Assembly (NCBI GenBank): GCA_900199505.1
Contig: FZQV01000001.1
Location: forward strand, 124,001-188,000
Direction: 5' to 3'
Length of the DNA: 64,000 nucleotides
Source of the DNA: Ruaniaceae bacterium KH17
GTDB lineage: Bacteria; Actinomycetota; Actinomycetes; Actinomycetales; Actinomycetaceae
Of this stretch, positions 1 through 64,000 are shown in pieces. Every line of letters starts with the position of its first letter. The first letter of the stretch is position 1. Made by a program: the position numbers and the translations under genes. The notes beneath the pieces are model-generated. The model was given only the letters and a program-made list of their open reading frames with translations, was not told the origin of the DNA and did no database searches.

Positions 1-1023
1 TGGCACGTGTCGGCCATGGATACGCAGCACAAGTCGGGGATGGGTGGGTTGCTGGTTGGGCCCGGAGTGCCGCAATCGGCAGTTCGTACTCGACCGCCAG
101 ATCGCGGCGCCGGAAGCCTGCGAATCCGATCACGGTGAAGATCGCGGTCGCTAGCGTGACCCATGCGAGCCCCGTCCAGTCCACCGGGTCATCGGTGACG
201 TGTGGGACGTGCCAGAAGGGACTGATTCCGAGGATCCAGTCCCAAAGGTTAAGAGTGGGTCCGAGAATCGTCAGGGCGAACGAGATCACCACGCCGATCC
301 ATGCGGCGAAGGGCACGATCGGGCGGGCGCCAATCACTGCTATCGCGAACGCGATGACCGTCCACACCGCGGGAATCGTCACGACTGCCTGCGCTGCCAC
401 ATCCCCGAAGCTCACGCCAAGATCGGCACGGTCAACCGCGGCCGCGATCAACAGCCCGGCGATGAGCACATAGCAGGTGGACTGGAGGAACGCGAGCGCC
501 GCGGTACTCGCGAAGTAGCGGCGCCGGCTCACTGCCCCCGCCATGATCGGCTCCACGCGATCAGCGAGTTCTTCGGTCCGTACCTTCATCACGCTCTGGA
601 CACCCGGAACGGAGAAGATGATGCCCACCATCGAGAAGATCATGACCAGGAATGCCAGGGTGAGATCCTCTTTGGTCACTGCCCCCGCCGAGAGGAAGCC
701 CGCCACCACGCTGTCCTGCTCGAGCAGATCGATCGCCTCACCACCGGTCATGCTTGGCCACAGCGAGACATCACCGGGAACGCATGCGAGCCGGCGATCC
801 AGCGCAACCACATCCCGCCACGGGTCCTGATCGAGCACACGCGCCGTGCCACGGTCGGCCGTCAGCAAGCCCAGGAGCACACGGATCGTTGTGGACTTGC
901 CGGCCCATTCGGTCCGAGGTAGCCGTGCACCTGACCCTGCGCAACAGTGAGATCCACGCCGTTCAAGGCCGGGAACTTCCCGAACGACTTGTGCAGGCCG
1001 GAAACCTCAATCACATTCGGCAT
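1..1023 (-). pseudogene. Broken ABC exporter: ATPase head fused to permease tail
   Basis: Read from an ATG at 1023, preceded by a good ribosome binding site, the product starts [17 protein letters not shown], a drug/antibiotic-type ABC ATPase. The Walker A region reads GPNG and then shifts frame: one G is missing near 900. In the -1 frame it continues [20 protein letters not shown], then [20 protein letters not shown], about 100 residues in all. Near 715 the ATPase stops at GGEAIDLLE. With no stop codon it becomes the C-terminal half of an ABC-2 permease with hydrophobic helices ([38 protein letters not shown]) that runs off the window edge. The Q-loop, signature and Walker B of the ATPase and the first half of the permease are absent. 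I read this as an internal deletion plus a frameshift in a former ATPase-permease pair, so the product should be inactive. Confidence 0.85.
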
Positions 1024-1220
1024 CGGCTCACCTTTCGCTGACTACTGAGATAAAGAACAGTAATCCGTGAATCCGTCGGCCTCGCCCCACGACCAACGAA
1101 GATCGCTCATGCCAGGGAGGGATGCGCACGCTCCAGCCCAGCTGGGATGCTCCGGACACGCTGCCACAAGTACGGCGGCTGGGTCGCCGCGATGTGGGTG
1201 GGATGTGAAAGGGTGGAGCC

Positions 1221-1928
1221 ATGAGCTGGATTGACGGGCCCCTTGTCGGATTCGATACCGAGACCACGGGGATCGACGTTGCCCACGAGCGGATCGTGAC
1301 CGCCGCCGTTGTCACGAGCGATGCATCGGGAAGCAGCGAGGTCACCTGGCTGATCGATCCGGGCATCGAGATCCCGGCTCGCGCCACCGAGGTACACGGG
1401 ATCAGCACCGAGTACGCGCACGCACATGGCGCGCAGCCCGCCGAAGCACTACCCGAGATCGCCGACGCCGTCGTCGCGGCGTTGCGCGCGGGCGCGCCGA
1501 TCGTGGCCTTCAACGCCGCCTACGATCTCGCGATCCTCGACGCCGAACTCGCCCGCCACGGGCTGGAGACGCTCCCCCAAAGGCTTGGGGGCGCCGTCGG
1601 GCCGATCATCGACCCTCTCGTCTTGGACCGGGCGCTCGAGAAGTACCGCCGAGGCAAGCGCACGCTCGGGGATCTGTGCACCGTCTATCGCGTGAGCACC
1701 GGGGATGACATGCACACTGCGGAGGTGGACGTGGCCGCAACGCTGGGTGTGCTGCGCGCGATCGCCGCCAAGCATCCCGAGATCGCCGCGCTGAGCCTCG
1801 CCGAACTGCACGAATGGCAGATCGCCGCGCACCGCGAGTGGGCCGCCGACTTCAACGGCTGGATGGCAAAGAACGGCCGAAGCGGCCGGGCCGATCTGGG
1901 CTGGCCGTATCCCGCAATCGTGGGTTGA
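1221..1928 (+). CDS. DEDDh 3'-5' exonuclease, DnaQ/epsilon-like
   Basis: A 235-residue DnaQ-fold exonuclease that would remove nucleotides from 3' ends of DNA or RNA. The Exo I motif is FDTETTG near the N-terminus, followed by the EVHGIS segment, Exo II FNAAYDLAILD and Exo III HTAEVDVAAT, which supply the four acidic residues and the histidine of the DEDDh class. It lacks polymerase or BRCT domains, so it is a stand-alone exonuclease rather than a PolC domain. The ATG at 1221 follows a purine-rich GAAAGGGTGGAG. It is divergent from the broken ABC gene and convergent with guaB. Its true substrate cannot be told from sequence. Confidence 0.88.
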   Translation: MSWIDGPLVGFDTETTGIDVAHERIVTAAVVTSDASGSSEVTWLIDPGIEIPARATEVHGISTEYAHAHGAQPAEALPEIADAVVAALRAGAPIVAFNAAYDLAILDAELARHGLETLPQRLGGAVGPIIDPLVLDRALEKYRRGKRTLGDLCTVYRVSTGDDMHTAEVDVAATLGVLRAIAAKHPEIAALSLAELHEWQIAAHREWAADFNGWMAKNGRSGRADLGWPYPAIVG

Positions 1929-2257
1929 GCAGAGTCGAAACAGTCGACTCCCTCGGCGGCGGGTGCTCGCCTGATCTGGAGCCACTGACCTTCTATAGCC
2001 GTGCTTAAGACGTCAGGTGCTCCACATCATGCTCCCTACCCAGCCCGGCGGTGCACCTCTCGTGGGTTGAGCGAAGCGGCGTTGTCGTTGAGCGGAAGCA
2101 CGAAGGGCTGAAATCGAAACAGGTTTCGACTCCGATCAACCAACGATCAACACCCTCCCCAGCCTCATGCGCACGCCGCCGGATACACGGCAGACCAGCA
2201 CGGTACGCCCGGGCCAACCTCCCCGCCGAGACACGTGCAGAATGACGACGTGGGTCG
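1929..2257. other. Intergenic gap with two palindrome-rich repeat copies
   Basis: This 329-base gap lies between two convergent genes. It holds two copies of a repeat built on GTTGAGCGAAGC and TCGAAAC-GTCGAC motifs, at about 1924-1950 and 2066-2133. Each contains small inverted repeats such as TCGAAACAGGTTTCGA. The same motif reappears inside REP elements near 21706 and 44990. No gene is visible. Confidence 0.6.
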
Positions 2258-3757
<1,500 letters not shown>

Positions 3758-3799
3758 CTATGCGATGGGAGTTGGCGCCCTCACGCGCGTCCCAGTACC

Positions 3800-4780
3800 G
3801 TGAGTCACATGCCGTCCGCGAACCGCCCCGCCACCAGCATGGACGTTGCGCAGCGCGCCGGGGTCTCCCGCGCCACGGTGTCCTATGTCCTCAACGACAC
3901 GCCGGGCGTGAGCTTCACGGAGGAGACGCGCGAGGCCGTGCGTCGCGCAGCGACGGAGCTGAACTACCGGCCTAACCTGATGGCGCGATCGCTTGTGTCG
4001 CGCAAGGGTGCCGTGGTCTTCGCGATGCCGGCGCTTCCCCAGAACGAAGTCACCTCCACCATTCTTGGCGTGGTGACTCGTGAACTGTTCCGGCGCGGTT
4101 ATCTCGCAACCGTTGTCCAGTTGTTCGACGACGTCGAAGCGGCCATGCGGATCATCCTCGGCTTCCAGCCACGTGCGGTGGTCTTCATCTCCGATACGTG
4201 GGACGAGGTGGTCACTCGGCTCGAAGCCGAATCAGTCCCGGTGATTCTCCCGGGCCAAGTGCCAGCCTCGCTGGGCGACTACTCGATCGGCGCACTCCAG
4301 GTCGCCCATCTCGTCTCGAAGGGCCACTCGCGGCTTGCCTTTGCCGCCGCTGCCGAGTCGAGCCAGCTCGGCGCGCCCCCGCGCCAGGCCGAAGTCGCCG
4401 CGGCGTGTTCGCGGCATGGACTGCCGCAGCCCCTGGTCGCCGTTGTGGAACGCGATGGCACCGGCGCGGCCGAGACGATTCGGGCGTGGCACGAGGCCGG
4501 CGTGACCGGCGTTTGCGCATTCAACGACGAGGTGGCGCTCGCCGTGCTTCACGGGATCCGTGCGGAGGGGCTTCGTTGCCCTGAGGACATGGCCGTCGTC
4601 GGTTGCGATAACCTGCCCGCCGGCGCGGTCGCCGCTCCCCCGCTGACGACGGTGGCGTTCGATCCCGAGAGCGCAACCCAGATACTCGTGTGGGCCATTC
4701 TTCGTCAACTTGAGGATGCGGCCGAGCCGCCGCAGCTCTCCACGACCATCCTGCGCATCGAACAACGCGCCACCACCTGA
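3800..4780 (+). CDS. LacI/GalR-family transcription regulator
   Basis: A 326-residue sugar-responsive DNA-binding protein. The N-terminal helix-turn-helix and hinge helix are clear (MDVAQRAGVSRATVSYVLN, then ELNYRPNLMARSL), followed by a periplasmic-binding-protein-like ligand domain ending near the C-terminus. The GTG at 3800 and the ATG at 3809 are both possible starts. Neither has a strong ribosome binding site, so a leaderless message is plausible. It sits just upstream of the PAP2-GH3-GH3 operon. A 16-bp palindrome with a central CG at 5011-5026 is the likely operator. The effector is unknown; a glucoside or its breakdown product is an inference from the neighbours. Confidence 0.92.
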   Translation: MSHMPSANRPATSMDVAQRAGVSRATVSYVLNDTPGVSFTEETREAVRRAATELNYRPNLMARSLVSRKGAVVFAMPALPQNEVTSTILGVVTRELFRRGYLATVVQLFDDVEAAMRIILGFQPRAVVFISDTWDEVVTRLEAESVPVILPGQVPASLGDYSIGALQVAHLVSKGHSRLAFAAAAESSQLGAPPRQAEVAAACSRHGLPQPLVAVVERDGTGAAETIRAWHEAGVTGVCAFNDEVALAVLHGIRAEGLRCPEDMAVVGCDNLPAGAVAAPPLTTVAFDPESATQILVWAILRQLEDAAEPPQLSTTILRIEQRATT

Positions 4781-4914
4781 GCCTCGGCCTGCCACATCGC
4801 CAAGCGTGCGCACACGCGGACCTATGCCTGACCTGGTACGCCTCACGCGCGTGGGACGGACGAAGTCACGCAGTGCTACCGCACTCCAGGACCCTGACCG
4901 GCCCAGAACACAGA

Positions 4915-4966
4915 GTGGTTGCTGCTCTGGCGTCTCAGGCCGCTGGCGCGCCAGAGCAGCAACCAC
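4915..4966. repeat. Perfect 18-bp inverted repeat hairpin, family member 1
   Basis: The arms GTGGTTGCTGCTCTGGCG (4915-4932) and its exact reverse complement (4949-4966) enclose a 16-base loop. It lies 134 bases after the LacI-type gene, and no T-run follows. A diverged copy with the same left arm pattern occurs at 33781-33832, so it is a mobile or repeated hairpin rather than a one-off terminator. Confidence 0.75.
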
Positions 4967-5010
4967 TTCGGGTCTCGCCAGAGATGTGGGGCGCTCCCAC
5001 CACTCCCCTG

Positions 5011-5041
5011 ATTGACGCGTGTCAATTGCTGCCGCTACTGT
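5011..5041 (+). promoter_or_regulatory. Promoter with overlapping LacI-type operator
   Basis: The palindrome ATTGACGCGTGTCAAT (5011-5026) has one mismatched pair and the central CG typical of LacI-family operators. It covers a -35 box TTGACG (5012-5017), followed after 18 bases by TACTGT (5036-5041), just before the PAP2 ATG at 5048. A repressor bound here would block RNA polymerase. Regulation by the adjacent LacI-family gene is inferred. Confidence 0.62.
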
Positions 5042-5047
5042 GATCCC

Positions 5048-5944
5048 ATGACAACGACGCCAGCCACCCCTCCAGGCACACTGATCGGTCCACGAACCCT
5101 GTGGATCATCACCGGCATCTTGGTCACCCTGATGGTTGCCGGATCGATCTGGGACTACGCACTCTCGCAGATCCTCTTCGCTCCCTCTAGCACCTATGGC
5201 GCCGTCTTCGCCGCGTTCGGTGAAGCTCCAGCGTTCCTGGCACTCGTGATGGCGAGTGCCCTGCTCATCCGGCATCGCAACCGCGAGCGCACGGTAATCG
5301 GCGTCCTGCAGATCATCGCCGCCACATTCCTCCTCGCGCTCGGTAGCGCCGCGGCGGCCTACATGCCCTCCCGGTACCTCGAGGCCTCCCCCGTGCTCCT
5401 CGCCGCGATCGGCCTAGCGTTGGTTGCAGGCACCTTCGTCGCGACCTGGCGACTCTCGGCGCAGACCTCACGGCGCACGGCGATGCGGCTCGCCCTGATT
5501 CTGTTCCTCGTCCCCTTCATCGAGATACTCCTGGTGAACATCGTCAAGATCTTCTGGGAGCGCCCACGCATGCGGATGATCGAGGAAACCCCGGGCGCCC
5601 ATTTCATGAGCTGGTGGATGCCCGGATTCGACGGCAAGGATGCCCTCATGAGCGCCGGCATCGAAGGCGAAGAGTTCAAGTCCTTCCCATCTGGCCACAC
5701 CGCCAATGCGGCCGTTGCGATGATGCTCGCGATGTTCGCACGCATGAGCGACACCCTCCGCCCGCGCGCCAACCTGCTGTTCGCAATCGGCTTCGTGTGG
5801 GCACTGCTCGTGGCGCTCTCGCGAATCATCATGGGGGCCCACTTCCTCACGGACGTCACGATGGGGCTCACGCTCACTTTCCTCACTATCCTGATAGCGG
5901 ACCGACTCGCGTTCGGCGCACCATCAAAGGAGATCACGGCATGA
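5048..5944 (+). CDS. PAP2-family membrane phosphatase
   Basis: A 298-residue integral membrane lipid or phosphoester phosphatase. Several hydrophobic helices precede the three PAP2 signatures: KIFWERPR (KX6R form, with Met replacing the usual final Pro), FPSGHT and SRIIMGAHFLTD (SRX5HX3D). These supply the catalytic histidines and the phosphate-binding Lys/Arg residues. The ATG at 5048 is chosen because it gives MTTTPATPPG before the first helix. An upstream TTG at 5012 would fall inside the -35 box. The stop overlaps the next ATG by four bases (ATGA), so translation is coupled to the GH3 gene. The substrate could be an undecaprenyl- or glycerolipid phosphate; pairing with glycosidases is unusual. 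Confidence 0.85.
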   Translation: MTTTPATPPGTLIGPRTLWIITGILVTLMVAGSIWDYALSQILFAPSSTYGAVFAAFGEAPAFLALVMASALLIRHRNRERTVIGVLQIIAATFLLALGSAAAAYMPSRYLEASPVLLAAIGLALVAGTFVATWRLSAQTSRRTAMRLALILFLVPFIEILLVNIVKIFWERPRMRMIEETPGAHFMSWWMPGFDGKDALMSAGIEGEEFKSFPSGHTANAAVAMMLAMFARMSDTLRPRANLLFAIGFVWALLVALSRIIMGAHFLTDVTMGLTLTFLTILIADRLAFGAPSKEITA

Positions 5945-8313
5945 ACATCGACGAACTCATCTCGCAGATGACCCTCGAGGAGAAGGCCTCGCTCATGTCG
6001 GGCGCCTCCTTCTGGTACTCCAAGAAGGTCGAACGCTTCGGAATCCCGTCGATGATGCTCACGGACGGCCCGCACGGCCTGCGTAAGCAGGGCGGCGCGG
6101 AGGACCACCTCGGGCTCAACGCATCGATCGCGGCCACCTGCTTCCCGACGGCGGTCACTCTCGCAAGCAGTTGGGACCAGTCCCTTCTCGAGGAGGTGGG
6201 CGACGCACTTGGTGCAGAGTCCGCCGCAGAGAACGTCTCGGTGCTTCTGGGCCCGGGCCTCAATATCAAGCGCAACCCACTCGGCGGGCGAAACTTCGAG
6301 TATCTCTCCGAGGATCCGCTGCTCGCCGGGAAGATGGCCGCGGCGCTGATTCGCGGCATTGAGGGCCGTGGTGTCTCTTCCTGCCCGAAGCACTTCGCCG
6401 TCAATAGCCAGGAAACCTTCCGGATGAGCGTGGACGAGATCACGGACGAGCGTGCACTCCACGAGATCTATCTTGAGGGCTTCCGAATCGCCATTGCGGA
6501 AGGCCACCCACAGACCCTCATGACCTCGTATAACAAGGTCAATGGCACCTACGCGAACGAGAACACCTACCTGCTTCAGGACATCCTGCGTGGGGCGTGG
6601 GGATTCGAGGGCATCGTGGTCTCGGACTGGGGCGGCAACAACGATCGAGTGGCCGCGCTGAAGGCCGGGGCCACCCTCGAGATGCCCTCCACCTCGGGCG
6701 TCACGGACGCGGAGATCGTCGCCGCCGTACGCGCCGGCGAGGTCGATGAGTCCGTCCTCGATGCCCGCGTCGAGGAGTTCCTGAAGGTCCTTTACGCCAC
6801 GCGCGAGCATCTAGGCACACCCTCGGCAGACCTCGACGCACATCACGAGCTCGCGATCCGCGCCGCCGCCGAATCGGCCGTGCTCCTCAGCAATGACGGC
6901 ACTCTGCCGCTCACGGACCCGCGTACCAAGGTGGCCGTGATCGGCGACTTCGCCGAGACCCCGCGCTACCAGGGCGCGGGTAGCTCGCTCGTGAACGCCT
7001 ACCGGGTCGATAACGCCCTCGAGGAGCTGAGCATCGCGGGCCTCAACGTCCAGGGCTTCGCGAAGGGTTTCCACCGGCACGGGCGGCGCTCGGACAAGCT
7101 TCGCCAGGAGGCACTCGCCCTGGCCACCCGCTCCGACGTCGTCCTGCTCTTCCTCGGGCTCGACGAAGGCGCGGAGGCCGAGGGGCTCGACCGCACCCAC
7201 ATGCACCTCGCCAAGCCCCAGCTCGAGCTCACGCGTGATCTGCTCGATACCGGCATCCCGGTGGTCGTGGTGCTCTCCGGTGGCTCGCCGGTGGAGCTCC
7301 CGTTCGCGGGCCGCGCCGCGGCGATCCTGAACGGTTACCTCGGCGGTCAAGGCACCGGCGCGGCGATTGCGCGCATCATCACCGGCGCGGTGAACCCCAG
7401 CGGAAAGCTCGCGGAGACCTTCCCGATCCGCTACGAGGACGTCCCCTCGGCCCCCTGGTACACGAAGGCAGAGGCCACCGCCGAGCACCGCGAGAGCATC
7501 TACGTGGGCTACCGCTACTACGACAAGGCCGGCGTCCCGGTCCGCTTCCCGTTCGGGCATGGCCTCTCCTACACCACCTTCGAGTACAGCGACCTCGAGG
7601 TCACCGAGTCCTCGGCACGGCTCACCGTCACGAACACGGGCTCCGTGGCTGGCGCCGAGGTTGTGCAGGTCTACCTCGGCCACGCCGACGGCGATTTCTC
7701 GGCCCCACAGGAGCTCTCCGGCTGGGCGAAGGTCGGGCTGGCACCGGGCGAGTCCAGCAGGATCGCAATCCCATTCGGGCCGCGCGCCTTCTCCGCCTAT
7801 GACCCCGAGCAGCACGAGTGGGTGCGTGTGGGGCGTACCTACACCGTCCGGGTGGGTTCCTCATCGCGGGATATCCGCCTGGAGGAGGAGATCGCCATCG
7901 AGGGTGAACACCCGGCGATCCTGGACCGGCAGGGCGCATACCAGACAGGTCGTGTGCACGGCGTAACCGCGGGCGAGTTCGAGGACCTCATCGGCCGCCC
8001 GCTCCCCTCCCCAGACTGGCCGAAGGACGCCCCCCTCGACCGTAACTCGGTCCTGGCGCAGGCGCGCGGGCCGTTTGGCGCCGTGCTGAAGCTTGGCGTG
8101 GGCGCCGTCCGCAACGGCCTCAAACTCGTGGGCAAGCACACGGAGGCGCAGTACACGGACTACGTGTGGCCAATGCCGTTCCGCGCCCTCGAGCGGATGA
8201 GCGCGGGCGCCGTCACCCCGGAGATGCTCGATGGCATCCTCACCGTGGCGAATGGCCGCGCAATCGCAGGAATCCGCGAGCTCGTGAGCGCCGCGAAGAA
8301 TAGGGAGAACTAG
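5941..8313 (+). CDS. Glycoside hydrolase family 3 beta-glycosidase, cytoplasmic
   Basis: A 790-residue GH3 enzyme, probably a beta-glucosidase, that hydrolyses terminal beta-linked sugars. The domains run in the common order: GH3 N-terminal barrel (about residues 10-270) with motifs LTDGPHG, GPGLNIKRNPLGGRNFEY and KHF; nucleophile Asp229 in IVVSDWGG; GH3 C-terminal domain with the EAEGLDRTHM segment holding the likely acid/base Glu; and a fibronectin-III-like domain near 600-670. A 100-residue C-terminal extension follows. There is no signal peptide, so it acts inside the cell. The ATG at 5941 overlaps the PAP2 stop. One base separates its stop from the TTG of the next GH3. Substrate specificity cannot be read from sequence. 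Confidence 0.93.
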   Translation: MNIDELISQMTLEEKASLMSGASFWYSKKVERFGIPSMMLTDGPHGLRKQGGAEDHLGLNASIAATCFPTAVTLASSWDQSLLEEVGDALGAESAAENVSVLLGPGLNIKRNPLGGRNFEYLSEDPLLAGKMAAALIRGIEGRGVSSCPKHFAVNSQETFRMSVDEITDERALHEIYLEGFRIAIAEGHPQTLMTSYNKVNGTYANENTYLLQDILRGAWGFEGIVVSDWGGNNDRVAALKAGATLEMPSTSGVTDAEIVAAVRAGEVDESVLDARVEEFLKVLYATREHLGTPSADLDAHHELAIRAAAESAVLLSNDGTLPLTDPRTKVAVIGDFAETPRYQGAGSSLVNAYRVDNALEELSIAGLNVQGFAKGFHRHGRRSDKLRQEALALATRSDVVLLFLGLDEGAEAEGLDRTHMHLAKPQLELTRDLLDTGIPVVVVLSGGSPVELPFAGRAAAILNGYLGGQGTGAAIARIITGAVNPSGKLAETFPIRYEDVPSAPWYTKAEATAEHRESIYVGYRYYDKAGVPVRFPFGHGLSYTTFEYSDLEVTESSARLTVTNTGSVAGAEVVQVYLGHADGDFSAPQELSGWAKVGLAPGESSRIAIPFGPRAFSAYDPEQHEWVRVGRTYTVRVGSSSRDIRLEEEIAIEGEHPAILDRQGAYQTGRVHGVTAGEFEDLIGRPLPSPDWPKDAPLDRNSVLAQARGPFGAVLKLGVGAVRNGLKLVGKHTEAQYTDYVWPMPFRALERMSAGAVTPEMLDGILTVANGRAIAGIRELVSAAKNREN

Positions 8314-8314
8314 T

Positions 8315-11041
8315 TTGTCCAGCCGGAAAGAGACGCGCGCGCTCGCGAAGCAGAACGTCGAGTCGCGGAAGGCAGTCGCCGAGGCCGAGATCGCGGCGTT
8401 GCCCGAGGCCGAGCGCGCGGCCGCAACGAAGGTCGCGAAGGCGACCGCCCGCGCCGAACGCAAGGCGCGAAAGGCCGAGGCAAAGGCACTCCCCCGCGCG
8501 GAGCGGAAGGACGCCACGCGTCTCCTGAAGGCGGAGAAGAAGTACCGCACTCGAGTGCGGCGGCGGGTGACCTGGGGCGTCGTCGGGCTCGTCGTGGTGG
8601 GCCTTGGGATCGTCTTCGCACCGATCGTGGGCGATATCCGTGCGCTCTTCTCGATCGAGCTCGACTCCGAGACGCCCGAAGGCGTGGCGGCGCGCGCGGC
8701 TGGCAATGCGCTCTCCGAGCAGATCGCGGATGAAGGCATCGTGCTGCTGAAGAACGAGGGCGGAACGCTCCCGCTCGCGGAGGGCGGCGTGAACGTCTTC
8801 GGATTCGCCTCGATGAATCTGCGGTTCGGCGGCGGCGGCTCCGGAACGGCCGACCAGTCGCAGGCCGTGAACCTCTACGATGCCCTCGAGCTCGAAGGCC
8901 TCACGGCCAACCCCGCGCTCTATGATGCCCTCATCGAGGCTGGTGCGGAGCCGGCCGAGGGTAACTCGAGCGGCTTGATCGAGGTGATCTCGGCATTCAT
9001 CGGCGGCGGGGCAATCGACGACGTCGATCCCGGCTACCTCACCGATGAGCTGATGACCGAGGCCACCGCGTACTCGGACACGGCGCTCGTGGTCTTCGGG
9101 AACGACGGCGTGGAGGCGCAGGACTTCACGGTGGAACAGCTCCGGCTCACCGATCACCAGCATGCGCTGCTGGATCGGATCGCCGAGTACTTCGATGAGA
9201 TTGTCGTCATCATCAACTCTGGCAACACGATGGAGCTCGGCTTCCTCGATGAGCCGGAGATCACCGCGGCGATCTCGATGGGCACACCTGGCCCGCGCGG
9301 CGGAGTCTCGCTGGCGAAGATCCTCACCGGCGAGGTGAACCCTTCCGGCCGGCTCACGGACACGTTCGCCTATGACGCGGGCTCGGCCCCGGCCACCGTG
9401 AACTTCGGCAGCTTCCAGTACGAGAACGCCAACCGCGCATTCCAGAACTACTCCGAGGGCATCTACGTGGGCTATCGGTACTACGAGACCCGGTACGAGG
9501 GCGATCCGGCGGGCTACGCTGCCGCGGTCCAGTACCCGTTCGGTTACGGCCTCAGCTACACGGACTTCGAGTGGGACGTGACCGCTCCGGCAGAGGGTTC
9601 GGACGAGTTCGAGGTGTCCGTTGAGGTGACCAACACCGGTTCCGTGGCGGGTAAGGACGTGGTGCAGTTGTATTTCTCCGCGCCGTACACCGAGGGCAGG
9701 ATCGAGAAGTCGGCCATCGAGCTCGGTGGCTTCGCCAAGACCTCGCTGCTTCAGCCGGGCGAGTCCGAGACCGTGGAAATCACCCTCCCGATCCGGGACA
9801 TGGCCTCCTGGGACCTGAACAACGGGAACTACGTGATCGAGGCGGGCAGCTACTCGCTCCTCGTGGGCACGAACGTGCATGATGCCGCCGAGGTACGCAG
9901 CTTCGAGGTCCCCGAGGCGATCGTCTATACCGAGGACGAGACTACTGGCGTGGCGCTCGAGAACCGCTTCGCGGACGCGGCCGGGGACATCACCTACCTC
10001 TCGCGCGCCGATTGGGACGGCACCTTCCCGAGTGTGGACACCACGGATTTCGTGGCGCCCGACGACGTCGTGGCGGCTATCAGCGCGTCTCCCGTCCCAA
10101 CCACGGACCTGGCTGAGGGCCCCACCCTAGGTGCGGAGAACGGCGTCGTCCTCGCGGATCTCGCAGGGCTCGACTACGACGATCCACAGTGGCAGGAGTT
10201 CCTCGACCAGTTCACGCTGGACGAGCTGAAGGAGCTGTTCTCGCGCGGGGGTTACCGGACGATCGCGATCGACAGGCTCGGGATTCCCGCCTCGGTGCTT
10301 CTCGATGGCCCCGCCGGGATCAGCTTCTTCTTCGGTGACGTGACCGCCGCGGCCTACCCGACCGCCGTCGTGATTGCCCAAACCTGGAACGTGGATCTCG
10401 CTCAGCAAATGGGCGAGGCCGTGGGCACGGAGGCGAACGCGTACGGGCTCACCGGCTGGTACGCGCCGGGCATGAACATTCACCGGACGCCGCTCGGCGG
10501 GCGCAACTTCGAGTACTACTCGGAGGATCCGCTCCTCGCCGGAAAGATGGCCGCGGGGATCGTGGCGGGCGCCGAGTCGAAGAATGTCACCACCTTCATG
10601 AAGCACTTCGTGCTCAACGAGCAGGAGACGCACGCGCGTACCGGAATCAACATCTGGGCCAACGAACAGTCGATGCGCGAGATCTGGTTCCGGCCGTTCG
10701 AGATCACCGCGAAGGAAGGCGGCGGCACAGGAGTGATGTCCAGCTTCGTGCACGTGGGGACCACCTGGTCCGGCGGGAACGAGGCGCTACTTGAGGACCT
10801 GCTGCGTGGCGAATGGGGCTTCCGCGGCATGGTCACCACGGACGCCGTGCTCGGCTCGTTTATGGACATCCGTGCGGCCGCGCTCTACGGCAACGACCTC
10901 ATGCTGAGTCCGGTGCCGTCGATGAACGACTCGCGGCTCAATGCGGCGATCAAGGAGGCCCCAAACGCGATGACCGCGGGCCTGCGGGAGCGTGCACACA
11001 ACATCTGTTACACGCTCCTGCAGACGGAGCTCATCAACTGA
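8315..11041 (+). CDS. Membrane-anchored GH3 enzyme with reversed domain order
   Basis: A 908-residue GH3 protein read from TTG at 8315, one base after the previous stop, with GGGAG just upstream. Residues 1-85 are rich in Ala, Lys, Arg and Glu and predicted helical. One membrane helix (about 86-106, VTWGVVGLVVVGLGIVFAP) follows, so the rest should lie outside the cell. The GH3 C-terminal domain comes first (about 115-410), then a fibronectin-III-like segment (about 430-530). The catalytic GH3 barrel lies at the end (about 620-890), with LLDGPAG, GMNIHRTPLGGRNFEYYSED, KHFVLNEQETH and nucleophile Asp843 in MVTTDAV. Permuted GH3 enzymes are known in rumen and gut bacteria. It probably trims extracellular beta-glucosides or glycans and works with the upstream cytoplasmic GH3. 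Confidence 0.9.
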   Translation: MSSRKETRALAKQNVESRKAVAEAEIAALPEAERAAATKVAKATARAERKARKAEAKALPRAERKDATRLLKAEKKYRTRVRRRVTWGVVGLVVVGLGIVFAPIVGDIRALFSIELDSETPEGVAARAAGNALSEQIADEGIVLLKNEGGTLPLAEGGVNVFGFASMNLRFGGGGSGTADQSQAVNLYDALELEGLTANPALYDALIEAGAEPAEGNSSGLIEVISAFIGGGAIDDVDPGYLTDELMTEATAYSDTALVVFGNDGVEAQDFTVEQLRLTDHQHALLDRIAEYFDEIVVIINSGNTMELGFLDEPEITAAISMGTPGPRGGVSLAKILTGEVNPSGRLTDTFAYDAGSAPATVNFGSFQYENANRAFQNYSEGIYVGYRYYETRYEGDPAGYAAAVQYPFGYGLSYTDFEWDVTAPAEGSDEFEVSVEVTNTGSVAGKDVVQLYFSAPYTEGRIEKSAIELGGFAKTSLLQPGESETVEITLPIRDMASWDLNNGNYVIEAGSYSLLVGTNVHDAAEVRSFEVPEAIVYTEDETTGVALENRFADAAGDITYLSRADWDGTFPSVDTTDFVAPDDVVAAISASPVPTTDLAEGPTLGAENGVVLADLAGLDYDDPQWQEFLDQFTLDELKELFSRGGYRTIAIDRLGIPASVLLDGPAGISFFFGDVTAAAYPTAVVIAQTWNVDLAQQMGEAVGTEANAYGLTGWYAPGMNIHRTPLGGRNFEYYSEDPLLAGKMAAGIVAGAESKNVTTFMKHFVLNEQETHARTGINIWANEQSMREIWFRPFEITAKEGGGTGVMSSFVHVGTTWSGGNEALLEDLLRGEWGFRGMVTTDAVLGSFMDIRAAALYGNDLMLSPVPSMNDSRLNAAIKEAPNAMTAGLRERAHNICYTLLQTELIN

Positions 11042-11207
11042 GATCGCCGTTTCTTGCCCACGACGCACGGAAAGAACTAAATTGGAATAGAGGTCATACC
11101 AACTCGCACCACGCGAGGGGATACGACGAACGCAACGACATGCTTGTCCGCCGGGGGGCGGTAGCACACACCATCGCTCATTGCGGAGCGAAGGAAAGGG
11201 GAACATA

Positions 11208-11510
11208 GTGGCTGAGGTTACGAGACTCCCCGGACCGGTGATTGACCTGTGGGAGTGGCAGTACCAAGGCAAGTGTCGCGATGCCGATCCCGAGATTTTC
11301 TTCCACCCAGAGGGCGAGCGCGGCGGTACCAGGCGCCGTCGGGATGAGGCCGCCAAGGCGGTGTGTGCCACGTGTCCCGTGATCGTGGAGTGCCGGGCGC
11401 ACGCGCTTGCGGTCAACGAGCCCTACGGCGTGTGGGGTGGGCTCTCCGAGGCCGAGCGCCAGGAGATCATCAATCGCCAGCAGCGCACTCCCGCCGCCAC
11501 GACGGCGTAG
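11208..11510 (+). CDS. WhiB3/WhiD-type iron-sulfur transcription regulator
   Basis: A 100-residue Wbl protein that binds a [4Fe-4S] cluster and probably the primary sigma factor to control redox or developmental genes. Cluster ligands are Cys23, Cys53, Cys56 and Cys62. The G(V/I)WGG turn is at 74-78. The N-terminus RLPGPVIDLWEWQ and the FFHPEGERG segment match the WhiB3/WhiD subgroup better than WhiB1, WhiB2 or WhiB4. The GTG at 11208 is preceded by AAGGAAAGGGG. It is monocistronic and convergent with groES, with a REP element between them. Confidence 0.9.
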   Translation: MAEVTRLPGPVIDLWEWQYQGKCRDADPEIFFHPEGERGGTRRRRDEAAKAVCATCPVIVECRAHALAVNEPYGVWGGLSEAERQEIINRQQRTPAATTA

Positions 11511-11540
11511 CCTTCAGCTCTTCGTAGCCTTCAGCTATTC

Positions 11541-11645
11541 GTCATTCTGCGCGAAGGCGAAGCCGGAGTCGCAGAGTCCATGACCGATTTCCTTGTCCGT
11601 GCGCTCCCCTGGATCCTGCGATCCGCTACGCGGCCGCAGAATGAC
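11541..11645. repeat. REP-like palindromic element, copy a
   Basis: Two half-palindromes in opposite orientation. The left half begins GTCATTCTGCGCG and ends GAGTCGCAGAGTCCA. The right half begins TGGATCCTGCGA and ends CGCAGAATGAC. The ends form about 11-bp terminal inverted repeats. The element lies between the convergent whiB and groES genes, and the same pattern recurs at nine other places in the window. Confidence 0.85.
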
Positions 11646-11661
11646 GATTCGCACGCAACGC

Positions 11662-11691
11662 GAATGGCCCCGGATTTCTCCGGGGCCATTC
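11662..11691. terminator. Hairpin terminator between whiB and groES
   Basis: The arms GAATGGCCCCGG and CCGGGGCCATTC are exact reverse complements around a 6-base loop. The hairpin begins 12 bases past the groES stop. A short T-containing tract follows on the plus side, so it may serve both converging genes. Confidence 0.75.
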
Positions 11692-11703
11692 GTTTCTCGA
11701 GAG

Positions 11704-12000
11704 TTACTTCTCGACGATCGCGAGGATGTCGCGTGCCGAGAGGATGAGGTACTCCTCGCCCGAGTACTTAACCTCGGTGCCGCCGTACTTCGAGTAGATC
11801 ACGACGTCGCCAACGGCCACGTCAACCGGAACGCGGTTGCCGTTGTCGTCAACGCGGCCGGGGCCAACCGCCACGACCTTGCCCTCCTGGGGCTTCTCCT
11901 TGGCGGTGTCCGGGATCACGAGTCCGGACGCGGTAGTGGTTTCGGCCTCGAGGGTCTGCACGACGATGCGGTCCTCGAGTGGCTTGATAGAGACCGACAC
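11704..12000 (-). CDS. groES: Co-chaperonin GroES
   Basis: A 98-residue 10-kDa chaperonin that caps GroEL and helps protein folding in the cytoplasm. Family motifs include [11 protein letters not shown] at the start, the mobile-loop region [19 protein letters not shown], and [36 protein letters not shown]-type C-terminal strands. Translation starts at GTG 12000, after an AAGGAAGGAG site. No groEL follows, so any partner lies elsewhere. Transcription is probably heat-regulated by HrcA through the upstream CIRCE element. Confidence 0.97.
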
Positions 12001-12090
12001 TGCGGGCTCTCCTTCCTTGTCTCCTGAGCGTCTCGCCGTCGCGGGGGTCGAGATTTGTGCTCACGCGGCACCTCGCCGCGTCTGTATGCA

Positions 12091-12131
12091 AGTCTATTCC
12101 GCGATTAGCACTCGATCAAGGCGAGTGCCAG
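12091..12131 (-). promoter_or_regulatory. groES promoter with CIRCE operator
   Basis: CIRCE lies at 12105-12131: TTAGCACTC, a 9-base spacer, then GAGTGCCAG, close to the consensus GAGTGCTAA. On the minus strand a -35 box TTGATC (12114-12119) and a -10 box TAGACT (12091-12096) sit exactly 17 bases apart. The -35 box lies inside the operator, so HrcA binding would repress groES until heat shock. Confidence 0.88.
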
Positions 12132-12332
12132 CGTGCCTCAACCCGCGTCCCCCGCACCCAACCGCGCACCTCTCTCCGCACGCTACCGCGCCGCCTCTCG
12201 CGCCACCCGCCTCTCTCCCACACCTCCCTCCCCCTCCGAACTTGTGCTGCTCATCCCAAATGCAATCGTTTGCATCGCCCGATTCCTGGGCTCAGCAGCA
12301 CAAGTTTGCCGAGGAACAGGGAGAATGGGCGG

Positions 12333-13586
12333 GTGGATGGCGCGCAGTTCCTGCTTGGCCCCGAAGGGTGGGCACTCGTGAACGCGCTACCCGAATACCG
12401 GCCCGACGACGCCGCCCGCCTCTCGGCAGAGTTGCGGAAGGCTGGGCACTCCCCCGAGTTAGTTTCGGCGGCGCTCACCCAGCAGCGCCTGCGCGCAAAG
12501 GCGCGTGCCAAGTTCGGCGAGCATGCCCGGCGCATGCTGTTCACCGAGGCCGGGCTCCAGCAGGCCACACGCCTCGCCGTGGCCGCGCACCACGCGCGCC
12601 GCTTCCGCGATGCGGGTTGCGAGCGCCTCGTGGATCTCACCAGCGGGATCGGCGCGGACGCCATGGCCGCGGCGGCACTCGGCCTCGACGTCACGGCGAT
12701 CGACGCGGACGAACTCACGGCGGCCTGCCTCGCGATCAACCTGGCGCCGTTTCCGAATGCCCGCGCGGAGCACGGCGACTCGCTCGCCCGCGATCTCACC
12801 GGCTTCGACGGCGCCTTCGCCGATCCCGCCCGCCGCACCGCCCGCGGCCGCACGTTCAACCCCGCCGATTACGCGCCGCCGCTCGATCGCGTCCTCGCCA
12901 TCCGCGAGCAGATCCCCGCGCTCGGCGTGAAGGTCGCCCCCGGGATCGGCTACGAACACCTCCCCGCGGACGCCCACGCGCAGTGGGTCTCGGTGGACGG
13001 CGATGTGGTCGAGGCCGGGCTCTGGTTCGGCCCGCTCGCGCAGAGCCCGGGCCGCAGCGCCCTCGTCATCTCCGGCACTGGCACGACGGCGATCACCGCC
13101 ACCAGCGACCCCACCGCGCCAGTGGTGCCACTCGAGCCCGCACCCCTTGGCGCCTACCTGTACGAGCCGGATGGTGCGGTGATCCGCTCGGGGGCCATCG
13201 CCGCCGTCGGGGAGAAGTTGCTGGCGGCGCCGGTCTCGAACGGGATCGCATACCTCACCGGCGATGACCTCGTGCAGACCCCACTCGCCACGGCCTTCGA
13301 GGTACTCGACGCGATGCCGGTGAAGCAGCTCGCCGGGTACCTGCGGGAGCGCCAGGTGGGCGCGCTGGAGATCTTGAAGCGCGGGATGGACGTGCGCCCG
13401 GATGAGTTCCGAAAGAAGCTCAAGCTGCGCGGCCCTGTCTCGGCCACAGTGATCCTGACGCGGTTGCGGGGCCGTCACAGCGCCGTCGTCGTCCGCCGCC
13501 TGCCCGCCGAAATCAGCCCGCACCCCTCGACGGATCGCAGCGTCCTGGCTGAACTGGATCGGCCCTGCTACTCGGAGATCCGCTGA
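12333..13586 (+). CDS. SAM-dependent methyltransferase with THUMP-like domain
   Basis: A 417-residue class I methyltransferase-like protein of a family common in actinobacteria. The SAM-binding strand and loop are LVDLTSGIGADAMAAA, with the second acidic strand VTAIDADE and a DPARR motif in place of the usual NPPY-type catalytic loop. The C-terminal part has the THUMP-like region of this family. RNA modification is a likely but unproven role. The GTG at 12333 follows CAGGGAG and opens with a conserved LGPEGW segment. Further upstream in-frame codons read through low-complexity Pro/Arg sequence and are rejected. A hairpin at 13591-13648 follows the gene. Confidence 0.8.
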   Translation: MDGAQFLLGPEGWALVNALPEYRPDDAARLSAELRKAGHSPELVSAALTQQRLRAKARAKFGEHARRMLFTEAGLQQATRLAVAAHHARRFRDAGCERLVDLTSGIGADAMAAAALGLDVTAIDADELTAACLAINLAPFPNARAEHGDSLARDLTGFDGAFADPARRTARGRTFNPADYAPPLDRVLAIREQIPALGVKVAPGIGYEHLPADAHAQWVSVDGDVVEAGLWFGPLAQSPGRSALVISGTGTTAITATSDPTAPVVPLEPAPLGAYLYEPDGAVIRSGAIAAVGEKLLAAPVSNGIAYLTGDDLVQTPLATAFEVLDAMPVKQLAGYLRERQVGALEILKRGMDVRPDEFRKKLKLRGPVSATVILTRLRGRHSAVVVRRLPAEISPHPSTDRSVLAELDRPCYSEIR

Positions 13587-13590
13587 GAAA

Positions 13591-13648
13591 CGTACACCAG
13601 TCGCCCGATTGGGGCCTCTCAGCGGCCGTTGTGACTGCCTGGTGTACG
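13591..13648. terminator. Long hairpin after the methyltransferase gene
   Basis: CGTACACCAG at 13591-13600 pairs exactly with CTGGTGTACG at 13639-13648, with further partial pairing (GTC/GAC) inside the arms. It lies 4 bases after the stop codon. No T-run follows, so a terminator role is tentative. Confidence 0.45.
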
Positions 13649-13803
13649 GATTTCAGCGAGAGTCCAACCTGGATCCTTCGGTGACGCCCCGCCGAGCGAG
13701 CGAAGCCAGTCAGGACGTCATTCGAGTCCCCGTTTGGTAGCTATCGGAACGCGACCGGACGCGGCGGTACCGGGATCGGCGATTCCACGGCAGGATAATC
13801 ACC

Positions 13804-14940
13804 ATGACATTGCCTTTCGCGAAGTCCGAGCGCTCCACCATTGGCCTGGAATGGGAGCTGCAACTGATCGACGCCGATTCGCTGGACCTCCGCCAGTGCG
13901 CCGAGACGGTATTGCGCGCGGTCACGCCGAAAGGCGAGAAACACCATCCCACGATATTCCCGGAGCTACTCCTGAACACGGTGGAGCTGGTCTCGAAGCC
14001 GGGCCGCCGCGTGAGGGACGTGATCGGGGACATCGAACGTTCGCTGGAGGATCTCGCGCCCATCGCCGACGAGCTGCGCATCGAGATCGCCACCGCCGGG
14101 ACCCACCCCTTCGCGAACCCGCTGTACCAGAAGGTCACCAACAAGGAGCGCTACGCGAAGCTCGTGGATCGCACGCGCTACTGGGGCCAGCAAATGCTGC
14201 TGTTCGGCATGCACCTGCACGTGGGTATCGAGGACAGCCGCAAGGCCATCCCGATCGTGAACGCGCTCATGACGCGGCACGCACACCTGCAGGCGCTCTC
14301 CAGCTCGTCACCGTACTGGTCGAACAAGTCCACGGGCTACGCCTCGAACCGCGCCATGATGTTCCAGCAACTCCCGACGGCGGGCATCCCGCACCAGTTC
14401 GACACCTGGGTCGAACTCGAGACGTACACGGATGACATGCTCCACACCGGTGTGATCGACGACTTCTCCGAGGTCCGCTGGGACATCCGGCCCTCGCCGC
14501 GGCTCGGCACGATCGAGATCCGCGCCTGCGACGCCCCCACGAACATCACCGAGGTGCGCGCGCTCGCGGCGCTCAAGCACTGCATGGTGGAGAACTACTC
14601 GCGCATGCTCGATCGCGGTGAGGAACTCCCCCGGCTCCCGCAGTGGTTCGTGGCGGAGAACAAGTGGCGCGCGGCCCGGTATGGCATGGACGCGATTCTG
14701 ATTCTCAATGCCGACGGCGATGAGGAACTGATCACGGACACCCTCCCCAAGATGTTGGACGAGTTGCATCCGATCGCCGAGGATCTCGAGTGCTCCGAGG
14801 AGCTGGACCTGATCAACGTGATTCTCGAGAAGGGCGCCTCGTATCAGCGTCAGCAGCGCGCCTTCGAAGAAGGCCTACGCCCGATGGAGGCCGTGGTGCG
14901 GCAGATGGTCACCGAGATGAAGCTCGGCCGCCCGGTATAG
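13804..14940 (+). CDS. YbdK-type carboxylate-amine ligase (GCS2 family)
   Basis: A 378-residue ATP-dependent ligase of the glutamate-cysteine ligase 2 family, about the usual length for YbdK. Recognisable segments are GLEWELQLID near the start, FPELLLNTVELVS, the metal/ATP-site stretch FGMHLHVGIED and the conserved RPSPRLGTIEIRACDAP. YbdK proteins make gamma-glutamyl-cysteine weakly in vitro. Actinobacteria usually make mycothiol, so the natural substrate is uncertain. The ATG at 13804 follows a purine-poor leader, so the start rests on the conserved N-terminus. It appears to be a single-gene unit. Confidence 0.9.
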   Translation: MTLPFAKSERSTIGLEWELQLIDADSLDLRQCAETVLRAVTPKGEKHHPTIFPELLLNTVELVSKPGRRVRDVIGDIERSLEDLAPIADELRIEIATAGTHPFANPLYQKVTNKERYAKLVDRTRYWGQQMLLFGMHLHVGIEDSRKAIPIVNALMTRHAHLQALSSSSPYWSNKSTGYASNRAMMFQQLPTAGIPHQFDTWVELETYTDDMLHTGVIDDFSEVRWDIRPSPRLGTIEIRACDAPTNITEVRALAALKHCMVENYSRMLDRGEELPRLPQWFVAENKWRAARYGMDAILILNADGDEELITDTLPKMLDELHPIAEDLECSEELDLINVILEKGASYQRQQRAFEEGLRPMEAVVRQMVTEMKLGRPV

Positions 14941-15003
14941 CAGAACCCGCGGGGTCAGCGAGCGCAATCAGTAGAGCCTACCGAAAGCACATTGATCCAA
15001 GGC

Positions 15004-15051
15004 CTGGATCCTGCGACTCCATTCGCGTCGCTCATTTCGCGCAGGATGACG
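15004..15051. repeat. REP-like half element, copy b
   Basis: One half-palindrome beginning TGGATCCTGCGACTCC and ending GCGCAGGATGACG, downstream of the YbdK-type gene and just past the tsaD 3' end. It matches the right half of the other REP copies. Confidence 0.75.
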
Positions 15052-15063
15052 AGGATTGGGGCA

Positions 15064-16113
15064 CTAGGGCGCCATGTAAGTGGTGCTGAGGTCCATGCCC
15101 GAATCGTTCGGGAAGTCCAGCGGCGAGGGTGGCAGGCCCGCCCGCACGAGGGCCGAGCCGAGCGCGGCGATCATCGCGCCGTTGTCCGTGCAGTAGCGGA
15201 TCGGCGGAATGCGCACCGTGAGTCCGTACTCCGAGGCCCGCTCCTGCGCCAGTTCGCGCAGCCGCGAGTTCGCCGAGAACCCGCCGCCGATCACGAGCGT
15301 CGTGGCGCCGAGCGACGACGCCGCCTCCAGCGCCTTCCGTGTCAGCACGTCATTCACGGCCTCGGAGAAGGACGCGGCGATATCCGCCACGGGCAGTTCT
15401 TCCCCGGCGTCCTCGATCGCCTCCACATGCCGCGCCACGGCGGTCTTCAACCCCGAGAACGAGAAGTCGTAGCGGTACCGTTCGGCATCCTTCGCATTGC
15501 TCAGCGCGCGCGGGAACCGGATCGCGTTCCGATCCCCCTCCTTGGAGAGCCGGTCGATGTGAGGCCCGCCCGGGTACGGCAGATCGAGCAGCCGGCCCAC
15601 CTTGTCAAAAGCCTCGCCCGCAGCGTCGTCGAGGGTCGAGCCCAGTTCGGTGACGCCGTCGGCAATGGATGTCACAGACAGCAGCGAGGAATGTCCCCCC
15701 GAGACCACCAACGCCACGAAGCGCTCCGGGAACGGCCCGTTCACGAGCTCGTCCACCGCGATGTGGCCGATCACGTGGTTCACGCCGTAGATCGGCAGGT
15801 TCCGCCCGACGGCGAGTGCTTTCGCGGCAGCGGTCCCCACAGTGAGCGATCCGATCAGGCCGGGCCCGGCGGCGCACGCGATCGCGTCCACATCATCGAG
15901 GGTCACGTCCGCGGCGTCGAGAGCCGCGTTCAGCGTGGGCAGGAACTGCTCCAGGTGCGCGCGTGAGGCAATCTCGGGGATGATGCCGCCGTAGCGGGCG
16001 TACTCGTCCATCGAGGTGGCCGTGACGTCCGCGAGGAGCTCGCGGCCGCGCACCAGCGCCACGCCGGTCTCATCGCACGTGGACTCGATGCCAAGAATCA
16101 GTGGTTCACTCAC
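15064..16113 (-). CDS. tsaD: tRNA t6A37 threonylcarbamoyltransferase TsaD
   Basis: A 349-residue Kae1/Qri7/TsaD protein. With TsaB and TsaE it transfers threonylcarbamoyl from TC-AMP to A37 of ANN-decoding tRNAs. It begins LILGIESTCDETGVALV. The iron-binding HxxxH is present as NHVIGHI, and the nucleotide-site motif LVVSGGHSSLL and FSFSGLKTAV follow. TsaB, TsaE and RimI are encoded 5-6 kb away rather than next to it, with sdhCAB between. In many actinobacteria tsaD directly follows rimI, so this looks like an interrupted operon. Confidence 0.98.
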   Translation of the reverse strand: MSEPLILGIESTCDETGVALVRGRELLADVTATSMDEYARYGGIIPEIASRAHLEQFLPTLNAALDAADVTLDDVDAIACAAGPGLIGSLTVGTAAAKALAVGRNLPIYGVNHVIGHIAVDELVNGPFPERFVALVVSGGHSSLLSVTSIADGVTELGSTLDDAAGEAFDKVGRLLDLPYPGGPHIDRLSKEGDRNAIRFPRALSNAKDAERYRYDFSFSGLKTAVARHVEAIEDAGEELPVADIAASFSEAVNDVLTRKALEAASSLGATTLVIGGGFSANSRLRELAQERASEYGLTVRIPPIRYCTDNGAMIAALGSALVRAGLPPSPLDFPNDSGMDLSTTYMAP

Positions 16114-16139
16114 CGGACCATTCTAGTTGCCATGATCCG

Positions 16140-16243
16140 GTCATTCTGCGGCTACGAAGTGGATCGCAGAATCCAGATCGTAGCCGCAGATTCGAAGTAC
16201 GTTCCTGGGTCCTGCGACTCCGCTGTGCTCCGCGCAGGATGAC
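16140..16243. repeat. REP-like palindromic element, copy c
   Basis: It starts GTCATTCTGCGGC and ends CGCGCAGGATGAC, with inner boundaries TCGCAGAATCCA and TGGGTCCTGCGA. It lies between the tsaD start and the sdhB terminator. Confidence 0.82.
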
Positions 16244-16282
16244 GAAGGTGTGGCTGAGGTTCAACGCCCGATAACGACGGGA

Positions 16283-16310
16283 AACGGCCCCGGGATTCCC
16301 CGGGGCCGTT
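16283..16310 (-). terminator. Terminator of the sdhCAB operon
   Basis: A perfect 12-bp stem, AACGGCCCCGGG pairing with CCCGGGGCCGTT around a 4-base loop, lies 30 bases past the sdhB stop. It resembles the hairpin downstream of groES. Confidence 0.82.
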
Positions 16311-16340
16311 CCTTCCGACTGTCTGGCGACAGCAGTAATA

Positions 16341-17080
16341 CTAGTGTCCCCTGCGCCAACTGCGCGAGAGATCGGCGTTCAACTGGGAAATCACGTCGAG
16401 CGGGATCTCCTTGGGGCACACGGCCGCGCACTCGCCGATGTTCTGGCAGCCGCCGAAGCCTTCGGCGTCGTGCTGGTTCAGCATGTCCACCACGCGGCCG
16501 AGACGCTCGGGCTGGCCCTGCGGCAGCATCCCGAGGTGGGTGATCTTCGCGGCCGTGAACAGCATCGCCGAGGCGTTCGGGCACGCCGCCACGCAGGCGC
16601 CGCAACCGATGCATGCCGCAGCCTCGAAGGCGCGATCCGCATCCGGCTTGGGCACTGGAACGGCGTGCGCGTCCGGAGCCGCACCCGTGTTCACGGAGAT
16701 GTAGCCACCGGCCTGAATGATCCGGTCGAGGGCCCGGCGGTCCACCACCAGGTCCTTGATGATCGGGAACGCCGTGGAACGCCACGGCTCGATCGTGATC
16801 GTGTCGCCATCCTTGAACGAGCGCATGTGCAGCTGGCAGGTGGTGGTGACCTCGGGACCGTGCGCGATTCCGTTGATCACGAGACCGCACATGCCGCAGA
16901 TTCCTTCACGGCAGTCCGAATCGAAGGCCACGGGCTCCTCGCCGCGGGCAAAGAGTTCTTCGTTGAGGACGTCCAGCATCTCCAGGAAGGACATGTGGTC
17001 TTCGACGCCCATGAGCTCGTACGCGACCATCTTGCCGGGAGCCTTCGGCCCCGGCTGCCGCCACACATTGAGGGTGATGT

Positions 17081-17084
<4 letters not shown>
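16341..17084 (-). CDS. sdhB: Succinate dehydrogenase iron-sulfur subunit
   Basis: A 247-residue SdhB/FrdB subunit that carries electrons from the flavoprotein to the quinone site. All three cluster motifs are visible: [10 protein letters not shown] for [2Fe-2S], [12 protein letters not shown] for [4Fe-4S] and [12 protein letters not shown] for [3Fe-4S]. The GTG at 17084 overlaps the sdhA stop (GTGA) and gives [13 protein letters not shown], the usual family start. An in-frame upstream ATG at 17168 lies inside sdhA and is rejected. It is the last gene of sdhC-sdhA-sdhB and is followed by a strong hairpin. Confidence 0.97.
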
Positions 17085-19033
<1,949 letters not shown>

Positions 19034-19045
19034 GTTTCGATTCCC

Positions 19046-19759
19046 TTAACTGATAAACCCGAAGAAGATGCCGAACGGCGGAAGCATGAAGGCGAAGAAG
19101 ACCACCGCCGCAACCGTAATCGCAATGGCGTTGATCCAGCCCTCGCGGCGCTTCTTACTCCAGCCCAGCGACGCGATCGCGGACCACACACCGTGCCGCA
19201 CGTGCATCGCAAGCGCGGCGAGCGGGATCATGTAGGCGAGCACCATGTACCAGTTCGAGAATGACGCAACCATCCGCTCGTACGGCGTGAGCATGTGGTA
19301 GTCGCCTCCGATCTGGAAGGTGAGCGTGGTGAAGTGCAGGATGTGGAACACGATGAAGACCAGGATGATCACGCCGCCCCAGCGCATCGTGCGGGACGCA
19401 TAGGTCGTGGCGAGGGTCTGGTGGTTCACGTACTGATCGGTGCCGCGGGCCTTGCGCGCCCGGATCCAGAGCCGCAACGCGGCCTCCACGTGGATGAGGA
19501 GCGAGAGCGCGAGAAGCGCCCGGAACGCCCACAGGAACCACATCGGCGGAATCAGGTGCGGGATCGGATCGCGCAACCACTCGGCGTATCCGTCAAAGGC
19601 CTCTGGGCCCATGAACATCTTGAGGTTGCCGTAGGCATGGAAAACAACGAAGATCACGAAGAAGAGTCCGGAGACTGCCATCGTGATCTTGGTCGCGACT
19701 GAGGTATTCCGCGCCCGCGTCTTGCGGGTCACAGCTTTGCTATCTGATGAAGGGGTCAC
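19046..19759 (-). CDS. sdhC: Succinate dehydrogenase cytochrome b subunit (single anchor)
   Basis: A 237-residue, five-helix type B anchor that binds two haems and the quinone. Candidate haem-ligand histidines lie in FVVFHAYGN, LLIHVEAAL, FHILHF and LAMHVRHGV. There is no sdhD, which fits the one-subunit type. Translation starts at GTG 19759. A minus-strand TAATAT (19766-19771) ends only 6 bases before it, so the operon may be leaderless. Confidence 0.95.
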   Translation of the reverse strand: MTPSSDSKAVTRKTRARNTSVATKITMAVSGLFFVIFVVFHAYGNLKMFMGPEAFDGYAEWLRDPIPHLIPPMWFLWAFRALLALSLLIHVEAALRLWIRARKARGTDQYVNHQTLATTYASRTMRWGGVIILVFIVFHILHFTTLTFQIGGDYHMLTPYERMVASFSNWYMVLAYMIPLAALAMHVRHGVWSAIASLGWSKKRREGWINAIAITVAAVVFFAFMLPPFGIFFGFIS

Positions 19760-19765
19760 GTCCCC

Positions 19766-19771
19766 ATATTA
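19766..19771 (-). promoter_or_regulatory. Candidate -10 box of sdhCAB
   Basis: A strong TAATAT stands 6 bases upstream of the sdhC GTG, which would place the transcription start at or near the start codon. No good -35 box is seen at the usual distance. Confidence 0.45.
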
Positions 19772-19853
19772 GGCAGTCCGGAGCCAGAACTGACCCCCTT
19801 TGGTCCCAATTCGCAACATCGAGTATTTAAATGACAGCAATCTTTCGTTATTG

Positions 19854-20300
19854 CTATTGCAACGTTTTGAGCATGACGACGGCGTCCTGTCCCGTCGCAA
19901 CGTAGTAGTTCGGCCGCACGGCGATGGGTTCGAAGCCGGCGCGCGCATAGAGCCGCTGGGCACCGGCATCATCGGCCCGCACTTCGAGCAGGATCTCGCG
20001 TGCCCCACCTGCGATCGCCTCGTCGAGCAACGCCCGCAGGAGCCGAGCCCCGATCCCCTGCTTCTGATGACTGCGTGCCACACCGATCGTGAGCAGGTCC
20101 GAAACCGGCGCCAGGATCACTCCGCCCCAGCCGATCAGGACGCCGTCCTCAACCACGCTGAGGTAGCTCCGGAATGGGTTGCAGAGCTCATCGGTGTGCG
20201 TGTCGCGACTCCACGCCTCCGGCCCAAACAGGTCCAGGTCCAAGGCGACGATCGCGTCCAGGTCCGCCATCGTCGTCGGCCTGATCGTGCTAGGAGGCAC
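19854..20300 (-). CDS. rimI: Ribosomal protein S18 N-acetyltransferase-like GNAT enzyme
   Basis: A 148-residue GNAT-fold acetyltransferase. By position beside tsaB it is RimI, which acetylates the N-terminus of ribosomal protein S18. The start STIRPTTMADLDAIVALDLD, the acetyl-CoA loop HQKQGIGARLLRAL and the C-terminal DAGAQRLYARAGFEPIAVRPNYY are typical. GTG 20300 is preferred because it begins the conserved IRP(A/T)T segment and overlaps tsaB by 11 bases; an ATG lies ten residues further in. The 3' end and the adjoining spacer are clearly AT-richer than their surroundings. Confidence 0.93.
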   Translation of the reverse strand: MPPSTIRPTTMADLDAIVALDLDLFGPEAWSRDTHTDELCNPFRSYLSVVEDGVLIGWGGVILAPVSDLLTIGVARSHQKQGIGARLLRALLDEAIAGGAREILLEVRADDAGAQRLYARAGFEPIAVRPNYYVATGQDAVVMLKTLQ

Positions 20301-20901
20301 GCTTCCGCCCTGCCGAGGCGTGGATGTCCGGGCGGCGCAGGTAGAGCGGCTCGGTCGGCTGCTCGGCGCCCCAGCGCGCAGTGGCGATGCGCGCGAGGAC
20401 TGCCGGATCGACGGCGAGATCCCGCCCCGGCAGCGCCTCCGGGTAGAGCCGCGCACCGGCACCCACGAGCGTGCCCCGAATCGCCACATCCTCGGGAATG
20501 GCGACGGCGAAAGGATCGATGAGCTCGACGTCGTCGGCCCCGAGAGGCCGATAGCTCGCCCAGAAGACCTCCTTGCGCCGGGCATCCGTGGCGACAGTGA
20601 TCTCGGCGGCCCCGGCATCGAGCGCCTGGCGGGCGAGCGCATCCAGCGAGGGAACGCCCACCACGGGGATGCCACGCGCGGCGGCGAGCGCCCGCGCCGT
20701 CACGATGCCCACGCGCAGACCGGTGAACGGCGCCGGCCCGGTGCCGACCACGATCGCGTCCGACTCCGGCAACTCGGCGAGCATGGGAGCAAGGTGCTCG
20801 GCGTGGCCGCGTGAATCGGCGTTCGCACGCCGCTCCACGGCCGTGCCATCAACGAAGGCCACCGAGGTGCCCTCGGAGGTATCGATCGCAAGCCACTTCA
20901 T
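20290..20901 (-). CDS. tsaB: tRNA t6A biosynthesis protein TsaB
   Basis: A 203-residue inactive TsaD paralogue that forms the TsaB-TsaD heterodimer needed for t6A synthesis. The N-terminus MKWLAIDTSEGTSVAF, GHAEHLAPMLAEL and GTGPAPFTGLRVGIVTARAL are diagnostic. Its start overlaps the stop of the upstream secreted-protein gene (ATGA), so both are cotranscribed. Its end overlaps rimI. Confidence 0.96.
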   Translation of the reverse strand: MKWLAIDTSEGTSVAFVDGTAVERRANADSRGHAEHLAPMLAELPESDAIVVGTGPAPFTGLRVGIVTARALAAARGIPVVGVPSLDALARQALDAGAAEITVATDARRKEVFWASYRPLGADDVELIDPFAVAIPEDVAIRGTLVGAGARLYPEALPGRDLAVDPAVLARIATARWGAEQPTEPLYLRRPDIHASAGRKRAS

Positions 20902-21587
20902 CGTCTTTCACGTTCCTTTCTGACCGCCACGGTGGTCGCCACGAGCACGAGCACGCTCACGATCACCAACGCGGCGGTCATGACCACCCTGCTGCTATCC
21001 ACCTCCGGCGCGGGTTCGGGGGTCTCGCGAGCCTCCAGCGTTCCGTTCCAATCGCGCACGTAGTCCTGGATTGACGCGATCGGCATCGGGCCCGCGAGGA
21101 CCGCCAGCGCCTCATCGGTGAGAGGGCGGACCTCCCCATCAACGAGCGAGAACCAGGCGTTCAGACTGTTATCGAAGACGAGTTCCGTTGAGGAGGCTAC
21201 TGCGGCACGGCCGAACCGGCTCGTCCAGATCACGGCGGAGTGGGTGACGGCGCCCTCCGTGACGTCCACGATGAGACCGCCACTGATCTCCTCACGCGGC
21301 TCGTCGTCCTCCGCAACCGAGACGGTCACCGGGGAGACCCACCGGTCCGTCTCGATGAGCGGCTCCCCGGCTCCGCCCATGAGGTAGCTCTCGGACCAGG
21401 TCCACGCCTGGACGGGGGCGCCGAGGGAGAGCGTCTCTTCCTCGAGGTTCGGGATGTTCGGATCGGCGACGATGGTGGCGATTCCATCCTCCGCGAGCCA
21501 GGTCGTCACGGGTTCGGGCGCGTCCGCCGCCTGGGCTGCTGGGGCCGCCAAGAGTAGCGCCGTCAGCAACGCGATAAGTGTCCCCAC
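20898..21587 (-). CDS. Secreted, membrane-tethered protein of unknown function in the t6A operon
   Basis: I do not recognise a family. The 229-residue product has a clear signal peptide (GTLIALLTALLLAAPAAQA), an extracellular region of about 175 residues with no cysteine or obvious motif, and a C-terminal helix (VVMTAALVIVSVLVLVATTV) ending RKERERR: a type I topology. There is no LPXTG. It starts near a REP element. GTG 21587 puts the signal peptide at the N-terminus. An ATG at 21626 would read through repeat DNA. The stop overlaps tsaB by four bases. A cell-surface protein between tsaE and tsaB is unexpected, and its link to t6A is unknown. Confidence 0.75.
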   Translation of the reverse strand: MGTLIALLTALLLAAPAAQAADAPEPVTTWLAEDGIATIVADPNIPNLEEETLSLGAPVQAWTWSESYLMGGAGEPLIETDRWVSPVTVSVAEDDEPREEISGGLIVDVTEGAVTHSAVIWTSRFGRAAVASSTELVFDNSLNAWFSLVDGEVRPLTDEALAVLAGPMPIASIQDYVRDWNGTLEARETPEPAPEVDSSRVVMTAALVIVSVLVLVATTVAVRKERERR

Positions 21588-21621
21588 GATCCTGCACGTA
21601 GGGCGCAGCCCGGCCAGACCC

Positions 21622-21753
21622 GTCATCCTGCGCGTAGGGCGTAGCCCAGAGTCGCAGGATCCAGGGGTGACATCCACGTACGTCCTGGATCCTGCGACTC
21701 CGCTTCTGATTTCGACTCGCTTCGCTCGCTCAATCCGGGTCGCTCGGGGTGAC
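21622..21753. repeat. REP-like element, copy d (chimeric)
   Basis: The left half is standard (GTCATCCTGCGCG to GCAGGATCCA), and the right half starts TGGATCCTGCGACTCCGCTT. The right half then switches to TTCGACTCGCTTCGCTCGCT, a second repeat family also seen near 2066 and 44990, before ending GGGTGACGAG. It lies within the operon, between tsaE and the secreted-protein gene. Confidence 0.8.
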
Positions 21754-21763
21754 GAGGTGAGAC

Positions 21764-22240
21764 TCACAGCTCGACCCCGTCCCAGCGGGGGCCGTGCGTG
21801 GTGATGCTGAGGTGGCGGGGTTCGTCGCCCATGGGGTCGCCCGCGTCGGCGCCACGGGGACGCTCGATCGCGATTTCAAGCCGATCCTCGGCCAGCACTT
21901 CGGCGATGCCTTCGCCCCACTCGACCACGGTCACGGAGTCCTCAAGCGAGGCGTCGAGGTCCAACGCATCCAGTTCGTCCAGCCCGCTCAAGCGGTAGGC
22001 GTCCACATGCACCAGACCCGGCCCTGCGCCGTCGGCCGAACGATGTGTACGTGCAATCACAAACGTGGGCGAGGCGACCGTCCCTGTGACGGCGAGACCT
22101 TCCCCGATCCCCTTGGTGAGGGTGGTCTTGCCCGCGCCGAGGCCGCCGTGCAGGAGCACGAGGTCCCCGGGGCGGAGCTGCGCGGCGAGCCGCCGACCGA
22201 ACTCGCGCATGTCTTCGGACGTGGCGATCGTTAGTTCCAT
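21764..22240 (-). CDS. tsaE: tRNA t6A biosynthesis ATPase TsaE
   Basis: A 158-residue P-loop protein that drives the TsaBD cycle. The Walker A is HGGLGAGKTTLTKGIGEGL, followed by SPTFVIAR, the conserved HVDAYRL and VTVVEWGEG. Its ATG overlaps the last 10 bases of alr, so the two are cotranslated. The C-terminus is slightly extended with Asp/Arg-rich sequence. Confidence 0.96.
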   Translation of the reverse strand: MELTIATSEDMREFGRRLAAQLRPGDLVLLHGGLGAGKTTLTKGIGEGLAVTGTVASPTFVIARTHRSADGAGPGLVHVDAYRLSGLDELDALDLDASLEDSVTVVEWGEGIAEVLAEDRLEIAIERPRGADAGDPMGDEPRHLSITTHGPRWDGVEL

Positions 22241-23352
22241 GTGCCCTCCTCGATCGGGGCGTCCACGTAGACGCGCGGCACGCTCCGGCCGAGCTGAGTG
22301 GTGATGGTGTAGTTGATGGTATCCGCGGCGCGCGCCCAGTCCTCGGCGCGCGGGCCGTCCGGACCGAACAGGACCACGGGATCGCCCGCCTGCGCCGGGA
22401 TGTCACCGAGGTCCACCACGAACTGGTCCATGCAAATCCGCCCCACCTGCGGCACGGTGCGGCCGTTAACGGCGACGGCGGTGCGATTCGAGGCCTGGCG
22501 GGGCAGGCCGTCCGCGTAGCCGAGTGGGATATCGGCGAGCCACGTTGGCCCGACGACGGCGGTGTGGCCATAGGAGACCGGCGTCCCCTCCGGCACATGC
22601 TTGGTTTGGAACACTTCGGTCTCCAGCCGCATCGCGGGAACGAGGCCGTGGGTGCGCGGGTCCGAGCCGTCCGGCGGGAGTCCATACATCGCAACGCCCA
22701 CGCGGACCAGATCCAAGTGCGTGGCGGGGTGGAACATGAGGCCGCCCGATGCGGCGAGGTGTCGGATGTGGTGGCCGAGGCCGAGTGCCGTCGCGGCGGT
22801 GTCAGCGCGCTCGAAGAGCTCGAGTTGCTCGGCGGTGGTGGTCAGTTCCGGCTCATCGGCGCGGGCGAGGTGTGACCAGACGGCCACGGGGGCCAACTCG
22901 CGGCGGGCGAGGACGTCGTGGATGAGCGTGTCCCAGTCCTCGATCCGGGCGCCACCGCGGGCCATGCCCGTGTCGATCTTGAGGTGCACTCGCGCGGTGG
23001 TACCGGCCTTCGCCGCGGCCGCGGCGACCTGCGCCGCCTGGCTCGGGGTCGAGACACCAATCTGAATGCCGGCCGCGACGACCGGGCTGAGGTCTTCGTG
23101 CTGGCCGTAGATCCAGGTGAATGCGCGCGGCACGGGCACCTCGCGCACCACCGTGAGCGCCTCGGTAGCCTGCGCGATTCCGATCCATTGGGCGCCCGTC
23201 TCGATCGCGGCCCGCGCGGTCTCGACGGCGCCGTGCCCGTAGCCGTCCGCCTTCACGATCGCCATGAACTCGGCGTCCGTGCGCGCGGCCAGCGTGGCCA
23301 CGTTGTGCCGGATGGCCGCAAGGTTCACCACGGCCCGAGCAGGAAAGCGCAT
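22231..23352 (-). CDS. alr: Alanine racemase
   Basis: A 373-residue PLP enzyme that makes D-alanine for peptidoglycan. The PLP lysine is in AIVKADGYGHGA. The second-half catalytic tyrosine region is GTPVSYGHT, and GRICMDQFVVDLG is conserved. The ATG at 23352 gives MRFPARAVVNLAAIRHN, the usual start. Upstream in-frame codons run into repeat-rich intergenic DNA. It is followed by tsaE with a 10-base overlap, an order common in actinobacteria. Confidence 0.96.
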   Translation of the reverse strand: MRFPARAVVNLAAIRHNVATLAARTDAEFMAIVKADGYGHGAVETARAAIETGAQWIGIAQATEALTVVREVPVPRAFTWIYGQHEDLSPVVAAGIQIGVSTPSQAAQVAAAAAKAGTTARVHLKIDTGMARGGARIEDWDTLIHDVLARRELAPVAVWSHLARADEPELTTTAEQLELFERADTAATALGLGHHIRHLAASGGLMFHPATHLDLVRVGVAMYGLPPDGSDPRTHGLVPAMRLETEVFQTKHVPEGTPVSYGHTAVVGPTWLADIPLGYADGLPRQASNRTAVAVNGRTVPQVGRICMDQFVVDLGDIPAQAGDPVVLFGPDGPRAEDWARAADTINYTITTQLGRSVPRVYVDAPIEEGTWN

Positions 23353-23409
23353 GGGACCTATCTTAGATCCCGCACGCGCCGCGCCTCTCGTATCCCAGCC
23401 CCCGCGTGC

Positions 23410-23488
23410 TTTTCGCACTCACCTGAGTGGCAAAAGCCCGCACGGGTCCCATTTCGCGTCCGTTTGGCACTCACGTGAGTGGCAAACG
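23410..23488. repeat. Two tandem near-perfect palindromes
   Basis: The first is centred near 23422 (TTTTCGCACTCA / TGAGTGGCAAAA). The second, CGTTTGGCACTCACGTGAGT and onwards (23461-23488), is near-perfect over 28 bases. Both share the core GCACTCAC-TGAGTGGC. They lie between alr and the lipoprotein gene, upstream of alr, and could be protein-binding sites or repeated hairpins. Confidence 0.7.
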
Positions 23489-23638
23489 TCCGGGCGCGAG
23501 GGGCGAATGAGGCGGGCGGCGCGGGAGTCTACGTGGGACCGTCAGAGCGTCCACCGCAGGTGGGCGCAGGTCCAAGGGGAGCTCACGAGATGCCCGAGCC
23601 ACGAGTGCCCGCGGTTCCGACGCTATTTGCGAGACCTG

Positions 23639-24079
23639 TTAGTACCAGATCCTGTCGTCCTGGACGAGGAAGAGGTCATTGATGTGGGCGATGTCATCCG
23701 GCGAGTAGTCGCCGCATTGGTCCGTCCACACTGCACCCGGCCGGACCCATCCACCGCCGTAGCTAAACTCCTGCCCCTCGATCGCATAGAGCTTGCCGTT
23801 CTTCTCCTCCATCACCGCCCGGACGCCGTTGCCAAACTCGATGCCAACAGCGTTCGGGAACACAACGGGCTCCGGCAACCGATCGTCGTCGGGAGAGAGA
23901 ATCATCGTGCAGCCCTCGTCAGAGAACGCGAGCCGGCCTTCAATAAGTGCATCCATTCCCCCGTCCCTGCCCCACTTGTGCGTGGGAATCTCGAACCGCT
24001 CGGCACCTTCCGGCGTTGCCGCACTACAGGCCGCGAGCTGTAGCGTTATCAGCCCGACGGCGATCACTCGAGTTCCCAT
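23639..24079 (-). CDS. Putative lipoprotein, unknown function
   Basis: A 146-residue product with a lipoprotein signal: MGTRVIAVGLITLQLAACSA, with Cys18 in the lipobox LAAC. The ATG at 24079 follows AGGAGG at good spacing. The longer in-frame extension upstream reads through REP DNA and is rejected. The mature part has two cysteines (in EGCTMILSPD and DQCGDYSPDD) that could pair, an FPNAVGIEFGNGV segment and a C-terminal YSPDDIAHINDLF. I recognise no family. It stands alone between alr and a duplicated REP region. Confidence 0.8.
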   Translation of the reverse strand: MGTRVIAVGLITLQLAACSAATPEGAERFEIPTHKWGRDGGMDALIEGRLAFSDEGCTMILSPDDDRLPEPVVFPNAVGIEFGNGVRAVMEEKNGKLYAIEGQEFSYGGGWVRPGAVWTDQCGDYSPDDIAHINDLFLVQDDRIWY

Positions 24080-24140
24080 AACGGCCTCCTTACCCCGGAT
24101 GTCTCCAGACAGCGCCCGATCCTGACTGATATCCGCGAAC

Positions 24141-24237
24141 GTGTTACCCTGCGCGAAGTCGCAGGGTCCAGTCCCTACGGACGGGTCATCTCGCGTCCAT
24201 GGATTCTGCGATTCCGCTTCGCTCCACGCAGGATGAC
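24141..24237. repeat. REP-like element, copy e1, inside a 118-bp duplication
   Basis: A REP copy contained in the left unit (24149-24266) of a direct repeat. The right unit is 24355-24472. I count two differences over 118 bases. The left unit ends with bases identical to the end of nnr, including its stop codon. Confidence 0.85.
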
Positions 24238-24472
24238 GGAGGTGTGGCCCGATCAAGAGTCCAGGAGTCGGCGTGGGGTACGCCGTTCCTGCGCGCTCAG
24301 GCGACGGGCCGCTACGGCTGGGGGGTAGTGGCACGGCAGCTGCTCGCGTGATCACTGCGCGAAGTCGCAGGGTCCAGTCCCTACGGACGGGTCATCTCGC
24401 GTCCATGGATCCTGCGATTCCGCTTCGCTCCACGCAGGATGACGGGGGTGTGGCCCGATCAAGAGTCCAGGA
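24149..24472. repeat. 118-bp direct duplication including the nnr 3' end
   Basis: The units at 24149-24266 and 24355-24472 are nearly identical and 206 bases apart. Each contains a REP element plus GTGTGGCCCGATCAAGAGTC. The right unit overlaps the last codons and stop of nnr. Between the units, minus-strand DNA (24267-24354) has an open frame that ends RRLLDS at the duplicated stop, reminiscent of RRFLDS at the end of nnr. This fits a segmental duplication that left a gene-tail remnant. Confidence 0.8.
24351..24443. repeat. REP-like element, copy e2
   Basis: The right-hand REP copy, directly downstream of nnr. It begins CACTGCGCGAAGTCGCAGGG and ends ACGCAGGATGAC. Confidence 0.82.
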
Positions 24473-26087
24473 AGCGGCGGAGGACTGTCGTGACGGCTCG
24501 CGGGAGGTCCGAAGCGCGCAGGGGGCCGGTGATCTCGTGCGAGGCGGCGCCATGCAGCCACGCGGCGGAGGCCGCGATCTCGGCGAGGTCGCGCGGGCTC
24601 AACGGCGCACCCTCGTCCTCCGCGCGGGCCTGGCGCCCGGCGAGCAGCGCCCCCGTGATCCCCGCGAGCACATCGCCAGTGCCCGCCGTTGCGAGCCACG
24701 AGGTGCCGGCATCTACGGTCAGAATGGGGCCGCCGTCGGGAGCGGCCACCACGGTTGAGGCACCCTTCAGCAGAACCACGGCGTTGAGTTCCACAGCGGC
24801 ACGCGCGGCGAACGCGGCGGGCTCGGCCTCGATCTCCTGCCGCGAGACGTTCAGGATCAAGGACAACTCCCCCGCGTGCGGGGTGAGGATCGCACCCGCA
24901 GCGTGCGGCTCACGGGCGCGGTGCACGGCCGCGCCGGCATCGAGCACGAGCGGCACCGGCCGCAGCCCGAGCCCGAGCCCGGCGCCACCGGGTCCGAGCA
25001 CCATCGCCTGCACCCGGCCCGGCGCGGTGACCACCTCGGGTTCCTGGCGCGGCATATCCGAGACCTCGCCGAGATAACGCACCATCCCCACGCCACACGC
25101 GAGCGCACCCTCGCAGGCGAGCCGCCCGGCGCCCGGGTACTCGTCCGTCCCCGCCGCGATCCCCACCACGCCGCGCGTGTACTTGTGGTCCTCCCAGCGC
25201 GGCCAGGCGATCGTGTCCGCGGTATCGGCGCCGGTCCAGCGGGCCACCGTGGCGTCGCTCGGATCGAGTGGTAAGCCGAGGTCGACGACGTCGATTCGGC
25301 CAGCGATCGAATCGGCCGGCGGAAGGAGTAGCCCGGCTTTGGCGGCACCCATCGTCACCGTGACATGCGCGGGAAGGACTGTCTCGGGCATCGCACCGGT
25401 GTCCCCCACTCCGGAGGGGGTGTCCACGGCGATCACCACGGGCTCGTCCGGCGAGGCTTGGCGTTCGGCGTCCAGCGCGAGCACGATCGAGCGCAGCGGC
25501 TCGCGTAGCGCGCCGGTCACACCGATCCCGGCGAGTCCGTCCAGCCACACGCCGGCCCGCCGCGCGGTGGTGATCAGCCCGTCTAGATCGGCCAGCGCGA
25601 TCCGTGTGGTCGGCGCGCCTTCGGGTAGGACGCCAGCAGTGCCACCGGGCCATGCCGGAGAAACGCCGTCAGCACTCACATCCTCAGCCGACGGAGTGTG
25701 TGCCGGGTCCGCGCCATCGCCTTCGGGAGCGTGCACATCGGCCGCGCCGGGCCCCGCAACCTCGGGAACGACCCGAACGATCCGCACTCCCGCGGCACGC
25801 GCTGCGGCGAGCCCGTCCTCGTGCACGCGCGGCGCACACAACGCTGCCCACGCCTGCACCCCGCGCCGCTGCAGCTCGACCGCCGCCCACAAAGCATCGC
25901 CGCCGTTATTACCGCCGCCCACGAGCGAAAGCACCACCGAGCCCGGCACGCGTTGCCCGCGCGCACGGATCTCGCGAGTCGCCGTGTACGCGAGCGCGAG
26001 CGCCGCGTGCCGCATCAGCGGCACTCCGGCCGCCAGCAGCGGCGCCTCGGCCACGCGAATCGTCTCGGCGCTGTATCCGCGAATCAC
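24459..26087 (-). CDS. nnr: Bifunctional NAD(P)H-hydrate epimerase/dehydratase
   Basis: A 542-residue repair enzyme for damaged NAD(P)H. The N-terminal epimerase half (about 1-240) has [13 protein letters not shown] and [11 protein letters not shown]. The C-terminal ADP-dependent dehydratase half (about 270-540) has the ribokinase-like signatures [25 protein letters not shown] and [18 protein letters not shown]. An Ala/Pro/Gly-rich insert near 115-160 separates parts of the epimerase. It overlaps acpS by four bases. Its 3' end lies inside a duplicated REP segment. Confidence 0.95.
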
Positions 26088-26437
26088 GTCTCCGCCACCA
26101 CCATCGCGATCGCCACGCCCCCGTCGTGGGACAACGAGAGATGCCAGGAGTTGATCCCCCGGGACCGAGCCACCTCCAAGACGGAACCCGTCACCGAAAG
26201 CGAGGGAACGCCGTCGGCCGAAACCACGACCTCGCAGTCATGCCAGCGCATCCCCCAGGGGGAACCGAGCGCCTTGGCCACGGCCTCCTTCGCGGCGAAG
26301 CGCGCCGCCAGAGACTCGGGCGGCAGGCACCGCTCGGCCTCCGTGAAGAGCCGCTCGGCGAGGCGCGGGCGGCGTGCAATCGCATCCGTGACGCGCTCAA
26401 TCGAGGCCACGTCCACCCCGATCCCCACCACGGCCAT
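26084..26437 (-). CDS. acpS: Holo-[acyl-carrier-protein] synthase
   Basis: A 117-residue enzyme that transfers phosphopantetheine from CoA to ACP for fatty acid synthesis. Mg-binding motifs are [12 protein letters not shown] and [13 protein letters not shown]. The C-terminal [16 protein letters not shown] is typical. It overlaps nnr at its end and lies 2 bases after glmS, so glmS-acpS-nnr is one operon. Confidence 0.96.
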
Positions 26438-26439
26438 GG

Positions 26440-28296
26440 CTACTCCACCGTGACGGACTTGGCGAGGTTGCGCGGCTGGTCCACGTCGAGGCCCTTCGCG
26501 GAGGCCAGCTCGCAGGCGAAGATCTGCAGTGGCACCACCATCAGGAGCGGCAGCATCAGCGTAGGGGCCTGTGGGATGCGGAAGATGATGTCCGCGTACG
26601 GCTCCACGTCGTGATCGCCCTCCTCGGCGATCACCAACGTGCGGGCCCCGCGGGCGCGCACCTCTTGGATGTTCGAAACCACCTTCTGGTGTAGCTCGGG
26701 GCGGCGCGGCGTGGGGGTCACGATGAACACGGGCTGGCCCTCGGCGATCAGCGCGATCGGGCCGTGCTTCAGCTCACCCGCGGCGAAGCCTTCCGCGTGG
26801 ATGTAGGCGAGTTCCTTGAGCTTCAGCGCGCCCTCCATCGCCACCGGGTAGCCCACATGGCGTCCGAGGAACAGCACCGAGGTCGTGTCCTGCATCTCGC
26901 GCGCCACCTCGCGGATGTGGTCCGCGTTGTCCAGAATGCGCTGGACCTTCTCGGGGATTGCGCCAAGCTCGTCGAGGTAGCCGGCGATCTCGTCCACGTA
27001 CTTGTTGCCGCGCAACTGCGCGAGGTAGAGCCCGAGCAGGTAGCAGGCGGTGATCTGCGCGAGGAACGCCTTGGTGGAGGCCACCGCCACCTCGGGCCCG
27101 GCGTGGGTGTAGAGCACGGCGTCGGACTCGCGGGCGATCGTGGAGCCGTAGGTGTTGACGATCGCGAGCACCTTCGAGCCCTGCTCGCGCGCGTGCCGCA
27201 CGGCCTGCAGCGTGTCCATGGTCTCGCCGGATTGCGTAATCGCCACCACCAGCGTCTTCTCCGAGACCACGGCATCGCGGTAGCGGAACTCGTGCGCGAG
27301 CTCCACCTCCACGGGGATCCGGCACCAGTGCTCGATCGCGTATTTCGCCACGTGCCCCGCATAGGCGGCGGTGCCACAGGCCACCACGATGATCTTGTCC
27401 ACCGAACGCAGCACGGACTCTTCGATCCGCAGCTCGTCCAATTGTAGGAAGCCGCGGTCATCTGTGCGGCCGAGCAGGGTATCCGCCACGGCCTTCGGCT
27501 GGTCGTGGATCTCCTTGTCCATGAAGGTCGCGAACCCACCCTTCACGGCGGTCGAGGCGTCCCAATCCACGTCATACTCGCGCGGGGTGACCGTGTTGCC
27601 CTCGGTGTCGATCACCTCGATCGAGTCCGGGGTAATCGTGACGATCTGGTCCTGGCCCAGTTCGAGCGCGTGCCGAGTGTGCGAGATGAACGCCGAGACA
27701 TCCGAGCCCATGAAGTTCTCGCCATCCCCCCGCCCGACGACGAGCGGTGAGTTGCGCCGCGCCCCCACCACCGTTTGGGGCAGGGAGGCGTGCACGGCGA
27801 GGAGCGTGAAGGCACCATCGAGCCGGGTTGCCACCTGGCGCATCGCCTCGGTGAGATCGCCCGTCTGATCGAAGGCGCGGGCCACGAGATGGGCCGCCAC
27901 CTCGGTGTCGGTCTCGGAGGCGAAGGGAACGCCGTCGGCCTCGAGCTCCTGCCGCAACTCGCGGAAGTTCTCAATGATCCCGTTGTGGATGAGCGCAAGC
28001 TTGCCATCTGCGGAGACGTGCGGGTGGGCGTTCGCATCGGTGGGGCCGCCGTGCGTGGCCCAGCGCGTGTGGCCGATCCCGGCGGTGGCGGGCGGCAGCG
28101 GATGCTCCGCGAGTGCAGTGGTGAGATTGGTGAGTTTGCCCGAGCGCTTGGCCCACGCGAGCCCGCCCTCGGTCACGAGCGCCACGCCGGCCGAGTCGTA
28201 GCCGCGGTACTCGAGGCGCGCGAGGCCCTCAAGAACCACATCGAGGGGGCGAGTTGAGGGTTCGGCCGGGCCAACGTATCCAACGATTCCACACAT
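26440..28296 (-). CDS. glmS: Glucosamine-fructose-6-phosphate aminotransferase
   Basis: Makes glucosamine-6-phosphate from fructose-6-phosphate and glutamine. The 618-residue protein starts MCGIVGYVG, with Cys2 as the glutaminase nucleophile, followed by [10 protein letters not shown] and HTRWATHG. Two SIS sugar-isomerase domains follow, including TQSGETMDT, and the C-terminus ends NLAKSVTVE as in the family. The ATG at 28296 is fixed by the Cys2 requirement. I see no glmS ribozyme, as expected for actinobacteria. Confidence 0.98.
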
Positions 28297-28539
28297 GCGC
28301 CCAAGTCTAGACGCCGCACCTTTCCCATCGTGAACGCGGGTCGTGTCCACCCGCCCCGAATCGCCCGCAACTCGCCGCCACACCGTAGCTCGCCCCAACA
28401 CCGGCTTGTGGGAGAGCTACGTCATGGCACAGTGGCATGACATGGCCCTCCCACAGCGCGCATCGGGCTCTTGCGAGCGCCGAGCCACGAGGCGGCTGCG
28501 CCGCGCGACGTGCGGGTGGTGACCCGTAAGATGTGCGCT

Positions 28540-29466
28540 ATGCGATCCCCTTTCGTCGAGTTCAGCCGCGAGCAATGGTCCGCACTCGCCGAGTCCGCGC
28601 CGCTCCCCCTGACCGACGGCGACGTCGAACGCCTCCGCGGCCTCGGCGATCCGATCGATCTGGTCGAGGTGGACACGGTCTACCGGCCGCTCGTCTCGCT
28701 CCTCGCGATGTATGTGGAGGGGACCCGCTCACTCCATGCGGCCACCAGCTCCTTCCTGCGTGAGAACGGGGCGCGCACGCCGTACGTGATCGGCGTTGCC
28801 GGATCGGTGGCGGTGGGCAAGTCCACGGTCTCCCGGCTCCTGCGGGAGCTGATCAGCCGGTTCCCACAACTACCGCAGGTGGAACTCGTGACCACGGATG
28901 GCTTCCTGTGGCCAAACGCCGAGCTGGAACGCCGCGGGATCATGGACCGTAAGGGCTTCCCGGAATCCTTCGACCGGCGCGCGCTCCTGAAGTTCGTGCA
29001 GGCCGTGAAGTCCGGCGAACCCGAGGTGAGCGCGCCGGTCTACTCACACCTCACCTACGACATCCTGCCGGGCCAGCGGATCACCGTGCGCCAGCCGGAT
29101 GTCCTGATCGTGGAGGGGCTCAACGTGCTGCAGCCGCCGCGCCAGGGCGCCGGATCGCCACTCACGGTATCCGACTTCTTCGACTTCTCGATCTACGTGG
29201 ACGCCCACACTGAGGACGCCAAGCGCTGGTACATCGAACGATTCCTGAAGCTGAAGGCGACGGCGTTCCGGAACCCCGAGTCCTACTTCCGGCGGTACGC
29301 GGACCTGAACGAGATGGAGGCGCGTGCCACCGCCGCCCACATCTGGGACCGGATCAACGAGCCAAACTTGCTCCAGAACATCGCGCCCACGCGTGGCCGC
29401 GCCACACTGGTACTCACCAAAGGCCCGGATCACAAGATCAAGTCCATGCGGCTGCGGAAGCTCTAG
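28540..29466 (+). CDS. coaA: Type I pantothenate kinase
   Basis: Phosphorylates pantothenate, the first and controlling step of CoA synthesis. The 308-residue protein starts [13 protein letters not shown] and has the P-loop [17 protein letters not shown], then [13 protein letters not shown] and the PanK segment [11 protein letters not shown] 28540 is chosen; ATG 28531 would add three residues. A TAAGAT at 28527-28532, just upstream, suggests a leaderless transcript. It is divergent from glmS. Confidence 0.97.
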
Positions 29467-29495
29467 GTCCCACCATCCCGAGTGCTACCCCTATC

Positions 29496-29600
29496 GTCAT
29501 TCTGCGCGGAGCCGAAGGCGCAGTCGCAGAATCCAGGCCTTCCGTCGGATCTGACTTACCTCTATGCATCCTGCGACTGGCGCGCAGGACAAATAGTGAC
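29496..29600. repeat. REP-like palindromic element, copy f
   Basis: Between the convergent coaA and dedA genes. The left half is GTCATTCTGCGCGG to GCAGAATCCA. The right half is partly decayed (GCAGGACAAATAGTGAC). Confidence 0.78.
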
Positions 29601-29605
29601 GGCGC

Positions 29606-30316
29606 CTAGTCCGCGTCGGGGTTACCCGGGAGGCGTGGCGCGGGCTTCTCGGTGCCGCGTTTCACGGCGTCGCCCACCCTCGTGTTCCCGTGGCCGGGCT
29701 TGCTCAGCCAGCGGTTCATCACGCTCATGATCTTGTCGATCACCCAGCCCATCGTCACCCCGAACACGAGTCCGACGGCGACCGCGATCAGCGGCCGTTC
29801 CTCAAACATGTTCCCTGCGACGAGCCCGAGCACGATCGAGTATCCAGCCCACAGCACCGCGGAGAAGGTGATGATCGTGCCAAATCGCGCGAGTGGGAAG
29901 CCCACCGCGCCGGCGGTCATGTTCACGGCCACGCGGCCCATCGGGATGAAGCGCGCGGACATGATGTAGAGCGGCGCGCGCTTGTTCAGTGCCAGCTCGG
30001 CGCGGAGCAGTGCACGCTGGCCCCGCTCCGATTGGAATGACGTCATCCGATGGATTGGCAGCTTGCGGCCGATCAGGTAGGCGATCAGATCGCCGCAGAA
30101 CGCGCCCACCGCCCCGGCCAGCCAGATCAGCCAGAGGGACATGCCGCCGTCGGACACGATCAACACCGTGGCACCGATCATCAGCGATTCCGAGGGCACC
30201 ACCGGGAAGAAGCCATCGATCGTGGTGAACAGGACCAGCACGAGCAGGATCCAGGGCGAATCTACGAGCTGCAGCGCCCACTCCCCCAAGTGCAGGAAGA
30301 TGTCAACGAACGTCAT
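29606..30316 (-). CDS. DedA-family membrane protein
   Basis: A 236-residue DedA/SNARE-associated membrane protein, probably a lipid-carrier flippase or a homeostasis factor of the membrane. Hydrophobic helices, the conserved FFPVVPSESLMI segment, GDLIAYLIGRKL and the RFIPMGRVAVNMTAG motif are visible. The cytoplasmic tail is basic. It lies 34 bases after glmM on the same strand, so the two may be cotranscribed, linking it to cell-envelope precursor supply. Confidence 0.92.
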   Translation of the reverse strand: MTFVDIFLHLGEWALQLVDSPWILLVLVLFTTIDGFFPVVPSESLMIGATVLIVSDGGMSLWLIWLAGAVGAFCGDLIAYLIGRKLPIHRMTSFQSERGQRALLRAELALNKRAPLYIMSARFIPMGRVAVNMTAGAVGFPLARFGTIITFSAVLWAGYSIVLGLVAGNMFEERPLIAVAVGLVFGVTMGWVIDKIMSVMNRWLSKPGHGNTRVGDAVKRGTEKPAPRLPGNPDAD

Positions 30317-30350
30317 CGGTGCCAGCCCGGGTGCGCACTCGTACCGCTAC

Positions 30351-31703
30351 TCACAGCGCGAGGCGATCGCGGACCACATCGCTGAGTTCGTTGGCCACGG
30401 CCTCCGCCTCGGCCTCCGTGGCGGCCTCCACCATCACGCGCACGAGCGGCTCGGTGCCGGAGGAACGCAGCAGTACGCGGCCGGTCTCGCCGAGCCGCGC
30501 CTCCGCGGCGCGAATCGCCGCCTGGAGCTGGGCATCCGTGGGCACGCGGGTCTTGTCCACGCCCTTCACGTTCACGAGCACCTGTGGCAGGCGCTGGATT
30601 ACGCTCGCGAGTTCCTTCAGCGACTTCCCGGTCCGCTGGATCACCGCGGCAAGCATCAGCGAGGTCAGAATGCCGTCGCCAGTGGTCGCGTGATGCGAGT
30701 TGATGATGTGCCCGGACTGCTCGCCGCCAAGCGTGTAGCGTCCCGCGCGCATCGCCTCAAGCACATACCGGTCACCCACCGCGGTCTGCACGATCCGGAT
30801 CCCGTTCTCTTTCATCCCGAGAATCAGGCCCAGGTTGGACATGACGGTCACCACGAGCGTGTCGTCGTAGAGCAGGCCCTGCTCCTTCATGTCGAGCGCA
30901 AGGATCGCCATGATCTGATCGCCGTCCACCAGCGTGCCCTCGTGATCCACGGCGAGGCAACGGTCCGCATCGCCGTCGTAGGCCACACCGAATGCGGCCT
31001 CCGAGGCCACGGTGACGGCCTGCAGCTGCTCCGGGTGGGTGGAGCCGCATTTCGCGTTGATGTTCGTGCCGTTCGGGGAGGAGTTCATCACCACGCTGTC
31101 CGCACCGGCCCCACGCAGCGCCGCCGGGCCCACCGTGGACGCCGCGCCGTTCGCGCAGTCCACGGCGATCCGCAGTCCATCAAGATTGGCCCCAACGGCG
31201 TTCACCAAGTGGTCCACATAGATGCGGTCCGCGTTGGTCTCGTCCTTGCCAATTCGCCCGACGTCGTTGCCCGTGGGCAGGGACCACTTCGAACCGATCG
31301 CTTCTTGGATCTCGTCCTCGATCGCGTCATCCAGCTTGTATCCACCGCGCGCGATGAACTTGATGCCGTTGTCCTCCATCGGGTTGTGGGAGGCGGAGAT
31401 GACGACGCCGAGGTCCACGTCGGTCGCGGCGGTGAGGTGGGCGATGGCCGGGGTGGGAAGGACGCCCATGCGGGTCACGTCCACGCCCGCCGAGGCGAGC
31501 CCGGCACTGATCGCGCTGGAGAGGAACTCGCCCGAAACGCGGGTGTCGCGCCCAATGATCGCGCGCGGACGGCCGGGGTGTGCGCCGTCCACGTGCCGGG
31601 TCAGCACCCGGGCCGCGGCCACGCCGAGGTCGAGTGCCAGCTCCGCGGTGATCTCGCCGTTCGCGAGTCCACGCACTCCATCTGTTCCAAACAAGCGGGC
31701 CAT
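30351..31703 (-). CDS. glmM: Phosphoglucosamine mutase
   Basis: Converts glucosamine-6-phosphate to glucosamine-1-phosphate for UDP-GlcNAc. The 450-residue protein starts MARLFGTDGVRGLANGE. The phosphoserine loop is VVISASHNPMEDNG, the metal loop DGDADRC and the sugar loop GGEQSGHII. The C-terminal RSSGTEPLVRVMVEA binds phosphate. The ATG at 31703 follows GAGGAGGA. Together with glmS, 2 kb away, it completes the pathway. Confidence 0.98.
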   Translation of the reverse strand: MARLFGTDGVRGLANGEITAELALDLGVAAARVLTRHVDGAHPGRPRAIIGRDTRVSGEFLSSAISAGLASAGVDVTRMGVLPTPAIAHLTAATDVDLGVVISASHNPMEDNGIKFIARGGYKLDDAIEDEIQEAIGSKWSLPTGNDVGRIGKDETNADRIYVDHLVNAVGANLDGLRIAVDCANGAASTVGPAALRGAGADSVVMNSSPNGTNINAKCGSTHPEQLQAVTVASEAAFGVAYDGDADRCLAVDHEGTLVDGDQIMAILALDMKEQGLLYDDTLVVTVMSNLGLILGMKENGIRIVQTAVGDRYVLEAMRAGRYTLGGEQSGHIINSHHATTGDGILTSLMLAAVIQRTGKSLKELASVIQRLPQVLVNVKGVDKTRVPTDAQLQAAIRAAEARLGETGRVLLRSSGTEPLVRVMVEAATEAEAEAVANELSDVVRDRLAL

Positions 31704-32064
31704 CGAGTCCTCCTCATAGATGTCTGTGACGATGTTACCCGCCACCGCCCACGGGGAGAGACCGCCGTCGGCAAAGTACTACCCTGAAATCTCCCTGATA
31801 TCCTCCCCACCCGTCCCGACGGCGCTCGGCCCGCCCCACGTGCCCGCTCACCCCGAAACCCGGCCCACCTCCCGGACCCGTGTGCTCAAGGTGCACTGTC
31901 TGGGCCGATGTGAGCCCTCACAGTGTGCACCCGCACCGCACACGTTCAGTGCCACCCGTAGCCGTGCCATGTTTCGTCCGTCTCAGCCGCGTGGGACGTA
32001 CCAAATCAAGCACGGGTGCACGGGGCGGCGTGGGCCCGCCGGGGAGACAGTCCGGGACGCGAAA
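31704..32064. other. Intergenic gap between glmM and rpsI
   Basis: No gene is visible. It holds a loose inverted repeat around GGTGCACTGT at 31890-31931. A segment near 31980-32020 (CCGCGTGGGACGTACC) resembles sequence near 4845 and, inverted, near 39270. The right end leads into the rpsI terminator. Confidence 0.5.
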
Positions 32065-32094
32065 CGGCCCCGCACACCGGAGTGTACGGGGCCG
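32065..32094 (-). terminator. Terminator of rplM-rpsI
   Basis: CGGCCCCG and CGGGGCCG pair around an inner imperfect ACAC/GTGT stem. It lies 18 bases after the rpsI stop. Confidence 0.75.
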
Positions 32095-32111
32095 AACGCA
32101 GCGGCTGAAGA

Positions 32112-32597
32112 TCAGCGCTTGGAGTACTGCGGCGCCTTGCGGGCCTTCTTGAGTCCAGCCTTCTTGCGCTCGATCGCGCGGGCGTCCCGCGTGAGGAAGC
32201 CGGCCTTCTTCAGCTCGGGGCGGTTCGCCTCGCGGTCAATCTCGTTGAGCGCACGCGCGATGCCCAAGCGGAGCGCACCGGCCTGGCCGGAGATGCCGCC
32301 ACCGCTGATGCGGGCGATCACGTCGAAGCGCTGCTCGAGGCCGAGCAGGACGAACGGGGAGTTCACGAGCTGCTGGTGCAGCTTGTTCGGGAAATAGTCC
32401 TCCAGGGTACGGCCGTTGACCGTCACCGTGCCGTTGCCCGGAACGAGACGCACACGCGCCACGGCTTCCTTGCGACGGCCGGTCCCGTAGCCAGGCGCGG
32501 TGAGCGACTGGCCGTGGGTGGCGACCTCAACTTCGGTCTCGGAGGTGTAGCTGGTCAGCTCCTCGCCTTCCAGCTCAATGTCTGTGGATGAAACCAC
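32112..32597 (-). CDS. rpsI: 30S ribosomal protein S9
   Basis: A 161-residue S9 whose basic C-terminal tail contacts tRNA in the 30S subunit. After a 36-residue acidic N-terminal extension, the family core [18 protein letters not shown] begins. [19 protein letters not shown] and the end [12 protein letters not shown] are diagnostic. It lies 24 bases after rplM in the same operon. Confidence 0.98.
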
Positions 32598-32621
32598 GAT
32601 TCTCCTAAGGTTAGGCGGAGG

Positions 32622-33065
32622 CTACTGAGCCACCTGAACGATCTCGAACGTCTCGGGCTTCTGCGCGCCGTGCGGGTGCTCAGCGCCCGCGTAGACCTTC
32701 AGCTTCTTCAGCTGGGAGCGGCCCAGCTTGTTCTTCGGGAGCATTCCGGCGACGGCCTTCTCCACGGCACGGTCCGGGCGCGTGGCCAGGAGCGTCTCGT
32801 AGTTCACGGACTTGAGTCCGCCCGGGTAACCGGAGTGACGATAAGCGAGCTTCTTCTCCGCCTTGGAACCGGTGAGTGCAACCTTGTCAGCGTTGATGAT
32901 GATGACGAAGTCGCCGGTGTCCACGTGCGGCGCAAAAACTGGCTTGTGCTTCCCACGCAGCAGGGTGGCAGCCTGAACTGCCAAACGTCCCAGCACGACG
33001 TCGGTGGCGTCAATGACGTACCACTTCTTCTCAACGTCGGCCGGCTTGGGTGTGTATGTACGCAC
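32622..33065 (-). CDS. rplM: 50S ribosomal protein L13
   Basis: A 147-residue L13, an early 23S rRNA-binding protein. GTG 33065 gives [19 protein letters not shown], the usual start in actinobacteria, and follows GAAGAGG. Further in-frame codons upstream are leader sequence. The [20 protein letters not shown] and [10 protein letters not shown] motifs are clear. A good promoter lies about 110 bases upstream. Confidence 0.98.
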
Positions 33066-33172
33066 TTGGCTAAGCCTCTTCAGTGTGGTGACCCGCGCAA
33101 AACGGCGGGTCGCGGTTAGAGAGTGTCTCGGCGCCGGCGAGTGGGAATACACCAAGCGCATGACAATGCACA

Positions 33173-33202
33173 AGAATACGCGTGTCATCCCGACTCGGTC
33201 AA
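33173..33202 (-). promoter_or_regulatory. Promoter of rplM-rpsI
   Basis: On the minus strand, -35 TTGACC (33197-33202) and -10 TATTCT (33173-33178) are 18 bases apart. This gives an untranslated leader of about 100 bases before the rplM GTG. Confidence 0.65.
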
Positions 33203-33251
33203 AAGCTCTGAACCGACTGTGAGTGAGATCATTGCGTGGCAGAATCAGTAT

Positions 33252-33710
33252 ATGAGTACGCGCGATGACGCCTTCTTGGCAGAACATACTTATCTTTCGG
33301 ACGGCCAGCCGGAGAGCTTGGACGCGCGACTCGCTCGCGAGGTCCCCGATGGCGACGAGGCCGTCCCTTACGATCGCCAGCCCGACGCCGTCGGCGCGAT
33401 CGTCTCCGAACCGGACGATGACGGCCCCGAAGACGAGGACGACGAGGAACAAGACGTCTTCGCTCGCGCCGAGGGTGCGCCGCGAAGGGACTTCTCCGCC
33501 GAGGAAGTCGCCATGCACATGGTCGACGACGAGACCGGTGAGGGCGCGGCCGAGGAAGAGTGGTCACCGTTCTTGTCCGACGCGGATGCGGACCCGTTGT
33601 TCGAGGACGAGGACGACGAGGCCGACGACGAGGACGATCTCGGCGAGCGGGATGACCACGCCGAAGAGTTCTACGTGGACGTGGACGACGAAGAGAACGA
33701 GAACGCGTAG
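33252..33710 (+). CDS. Highly acidic DUF5709-like protein
   Basis: A 152-residue, very acidic cytoplasmic protein without membrane helices. The N-terminal [20 protein letters not shown] resembles actinobacterial DUF5709 proteins. The rest is dominated by Asp/Glu runs, including [18 protein letters not shown], and is probably disordered. The ATG at 33252 is chosen because it starts the conserved part; there is no clear ribosome binding site. It is divergent from rplM. Its function is unknown; nucleic-acid mimicry or binding of basic proteins is only a guess. Confidence 0.72.
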
Positions 33711-33780
33711 CAGCTCGTACCTCGAGGTCCCCCGCCCCGGCGCGGGCCGTACGCAGCCCCTGCGCGCGGCAAGGGGTGAA

Positions 33781-33832
33781 GTGGTTGTAGCTCTGGCGTG
33801 CCAGCGCCCGGAGACGCCAACAGCACAACCAC
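33781..33832. repeat. Inverted repeat hairpin, family member 2
   Basis: GTGGTTGTAGCTCTGGCG pairs imperfectly with a right arm ending GCACAACCAC. It shares arm sequence and spacing (52 bases overall) with the perfect hairpin at 4915-4966. Confidence 0.65.
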
Positions 33833-33893
33833 ATCGCCGGCTCCGCGCTGAATGACACCGCGGACACGGTTCGAGACATGCGAGAATGCTCGC

Positions 33894-34805
33894 GTGCTGC
33901 ACATTGTCGCCGTCCTGATCGCCTCGCTGTGCTTCGGGACCACCGGAACCACGCAGGCCCTCGCCGGCCTTGACGCGTCCCCGCTGGCCGTGGGCGCGGC
34001 GCGTGGGCTCGTGGGCGGTGCCGCACTCGCCCTGATCGCCGTGCTGATGGCGCGCCGCTCCCCCTCAACCCCGCCGCAACTGGTCTCGATTCGGGACTCC
34101 CGGATCGCCGTCGGGCTCGGTGTGATTGGCGTGCTCGCGTACAACGGGCTCTTCTTCGCAGGCACGGCGATGAACGGCGTGGCAATCGGAACTGTGGTGG
34201 CGGTGGGCTCGGCGCCCGTGGCGGCGGGCCTGTTCGAGGCGATCGTGCTGCGGAAGCCGCCCACCGTGCGCTGGGTGATCGCGACGGCGGTGGCGATCGC
34301 GGGCGTCGCCCTGGTCTCAGGCCTGGCGAGCGCGGGCGCAGCGGCGAGCGCCATCAGCGTCCCCGGGCTGCTCATTTCGATGGGCGCGGGCGCCTCGTAC
34401 GCCCTCTACACGGTGGCCTCGAAGACGCTCCTCGCGGCGGGCTGGACCCCCACCACGGCAATCGGAACGATGTTTGGTATCGCCGGCCTGCTGGGGATCC
34501 CGGTGCTGATTGCGCTGGACACGTCCTGGCTGTGGGCGGGCCGCGGTATTGCGATGACGTTGTGGCTCGGACTCGTGACCGTCGCCTTCGCCTACACGCT
34601 GTGGGGCTGGGGCCTGCGCGGGCTACGCAGCACTACGGTCACCACGCTCACGCTGGCCGAGCCGATGACGGCCACACTGCTCGGCCTGCTCGTGCTGAAG
34701 GAGAGCCTCACGGTCCCGGCCGCGATCGGCGTCGGGCTGATCGCAGTGGGACTCGTGATCGTGGCGCTCCCCGGTCGCCGCGTGATGCCGGTTCCTGTCC
34801 CGTAA
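33894..34805 (+). CDS. EamA-family drug/metabolite exporter
   Basis: A 303-residue ten-helix transporter of the DMT superfamily made of two EamA repeats. Gly-rich helix motifs such as LIASLCFGTTGTTQAL, GTVVAVGSAPVAAGLFEA and the second-repeat LTLAEPMTATLLGLLVLKE are clear. GTG 33894 begins with the first helix, and GAGAAT lies close upstream, so the gene may be leaderless. It is convergent with the transglutaminase gene, with a three-base gap. The substrate is unknown. Confidence 0.88.
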   Translation: MLHIVAVLIASLCFGTTGTTQALAGLDASPLAVGAARGLVGGAALALIAVLMARRSPSTPPQLVSIRDSRIAVGLGVIGVLAYNGLFFAGTAMNGVAIGTVVAVGSAPVAAGLFEAIVLRKPPTVRWVIATAVAIAGVALVSGLASAGAAASAISVPGLLISMGAGASYALYTVASKTLLAAGWTPTTAIGTMFGIAGLLGIPVLIALDTSWLWAGRGIAMTLWLGLVTVAFAYTLWGWGLRGLRSTTVTTLTLAEPMTATLLGLLVLKESLTVPAAIGVGLIAVGLVIVALPGRRVMPVPVP

Positions 34806-34808
34806 TCG

Positions 34809-35651
34809 CTACATCTCCAGGGTCACGGTCACCGAGACAAGGAGTTCCGACGAGTCGGGCCCCGTGTAGACGCCACGAAGTGGCGGGACGTCATCATAAT
34901 CACGAGCTCTCCCAACGACGACGTGCATGTCCCCAATCGGCCGCGCATTGGTGGGATCGAAGCCATTCCATTGGCCAGTGAACCACTCGACCCAGGCGTG
35001 TGATTCCCCCTTCACGGGCTCGCCAAGCTCGGCCTTGCCCTTGGGTGCGATGTAACCGGAGGCGTATCGGGCGGGGATCCCCACCGAGCGCAGCGCTCCG
35101 AGGCACACATGCGCGATGTCCTGGCACACGCCGCGTTTCTCGGCCCACACCTCGGCGGCGGTTGAGGTGACCAAGGTGGCGCCGGGGACGTACTCGATCG
35201 CCTCGCCGATGGCCAAGCAGATCGCCTCGGCAGCGGCACTCGGGGGGACGCCGTCGGACAGCTCCCGCGCGAGCTCGACGACTTCCTCGGGCGCCGCAGT
35301 CAGTTTGGTGGGGGCTAGTGTTTCGACGAGCCCGGTTTGGCGCGTGGCGGCGCGCCCGATGTCCTCCCAACCGAACTGCTGCGACCCGAACTGGCGGTCC
35401 TGCACCTCAACCAGGCTCGTGGCCGTGAGCATGAGTTCGTGGTGCGGGATGAGCACCTCAAACGCGGCGACCTGTGTGCGCCAATAGTCCCAGAACGAGA
35501 ACACATGCGCCCCGGGAGTGATCTCAAGTTCCGAGCTCAGCACCCACTGGTGGCCACCTGACGCCGGCTGCATGCGAGCCTCGTTGTAGGAGGCGCGGGT
35601 TTCGCCGTCGTACCGGAAACCCGTCTCGTGCACAATCCGTAGCCGCCTCAT
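34809..35651 (-). CDS. Transglutaminase-like cysteine protease/peptidase
   Basis: A 280-residue protein with the bacterial transglutaminase N-terminal beta domain (residues 1-90), then a transglutaminase core. The catalytic triad is visible as Cys in KRGVCQDIAHVC, His in ESHAWVEWF and Asp in FDPTNA. In this gene context it is probably a protease or amidase that acts on the product of the ATP-grasp ligase. It is the last gene of a three-gene operon. Its ATG overlaps the alpha-E stop by four bases. Confidence 0.9.
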   Translation of the reverse strand: MRRLRIVHETGFRYDGETRASYNEARMQPASGGHQWVLSSELEITPGAHVFSFWDYWRTQVAAFEVLIPHHELMLTATSLVEVQDRQFGSQQFGWEDIGRAATRQTGLVETLAPTKLTAAPEEVVELARELSDGVPPSAAAEAICLAIGEAIEYVPGATLVTSTAAEVWAEKRGVCQDIAHVCLGALRSVGIPARYASGYIAPKGKAELGEPVKGESHAWVEWFTGQWNGFDPTNARPIGDMHVVVGRARDYDDVPPLRGVYTGPDSSELLVSVTVTLEM

Positions 35652-36580
35652 ACGACCTCACCTGCCCACGCCGGGATCGGATCCGTGGGGAAGTAACGCT
35701 GCCGCACGGCTTCGCTGGCCAGCGACGCCGCCTCCTGGACGTCGATCATCTGCCCGGCCGTGTCCTCGAGAATCGCGGAGACGGGCATGAACTCGAGCTT
35801 GCTACGGATCGAGCCGAGCGTGCGCAGCGCCGAGTCCGAGACCCCGGCGCGGTCGCTGCGTGGCTCGAGTTGCCGCAGGCAGTCCTCCGCGGTGGAGATC
35901 GCGAAGATGATCGAGCGCGGGAAGAGCCGGTCCATGATCAGGAACTCTGCGGCCCGTGCCGCGGAGGGAATGCCTCGATACGTACGCAGGTAGCCCTCGT
36001 ATGCGCCGCACGAACGTAGGAGGGTGGTCCACGAGGGGCCGGAGGCCTGGGTGAGCGAGCGCGTGGCGATGAGTCGGGCCGTCATGTCCGCGCGCTCAAT
36101 CATGAGCCCGAGCCGGAAGAAGTACCACGCCTCGTCGCGGCTCGTGGATGCGTCGAAGATGCCGTGGATCAGCGCGGTACGATCGCGCACCCAGGTGAAG
36201 TAGCCATGCGCGCGGTCTTGCGGGACTCGCCGTGGCATCTTCATTTGGGTTGCGTTCAGCGTCTCCCAGAGTTCGGAAGAGATGATCTCGCGGGCGCGGC
36301 GGGCGTTCTCCCGCGCCGCGGAGAGCGAGTACGAGATCGAGACCGGCTGCGTACGATCTGCCGCCAAGGTGTCGAGTACCGATTGCCGAGTGCGCGGCAA
36401 CTCGGGATCGACCACCGCGCCCATGACCCCGAATAGGGACTCGCACGCCGTCTCCTCGTCCACCCACGGGTCCTCCAGGAGGAGCTGCAGGTGCACGTCG
36501 AGGATCCGCGCCGTGCCATCGGCGCGGGCCACATACCGCCCGATCCAGAAGAGCGACTCGGCGATCCGCGAAAGCATCAT
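35648..36580 (-). CDS. Alpha-E domain protein
   Basis: A 310-residue all-helical protein of the alpha-E family, starting MLSRIAESLFWIGRYVARAD. The family is found almost only beside circularly permuted ATP-grasp and transglutaminase genes, as here. Other family segments are RTQPVSISYSLSAARENARR and a C-terminal RQRYFPTDP. Its biochemical role is unproven; a scaffold for the ligase is plausible. It overlaps its neighbours at both ends (ATGA), so it is cotranslated. Confidence 0.9.
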   Translation of the reverse strand: MMLSRIAESLFWIGRYVARADGTARILDVHLQLLLEDPWVDEETACESLFGVMGAVVDPELPRTRQSVLDTLAADRTQPVSISYSLSAARENARRAREIISSELWETLNATQMKMPRRVPQDRAHGYFTWVRDRTALIHGIFDASTSRDEAWYFFRLGLMIERADMTARLIATRSLTQASGPSWTTLLRSCGAYEGYLRTYRGIPSAARAAEFLIMDRLFPRSIIFAISTAEDCLRQLEPRSDRAGVSDSALRTLGSIRSKLEFMPVSAILEDTAGQMIDVQEAASLASEAVRQRYFPTDPIPAWAGEVV

Positions 36581-38211
36581 GATGCCGCACCCCCCACAAC
36601 GCGTGCCGACTGCTGTTGCTGCTGCTGTTGCTGGCGCCCACCGAACGCGATCGAATCCTCACGGGACTGCTCCGGCTCGCGAATCGTGCGCGAGGTCGAG
36701 GCCGCCTGGTCCCACACGAGGCCCTGCACGCCGCGTTCCTCGGACTCCGTGTCGCTCGCGCCACCGAGCACCCACGTGTCCTTCGAGCCGCCGCCTTGGG
36801 AGGAGTTCACCACGAGTTGCCCCTCAGGAAGCGCCACGCGTGTGAGCCCACCCGGCAGTACCCACACGTTCTCACCGTCGTTGACCGCGAAGGGACGCAG
36901 ATCCACATGGCGCGGCCGAACGCCGTCGTCCACAAGAGTGGGGACCGTGGACAACTGCACCACGGGCTGCGCAATCCAGCCGCGCGGGTTCTCTCGCAGA
37001 GTTGCGCGCATGGCATCCAGCTCCTTACCACTCGCCTTCGGGCCGATCATGATGCCTTTCCCGCCGGAACCGTCCACGGGTTTGACCACGAGTTCGTCCA
37101 GCCGATCGATCACCTCGTCGAGCGCGCCGGACTCTTCAAGCCGCCAGGTATCAACGTTCTTGAGTATCGGGTCCTCGCCCAGGTAGTAGCGCGTGAGCTC
37201 GGGGATGTAGGTGTAGGTGAGCTTGTCGTCTGCCACCCCATTCCCGACGGCGTTCGCGATCGTCACGTTGCCCAGCCGGGCGGCCTGGAGCAGGCCGGGC
37301 GCGCCGAGGATCGAGTCCGGGCGGAACTGCAGCGGGTCGAGGAACTCGTCATCGATACGCCGGTAGATCACGTCCACGCGGTGTGGGCCCTCGGTGGTGC
37401 GCATCCACACCTTGCCCTCGGAACAGAACAGGTCCCGCCCCTCCACCAGCTCAATGCCCATGAGCCGGGCGAGCAGGGTGTGCTCGTAGTAGGCCGAGTT
37501 GAAGACACCGGGGGTCAGCACGACGACCGTGGGGTCATCGACGCCGGCAGGTGCGGCCGCGCGGAGCGCCCAGAGCAGGCGGTTTGGGTAGTCGCCCACG
37601 GGGCGAATCCGCATCTGCATGAACAGCTCTGGCAAGGTCTGCGCCATGACGCGCCGATTCGAGATCACGTAGCTCACGCCGGAGGGAACGCGGCAGTTGT
37701 CCTCGAGGATCCGCCACTCCCCTTCTTCGTCGCGGACCAGGTCGATGCCGGAGACGTGGATCCGGACGCCGTTCGGCGGGTGAACTCCGTGCGCCTCCCT
37801 GTGGAAGTGCTCGGAGGAGGCGATCAGGCTGGCCGGGATGACGCCGTCGGTCACGGCCCGCTGGCGCCCGTAAATGTCCTTGAGGAGTGCCTCGAGAACC
37901 CTAACTCGCTGCGAGACGCCCCGTTCGATCGGGTTCCACTCGTCCTCACCCACCACGCGCGGGATCGCGTCGAGCGGGAACGGGCGCTCCTCACCGGCGA
38001 AGTCGAACGTGACGCCTTGGGCCAGGTACGAATCGGAGAGCGAGTTCGCCCGCGTGCGTAGCTCGTCCTGCTCCATCTCGGCGAGCGCCCCAAAGATCTG
38101 CCGGTAGATCGTGCGCGGGTTGCCATCGCGCGTGAACATCTCGTCCCACGCGGACTTTTCGGCCGTATGCAGGTTCACATACGTCGCGTAGTCACTGAAT
38201 AGCTCCGCCAT
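36577..38211 (-). CDS. Circularly permuted type 2 ATP-grasp protein
   Basis: A 544-residue predicted ATP-dependent carboxylate-amine (peptide) ligase. The family start DEMFTRDGNPRTIYRQI is preceded by 24 residues. Family motifs are LEDNCRVPSGVSYVISNR, LTPGVFNSAYYEH, IANAVGNGVADDK and LVVKPVDGSGGKGIMIG. The C-terminal tail contains eight consecutive glutamines encoded by CAG/CAA triplets (36610-36633), a possible slippage site. It is the first gene of an operon with alpha-E and transglutaminase. The Anbu proteasome-like gene that accompanies such clusters in some proteobacteria is absent. Confidence 0.92.
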   Translation of the reverse strand: MAELFSDYATYVNLHTAEKSAWDEMFTRDGNPRTIYRQIFGALAEMEQDELRTRANSLSDSYLAQGVTFDFAGEERPFPLDAIPRVVGEDEWNPIERGVSQRVRVLEALLKDIYGRQRAVTDGVIPASLIASSEHFHREAHGVHPPNGVRIHVSGIDLVRDEEGEWRILEDNCRVPSGVSYVISNRRVMAQTLPELFMQMRIRPVGDYPNRLLWALRAAAPAGVDDPTVVVLTPGVFNSAYYEHTLLARLMGIELVEGRDLFCSEGKVWMRTTEGPHRVDVIYRRIDDEFLDPLQFRPDSILGAPGLLQAARLGNVTIANAVGNGVADDKLTYTYIPELTRYYLGEDPILKNVDTWRLEESGALDEVIDRLDELVVKPVDGSGGKGIMIGPKASGKELDAMRATLRENPRGWIAQPVVQLSTVPTLVDDGVRPRHVDLRPFAVNDGENVWVLPGGLTRVALPEGQLVVNSSQGGGSKDTWVLGGASDTESEERGVQGLVWDQAASTSRTIREPEQSREDSIAFGGRQQQQQQQQSARVVGGAAS

Positions 38212-38400
38212 GACGGAAAAAGTATTGGTGCCGTGTACCGGCGCCGTTGCCCGCGTGTTTCCGCTGCGCTACAACCTCACCAGCGGACCCCGCCACCCCA
38301 GGGTGGTCACAGTTCAGGCTTTTCCAGCCCGACGACGCCCAAGAACCCTGATCTGTGACGACCTTGCGGCGCAGAGGCCGTGGTGCGGGTTGCATTCGCC

Positions 38401-39150
38401 TCAGTCCACCATGTCCCAGGCACGCACGCCGCCGATGATCCCGGCGGAGTTGTTCGCGAGGATTACGTTCTCGGGGAGCTTCTCTTGCTGAGACTTGGTG
38501 ATCCGGCGTGAGTTGCCACCGCCGAGGTAGAGCCGATCCCACAGATAGACCGGCACCCACGACTCGATCACGATCCGCGCTCGGCGCGACCACTGAGCAT
38601 CCCCCAGCCGGATCCGCTCGTGCTCGCCGAGATACTCGTCGTAGGTGAGGCCCCAGCGGGTGATGCCGCGCGAGAGCTCGGCGTGCGGCGCGAGGCGCCC
38701 GTTGTCGAAGATCGCATTGCCCAGGCCGGTGCCGAGCGTGATCACCATCTCGAGCCCGCGGCCGGTCACGAGCCCGCAGCCGTGTACTTCGGCGTCGTTC
38801 AGGACCAGCGCCGGCATGTCGAGCGCGGTCGAGACCGCCTCGCGCATGTCGAAGCCTTCCCACGCCGCCACGAGCTTCGGGAGGACCTTGGTGCGCGGAC
38901 CGGCTTTGCAGATGTAGTGCGGGGTCTGGACGACGATGCCGTGCCGGATCATGCCCGGCATGCCAACCGTGACGCGCTCCGCCGCCGGCATCTGCTCGGC
39001 GAGCTGCACAATCGTGCTCACGAGGAGCGCCGGCGGTAGCGGGTAGGGCGTCACGGCACGGGTGGGATGGGCGCGCAGCGTGCCCGATTCATCGAGCACG
39101 GAGGCCTTGATCCCGCCCCCTCCGCAGTCGATGGCGAGCGTCGTGGTCAT
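38401..39150 (-). CDS. ROK-family sugar kinase, polyphosphate glucokinase-like
   Basis: A 249-residue kinase of the ROK/polyphosphate glucokinase group. The phosphate-1 loop is LAIDCGGGGIKASVLDESG. The catalytic Asp lies in LVLNDAEVHGCG, the phosphate-2 loop is VITLGTGLGNAIF, and the end has LGGGNSRRI. In actinobacteria the nearest relatives use polyphosphate or ATP to phosphorylate glucose. DCGGGG replaces the usual DIGGTG, so substrate and phosphate donor are uncertain. ATG 39150 lacks a clear ribosome binding site. The product would take glucose released by the two GH3 enzymes into glycolysis, though the genes are 30 kb apart. Confidence 0.78.
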   Translation of the reverse strand: MTTTLAIDCGGGGIKASVLDESGTLRAHPTRAVTPYPLPPALLVSTIVQLAEQMPAAERVTVGMPGMIRHGIVVQTPHYICKAGPRTKVLPKLVAAWEGFDMREAVSTALDMPALVLNDAEVHGCGLVTGRGLEMVITLGTGLGNAIFDNGRLAPHAELSRGITRWGLTYDEYLGEHERIRLGDAQWSRRARIVIESWVPVYLWDRLYLGGGNSRRITKSQQEKLPENVILANNSAGIIGGVRAWDMVD

Positions 39151-39602
39151 GAGACAACCGTAGCGCGCCCGGAGGCTGGGGACGGCGAACCTTGTGGGTG
39201 TGCAGTGCACCGGCTCTGCCACGCTCGGCGCCCACAGGCAGCTGCCTCCGAGGCGAGCTGTGCATGATCTGATACGTCCCTGACCCTTGGCGCGTATGAG
39301 AATACGCACGGCTCCGGGCCCTGGCGCACGGTTCAGGGCTGGGGACAGTGGCGCGGGACCCGTGGCCCACGTGGTCGCTGCACTCCGCTTCCGCGCGCGG
39401 CCTCAGGCTGGGGATGACGACCGGGCGTTGACCTTCGGGAGAGTCATGCGTCTGCCGGAACATCCGATTGAGGCCGTGAATGGCTGCGTACGCGAGTCCG
39501 GGTACTTACTCGGTGGAATCGCTCAGCGGATCGAACCAACCAGCCTGTGTCGCGGCGGGTGCGACGCCGAAGGGCGATGCGTGGAGGCCGTAGGCTGGAG
39601 GT
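39151..39602. other. Intergenic gap without a visible gene
   Basis: A 452-base divergent spacer between the kinase and truA. I find no coding frame with actinobacterial codon bias, no tRNA and no riboswitch. A segment near 39265-39290 resembles, in inverted orientation, a piece at 31990-32020 (GGGACGTACCAAATC), perhaps a weak repeat family. Confidence 0.5.
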
Positions 39603-40442
39603 ATGCGGCTGCGGCTTGATATCTCGTACGACGGCGCCCCCTTCGTGGGGTGGGCACGCCAGCCTGGCCTACCCTCGGTCCAGGAGTCGATCGAGACTGC
39701 ACTGGCCACGATCCTTAGGATCGACGGCGTTCAACTCACCGTCGCTGGCCGCACGGACTCGGGCGTTCACGCCCGTGGGCAGGTGGCGCACGTCGACGTG
39801 CCTCCGGATGCCTTTGCCGCCGTCCCTGGCCGGTCGGACCTCTCCCCCGATCACGCGATGCTCCGGCGCCTCAACGCCATGCTGCGCCGCGAGTGGAAGG
39901 GGGCGATCGCCGTCGGAAACGTGAGGGAGGCGCCGGAGGGCTTCGATGCGCGCTTCTCGGCGATCTGGCGGCGCTACGCCTACCGGATCTCCGACGAGGG
40001 CGCGCCGCGCGACCCACTCGCTCGCGCCAACGTGCTCTGGCACGATCGCGCCCTCGACCCCGAGTCGATGCACCGCGCCGCCCAGCAACTGCTCGGCGAG
40101 CACGACTTCCTCGCCTACTGCAAGCCACGCGAGGGTGCCACCACGATCCGCACGCTCCAGCGCCTGGACGTGCGCAGATGCTCGCGAGGGCTCGTGAAGT
40201 TCGAGGTCCAGGCGGACGCCTTCTGCCACTCCATGGTGCGCGCCCTCGTGGGCTCACTCATCGCGGTGGGCGAAGCCCGCGCGGACGAGGACATGCCGGC
40301 CCGGCGCCTCGCGGCCCAGAACCACGACGGCATGCACGTGGCCCCCGCGCACGGCCTCACGCTCGAGGAAGTCGGCTACCCCGCCGACGACGCCCTCGCG
40401 GCCCGCGCTGCCGAGGCCCGCAACCGCCGCGACACCTGCTAG
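39603..40442 (+). CDS. truA: tRNA pseudouridine synthase A
   Basis: A 279-residue enzyme that makes pseudouridine 38-40 in tRNA anticodon arms. The catalytic Asp is in AGRTDSGVHARGQVAH. LRIDISYDG-type start (LRLDISYDGAPFVGWARQP) and FRALVGS-like FCHSMVRALVGSLIAVGE are conserved. ATG 39603 follows GGCTGGAGGT. Two short insertions near residues 80 and 130 are common in actinobacteria. In many actinobacteria truA follows rplQ; here it is convergent with it. Confidence 0.97.
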   Translation: MRLRLDISYDGAPFVGWARQPGLPSVQESIETALATILRIDGVQLTVAGRTDSGVHARGQVAHVDVPPDAFAAVPGRSDLSPDHAMLRRLNAMLRREWKGAIAVGNVREAPEGFDARFSAIWRRYAYRISDEGAPRDPLARANVLWHDRALDPESMHRAAQQLLGEHDFLAYCKPREGATTIRTLQRLDVRRCSRGLVKFEVQADAFCHSMVRALVGSLIAVGEARADEDMPARRLAAQNHDGMHVAPAHGLTLEEVGYPADDALAARAAEARNRRDTC

Positions 40443-40448
40443 CGCATC

Positions 40449-40493
40449 ATCTTGGCACTCAATGAACTCATAGAGTTCATCTACTGCCAAGAT
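40449..40493. repeat. Long bipartite hairpin after truA
   Basis: The outer arms ATCTTGGCA (40449-40457) and TGCCAAGAT (40485-40493) and the inner arms ATGAACTC (40462-40469) and GAGTTCAT (40473-40480) pair exactly, separated by a four-base internal loop. The outer arm shares TTGGCACTC with the palindromes at 23410-23488. Confidence 0.75.
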
Positions 40494-40520
40494 CAGGCTC
40501 GCACACGGCGAATCACTGCA

Positions 40521-40548
40521 TGGACCCTGCGACTTCGCGCAGGGTGAC
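40521..40548. repeat. Short REP-like half element, copy g
   Basis: TGGACCCTGCGACTTCGCGC followed by AGGGTGAC: a minimal half-palindrome of the REP family. Confidence 0.7.
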
Positions 40549-40718
40549 GAATACTGAGCCATCCCCAGCCTGGGACCGCGCGCAGAAGCGAAGTGCAGAG
40601 ATCACGCGAACCACGGGTCCCCCGCCACCATCCCCAGCCGCATGCTGCGAGTTCGCGCTCATCACGACTCCTCGCTCCGCTCGTCACTCAACGAGCTGAG
40701 GATCGTCCAAGCATGCGA

Positions 40719-40748
40719 AGAGGGGCGGGGATAGCTCCCCGCCCCTCT
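40719..40748 (-). terminator. Terminator after rplQ
   Basis: A 13-bp GC-rich stem, AGAGGGGCGGGGA pairing with TCCCCGCCCCTCT around a 4-base loop, 24 bases past the rplQ stop. It ends the long ribosomal supercluster. Confidence 0.88.
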
Positions 40749-40772
40749 CACTTCGGCCTTGCGGCCGTGATG

Positions 40773-41333
40773 CTACTTCTCGTCAGCGGCCTCGACGGCC
40801 TCGTCCGCGGCGTCCTCAGCAACCTCAGCCGCCGCTTCGGCAACGTCCTCGGCAGCGGCGTCGTCGGCAACCTCAGCGGTCTCCTCGACAACCTCTTCGA
40901 CCGGAGCGGCCTCTTCGACCTTCGCGGCCTTCTTGGGGGCAGCCTTCGGCGCGGCGGCCTTCTTCTTCGGCGCAACCGGCTCGAGCACGAGCTCGATCAG
41001 GGCCATGGGTGCGTTGTCGCCCTTGCGGTTTGGCAGCTTGGTGATGCGGGTGTAGCCGCCCTCGCGATCGGCCAGCTTGGGCGCGATCTCCTCGAAGAGC
41101 TCGGCCACAACGGCCTTGTTCGTGAGGGTCTTGAGGACCACGCGGCGCGAGTGCAGGTCGCCCCGCTTGGCCTTCGTGATCATCTTCTCGGCGAGCGGCT
41201 GGACGCGCTTGGCACGCACCTCAGTGGTGGTGATGGCCTTGTGCTCGAACAGCGCCGTGGCGAGGTTCGCGAGCATGTGGCGCTGGTGGGCAGGGCTACC
41301 ACCGAGGCGGGCACCCTTGGTAGGCGTCGGCAT
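40773..41333 (-). CDS. rplQ: 50S ribosomal protein L17 with acidic tail
   Basis: L17 of 186 residues. The core (1-118) has [20 protein letters not shown] and [13 protein letters not shown]. It is followed by a Lys/Ala bridge and an unusual 60-residue tail of Ala, Glu, Asp and Val. Such tails occur in several actinobacteria, but their role is unknown. It is last in the supercluster and directly follows rpoA. Confidence 0.97.
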
Positions 41334-41361
41334 GATTTCTCCTTAGATTTTCGCGGAGCGA

Positions 41362-42372
41362 CTAGCGCTCGTCGCTGAACTGGACGTCGCTGTAGTCAGA
41401 CTCAGCGTTGAAGTGGGCGGAGGGGTCGAAGTCCGCGGGCGAGTCCTTGAGGGACAGGCCGAGCGAAACCAGCTTCTCCTTGATCTCGTTGATCGACTTC
41501 GCGCCGAAGTTGCGGATGTCGAGCAGATCGGCCTCGGAGCGGGCAACGAGCTCACCCACGGTGTGGATGCCCTCGCGCTTGAGGCAGTTGTACGAGCGGG
41601 AGAGCAGCCCGAGGTCCTCGATCGGCAGGGCCAGGTCCTGCTCGAGCGCGGCGTCGGTCGGCGAGGGGCCGATCTCGATGCCTTCGGCCTCCACGTTGAG
41701 CTCGCGGGCGAGGCCGAAGAGCTCCATGAGGGTCTTGCCGGCCGAGGCGAGCGCGTCGCGTGCCTCGATGGACGGCTTGGTCTCGATGTCCACGATCAGG
41801 CGGTCGAAGTCGGTGCGCTGGCCCACACGCGTGGCCTCCACCTTGTAGGTGACCTTGAGGACGGGCGAGTAGATCGAGTCAACCGGAATGCGGCCGATCT
41901 CGGCCTCCGGGTTCTTGTTCTGGACGGCGGAGACGTAGCCGCGGCCGCGCTCCACAGTCAGCTCGATCTCGAGCTTGCCCTTCGCGTTGATGGTCGCGAT
42001 GTGCAGATCGGGGTTGTGTACCTCCACGCCGGCGGGGGGCGTGATGTCGCCCGCGGTCACGGCGCCGGGGCCCTGCTTGCGCAGGTACATCACCACGGGC
42101 TCGTCGTGCTCCGAGGAGACCACGATGTTCTTGATGTTCAGGATGATCTCGGTGACGTCTTCCTTCACACCGGTGATCGTCGAGAACTCGTGCAGCACGC
42201 CGTCGATGTGAATCGAGGTCACGGCGGCACCCGGAATTGAGGACAGCAGGGTGCGGCGGAGCGAGTTGCCGAGGGTGTAGCCGAAGCCGGGCTCGAGCGG
42301 CTCGAGGGCGAAGCGCGAGCGGTTATCGCTCACGATCTCTTCGGTCAGGGTGGGGCGCTGCTCAATCAGCAT
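41362..42372 (-). CDS. rpoA: RNA polymerase alpha subunit
   Basis: A 336-residue alpha subunit that nucleates RNA polymerase assembly (N-terminal domain, about 1-230, with [18 protein letters not shown]) and contacts UP elements and activators (C-terminal domain, about 250-315, with [19 protein letters not shown]). ATG 42372 gives [12 protein letters not shown] and follows AAGGAAGG. The 21 bases before it contain an in-frame ATG that overlaps the ribosome binding site. Two hairpins separate it from rpsK. Confidence 0.98.
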
Positions 42373-42413
42373 GTGTATTCCTTCCTTTGGCATCCGCTAT
42401 ATGACGCCAAACA

Positions 42414-42434
42414 ATCCCGGGCCTTTCCCGGGAT
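42414..42434 (-). terminator. Second hairpin between rpsK and rpoA
   Basis: ATCCCGGG and CCCGGGAT pair around a five-base loop. In the transcript a short T-containing run (TGTTT) follows, so it looks like an intrinsic terminator or attenuator upstream of rpoA. Confidence 0.6.
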
Positions 42435-42463
42435 GGGTGATGAAGTTCTGGTGCCCGACGGCG

Positions 42464-42504
42464 CCACCGCCCCCAAGCGCCAATCGGCACCTTGGGGGCG
42501 GTGG
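42464..42504 (-). terminator. First hairpin between rpsK and rpoA
   Basis: A perfect 14-bp stem, CCACCGCCCCCAAG pairing with CTTGGGGGCGGTGG around a 13-base loop, begins 7 bases after the rpsK stop. Confidence 0.7.
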
Positions 42505-42511
42505 TGAGTCG

Positions 42512-42916
42512 TCAGACGCGGCGACGCTTCGGCGGGCGGCAGCCGTTGTGAGCCTGGGGCGTCACATCGGAGATCGAGCCCACCTCGAGGCCGGTGGCCT
42601 GGAGCGAACGGATGGCGGTTTCGCGGCCGGAGCCCGGACCCTTCACGAAGACGTCAACCTTCTTCACGCCGTGCTCCTGAGCGCGGCGGGCGGCCGACTC
42701 GGCGGCGAGCTGCGCGGCGAACGGCGTGGACTTGCGGGAGCCCTTGAAGCCCACCTGGCCGGAGGAGGCCCAGGCGAGCACGGCACCCGAGGGGTCCGTG
42801 ATGGAGACGATCGTGTTGTTGAACGTCGACTTGATGTAGGCGTGGCCGTGGGGAACGTTCTTCTTTTCCTTGCGGCGGCCCTTGCGCTGTGCCGAGGTAC
42901 GAGTGGTGGAAGCCAT
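42512..42916 (-). CDS. rpsK: 30S ribosomal protein S11
   Basis: S11 of 134 residues, part of the 30S platform near the mRNA exit. [39 protein letters not shown] and the end [13 protein letters not shown] are diagnostic. It follows rpsM by 8 bases. The rpsD gene, often next in other actinobacteria, is missing. Confidence 0.98.
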
Positions 42917-42924
42917 GGTGATCC

Positions 42925-43299
42925 TTACTTCGCCTTCTTCTTACCGGCAACGGTCCGCTTCGGTCCCTTGCGCGTACGGGCGTTGGTCTTGGTGCGCTGA
43001 CCGTGCACGGGCAGACCGCGACGGTGGCGAATGCCCTGGTAGCAACCAATCTCGACCTTGCGGCGGATGTCGGCGGCCACCTCACGGCGCAGGTCACCCT
43101 CCACCTTGAAGTTCGCGTCGATGTAGTCGCGTAGCGCGACAAGATCGGCGTCGGTCATGTCCTTCACGCGCAGGTCCGGGGAAATACCCGTGGCCTCGAG
43201 GGCCTTCTGCGAGCTGGTACGACCGATACCGTAGATGTACGTAAGTGCGACCTCAACGCGCTTCTCGCGCGGGAGATCCACACCGGCTAGACGAGCCAA
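42925..43299 (-). CDS. rpsM: 30S ribosomal protein S13
   Basis: S13 of 124 residues in the 30S head, bridging to the 50S subunit and t[23 protein letters not shown] at the start, [15 protein letters not shown] and the end [17 protein letters not shown] are typical. Confidence 0.98.
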
Positions 43300-43432
43300 T
43301 ATCTGTCTCTTTCTTCGGTTCGGAGGTTCTCTCGCTTCACTTCCCGCGGTAGTGCGGGCCCCAGCCTCCGATGCCGGGGGTTGCCACGCGCCGCCTTGGG
43401 CACGCTGCTGCGAAGCGAGCTGGACGCCAGGA

Positions 43433-43546
43433 TTAGCCCTGACGCTGCTTGTGGCGGGCGTTCTCGCAGATGACCATCACGCGACCGTTGCGGCGGATGA
43501 CCTTGCACTTGTCGCAGATCTTCTTAACGCTCGGCTTGACCTTCAT
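43433..43546 (-). CDS. rpmJ: 50S ribosomal protein L36
   Basis: A 37-residue L36, read from ATG 43546 after GAAGGAC. It has the zinc-binding pattern [20 protein letters not shown] followed by RHKQRQG. It sits between infA and rpsM, its usual place. Confidence 0.95.
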
Positions 43547-43561
43547 GGGAATACGTCCTTC

Positions 43562-43783
43562 TTACTTGTAGCGGTAAACGATACGGCCGCGGCTGAGGTC
43601 ATACGGGCTCAGCTCCACAACAACGCGGTCCTCCGGGAGGATGCGAATGTAGTGCTGGCGCATCTTGCCGGAGATGTGCGCGAGCACCACGTGCCCGTTC
43701 TCCAGCTCAACACGGAACATCGCGTTGGGCAGCGCTTCAGTCACGCTGCCTTCGACCTCGATGACGCCGTCCTTCTTGGCCAT
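43562..43783 (-). CDS. infA: Translation initiation factor IF-1
   Basis: A 73-residue OB-fold factor that blocks the A site during initiation. [20 protein letters not shown] and [15 protein letters not shown] are diagnostic. ATG 43783 follows GTGGAGGAT; the in-frame upstream extension is leader. Its upstream gap of 262 bases suggests its own promoter. Confidence 0.98.
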
Positions 43784-43943
43784 ATCCTCCACATACTTCC
43801 GTCCGCGTGAAGTCACGCGGCTCGTGTCGATTGAGTGTGCGCCCCATAAGAGGGACACATCCAACGAACAATCTTACGGCATGGTGCCAGTTCACCGAAA
43901 CCCGCCAGCAGGTGACGCCTGCCACCTCTCACCCGCACCTTCG

Positions 43944-44036
43944 GCATCCTGAGCGGAGTCGCAGGATCCAGGAACGTACGACAGACCGTCCGCAATGCCA
44001 TGGATTCTGCGATCTGCTCCGCAGCCGCAGACTGAC
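43944..44036. repeat. REP-like palindromic element, copy h
   Basis: Between map and infA. It begins GCATCCTGAGCGGAGTCGCA, has inner boundaries GGATCCA and TGGATTCTGCGA, and ends CGCAGACTGAC. Confidence 0.78.
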
Positions 44037-44045
44037 GAGAAGGAG

Positions 44046-44888
44046 CTACGTGGCAGGAATCTCCGCCGGGGTCAGTCCGAACCTCGCGAGTCCAGCGGCT
44101 CCCGCGTCGAGCGCGGTCAGGACCCGAACGCCGTCGGGAAGGATCGCCACGGTGTGCTCCCACTGGCAGGCCCGGGAACGATCATTGGTGACCACGGTCC
44201 ACTCGTCATCCAGCACGTGGCTCGCGGCGCTCCCCAGCGTCAGCATGGGCTCGACGGCGAACACCATTCCCGGCTTCAGCCGCACCCCACGCTCCCGCAC
44301 GCGATAGTTGAGCACCTCGGGCGCCTCGTGCATTGCGGTGCCGATGCCGTGGCCCACGTAATCCCGGACGATATCGAGTGGTGTCTCGGGGTGTGCCTCT
44401 ACGACGCTCTCGACGGCGTCGCCCACCGCATTCAGGTAGCGGGAGTCGGCAAGGGCAGCGATCGCGGTCCACAACGCCGTCTCGGTGACTGAGCTTAACG
44501 CCTCGGAGTCCTCGGGGACCGGCGGCACGATTGCCGAGATGGCCGAGTCGCCGTGCCAGCGCCGGCCGTCCGCGCCGCGTACCGAGCAGCCGCCGTCGAT
44601 CGAGATGATGTCCCCCGGTTCGAGCACGCGTCCGCCCGGGATGCCGTGCACGATCTCCTCGTTCACCGAGGCGCAGATGACGGCCGGGTACCCGTAGTAG
44701 CCCTTGAAGTTGGAGAGGCCGCCAGCCTGGTTCAGGAAATCTTCGGCCACGGCGTCGAGTTCGGCGGTGGTCACGCCCGCGCGGATCTCGGCGCGGACGG
44801 CGCCGAGCATGCCCGCCACGATGTGCCCGGCGCGCTCCATGTCGCGGATCTGCTGCCAGGTCTTCACCTGGCCCCGTGAACCAAACAT
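44046..44888 (-). CDS. map: Methionine aminopeptidase, type I
   Basis: Removes the N-terminal methionine from new proteins. The 280-residue protein has metal ligands in ISIDGGCSV, HGDSAI, VGHGIGTAMHEAPEV, FAVEPMLT and CQWEHTVAI. ATG 44888 is chosen; a more upstream ATG at 44909 is in the REP-flanking sequence. It follows adk across a 148-base gap filled by REP copy i. Confidence 0.96.
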   Translation of the reverse strand: MFGSRGQVKTWQQIRDMERAGHIVAGMLGAVRAEIRAGVTTAELDAVAEDFLNQAGGLSNFKGYYGYPAVICASVNEEIVHGIPGGRVLEPGDIISIDGGCSVRGADGRRWHGDSAISAIVPPVPEDSEALSSVTETALWTAIAALADSRYLNAVGDAVESVVEAHPETPLDIVRDYVGHGIGTAMHEAPEVLNYRVRERGVRLKPGMVFAVEPMLTLGSAASHVLDDEWTVVTNDRSRACQWEHTVAILPDGVRVLTALDAGAAGLARFGLTPAEIPAT

Positions 44889-44910
44889 CTCAATGCCCTT
44901 CGGTCTCTTC

Positions 44911-45027
44911 GTCATCCTGCGCGAAGCCGCAGGATCCAGAACGTACACGTGCGCTACCTAGACTCTGCAACTCCACGTCTTGATTTCGTCTCGCTTCGTT
45001 CGCTCAATCCAAGCCGCGCAGAATGAC
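44911..45027. repeat. REP-like element, copy i (chimeric)
   Basis: The left half is standard (GTCATCCTGCGCG to GCAGGATCCA). The right half contains GATTTCGTCTCGCTTCGTTC, the second repeat family, before the REP end GCGCAGAATGAC. It occupies nearly the whole adk-map gap. Confidence 0.8.
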
Positions 45028-45036
45028 GAGGTTGGT

Positions 45037-45603
45037 TCAGCCAGCGTCCGAGAGCGCGGCGATAGTGCGGGCGGTGACCTCATCGACTTCGCCGACGGCG
45101 TCCACGGGCACGAGCAGACCACGTTCACGGTAGTAGTCCACCAGTGGGGCGGTCTTCTCGCGGTACACCATCAAGCGGTGGCGAATGATCTCTTCGGTGT
45201 CATCGCTGCGGCCTTCGATCGCTGCGCGCGCGAGGAGCCGGTTGACGACCTCGGTGCCGCGGATCTCGAAGTCCACCACGGCAGTGAGGCCCTCATCGCC
45301 CAGCGTCTCATCGAGCACCGCGGCCTGTTCGAGGTTGCGTGGGTAGCCGTCGAGAATGAAGCCTGCTGCGACGTCCGGTTCGGAGAGCCGCTCGGCGAGC
45401 ATGCCCGTGGTGACCTCATCTGGGACGAGGTTGCCGTGGTTGATATAGCTTGCGGCGAGTTCGCCAAGTTCCGTGCCCGCCGCCATATGTGTGCGGAAGA
45501 GTGCGCCAGTGGAGATGGTCGGGATGCCGAAGTGCTCGGCGAGCCTGGCCGCCTGGGTGCCCTTGCCGGCCCCCGGTGCGCCCAGAACTACCAACTTGAT
45601 CAT
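45037..45603 (-). CDS. adk: Adenylate kinase, short-lid form
   Basis: A 188-residue enzyme that balances ATP, ADP and AMP. The P-loop is VLGAPGAGKGTQAARLAEHF. DGYPRNLEQA is the AMP-site motif. The LID is short, without a Zn-binding Cys set, as in other actinobacteria. Its ATG overlaps the secY stop by four bases. Confidence 0.97.
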   Translation of the reverse strand: MIKLVVLGAPGAGKGTQAARLAEHFGIPTISTGALFRTHMAAGTELGELAASYINHGNLVPDEVTTGMLAERLSEPDVAAGFILDGYPRNLEQAAVLDETLGDEGLTAVVDFEIRGTEVVNRLLARAAIEGRSDDTEEIIRHRLMVYREKTAPLVDYYRERGLLVPVDAVGEVDEVTARTIAALSDAG

Positions 45604-46889
45604 TGCAGGAAGCCCTCGTAATGCCGCTGCTGCAGCTGTGAGTCGATTTCGCGGACGGTCTGGAGACCCACACCCACCATAATCATAAGGGTCGTGCCGC
45701 CGAAAGCCATGGTGTTTGAGACACCCATTGCCTTGATCGCGAGCACGGGAATCAGCGCGACGACGGCCAGGTAGATCGAACCGGCCGTGGTGAGGCGGTT
45801 CATCACGTAGCGGAGGTAGTCTGCGGTCGGTTTACCCGCACGAATACCGGGGATGAAGCCGCCGTACTTCTTCATGTTGTCCGCGACTTCGTCCGGGTTG
45901 AACGTGATCGAGGTGTAGAAGAAGGCGAAGAACAGAATCAGCAGTGCGTACGTGAGCATGTACCAGGGGCCCTGGTTCACGATGAAGTGCTGTTGCAGCC
46001 AGATCGACCAGGACGCCGTCGGGGCGAACTGCGCGGCGAGCACCGGTAGCTGGAGGAGCGAGGATGCGAAGATCACCGGGATAACACCAGACTGGTTGAT
46101 CTTCAGCGGGATGTAGGTGGTGGAGCCACCGTAGAGGCGGCGGCCAACCATACGCTTCGCGTACTGCACGGGGATGCGGCGCTGTGACAGCTCAACGAAG
46201 GTCACGGCGAGCGTGATCGCGAGGATCAGCAGCATCATCAGCGAGAAGTTCAGGGCGCCGTTGTTGCCACCGGCGAGCGAGATCATCTGGCTCGGGAACG
46301 AGGCGGTGATCGAGGTGAAGATGAGCAGGGACATGCCATTGCCCACGCCCTTCTCGGTAATGAGCTCACCGAGCCACATGATCAGGCCGGTGCCCGCGGT
46401 CATGGCGAGCACGATCAGCAGGTTGACCCACGGAGTCGACTCGGGGATGACGTCCAGCCCGCATCCGGGGAACATCTGGCCCGTGTTGGCCATGGTGACG
46501 ACGACCGCGGACTGTAGGACTGCGAGTCCGATCGTGAGGTAACGCGAGTACTGGGTGATCTTGGTCTGCCCAGCCTGGCCTTCTTTGTGCAGTTCCTCGA
46601 GGCGTGGCACGGCCACGCGCATGAGCTGCATGATGATCGACGACGTAATGTACGGCATGATGCCGAGCGCGAAGATCGAGAGTTGTAGTAGGCCACCTCC
46701 AGAGAAGAGGTTGACCATGTCGAGGATCGACTGGTTGTTCGAGGCGATACACGCCTGAACGTTCTTGTAGCTCACTCCGGGTGCGGGGATGAACGATCCC
46801 AGCCGGAACAGCGCCATGATCGCCAGCGTGAACAGCAACTTGTTGCGCAAATCCGGCGTGCGGAATGCTTGCGCGAATGCCTTAAGCAA
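45600..46889 (-). CDS. secY: Preprotein translocase channel subunit SecY
   Basis: The 429-residue, ten-helix core of the Sec channel. PAPGVSYKNVQ, GIMPYITSSIIMQLM, RRIPVQYAKRMVGRR and GGFIPGIRAGKPT are conserved. TTG 46889 is chosen because GGAGGAG lies six bases before it; an upstream in-frame ATG would overlap that site. An adk overlap ends the gene, and a hairpin separates it from rplO. Confidence 0.95.
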   Translation of the reverse strand: MLKAFAQAFRTPDLRNKLLFTLAIMALFRLGSFIPAPGVSYKNVQACIASNNQSILDMVNLFSGGGLLQLSIFALGIMPYITSSIIMQLMRVAVPRLEELHKEGQAGQTKITQYSRYLTIGLAVLQSAVVVTMANTGQMFPGCGLDVIPESTPWVNLLIVLAMTAGTGLIMWLGELITEKGVGNGMSLLIFTSITASFPSQMISLAGGNNGALNFSLMMLLILAITLAVTFVELSQRRIPVQYAKRMVGRRLYGGSTTYIPLKINQSGVIPVIFASSLLQLPVLAAQFAPTASWSIWLQQHFIVNQGPWYMLTYALLILFFAFFYTSITFNPDEVADNMKKYGGFIPGIRAGKPTADYLRYVMNRLTTAGSIYLAVVALIPVLAIKAMGVSNTMAFGGTTLMIMVGVGLQTVREIDSQLQQRHYEGFLQ

Positions 46890-46948
46890 GTCGGTCTCCT
46901 CCATCTCCCTGACCGAAGTCAAGGTTACCCCGCATCTACACGGAGTGC

Positions 46949-46977
46949 GTCGCGCCGGCACGGGGCCGGCGCGACGT
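46949..46977 (-). terminator. Hairpin between rplO and secY
   Basis: A perfect 12-bp stem, CGTCGCGCCGGC pairing with GCCGGCGCGACG around a 5-base loop, starting three bases after the rplO stop. It may attenuate transcription into secY or protect the upstream mRNA. Confidence 0.75.
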
Positions 46978-46979
46978 TC

Positions 46980-47429
46980 CTACGGCTGGGCGATGCTTCC
47001 GCCCGCTCCTTCGATCTTCTCCTTGGCGGTCGCCGACCAGGCGTCAACCTGGACGTCGAGCTTCACCGAGAGGTCGCCATTGCCGAGCACCTTGACAGGC
47101 TGGCCCTTGCGGACGGCACCCTTCTCGATGAGGTCAGCGGCGGTCACCGAGCCACCCGTGGGGTAGAGTTCGGCGAGCTTCGCCAGGTTGACCACCTGGT
47201 ACTCAACACGGAACGGGTTCTTGAAACCACGCAACTTGGGCAGGCGCATGTGCATCGGCATCTGGCCGCCCTCGAAGGCCTCGGGGACCTTGTTGCGGGC
47301 GCGGGTACCCTTCGTACCGCGACCGGACGTCTTACCCTTCGAGGCCTCACCGCGACCCTTGCGGGTCTTCTCGGTCTTGGCTCCGGGGGCCGGGCGCAGG
47401 TTGTGGATCTTGAGAATGTCGTCCGACAT
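46980..47429 (-). CDS. rplO: 50S ribosomal protein L15
   Basis: L15 of 149 residues, starting [18 protein letters not shown], with [19 protein letters not shown] and [23 protein letters not shown] 47429 overlaps the rpmD stop; a GTG one codon upstream is also possible. Confidence 0.98.
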
Positions 47430-47608
47430 CACTTCACCTCTTCGACGGTGACGAGGTGCGCCACCGTGTTGATCATGCCGAGCGTGACGGCGTCATCCTC
47501 GCGGACGACGCTCTGCCCGATCTTCTTGAGGCCAAGCGAACGCAGCGTCTCGCGCTGGTTCTGCTTGCCGCCAATGGCGGACTTGACCTGAGTGACCTTG
47601 ATTTCCAT
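47429..47608 (-). CDS. rpmD: 50S ribosomal protein L30
   Basis: A 59-residue L30 read from ATG 47608: [20 protein letters not shown], then [15 protein letters not shown] and [16 protein letters not shown]. It overlaps rpsE at its start and rplO at its end. Confidence 0.95.
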
Positions 47609-48288
47609 CAGACTCCCACTTCCTGAGTCTTCGCGGCAGCCTCACGCTCGCGCTCTTCAGCGGCGGCGCGGGCCCGCAGGAGGCCGGCGGGGGCAACGCG
47701 CTCGAGCGGGAGGCCGCGGCGAGCGGCCACTGCTTCCGGCTGCTCGAGCATCTTGAGCGCTGCCACGGTGGCGTGAACGATGTTGATCGCGTTCTGGGAG
47801 CCCATGGACTTCGAGAGGATGTCGTGGATTCCCGCGCATTCGAGGACGGCGCGCACCGGGCCACCGGCGATAACACCGGTACCGGGTGATGCCGGGCGCA
47901 GGAAGACGACGCCCGCGGCGTCCTCACCCTGCACCGTGTGCGGGATGGTGCGGCCGATGCGGGGAACGGTGAAGAAGTTCTTCTTCGCCTCTTCCACGCC
48001 CTTGGCAATGGCGGCGGGTACTTCCTTCGCCTTGCCGTATCCAACACCCACCGTGCCGTTACCATCGCCGACGACGACGAGGGCGGTGAAGGAGAACCGA
48101 CGTCCACCCTTCACAACCTTCGCCACGCGGTTGATGGTGACGACGCGCTCAATGTACTGGCTGGCCGCGTCCTGGCGACGCGAGTCGTTGCGGTCTCCGC
48201 CCCGACGGCCGCCTTCGCGGTTGTCGCGACGCTCGCCGCCCTGGTTCTCCGAGCCGGAGCCGGCCCTGGTTCGCTGCTGTGCAGGCAT
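47608..48288 (-). CDS. rpsE: 30S ribosomal protein S5
   Basis: S5 of 226 residues, needed for accuracy and 30S assembly. The core [20 protein letters not shown] and [20 protein letters not shown] is flanked by a Gly/Arg/Asp-rich N-terminal extension of about 40 residues and a Glu/Arg/Ala-rich C-terminal tail. Confidence 0.98.
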
Positions 48289-48308
48289 GCTTTCCTTCGC
48301 TTCCGTCT

Positions 48309-48680
48309 CTACAGGCTCAGACCACCGTCGCGCGCGCCGTCGGCGACGGCGGCGACTCGGCCGTGGTACTTGTTTCCACCGCGGTCGAAGACCACGGACT
48401 CGATGCCGGCCTCACGCGAACGAAGCGCAATGAGCTGGCCCACGCGCCACGCCTTGTCCTTCTTGGCGCCGTTGGCCCCACGAAGGTCCACCTCGAGGGT
48501 GGAGGCGGAGACGAGGGTCTTGCCTTCGGCGTCGTCCACAACCTGCGCCACCATGTGGCGGTTGGAGCGGGTGACGACGAGACGGGGACGCTCAGCCGTG
48601 CCGGAGATCTTCTTTCGCACGCGCAGGTGGCGGCGCGAACGGGCAACCGAGGTGCCCTTGCCCTTAATGGACTTTGCCAT
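48309..48680 (-). CDS. rplR: 50S ribosomal protein L18
   Basis: L18 of 123 residues, a 5S rRNA-binding protein. [19 protein letters not shown] at the start and [20 protein letters not shown] near the end are diagnostic. It lies 3 bases from rplF. Confidence 0.98.
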
Positions 48681-48683
48681 GGC

Positions 48684-49220
48684 TTACTTACCAGCCTTTC
48701 CGGCCTTGCGCTTAACCTGCTCGCCGGCGTAGCGCACACCCTTGCCCTTGTACGGCTCGGGCTTACGGATCTTGCGGATGTTGGCGGCAACCTCTCCGAC
48801 CTGCTGCTTCGAGATACCGGACACCGAGAACTTGGTGGGGCCTTCCACCGCGAAGGTGATGCCCTCGGGGGCCTTCACCACGACGGGGTGGGAGAAGCCA
48901 AGCGCGAACTCGAGGTCCGAGCCCTTGGCGAGAACGCGGTAACCGGTACCAACGATCTCGAGCTTCTTCTCGTAGCCCTGGGTCACACCCACCACCATGT
49001 TGTTGATGAGGGTGCGGGTGAGGCCGTGCAGCGAACGCGCCTCGCGGCTGTCGTCCGGGCGGCTCACAACCAGCTCGGTGCCGTTCTGCTCGACGGCGAT
49101 GGGTGCGGCAACCGTGTGGCTGAGGGAACCCTTGGGTCCCTTCACCGTGACTTCGGCGCCGTCGATCGTGACGTCCACTCCTGCGGGAACCTGGACGGGC
49201 ATCTTGCCAATACGTGACAT
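48684..49220 (-). CDS. rplF: 50S ribosomal protein L6
   Basis: L6 of 178 residues, near the factor-binding site. ATG 49220 gives [36 protein letters not shown] is the conserved C-terminal motif. The in-frame codons upstream are spacer. Confidence 0.98.
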
Positions 49221-49239
49221 GTCTATGCTCCTTTCCGGG

Positions 49240-49638
49240 TTACCAGACGTAAGCGAGGACTTCCCCGCCAACGCCCTTGTTTTCGGCCTCGCGGTCTGTC
49301 AGCAGACCGGAGGAGGTGGACAGGATCGCGATGCCGAGGCCACCAAGGACGCGGGGAAGCTGGGTGGACTTCGCGTAGACGCGGAGACCGGGCTTCGAGA
49401 CGCGCTTGATGCCGACGATCGCGGCTTCGCGGTTCGGGCCGAACTTGAGATCGAGCGTGAGCTCCTTGCCGACGTTGAGGTCCTTCACCGAGAAATCGGC
49501 GATGTAACCCTCCGTCTTGAGGATCTCCGCGATCGAGCCCTTCAGCTTCGAGTACGGCATGGACACGGTGTCGTGGTGCGCAGAGTTTGCGTTGCGCAGC
49601 CGCGTCAACATGTCCGCAATGGGATCTGTCATTGTCAT
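49240..49638 (-). CDS. rpsH: 30S ribosomal protein S8
   Basis: S8 of 132 residues, an early 16S rRNA-binding protein. [20 protein letters not shown] and the end [20 protein letters not shown]-type segment are clear. Two close starts exist (MTMTDP); the first follows the better site. Confidence 0.98.
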
Positions 49639-49695
49639 GTGGGCTCTAGCCCTTCCTCGTTGCGGTTTCCATCTCGGACCTGCAACGTAGTGGTT

Positions 49696-49881
49696 TTACC
49701 AGCTGGACTTCGTCACGCCGGGGAGCTGGCCGCGAAGGGCCATCTCGCGCAGGCAGACTCGGCACAGCCCGAACTTCTTGTATACGGAACGCGGACGCCC
49801 GCAGCGCTGGCACCGGGTGTAGGCGCGCACGGCATACTTCTGCTTGCCGGCGGCCTTCTGCTTCAGAGCGGTCTTTGCCAC
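49696..49881 (-). CDS. rpsN: 30S ribosomal protein S14, zinc-binding type Z
   Basis: A 61-residue S14 of the short zinc type, with [20 protein letters not shown]. It occupies the usual place between rplE and rpsH. Confidence 0.97.
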
Positions 49882-49883
49882 GG

Positions 49884-50441
49884 TTACTTCTCCTTAAACG
49901 GGAAGCCGAGCTGGGTGAGCAGCGAGCGGCCCTCGTCGTCCGTCTTGGCGGTGGTCACGATCGTGATGTCCATTCCACGAACGCGGTCGATCTTGTCCTG
50001 GTCGATCTCGTGGAACATGGACTGTTCGGTGAGACCGAAGGTGTAGTTGCCGTTGCCGTCGAACTGCTTCGGCGAGAGGCCGCGGAAGTCCCTGATGCGT
50101 GGCAGTGCCAGCGAGAGCAGGCGGTCGAGGAACTCCCACATGCGGTCGCCGCGCAGCGTCACGTGGGCGCCGATCGGCATGCCCTCGCGCAGCTTGAACT
50201 GGGCGATCGACTTGCGGGCCTTGGTCACAAACGGCTTCTGGCCGGTGATCGCGGTCAGGTCGGCGATGGCGCCGTCGATGACCTTCGAGTCACGGGCAGC
50301 GTCTCCGACACCCATGTTGACGACGATCTTCACCAGGCCGGGGACCTGGTTCGGGTTCGCGTAGTTGAACTCGGACTGCATGCCGGCCACGATCTCCTCG
50401 CGGTACCGGGCCTTCAGGCGGGGAATCTCAACGGTTGTCAT
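49884..50441 (-). CDS. rplE: 50S ribosomal protein L5
   Basis: L5 of 185 residues, which contacts 5S rRNA and P-site t[39 protein letters not shown] and [20 protein letters not shown] are diagnostic. It overlaps rplX by one base. Confidence 0.98.
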
Positions 50442-50785
50442 CAGATGTCCTTACCGGAGCGCTTGGCGTAACGCACGCGAACCGTGCGCTCGCGGCCGCC
50501 CTTCTCGACGGTCTCTTCGCGGTGCCCGACGCGCGTCCGCTTGCCCGTCTCCGGATCCACGAGCTGCACGTTCGAGATGTGAATGGGGGCCTCGATCGTC
50601 TCGATGCCGCCGGTGCGCGCGCCACTGCTGCGGGACTGGCCCACCTTAGTGTGACGCTTCATGCGCATGACGCCTTCGACGACGACGCGGTCGCTGTCCG
50701 TGAGGACAGAGAGCACGCGGCCCGTCTTACCCTTGTCGCGACCGGCGATCACGATCACCTTGTCGCCCTTCTTGATGTTTGCCAT
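50441..50785 (-). CDS. rplX: 50S ribosomal protein L24
   Basis: L24 of 114 residues, an initiator of 50S assembly, with the KOW motif [20 protein letters not shown]. It directly abuts rplN. Confidence 0.98.
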
Positions 50786-51154
50786 CTAGAGCACCTCCGG
50801 TGCGAGCGAGATGATGCGCATGAACTTCTTGTCGCGCAGCTCGCGGCCAACCGGGCCGAAGATGCGGGTTCCGCGCGGGTCGCCGTCAGCCTTGAGGATG
50901 ACAGCTGCGTTCTCATCGAAACGAATGTACGAACCGTCCGGACGGCGGCGCTCCTTGGTGGTGCGCACGACGACTGCCTTGACGACATCGCCCTTCTTGA
51001 CGTTTCCGCCGGGAATGGCGTCCTTCACCGTGGCAACGATGACGTCACCGATTCCGGCATAGCGACGGCCGGAACCGCCGAGCACGCGGATGCAGAGGAT
51101 TTCCTTAGCACCCGTGTTGTCGGCGACCTTAAGCCGCGACTCCTGCTGGATCAT
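50786..51154 (-). CDS. rplN: 50S ribosomal protein L14
   Basis: L14 of 122 residues. [20 protein letters not shown] and [20 protein letters not shown] are typical. A 57-base gap separates it from rpsQ, the junction between the classical S10 and spc groups. Confidence 0.98.
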
Positions 51155-51211
51155 TTTCTCTCCTTTGTCGTGCCGGTTCTCGGGGGCTGCCCGAGCCTAG
51201 CCGAACTCGAT

Positions 51212-51475
51212 TTACTTAGCCTTCTCCAGGACGGTGACCAGACGCCACCGCTTGGTGGCGGATAGGGGACGCGTCTCCATGATGCGCACCAGGTCGCCGA
51301 TGCCGGCGGTGTTCTCAGAATCGTGCGCCTTGACCTTGGTGGTCTTGCGGACGATCTTGCCGTAGAGCGAATGCTTCGCGCGGTCTTCGAGCTCCACGAC
51401 GATGGTCTTGTCCATCTTGTCGGAAACCACGTAGCCCTGGCGAACCTTGCGGTCGTTGCGAGTTTCGTTGCTCAC
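51212..51475 (-). CDS. rpsQ: 30S ribosomal protein S17
   Basis: S17 of 87 residues, an early 16S rRNA binder. [19 protein letters not shown] and [20 protein letters not shown] are diagnostic. It overlaps rpmC by four bases. Confidence 0.98.
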
Positions 51476-51723
51476 TTCTTGGATACCTTCTCACTGCTGG
51501 GTGCGGTGCGGATACCGAGCTCGCGCTCACGCACGATCGTGTAGATCCGCGCAATGTCCTTGCGCACGGCCTTGAGGCGCCCGTGGTCCTCAAGCTGACC
51601 GGTGGCGTGCGAGAAACGGAGGTTGAACAGCTCCGCCTTCGCCTTGGCCAGCTCGGTTGCGAGCTTCTCGTTGTCCATGGCGTCCAGCTCGTGAGGAGCG
51701 AGACCCTTCGATCCGATGGCCAT
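51472..51723 (-). CDS. rpmC: 50S ribosomal protein L29
   Basis: L29 of 83 residues at the exit-tunnel rim, with [20 protein letters not shown] and [18 protein letters not shown]. The C-terminal tail is slightly extended. Confidence 0.97.
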
Positions 51724-52142
51724 CAGATCTCACCACCTTCGCGGCTGATGAAACGTGTCTTCATGGGCAGCTTGTGCTGCGCGCGGCTCATGGCCTCGCG
51801 TGCGAGGGGCTCCGGGACACCGGAGAGCTCGAACATCACGCGGCCGGGCTTGACGTTGGCAACCCACCACTCCGGGGAACCCTTACCGGAGCCCATGCGG
51901 GTTTCGGCCGGCTTCTTGGTCAGCGGGCGGTCCGGGAAGATGTTGATCCAGACCTTTCCACCACGCTTGACGTGACGGGTCATCGCGATACGCGCAGCCT
52001 CGATCTGACGGTTGGTGACGTAGGCGGGCTCGAGAGCCTGGATGCCGTAGTCGCCGAACGCGATCGTGGTGCCGCCCTTGGCAGCGCCCGAACGCTTCGG
52101 GTGGTGCTGCTTGCGGTGCTTAGTACGACGAGGAATCAGCAT
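51723..52142 (-). CDS. rplP: 50S ribosomal protein L16
   Basis: L16 of 139 residues at the A-site region. [20 protein letters not shown] and [20 protein letters not shown] are diagnostic. It overlaps rpmC by one base. Confidence 0.98.
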
Positions 52143-52145
52143 TGC

Positions 52146-52934
52146 TTATGCCTCCGTGCTTTCCGTGACGGCTGGTGCCTCCGCGGCGGCCGGAGCTGCT
52201 GCTTCGTCCGAACGCGGGCGGCGGGGCGCGCCACCGCGACGGTCACCACGGCGTCCACGCGGAGCAGCGTCTGCCTGCTCGCGAGCGAACTCCTTCTCAG
52301 TGACGTCGCCCTTGTAGATCCACACCTTCACGCCAATGCGGCCGAAGGTGGTGCGGGCCTCGTGGAACCCGTAGTCGATGTTCGCGCGGAGCGTGTGCAG
52401 CGGCACACGGCCTTCGCGGTAGAACTCGGAGCGGGACATCTCGGCGCCGCCGAGACGGCCGGAGCACTGCACCCGGATACCCTTCGCGCCGGCGCGCTGC
52501 GCGGACTGAATGCCCTTGCGCATGGCGCGGCGGAAGGAGACGCGGGAGGCGAGCTGCTCGGCGATGCCCTGGGCAACGAGCTGAGCGTCGATCTCGGGGT
52601 TCTTGACCTCGAGGATGTTCAGCTGCACCTGCTTGCCCGTGAGCTTCTCCAGCTGGCCGCGGAGGCGATCGGCCTCTGCACCGCGGCGCCCGATGACGAT
52701 GCCCGGGCGGGCGGTGTGGAGGTCCACGCGGACGCGATCACGGGTGCGCTCGATGTCCACCTTGGCGATGCCGGCGCGCTCGAGCGTCTCGCTCATGAGC
52801 TTGCGGATCTCCACGTCCTCACGCACGTAGTCGCGGTAACGCTGTCCCTCGTTGGTCGAGTCAGCAAACCAGCGCGAGCGGTGGTCGGTGGTGATGCCGA
52901 GCCGGAACCCGGTCGGGTTGACCTTCTGGCCCAT
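52146..52934 (-). CDS. rpsC: 30S ribosomal protein S3
   Basis: S3 of 262 residues, part of the mRNA entry tunnel. [20 protein letters not shown], the KH-domain [11 protein letters not shown] and [20 protein letters not shown] are clear. A C-terminal tail of about 50 residues is rich in Arg, Gly, Ala and Glu. Confidence 0.98.
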
Positions 52935-53305
52935 TATCGGTTCCTTCCGTTCGTCTCTTCGCGCTCTGCGACCACAAGGGTGATGTGGCTGGTGCGCTTG
53001 TTGATGCGTCCGGCGCGGCCCTGGGCACGCGGGCGGAACCGCTTCATTGTGGGGCCCTCGTCAACGAATGCCTCTGAAACGTAGAGGTTGTTCTCGTTGA
53101 GCGAGATGCCGTCCTGCTCGGCCTTCACTCGGGCGTTCGCGATGGCGCTCTCGAGCACCTTCAGCACGGTGACGGCGGCGGCCTGAGGGGCGAAAGAGAG
53201 CGTGTTAATCGCTTCTTCCGCATCCTTGCCGCGCACAACGTCAACTACGCGGCGCGCCTTCATCGGCGTCACGCGAACGAACTTCGCCTGAGCCTTGGCT
53301 TCCAT
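52934..53305 (-). CDS. rplV: 50S ribosomal protein L22
   Basis: L22 of 123 residues lining the exit tunnel. ATG 53305 gives [20 protein letters not shown] after GGAAAGGAAC; a more upstream in-frame ATG is not needed. [20 protein letters not shown] is the conserved C-terminal segment. Confidence 0.97.
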
Positions 53306-53331
53306 AGTTGTTCCTTTCCTGGCCAACCGCG

Positions 53332-53613
53332 TCAGCGGCGGCGCGCCTTACGGTCGTCCTTGTCGTGCCCACGGAAGGTACGGGTCGGGGCGAACTCGCC
53401 CAGCTTGTGACCCACCATGGATTCGGTGATGAACACCGGCACGTGCTTGCGGCCGTCGTGCACTGCGAACGTGTGCCCGAGGAAGTCCGGCGTAATGACG
53501 GACCGGCGGGACCACGTCTTGATGACGGTGTGGGTGCCCTTCTCGTTTTGAGCGTCGACCTTCTTCTGAAGGTGATCGTCAACGAAGGGGCCCTTCTTGA
53601 GACTGCGTGGCAT
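53332..53613 (-). CDS. rpsS: 30S ribosomal protein S19
   Basis: S19 of 93 residues in the 30S head. [20 protein letters not shown] and [20 protein letters not shown] are diagnostic. Confidence 0.98.
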
Positions 53614-53628
53614 TTCTTCGGCTCCCTA

Positions 53629-54465
53629 TCAGCGCTTCTTGCCGGTGCGACGACGACGAACAATCATGTTGTCGCTCTGCTTGTTGGCGTGGCGGGTGCG
53701 GCCCTCAGGCTGACCCCACGGGCTGACCGGGTGGCGACCACCGGAGGTCTTGCCCTCACCACCACCGTGCGGGTGGTCAACCGGGTTCATGGCGACACCG
53801 CGGACGGTCGGGCGGACGCCCTTCCAGCGCATGCGGCCGGCCTTGCCCCAGTTGATGTTGGACTGCTCGGCGTTACCGACCGAACCGATCGTGGCGCGGC
53901 AGGTGATCTCCACGTTGCGGATCTCACCGGACGGCATACGAAGCTGAGCGAAACGCCCTTCCTTCGCGACGAGCTGCACGGAGGAACCGGCCGAACGCGC
54001 GATCTTCGCACCGCCACCGGGACGCAGCTCAATGGCGTGCACCACGGTACCGAGCGGGATGTTGCGCAGCGGCAGGTTATTACCGGGCTTGATGTCGGCG
54101 CTGGGGCCGGCCTCGACGCGGTCGCCCTGACGAAGCTTGTCGGGGGCGATGATGTAGCGCTTCTCGCCGTCGGCGTAGTGCAGCAGGGCGATGCGGGCCG
54201 TGCGGTTGGGGTCATACTCGATGTGTGCGACCTTCGCGGGCACGCCGTCCTTGTCGTGACGACGGAAATCGATCACGCGGTACTGGCGCTTGTGGCCACC
54301 ACCGATGTGGCGGGTGGTGATGCGACCGTTGTTGTTGCGGCCACCCGTCTTCGGAAGCGGGCGAACCAGCGACTTCTCGGGCTCGGACCGGGTGACTTCC
54401 GCGAAGTCGGCCACGGAGGAACCGCGGCGACCCGGCGTAGTCGGCTTGTACTTGCGGATTGCCAT
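53629..54465 (-). CDS. rplB: 50S ribosomal protein L2
   Basis: L2 of 278 residues, close to the peptidyl transferase centre. [20 protein letters not shown], and [20 protein letters not shown] with the conserved histidine, are clear. It overlaps rplW by one base. Confidence 0.98.
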
Positions 54466-54773
54466 CAGACGCTCACCTCACCAAAGATGTCGATGGTCTG
54501 GCCGGCGGCAAGCGTGACGATCGCGCGCTTGGTGTCCTTCTGCTTACCAAGACCCGAACGCGTGCGGCGGGTCTTGCCCTTCCGGTTGACCGTGTTGACC
54601 GATTCGACCGTCACACTAAAGATGGACTGGATCGCGTTCTTAATCTCGGTCTTGTTGCTGCGGGGGTCCACGATGAACGTGTACTTGCCCTCGTCAGCCA
54701 GGTTGTAACTCTTCTCCGAAACGACCGGCTTCAGGATGATGTCGCGCGGGTTCTTCGATGCTTCGATGCTCAC
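54465..54773 (-). CDS. rplW: 50S ribosomal protein L23
   Basis: L23 of 102 residues, the docking site for trigger factor and [23 protein letters not shown] and [20 protein letters not shown] are typical. It overlaps rplD by four bases. Confidence 0.98.
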
Positions 54774-55405
54774 TTGCTCTCCTCCCCGAGGAACTCGGCC
54801 AGGGCCGCGGTGGTGAACACGACGTCGTCGGCGACGAGAACGTCGTAGGTGTTCAGCTGGTCCGCGAACAGGATGTGGACCGTCGGGATGTTGCGCAGGG
54901 AGAGCTGCGTGAGCTCGTCCTCGCGGGTGTGCACCACGAGCGCCAGGCGATCGCCCACAACCTTCGTGAGGGTGGCGAGAGCCGCCTTCGTCGAGGGTGT
55001 GTCGCCGGAAACGAACTCGGAGACCACGTGGACGCGGCCGTGACGAGCGCGGTCCGAGAGGGCGCCGTTCAGGGCAGCAGCCTTCATCTTCTTCGGGGTC
55101 TTCTGCGAGTAGTCGCGCGGCTGCGGGCCGTGCACGACTCCACCACCGGTGAAGTGCGGGGCGCGGATCGAGCCCTGGCGGGCGCGGCCGGTGCCCTTCT
55201 GGCGGTACGGCTTCACGCCACCACCGCGGACGTCGCCGCGGGTCTTGGTGGCTGCGGTGCCCTGGCGGGCGGCGGCCTGCTGGGCCACGACCACCTGGTG
55301 GATCAACGGGACGTTCGCGGGAACGTCGAAAACCTCGGCGGGAAGCTCGGCGGTGCCGGCCTTCTTGCCCGAGGCACTCTGTACGTCAACAGCTGCCATG
55401 ATCAT
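54770..55405 (-). CDS. rplD: 50S ribosomal protein L4
   Basis: L4 of 211 residues. It reaches the exit tunnel and in some bacteria represses its own operon. [20 protein letters not shown] and the [20 protein letters not shown] segment are diagnostic. Its start overlaps the rplC stop (ATGA). Confidence 0.98.
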
Positions 55406-56070
55406 GCTCCCTTCGCGGCCGAGCGGATGACGACAACGCCATTCTTCGGACCGGGGACGGCGCCGGCCACGAGCACGAGGCCGTTCTCGGCGTCGATCGC
55501 GTGGACGGTGAGATTCTGGACGGTCTTGCGGTCCACACCCATGCGACCGGCCATCCGCATTCCCTTGAACACACGGGCGGGCGTCGAAGCGCCACCAATT
55601 GAACCGGGCTTGCGGTGGTTGCGGTGCGCACCGTGGGACGCGGAGACGCCGGCGAAGCCGTGACGCTTCATCACACCAGCCGTGCCCTTACCCTTGGTGG
55701 TGCCGACGACATCGATCTTCGTGCCGGGCTCGAACACCTCAGCGGTGATCTCCTGGCCGAGCGCGTAGTCGGCGGCGTTGGCGGTGCGGATTTCGGCCAC
55801 GTGGCGGCGCGGGGTGACCCCGGCCTTCTCGAAGTGGCCCTTCAGTGGCTTCGTAACCTTGCGCGGGTCAATCTCGCCGTAGGCGAGCTGAATGGCGCGG
55901 TAGCCATCGGTCTCGGTGTCACGCACCTGCGTGACGACGTTGGTGCCAACCTGGATAACGGTTACGGGCACGAGGCGTCCGGCCTCGTCCCACACCTGCG
56001 TCATTCCGAGCTTCGTGCCGAGCAGAGCAGTCACCTGCTTCTCGGGCCCTTGCTGGGAGAGCGTAGTCAT
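55402..56070 (-). CDS. rplC: 50S ribosomal protein L3
   Basis: L3 of 222 residues, an assembly initiator near the peptidyl transferase centre. [20 protein letters not shown] and [16 protein letters not shown] are diagnostic. Confidence 0.98.
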
Positions 56071-56081
56071 TACGTGATTCC

Positions 56082-56390
56082 TCAGAGCTTGATCTCGATG
56101 TTGACGTCAGCGGGCAGGTCGAGCCGCATGAGCGAGTCGACAGCCTTGGGCGTCGGGTCGATGATGTCGATCAACCGCTTGTGCGTGCGCATTTCAAAGT
56201 GCTCGCGGCTGTCCTTGTACTTGTGCGGCGAACGAATCACGCAGTACACGTTCTTCTCCGTCGGCAGCGGCACTGGGCCGACCACCGTGGCGCCTGCACG
56301 GGTCACAGTGTCGACGATCTTGCGCGCCGAGTTGTCAATGACCTCGTGGTCGTAGGACTTGAGCCTAATGCGGATCTTCTGTCCCGCCAT
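56082..56390 (-). CDS. rpsJ: 30S ribosomal protein S10
   Basis: S10 (NusE) of 102 residues, a 30S head protein and partner of NusB in antitermination. [20 protein letters not shown] and [20 protein letters not shown] are diagnostic. It is the first gene of the supercluster, behind a leader of up to 400 bases. Confidence 0.98.
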
Positions 56391-56720
56391 GGCGTTCCTC
56401 TCTTACGTACCGCTTGTGTAATCTCCGACCCCCGCACTCGGGCGTGTCGCGAGTGGCGCACACATTCGTACGAAAAGAATCGGGTTGGTTCTTTCGGGGT
56501 TACCCCCATTGCTTCGCGGGCGTGAGTGCCCACAACCTCAAAGAGGCAGCCGGACTATTCTGGCACAGAGCCGGGCCTGATGGCTAGTTTGCTCCGGGTG
56601 GCCCTCGTCACGCGCACACGTACGCAGCAGATCCATCTCCCCCGCAGCCATCGCGAAGGCCGAAACGAACGCCTTATGCCGAAGGGAAAGCTCGGTGCAT
56701 ACTCGCCGGGAGTCCGGTGG
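56391..56720 (-). promoter_or_regulatory. Leader and probable promoter region of the S10 operon
   Basis: This noncoding stretch precedes rpsJ. On the minus strand a weak pair TAGCCA and CAGAAT, 18 bases apart, ends near 56558. It is followed by a long leader with GGGGGTAACCCC-type self-complementary pieces. Exact promoter and leader structure are uncertain. Confidence 0.4.
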
Positions 56721-56770
56721 CTGTGAACTCAGTTCCCTCGCGCGCTGTAGATACAGCGCCCCCCAGCCCG
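56721..56770. repeat. Left flanking direct repeat of the toxin-antitoxin block
   Basis: About 50 bases, containing CCCTCGCGCGCTGTAGATAC and a small palindrome GCGCTGTAGATACAGCGC, resemble 57583-57631 at roughly 80 percent identity by eye. The two copies bracket the PIN/Phd genes. Confidence 0.6.
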
Positions 56771-56789
56771 CTAAGCGACTGGCGGGCAT

Positions 56790-57191
56790 TCAGAGAACGA
56801 CGATGTCGAGCACGGACTCGAGTCCTCGCACATCGGAACCGTTCGACGTCACCAGAGGTATCTCGTGCGCCACGGCAACTGCAGCAATCATGCGGTCAAC
56901 TGTGTGAGATCGGGCGCTCAGGCCATGATCTACCGATAGCTGAACAAGCTGCTCATATTCGAGTGCGCACGCATCATCGAACGGTAGCCCTCTCCCGAAC
57001 GATCGCTCAATGCTCTCAATGCGGCGGCTCCGCTGGCGGAGAGTGCGGACGTCTCGCGCCGTCACGAGGCCCAGCCTCAGCTCAGCATATGAGAGAGATG
57101 AGATGAACAAGCGATCGAATGGCAATTCTTCGACGGCGTCGGCATCGACAGCATTGATGAGCGCGGACGTATCGAGGAGCGCCGAACTCAC
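56790..57191 (-). CDS. PIN-domain ribonuclease toxin, VapC-like
   Basis: A 133-residue PIN-fold protein, probably an RNA-cleaving toxin. Acidic active-site candidates are Asp7 (LLDTSALI), Glu37 (YAELRLG), Asp99 (TVDRMIAAVA) and Asp120 (SNGSD). GTG 57191 overlaps the antitoxin stop (GTGA) and follows GGAAGGA; another GTG five codons upstream is less likely. Coupling to the upstream gene is the usual toxin-antitoxin layout. Confidence 0.88.
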   Translation of the reverse strand: MSSALLDTSALINAVDADAVEELPFDRLFISSLSYAELRLGLVTARDVRTLRQRSRRIESIERSFGRGLPFDDACALEYEQLVQLSVDHGLSARSHTVDRMIAAVAVAHEIPLVTSNGSDVRGLESVLDIVVL

Positions 57192-57466
57192 GGCTCGTCC
57201 TTCCACACGTCGCGGCTCACAACACTACGTTGCTCTGCGAGTTCCTGGGACCATTCAGTGTCGATCGGAGTGCGTGCGAGCATCGTTACCAGCTCGGCTG
57301 GAGTGACACCACGAGTTGAGACGTGCGGCACGAGATCTGCCACAGGGCGATTACGCCGCGTGATGACAATCCGATCCCCGGCTTCGAGCGCATTGATAGC
57401 TTCGGTGGGGTTCTGGCGAAGCGCGCGCAAGCTCAACTCTCGTTCCATCGTGTCAATGTAGCTCAT
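57188..57466 (-). CDS. Phd/YefM-type antitoxin
   Basis: A 92-residue protein, starting MSYIDTMERELSLRALRQNP and continuing through a Phd-like fold with GDRIVITRRNRPVADLVP. It should bind its own promoter and neutralise the PIN toxin through the C-terminal part. It is first in the two-gene operon. Phd-type antitoxins pair with PIN toxins in many actinobacteria. Confidence 0.85.
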   Translation of the reverse strand: MSYIDTMERELSLRALRQNPTEAINALEAGDRIVITRRNRPVADLVPHVSTRGVTPAELVTMLARTPIDTEWSQELAEQRSVVSRDVWKDEP

Positions 57467-57582
57467 GAGCTACCTCCTGTCGATCCGGTTAGCTCAGGCG
57501 TCCTCTTGTCGTACTCCTCTTGCCTGCCGTCATACGAGCGTGCCCGAGCCGCACGGACCGCCACCAGCAGGAAGCTGTGTGC

Positions 57583-57631
57583 CTGTGGATTCAGGCCCCT
57601 CGCGCGGTGTGGATACAGCTACCCCAACCCG
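57583..57631. repeat. Right flanking direct repeat of the toxin-antitoxin block
   Basis: CTGTGGATTCAGGCCCCTCG and the following bases match 56721-56770 imperfectly. The space between this repeat and the antitoxin holds no visible gene. Confidence 0.6.
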
Positions 57632-57699
57632 ACGGCGATCACACCAGCCGCGATCGTATTAACCCAACGCAAGGAGTCGAAGTGACGAAACCAGGTCCC

Positions 57700-58650
57700 C
57701 TACTCCGTAGCAGGAACCTCGGCCTCGGCCTTCTTCTTCGGCGCGGGTACGTATCCACTCCGCCAGATGTAGAGCCCGATGCCGATCACTACAGCTGCGA
57801 GCACAACCGCCCACCACGGGAACCCGGGCAAAGTCGGGACGGCCTGCGCAGCCTCGATGTCTGCGATCGGGGTGGGCGTGATGCGCTCGGCGGTCACGAG
57901 GATCCGGTGCGTGTTGATCCCCAGCGGCGTACAGGTCACGAGGGTCACCAGATCGCGATCCGGATCAGCAAGGATGGCATGTGTCTCCGAGGGTTCAATA
58001 ACCTGGCTTTCGACTACCTGGTAGGTGAGCACCTCCCCCATCACCGAGAGTGTGAAAGTATCCCCGATAGCGGCCTTGTCGAGTTCGTTGAACAGGGTGG
58101 CCCGGGGAAGCCCCCGGTGGGCAGTGAGTACGGAGCGGGAGCCCACCCCGCCGACCGGCAGTGACGTTCCTTCGAGGTGCCCCACGCCCTTGTTGAGGAC
58201 TTCGTCGGAGGTGCCGTGGTAGATGGGGAGGTCGATGTCGAGGGCGTCGTACCGCAAGCGTCCCATGAATCCGGCGTCGTTAATGTTGAGGAGCTCTGAA
58301 TAGACCAGTGTCTCGTCCGACGACGATCCGTCACCAGTTGCGATGTTGGCGTTGGCCTCGTACACGGCACCGGAGGCGAGCGCGTTGTTATATTCGCGCG
58401 CGAGTTCGATCTGCTCCGAGCGATAGATCTCGTTGTCGTTCGGCGGCAGCTCCATGGTCTCCTGCGCGAGCGCAGTGACGCGAGATTGCTCCTTCTGTGA
58501 GAACCAGGAAGCGACGTGAGGGTAGAGGAACACCAGGGTGCCAGCGAGAATCACGAGGCAGGCGATGGCGGAGGCCCACGGAAAGCGCCAGGTCTTGGGT
58601 GCGGGCGCGCTCGCGTGCCGCGGCGCGGGTGACTGCGTCACTGTACTCAC
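57700..58650 (-). CDS. Class C (pilus-assembling) sortase
   Basis: A 316-residue membrane transpeptidase that links pilin subunits through LPXTG threonine and a pilin lysine. The active site is complete: His178 in LTAHRGLP, Cys240 in LVTCTPLG and Arg249 in INTHRIL. There are two membrane helices (about 27-46 and 279-297) with a basic C-terminal tail, the class C layout. GTG 58650 follows GGAGGTCAA; in-frame codons before it are spacer. It follows the pilin genes, and a REP element and hairpin lie between. The lid motif typical of class C is not obvious. Confidence 0.93.
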   Translation of the reverse strand: MSTVTQSPAPRHASAPAPKTWRFPWASAIACLVILAGTLVFLYPHVASWFSQKEQSRVTALAQETMELPPNDNEIYRSEQIELAREYNNALASGAVYEANANIATGDGSSSDETLVYSELLNINDAGFMGRLRYDALDIDLPIYHGTSDEVLNKGVGHLEGTSLPVGGVGSRSVLTAHRGLPRATLFNELDKAAIGDTFTLSVMGEVLTYQVVESQVIEPSETHAILADPDRDLVTLVTCTPLGINTHRILVTAERITPTPIADIEAAQAVPTLPGFPWWAVVLAAVVIGIGLYIWRSGYVPAPKKKAEAEVPATE

Positions 58651-58696
58651 TTGACCTCCTCTCACTGTTCTTTCGTCTGCGCGCGACTCTTCACTC

Positions 58697-58830
58697 GTCA
58701 TTCTGCGCGATAGCCTAGTTCGTCATTCTGCGCGGAGGGCGTAGCCCGGAGTCGCAGAATCCACAGAGTGCACGCGATCTGGCGTATTCAACTGGATCCT
58801 GCGTCTTCGCTTCGCTACGCGCAGGATGAC
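58697..58830. repeat. REP-like element, copy j, with nested partial copy
   Basis: Two left ends (GTCATTCTGCGCG at 58697 and again at 58722) precede a full element that ends CGCGCAGGATGAC. This looks like one REP inserted into, or duplicated within, another, between sortase and pilin. Confidence 0.8.
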
Positions 58831-58851
58831 GAGACTACCCCGCTCATGAGA

Positions 58852-58883
58852 CTGGCGGCGGTGCCTTTCGGCACCGCCGCCAG
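58852..58883 (-). terminator. Hairpin after the backbone pilin gene
   Basis: A perfect 14-bp stem, CTGGCGGCGGTGCC pairing with GGCACCGCCGCCAG around a 4-base loop, 33 bases past the pilin stop. It may limit read-through from pilin to sortase. Confidence 0.8.
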
Positions 58884-58916
58884 GTTGACCCATTACTGGA
58901 TCAGTTGTCTAGCCGA

Positions 58917-60374
58917 TCAGGCGTTGCGACGGCGACGCGACACAACGATCGCACCGGCGCCAACACCAACGAGCAACAGACCACCGATCGTCATGATGAG
59001 CGTGCCCTGCGCACCGGTCAGCGGCAGATCCGGACCCGGCACCGGCGGGTTCGGCACCGTCACAGTCCACGAATCCTCAGCCACTTCACCAATCTTCACG
59101 TTGATAAGGATCGGAGTGGAGACGAGCTCGTAGCCGGCGGGGGCCTTGGTCTCAACCACGCAGTAATCGCGGTCGGTGTCCTCAGCGTTCTTGCCCACGT
59201 ACAAGCCGGGAATGTCGACGACACCATCAGCGTCAGAGATGAAGGTTGTCTCGCCGTCCACCGTGAGAGCCGAGCCCTCAAGAGGAGCCGTGCAGGTTCC
59301 ATTCTCGTTCACGTCGTAGACCTGGAACTCGGCCCCGTCCAGCGTCTTCGTCGGCTTGCCCGTCTCGTACTTGAGAAGCTTGGCCTGACCCCACTCAGTC
59401 GTCACGGAGGGCGTGGTGAAGTCTTCATCTTCGTCATTGACGTACTCAGTCGACTCGTTCTCGATCGTGCCATCGCCCACGGCGGTCACGGTCGTCTCGA
59501 ACTCGATCTTGAACGACGTTCCTGCCGGGAGTGAGTTCACGTAGTCAGCATCGAAATCAACGATGAGGTCACCACCGGCACCGGCAGGCGCGGTCAGCTC
59601 GTACTCGTCACCCGCCGTCAGTACGGTTTCATCACCCGAAGCGCTCACCACGGACACCGTCGCGCTACCCGCAACGTAGGTGAGACGCGAGTCAAGCGAG
59701 TCCTTGACGCCGTAGCTGTCGACCGGCGCACCATCGTTGAATGAACCGATGGGTCGCGTCGTAATCGTCCAGGGGATGGTCGAGCCGAGTCCGTTCGCCG
59801 ACGGATCTTCAACGGTCTTCTCTCCGTCACCCTCAATTGCGTTCTTCGGGTAAGCGTGAACGGTCCACAGCCACGTGTCGTCCGAGCCCGCCGAGGGATA
59901 CGGAATGCTCACGAGGAAGTCGAGGCCCGGCGTCACCCCGTCAGGGAACGCGCTCTCAACGACCTTGTAGAGACCAATCTCCAGGCCCGCAAAGCTCACG
60001 ATTCCGTCGTCACCAGTGGTGAGCGAGCTAACGTCACCGTCACACTCGGCGTCTTCTACGGCGAGGTCTGCGATCCCCTCCCACGCCCCATCTGCACTCA
60101 GGTCGTCGACCAGGCAGAGATCAAAGGTGACGCCGGCCAGCGGCGGGCGCGTCACAGTCAGCTCGGTGCCGTCAGGGTCCTGGTCAGTCCCAGAGCCCGC
60201 GTACTTGTGGACGACGAGAGTACCGGTGGTGCCGTCGGCGGCCTCCCCGGGAGGAGTCCCGTCGGCTCCCTGCTCCGCCGAGGCGGCGGTGCCCATGGCA
60301 ACTGCGCCGGCCATTGCAAGGGCAATCGCTCCTGCTCCGGCAGCGAGCCGCTGCATTGTTGTCTTAATAGTCAT
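58917..60374 (-). CDS. SpaA/FimA-type backbone pilin, LPLTG-anchored
   Basis: A 485-residue major pilin. The signal peptide (about 1-33) is followed by Ig-like/Cna-B domains. The pilin motif is WLWTVHAYPKN, with Lys177 as the likely cross-linking residue. The E-box is YCVVETKAPAGYEL (404-417). LPLTG (450-454), a hydrophobic helix and RRRR end the protein. The downstream class C sortase should polymerise it between Lys177 and Thr453. Internal isopeptide bonds are probable. It lies between the giant tip protein and the sortase in the transcription order tip, backbone, sortase. Confidence 0.95.
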   Translation of the reverse strand: MTIKTTMQRLAAGAGAIALAMAGAVAMGTAASAEQGADGTPPGEAADGTTGTLVVHKYAGSGTDQDPDGTELTVTRPPLAGVTFDLCLVDDLSADGAWEGIADLAVEDAECDGDVSSLTTGDDGIVSFAGLEIGLYKVVESAFPDGVTPGLDFLVSIPYPSAGSDDTWLWTVHAYPKNAIEGDGEKTVEDPSANGLGSTIPWTITTRPIGSFNDGAPVDSYGVKDSLDSRLTYVAGSATVSVVSASGDETVLTAGDEYELTAPAGAGGDLIVDFDADYVNSLPAGTSFKIEFETTVTAVGDGTIENESTEYVNDEDEDFTTPSVTTEWGQAKLLKYETGKPTKTLDGAEFQVYDVNENGTCTAPLEGSALTVDGETTFISDADGVVDIPGLYVGKNAEDTDRDYCVVETKAPAGYELVSTPILINVKIGEVAEDSWTVTVPNPPVPGPDLPLTGAQGTLIMTIGGLLLVGVGAGAIVVSRRRRNA

Positions 60375-60512
60375 TTCCCCCGTTGTCCTTTCTCAATCCC
60401 CCACCCGTGTGCCGGGTACTGCTGAGGGTGTTTCCTTTTCTCGTCTCCGGCACACGGCCGAGTTGGTCTTGAATCGGTTGATCTGTGGTCGATTGCGTCT
60501 CATACCCCGTCT

Positions 60513-63500
60513 TTACGCAACCTCCCGGCGGCCACGAACCGTCACGAATCCCATCGCACCCAATCCGAGCGCGAGGATGGTCAGTCCGAGAATCGTGAAG
60601 AAGTCTCGGCCCAGTCCGCCCGTGAGCGGGAGACTCGGTGGCGTGATCGGTGTGTTCTCGATGTCACCGAGCTCCTCGATCTCGAGGGCACCCGGCTCGC
60701 CGGCGCCAATGGTGAACGTCTCCGCCTCCTCGAGCAGGCGGTAGCCAGCCGGCGCCTTGGTCTCAGTCAAGGTGTACTCGCCCCATGCGAGGCCATCGAT
60801 CTCGAATCCACCGGCGCTCGGGTCCAGATCGGGACCGGCACAGTCCGCAGCGTTGTCCGCGATACAGTCATCGATCTCAAGCGAGAAGTCATCGGGTCCC
60901 TCAAGGAGCCATTCGGATCCGGAGAGGCGATCGCCGCCCTCATCGACCTTTGCCCAGGTGACGGCACCGAGGACTCTGTGGGTCCGGTTCGTTACAGTGA
61001 TCGTGACGGGTTCGTTTCCAGCCGTCGTGACGACTTCCGATCCAAGATCTGGGTCGCCGTCCCACTGGTGGGCGTGGTCGGCAACAACCGGCCAAGTCTC
61101 CCTGGTCTCGGATGTGACCGTGCACGTCGAGTCGAGCGGGATATTGACATCACTCAGCGACCCCGAGCTCCACGTTGTGCCTGCGGTGATTGGGCCCCAG
61201 GTCCCCGTGATTGCCACGTCACTGTCGAGCGGCCCAACACAGCTCCAGTTGCCCGAATAGGTGAGAGTCTCGTCGGCCGTGCTCCCCTCCGGAACCACCT
61301 TCGTCACGGCGAAGTCACTCATCGCCCGTGTCAAGGTGTTCGTTGCGGTCACAAGAACCGCACCGTCCGCACTCGGCGTCACGAAGCTGATCGTTGATCC
61401 GTCTGGCGTTCCCGTTGCTCCGCTCACGCTCATCGCGGTACTCCACTCGAATGAGGGGTGCAGCGGTTCGGGAGCACCCGTCTCGGTGACCGTACATGCG
61501 CTGCCGTATGGGATCACTTCAGCCGGGTTCCAAGTCCCACCCGCGGCGAGCGAGAAGCTCGCATCGTCGTCGTTCGATGGGTACTCGTCTCCGTTACCGG
61601 CCACGCACGCCCATTCGAAGTCATACGTCGGGCTCTCGGGCAAGCCATCGGCGTCACCTTCGAAGACCTTTGTCACGGTGAAGCTTCCCGTCAGGCGGTT
61701 CACACGGTTGGTGACATCCACGTTCGATGCCGTGTCGACGCCGATGGTGACACCCTCCCCGATCGTATACTCGCCCCAAACGAAGGACTCGTCAGCCGGA
61801 ACAGGCAACCTGGACGGAGTGGACTCAGTCAGCACCACACATGTCGTGTCGGCATACAGGCTCTCGGGGGCCGTGAAGCTGTTCCCTTCGCCGGTGATCG
61901 TCCAGTTCTGTACGCCCAAGGACTCACCAGCATAGGTGCACTCGTACGTACCGCCGTACGTGACGTCCGTTCCGGGAACCTGATCGGTCACGCCCTCACC
62001 ACGTTCGATGAGCTTGGTGATGGTGAAGGTGCCATATTGCCGCTCCACCACGTTCGTCACCGTCACGGAGGCTACTTCTCCCGCAACGATGGTGGTGTTC
62101 TGGTCCGACGGCGGCGGACCCCACGTGTAGGAGGCGTCCTTGAAGACGTCATCATCGAGGGTGTCTTCCTGCACCACACAGCTCGACGTCACGGGGATCT
62201 GCGGGCTCGCTGGAGAAAGCGTCGCCGCTCCACCGATCGCAGGTGCAACCCAGGTACCGCTCGAAACCGTGGATCCACGGTAGGTGCAGGCCCACACGCC
62301 GCTCACGGTCAGATCAGGATCCTCGAAACTATCAGCGGGTCCAGTAAGCTCCTTCGTGATCGCCAGTGTCGAGTAGACGCGCTCGGGGGTGTTCGTGACC
62401 GTGAACGACGCCGGACCGTTGCCGCTGACCGTGTTGGGCTCGGCCGCTACATCCTCAATGCCCCATGTCCACGAGGCATCCACCAGATCGTCGTCGTCCG
62501 GATCGGTCTCCGTCACCGAACAGACGGTGCCGTACGGAAGCACGGTGTTGCCGGCGAGCGTCGCCGCACCCGTTCCGTCGACCGTCCAGGTGCCGGAGAA
62601 CGTCTCCTCGTATGCCTCGCCCTGTCCGTAGACGCATTCGTATGCGCCGCTGAAGGAGGCATCATCGTTGACTACGTCGTTGAACTGGCTGCCGATTGCC
62701 TTGGTAATCTCGATCGTGCCGGTCTGGCGCGTGATCGGGTTCTCCACCTGAACTTCAGACGGCGTGGCGCCGACCGGGAACGACCCGGCGAGGGCAGATC
62801 CATCGACCGTGAGAACCGGAGCGCCCCATGCGAAGGAATCGTCTCGGAGCCAATTGTCCTCCGCCGTCACGAAAGCTCCTTCATTGGCGGCACACACCCA
62901 GCCACGTGGAACGCCGCTGATCAGAGTCACAGCATCGGCACCGGCCTGGACCCGAACCTCATTCTGGAGCCGGTCGGCCGACGTGTTAGCGAGGTCCTCA
63001 GGTGTCAGCGCACAGACGATCCCCACGGGGAAACCACTGAAGCCGTCTCCCGGAACGAATCCAGTCGTCTGACCGGAAATGACCTTCTTGACGGTCACGC
63101 TACCGGTGTCCCGAGCGAGCGTGTTCGTCACGGTCGCGACGTTTTCGCTCGCCGCGCTGCTCACGGAGTCGATTCCGGAAATCACCGGGCTCTCCCAGCG
63201 GTAGGACGAATCCGAGGAACTCGGAGAGCTGAGCGAATCCTCCGTTGCCGAGCAGGATGCCGTCAGCGGGATTTCATCCAAGCTACCGGTCGTCGCAACC
63301 AGGCTCGCGGGTGTGCCGCTCGACGAACCCGTTCCGGACCAAGTCCCTGCCGCGACAGTAGCGCCGTCATAAGTGCAGGTCCACGTTCCACTGTACGAGC
63401 GATCGGTCGGGACAACGCCGGTGAAGCCGGCGTCGTCGAACACCTTGTTCAGAGAGATCTCACCGTAGACGCGATGCAGCGTGTTCGTGACTGTCATGTT

Positions 63501-64000
63501 CGCAGTACCGTCCACTGTGACCGTGACAGAATCCACGCTGTATTGGGGAGCGTTCCATCCGAATGACGCGTCCTTCAGACCGCCATTGATCGAACCCTCC
63601 TGAACCGAACAGTCAGCACCCACGGGGATGCCATTCCAGGTGTAGGTCTGCCCGTTCGCGATGCTCTGCGTTCCGACCTGAGCGGAGGCCCCGGTGCGCG
63701 GGTCCTCACAGGTGAGCGTCATCGGGAAGATCGCGGAACTGCCACCAGTGAAGCCGTCGTCCAACTGGGTCACGGACTTGGTCACGGACACCGAGCCAGT
63801 CTTCGCCGACATCGTGTTGGTGGCGGTAACCGCCACCGCGACCGTAGCGTCGTCGGGAGTGACGAAACTGGTGCCATCCGTGATCGCTGTACCCGTTGCG
63901 CCGCTCACGGCGAACGCGACGTCATCCCAACGGTTCGGGTCGATCGGGTTCGGGAGAGAGTTCGTACGCTCGGTGACCTCACACGTGGAGCCGACCGGGA
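60513..64000 (-). CDS. Giant DUF5979-repeat surface protein, LPLTG-anchored (5' end outside window)
   Basis: The visible 1161 residues lack the N-terminus; the frame is open to the window edge, and the ATG at 63908 is internal. At least eight complete repeats of about 100-130 residues (DUF5979-like) follow a partial one. Each starts with a G-x-(V/F)-x-(V/I)-x-K strand, has a central CxV-x-E element and ends (V/I)TVTN. A Cna-B-like domain with YTLTETKAPAGYRLLE precedes LPLTG (60632-60618), a membrane helix and RGRREVA. It is probably the pilus tip or an associated adhesin, cross-linked by the sortase. Target ligand unknown. Confidence 0.9.
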   Translation of the reverse strand, partial: PVGSTCEVTERTNSLPNPIDPNRWDDVAFAVSGATGTAITDGTSFVTPDDATVAVAVTATNTMSAKTGSVSVTKSVTQLDDGFTGGSSAIFPMTLTCEDPRTGASAQVGTQSIANGQTYTWNGIPVGADCSVQEGSINGGLKDASFGWNAPQYSVDSVTVTVDGTANMTVTNTLHRVYGEISLNKVFDDAGFTGVVPTDRSYSGTWTCTYDGATVAAGTWSGTGSSSGTPASLVATTGSLDEIPLTASCSATEDSLSSPSSSDSSYRWESPVISGIDSVSSAASENVATVTNTLARDTGSVTVKKVISGQTTGFVPGDGFSGFPVGIVCALTPEDLANTSADRLQNEVRVQAGADAVTLISGVPRGWVCAANEGAFVTAEDNWLRDDSFAWGAPVLTVDGSALAGSFPVGATPSEVQVENPITRQTGTIEITKAIGSQFNDVVNDDASFSGAYECVYGQGEAYEETFSGTWTVDGTGAATLAGNTVLPYGTVCSVTETDPDDDDLVDASWTWGIEDVAAEPNTVSGNGPASFTVTNTPERVYSTLAITKELTGPADSFEDPDLTVSGVWACTYRGSTVSSGTWVAPAIGGAATLSPASPQIPVTSSCVVQEDTLDDDVFKDASYTWGPPPSDQNTTIVAGEVASVTVTNVVERQYGTFTITKLIERGEGVTDQVPGTDVTYGGTYECTYAGESLGVQNWTITGEGNSFTAPESLYADTTCVVLTESTPSRLPVPADESFVWGEYTIGEGVTIGVDTASNVDVTNRVNRLTGSFTVTKVFEGDADGLPESPTYDFEWACVAGNGDEYPSNDDDASFSLAAGGTWNPAEVIPYGSACTVTETGAPEPLHPSFEWSTAMSVSGATGTPDGSTISFVTPSADGAVLVTATNTLTRAMSDFAVTKVVPEGSTADETLTYSGNWSCVGPLDSDVAITGTWGPITAGTTWSSGSLSDVNIPLDSTCTVTSETRETWPVVADHAHQWDGDPDLGSEVVTTAGNEPVTITVTNRTHRVLGAVTWAKVDEGGDRLSGSEWLLEGPDDFSLEIDDCIADNAADCAGPDLDPSAGGFEIDGLAWGEYTLTETKAPAGYRLLEEAETFTIGAGEPGALEIEELGDIENTPITPPSLPLTGGLGRDFFTILGLTILALGLGAMGFVTVRGRREVA
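60950..64000 (-). repeat. Tandem DUF5979-like protein repeats
   Basis: Repeats begin at GSVSVTK, GEISLNK, GSVTVKK, GTIEITK, STLAITK, GTFTITK, GSFTVTK and SDFAVTK, each followed by a (V/A)TNT-type end. They are diverged at DNA level, so the array is old or under diversifying pressure. Confidence 0.8.

Follow-up and report, generated by a model that had tools for sequence, protein, structure and literature searches.

What does a gene for an apparently exported, membrane-anchored protein do between tsaE and tsaB, two genes of t6A synthesis? The gene, here called X, lies in a stretch of 64,000 nucleotides from Ruaniaceae bacterium KH17 (hereafter, the window), in which the order of genes on the minus strand is alr, tsaE, X, tsaB, rimI (Table 1). 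The initial annotation had placed an open reading frame between tsaE and tsaB with a four-base overlap with the latter, and all of these elements are present, the neighbours being confirmed by NCBIfam models: the ATGA at 20898-20901 holds both the TGA stop codon of X and the ATG of tsaB. The product also looks exported and anchored, as had been proposed, since it begins with a hydrophobic segment bearing an AxA-type site and ends in a helix (198-228) with basic residues at its end, both read from the sequence and the predicted model. Three start codons are candidates, namely GTG 21587 (the one chosen earlier), ATG 21626 and GTG 21767; the ATG would place two arginines before the hydrophobic stretch and thus give a better signal peptide than GTG 21587. 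The stretch upstream is filled by a dispersed repeat, and both GTG 21587 and ATG 21626 fall within it or at its edge, so that the start of X is uncertain.

Table 1. Features of the alr-tsa region, in positions of the window
Feature	Position	Strand	Description and basis
Gene X	20898..21587	-	Putative signal peptide, alpha+beta ectodomain, C-terminal membrane helix and short basic tail; sequence, predicted model, homologs
Possible longer N-terminus of X, starting at ATG 21626	21588..21626	-	Would add Arg ahead of the hydrophobic segment; sequence, inference
tsaB	20290..20901	-	TIGR03725, 147.3 bits (cut-off 69.3); overlaps X by ATGA
tsaE	21764..22240	-	TIGR00150, 88.7 bits (cut-off 60.1)
alr (alanine racemase)	22231..23352	-	TIGR00492, 285.7 bits (cut-off 168); start picked by eye
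rimI	19854..20299	-	TIGR01575, 91.7 bits (cut-off 86.4); start approximate
tsaD	15064-16113		Separated from rimI by sdhCAB-type genes

The repeat is an imperfect palindrome with the core TCATCCTGCGCG ... GAGTCGCAGGATCCAGG, and the copy at 21589-21760 fills the gap between tsaE and X and reaches the start of X. Further copies were found, for example, at 11540-11627, 15003-15051, 24153-24249, 24359-24446, 43952-43980, 44925-45032 and 58721-58831, and a stricter pattern gave one match in the genome, outside the window, which indicates that the copies have diverged. Part of the 5' end of another open reading frame (23639-24355), located between alr and the NAD(P)H-hydrate gene, also overlaps the repeat; this frame had no NCBIfam match and is a lipoprotein by eye.

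The earlier view that X belongs to no known family was borne out. Searched alone, it had no Pfam or NCBIfam family at E <= 1, nor any match to TsaB-, TsaD- or TsaE-type models in these collections, and 26 X proteins from tsa loci were likewise assigned no family and no sensory or enzymatic domain. Sequence searches of the PDB with the X family reached at best E 0.069 and 0.2, over the membrane-helix stretch and to an unrelated protein. Scans of named genomes, which need short near-exact stretches and therefore reach close relatives only, gave no relative, and titles and abstract openings in the open-access library searched gave no account of X or of the X/protease pair described below. A sortase-anchored surface protein was considered and rejected, as no LPXTG-type motif is read before the membrane helix and no NCBIfam match was obtained; a sorting-signal model matched one of the 26 tsa-locus proteins weakly (0.13), and some of the protease-paired homologs below cut-off.

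The conservation of X and its site was followed in the bacterial family of the window genome. A single-sequence search matched 28 of 99 relatives (own genome included), and 27 of the 28 matches adjoin TsaE, TsaB or both; a match of 71 residues in G076 (L026) was dropped, being distant from tsaE and tsaB and missed by the profile. This profile, A1, was built from the 26 tsa-locus X proteins and gave matches at E <= 1e-9 in 109 of 200 same-family genomes (counted by hand), with 18 more of the 127 genomes tallied being left out because their matches were weak and lay nearly all over the membrane-helix part. On the same ground, weak matches of A1 in genomes of the order that start from profile position 136 on were discarded, as were those of a wider profile (A4) in G637 and G444.

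When TsaE and TsaB were located by profile matches in the same 99 genomes, both were found in 58 of the same family. As had been asked of this site, relatives do keep the gene there: X lies between tsaE and tsaB in 33 of the 58, its positions having been transferred by hand from the A1 search, and beside one neighbour on a split contig in two more (G021 and G034). In the remaining 23, tsaE and tsaB are adjacent without X. The distance between the TsaE and TsaB matches is 105-302 bases in all 23 genomes without X and at least 797 bases in the 33 with it, and A1 found no X in the tsaE/tsaB stretches of the 23. Three genomes fall outside the 58, G028 (with TsaE and X only), G039 and G060, each being without one or both neighbours. 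Among 34 genomes of other families that carry both genes on a single contig, tsaE and tsaB are adjacent in 28 and separated by a wide gap in six (G066, G073, G080, G084, G092 and G096); these gaps contain no X by A1, and their genes look unrelated by eye.

Pairs of X from the same genus gave dN/dS values of 0.43 and 0.15; two more pairs gave 0.13 and 0.21 at dS above 2, that is, near saturation, and a fifth gave no dS. X is more than a chance open reading frame, given the homologs that share its site in 33 of the 58 genomes. The overlap with tsaB is kept in some relatives only, the end of X lying from +19 to -79 relative to the TsaB match. In a TsaE+TsaB tree of 64 genomes, those with X stand on several branches and the same-family genomes without X form at least two separate groups; the tree rests on two short proteins and is rooted on one outgroup tip, with some outgroup tips inside the family, so that only its broad pattern was used. 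The simplest reading of this weak tree is that X was gained once in the family and that the whole gene was then repeatedly lost. In G012 (L088 5033-12220), about 7.5 kb with a 2395-codon open reading frame, whose product is secreted by eye, stand between X and tsaB, and X stays with tsaE.

Outside the family, sensitive profile searches, which the initial annotation had proposed, did find distant homologs, most of them beside papain-like proteases. On 198 genomes of the order, A1 gave eight domain-level matches outside the family (G363, G272, G292, G306, G345, G332, G066 and G280), with E-values of 9.4e-26 for G363 and 8.2e-12 for G292. The wider profile A4, run on 345 genomes of the class, added G516, G092, G649 and G543, and a third one, A5, run on 394 class genomes, gave 22 matches in 16 genomes, which comprise the window gene itself and 21 others, the four loci of A4 included. 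The profile X5, used to find the X-type neighbours of PF12385 matches described below, was trained on three proteins that are among its own finds, and a profile made from tsa-locus proteins only recovers three of the six X5 finds and seven of the 21 class-wide paired proteins. When A1 was compared with A6, a profile of 21 paired X proteins containing none from a tsa locus, the alignment (probability 97.6, E 4e-12) comprised 145 columns of the ectodomain and included neither the signal peptide nor the membrane helix. Since the alignment is confined to the ectodomain, the homology does not rest on these two hydrophobic parts, and, as judged from their sequences, the tsa-locus and the protease-paired proteins almost certainly form one family. 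A Trp-Phe/Tyr pair followed by V-x-P is common to both groups. L076 and all 21 proteins paired class-wide also have a PGSxY segment before the membrane helix (with SGSAY and PGTxY variants), which the paired L074 and every one of the 26 tsa-locus proteins lack. Against Pfam and NCBIfam, the 21 paired proteins gave weak matches only, mostly to C-terminal anchors.

At 23 of the 29 X loci outside the family, spread over four of five genera, the gene immediately upstream encodes a secreted C70-type papain-like protease. The product of this gene matches PF12385 in G363 (E 2.3e-6) and G292 (E 3.6e-16), and a protease gene also precedes the X-type gene in G516, G092, G649 and G543. Class-wide, a protease domain is encoded directly upstream on the same strand at 21 of 21 loci, 5-72 bases from the X match, although 20 of these loci come from one genus and are therefore not independent. 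The six loci without pairing belong to G272 and to five genomes of genus g42; because the first protease motif pattern misses some proteases, they were rechecked with two protease profiles, and still no such protease was found in 7-10 kb around X. In the reverse direction, PF12385 gave seven matches in six of 246 class genomes, and an X-type gene adjoins six of them; the matches without such a neighbour are in G076 and, in addition, G074, so that overall an X-type neighbour was present at six of eight.

All 23 paired proteases (21 class-wide, L074 and L076) match PF12385 and retain Cys and His, with a probable third catalytic position occupied by Asp in 22 and Asn in one, the residues being assigned by analogy. 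In 21 of the 23, the Cys follows the hydrophobic peak of the signal peptide after only 25-56 residues, too short a distance for a prodomain as large as that of staphopain. The natural explanation would be that a prodomain-like protein is made separately, from the next gene downstream, and it is likely that the ancestral role of the X family was that of a protease partner. The two longer proteases, L174 and L175, have 124 and 109 residues before the Cys, and this segment looks SH3-like by eye.

SpeB, the papain-like protease of Streptococcus pyogenes, carries its own prodomain, whereas nearly all of the paired proteases have no space for one. The known parallel to the paired X systems, a free-standing propeptide-like protein encoded with a papain-like protease gene, is found beside speB: in the portions of the sources available, Spi is described as a propeptide analogue encoded next to speB and co-transcribed with it (PMC2873492, PMC3462683). 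Spi is described there as acting in the cytoplasm (PMC3462683), whereas X looks exported and anchored, and the Spi gene stands beside that of its target protease, whereas the window copy of X does not. Staphostatins (I57) are likewise dedicated proteins encoded beside secreted papain-like proteases; they are presented, in the same partial sources and a further one, as lipocalin-like beta-barrels thought to be cytoplasmic (PMC2873492, PMC3462683, PMC7863939), unlike X, for which an alpha+beta ectodomain, a signal peptide and a membrane helix are predicted.

The X family would thus consist of exported, C-terminally anchored proteins whose ectodomain may serve secreted papain-like (C70-type) cysteine proteases as a prodomain-like partner. 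Where the two genes are paired, as seen outside the family of the window genome, the protease would have its catalytic domain very soon after the signal peptide, and the downstream X-type gene would supply the prodomain in trans, holding, folding or silencing the enzyme at the membrane. Other genomes of the class would then have a kind of split zymogen, made up of a protease that lacks a prodomain and a prodomain-like partner anchored in the membrane; the paired systems open the idea to direct testing. Some lipases have membrane-anchored foldases, and X in the paired systems could similarly be a steric chaperone rather than an inhibitor; the missing prodomain room in most paired proteases, the membrane helix and the position of the gene directly downstream of the protease all agree with this. 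It is nevertheless somewhat unlikely that folding would be the sole function, as propeptides are described, in the part of the source available, as both folding and inhibiting (PMC3462683).

On the other hand, the window copy has tsaE and tsaB as neighbours instead of a C70-type protease gene, and no protease model matched in the 19 kb around it (L104). PF12385 was found in none of 61 same-family genomes, the own genome included. The C39-type model PF13529 matched in six of the 61, three with X (G000, G019 and G059) and three without (G022, G048 and G052), and a C39-type peptidase was rejected as the partner of X in this family owing to this equal occurrence. The own genome encodes one C39-like protein (G000:C45, L113 1024-2181; PF13529 E 4.5e-5), secreted by eye and with a long N-terminal region. 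Second copies of X occur off the tsa locus in the own-family genus g9 (L086 4604-5308, L087 4543-5244 and L103 4875-5579), and the two protease profiles found no C70-type protease near them.

The reading preferred here, for which we see an even chance, is that X is a membrane-tethered, prodomain-like partner of papain-like (C70-type) proteases that was orphaned in the family of the window genome. The unpaired copy would have become fixed between tsaE and tsaB, been inherited for a long time and been lost more than once, and in this reading it would most probably have kept a protease, or a protein like one, as binding partner on the outer side of the membrane. This partner could be among other proteases, own or foreign, or X may have taken up a new envelope role. 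A more specific proposal, which we consider quite unlikely, is that the family kept only the prodomain half, in the essential alr-tsa operon, as a constitutive membrane-tethered shield against foreign papain-like proteases of competitors or hosts. With the orphaned-partner reading there is a first indication of what this protein, which is unannotated and present in many genomes of a single bacterial family, may do.

It is somewhat doubtful that the orphan lost protease binding altogether and became an envelope protein (a sensor, scaffold or adaptor) with its dosage coupled to alr, glmM and glmS. Such a change would be consistent with the lack of a C70 protease in the 61 same-family genomes, with the missing PGSxY segment, with the long tails (up to about 115 residues) that follow the membrane helix in several tsa-locus proteins, and with the location of alr, glmS and glmM upstream of X in the same direction, glmM and glmS being peptidoglycan-precursor genes. 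However, the shared Trp-Phe/Tyr pair and V-x-P argue against it, as does the lack of any sensory or enzymatic domain in the Pfam and NCBIfam searches.

The predicted fold bears on the orphaned-partner reading from another side. An AlphaFold2 model of X, built on the A1 alignment, reached a mean pLDDT of 89.3 and runs, in order, through a helix, a long bent sheet with interstrand helices, a second long helix and the membrane helix. Foldseek returned nothing for it at E <= 0.001, and VIA-align placed prostaphopain B (1x9y) first (Z 7.4, rmsd 3.8, 124 residues aligned; next rows 4.2), a value no higher than the best Z of 7-8 usual for models that have no clear match. The match covers residues 48-191 of the prostaphopain B chain and would lie in the propeptide, well before the catalytic Cys243 given for staphopain B in an excerpt of PMC7863939, if the numbering is shared. 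A model of a paired homolog (L099; mean pLDDT 76.5) has a similar order of elements and again placed 1x9y first (Z 5.8 versus 4.6 for the next entry, rmsd 4.8, 130 aligned, the range running past the propeptide), with cystatin-like entries following at Z 3-4 and nothing in Foldseek at E <= 0.001. Nup133, SAS-6, XRCC4, KSI/NTF2-like and other structural matches were rejected, as all were below Z 5.

The closest structural match of the X model is probably the propeptide of staphopain B (family C47), itself a secreted papain-like protease, a resemblance that is suggestive and too little to stand alone. The staphopain B propeptide is part of the proenzyme chain, whereas X is made on its own, carries a membrane helix and has no protease beside it in the window, its reading frame stopping after that helix instead of continuing into a C47 protease domain. 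That the likeness is a chance alpha+beta resemblance, X being a protease substrate or an unrelated surface protein that happens to share an operon with proteases, is unlikely: the modest Z, the empty Foldseek results and the lack of detectable sequence similarity to the staphopain B propeptide in PDB sequence and family searches would fit it, but the same entry came first for two models made from different seed sequences (with alignments that share rows), and the gene pairing at all 21 class-wide loci also argues against it.

As for t6A synthesis, it does not need X, since tsaE and tsaB are retained in 23 of the 58 same-family genomes without it, which agrees with the initial annotation in setting X apart from t6A chemistry. 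A sensor role, raised there as one option, found no support, the pairing of most outside relatives with secreted papain-like proteases pointing to a protease partner. It is highly improbable that X senses or regulates t6A synthesis as a secreted or membrane protein acting on TsaB or TsaE: although its position between the two genes is conserved, sometimes with overlap of tsaB, the genomes without X keep both genes, the ectodomain is expected across the membrane from both proteins, and homologous loci outside the family are mostly paired with proteases. The case of X thus warns against inferring a t6A function from operon position.

The proposed coupling to tsaB stands as far as the overlap itself is concerned. 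In the M. tuberculosis operon alr-tsaE-tsaB-rimI-tsaD, the core gene order is the same as in the window, and four-base overlaps run from alr to tsaD, as reported in the available part of the source, the order given there having no X between tsaE and tsaB (PMC5335608). Overlaps of this kind are therefore ordinary for the operon and no special sign of coupling to X. The earlier suggestion that X may gain steady expression from a housekeeping operon fits as well. In the window, rimI and tsaD are separated by sdhCAB-type succinate dehydrogenase genes located at 16341-19759 according to model matches.
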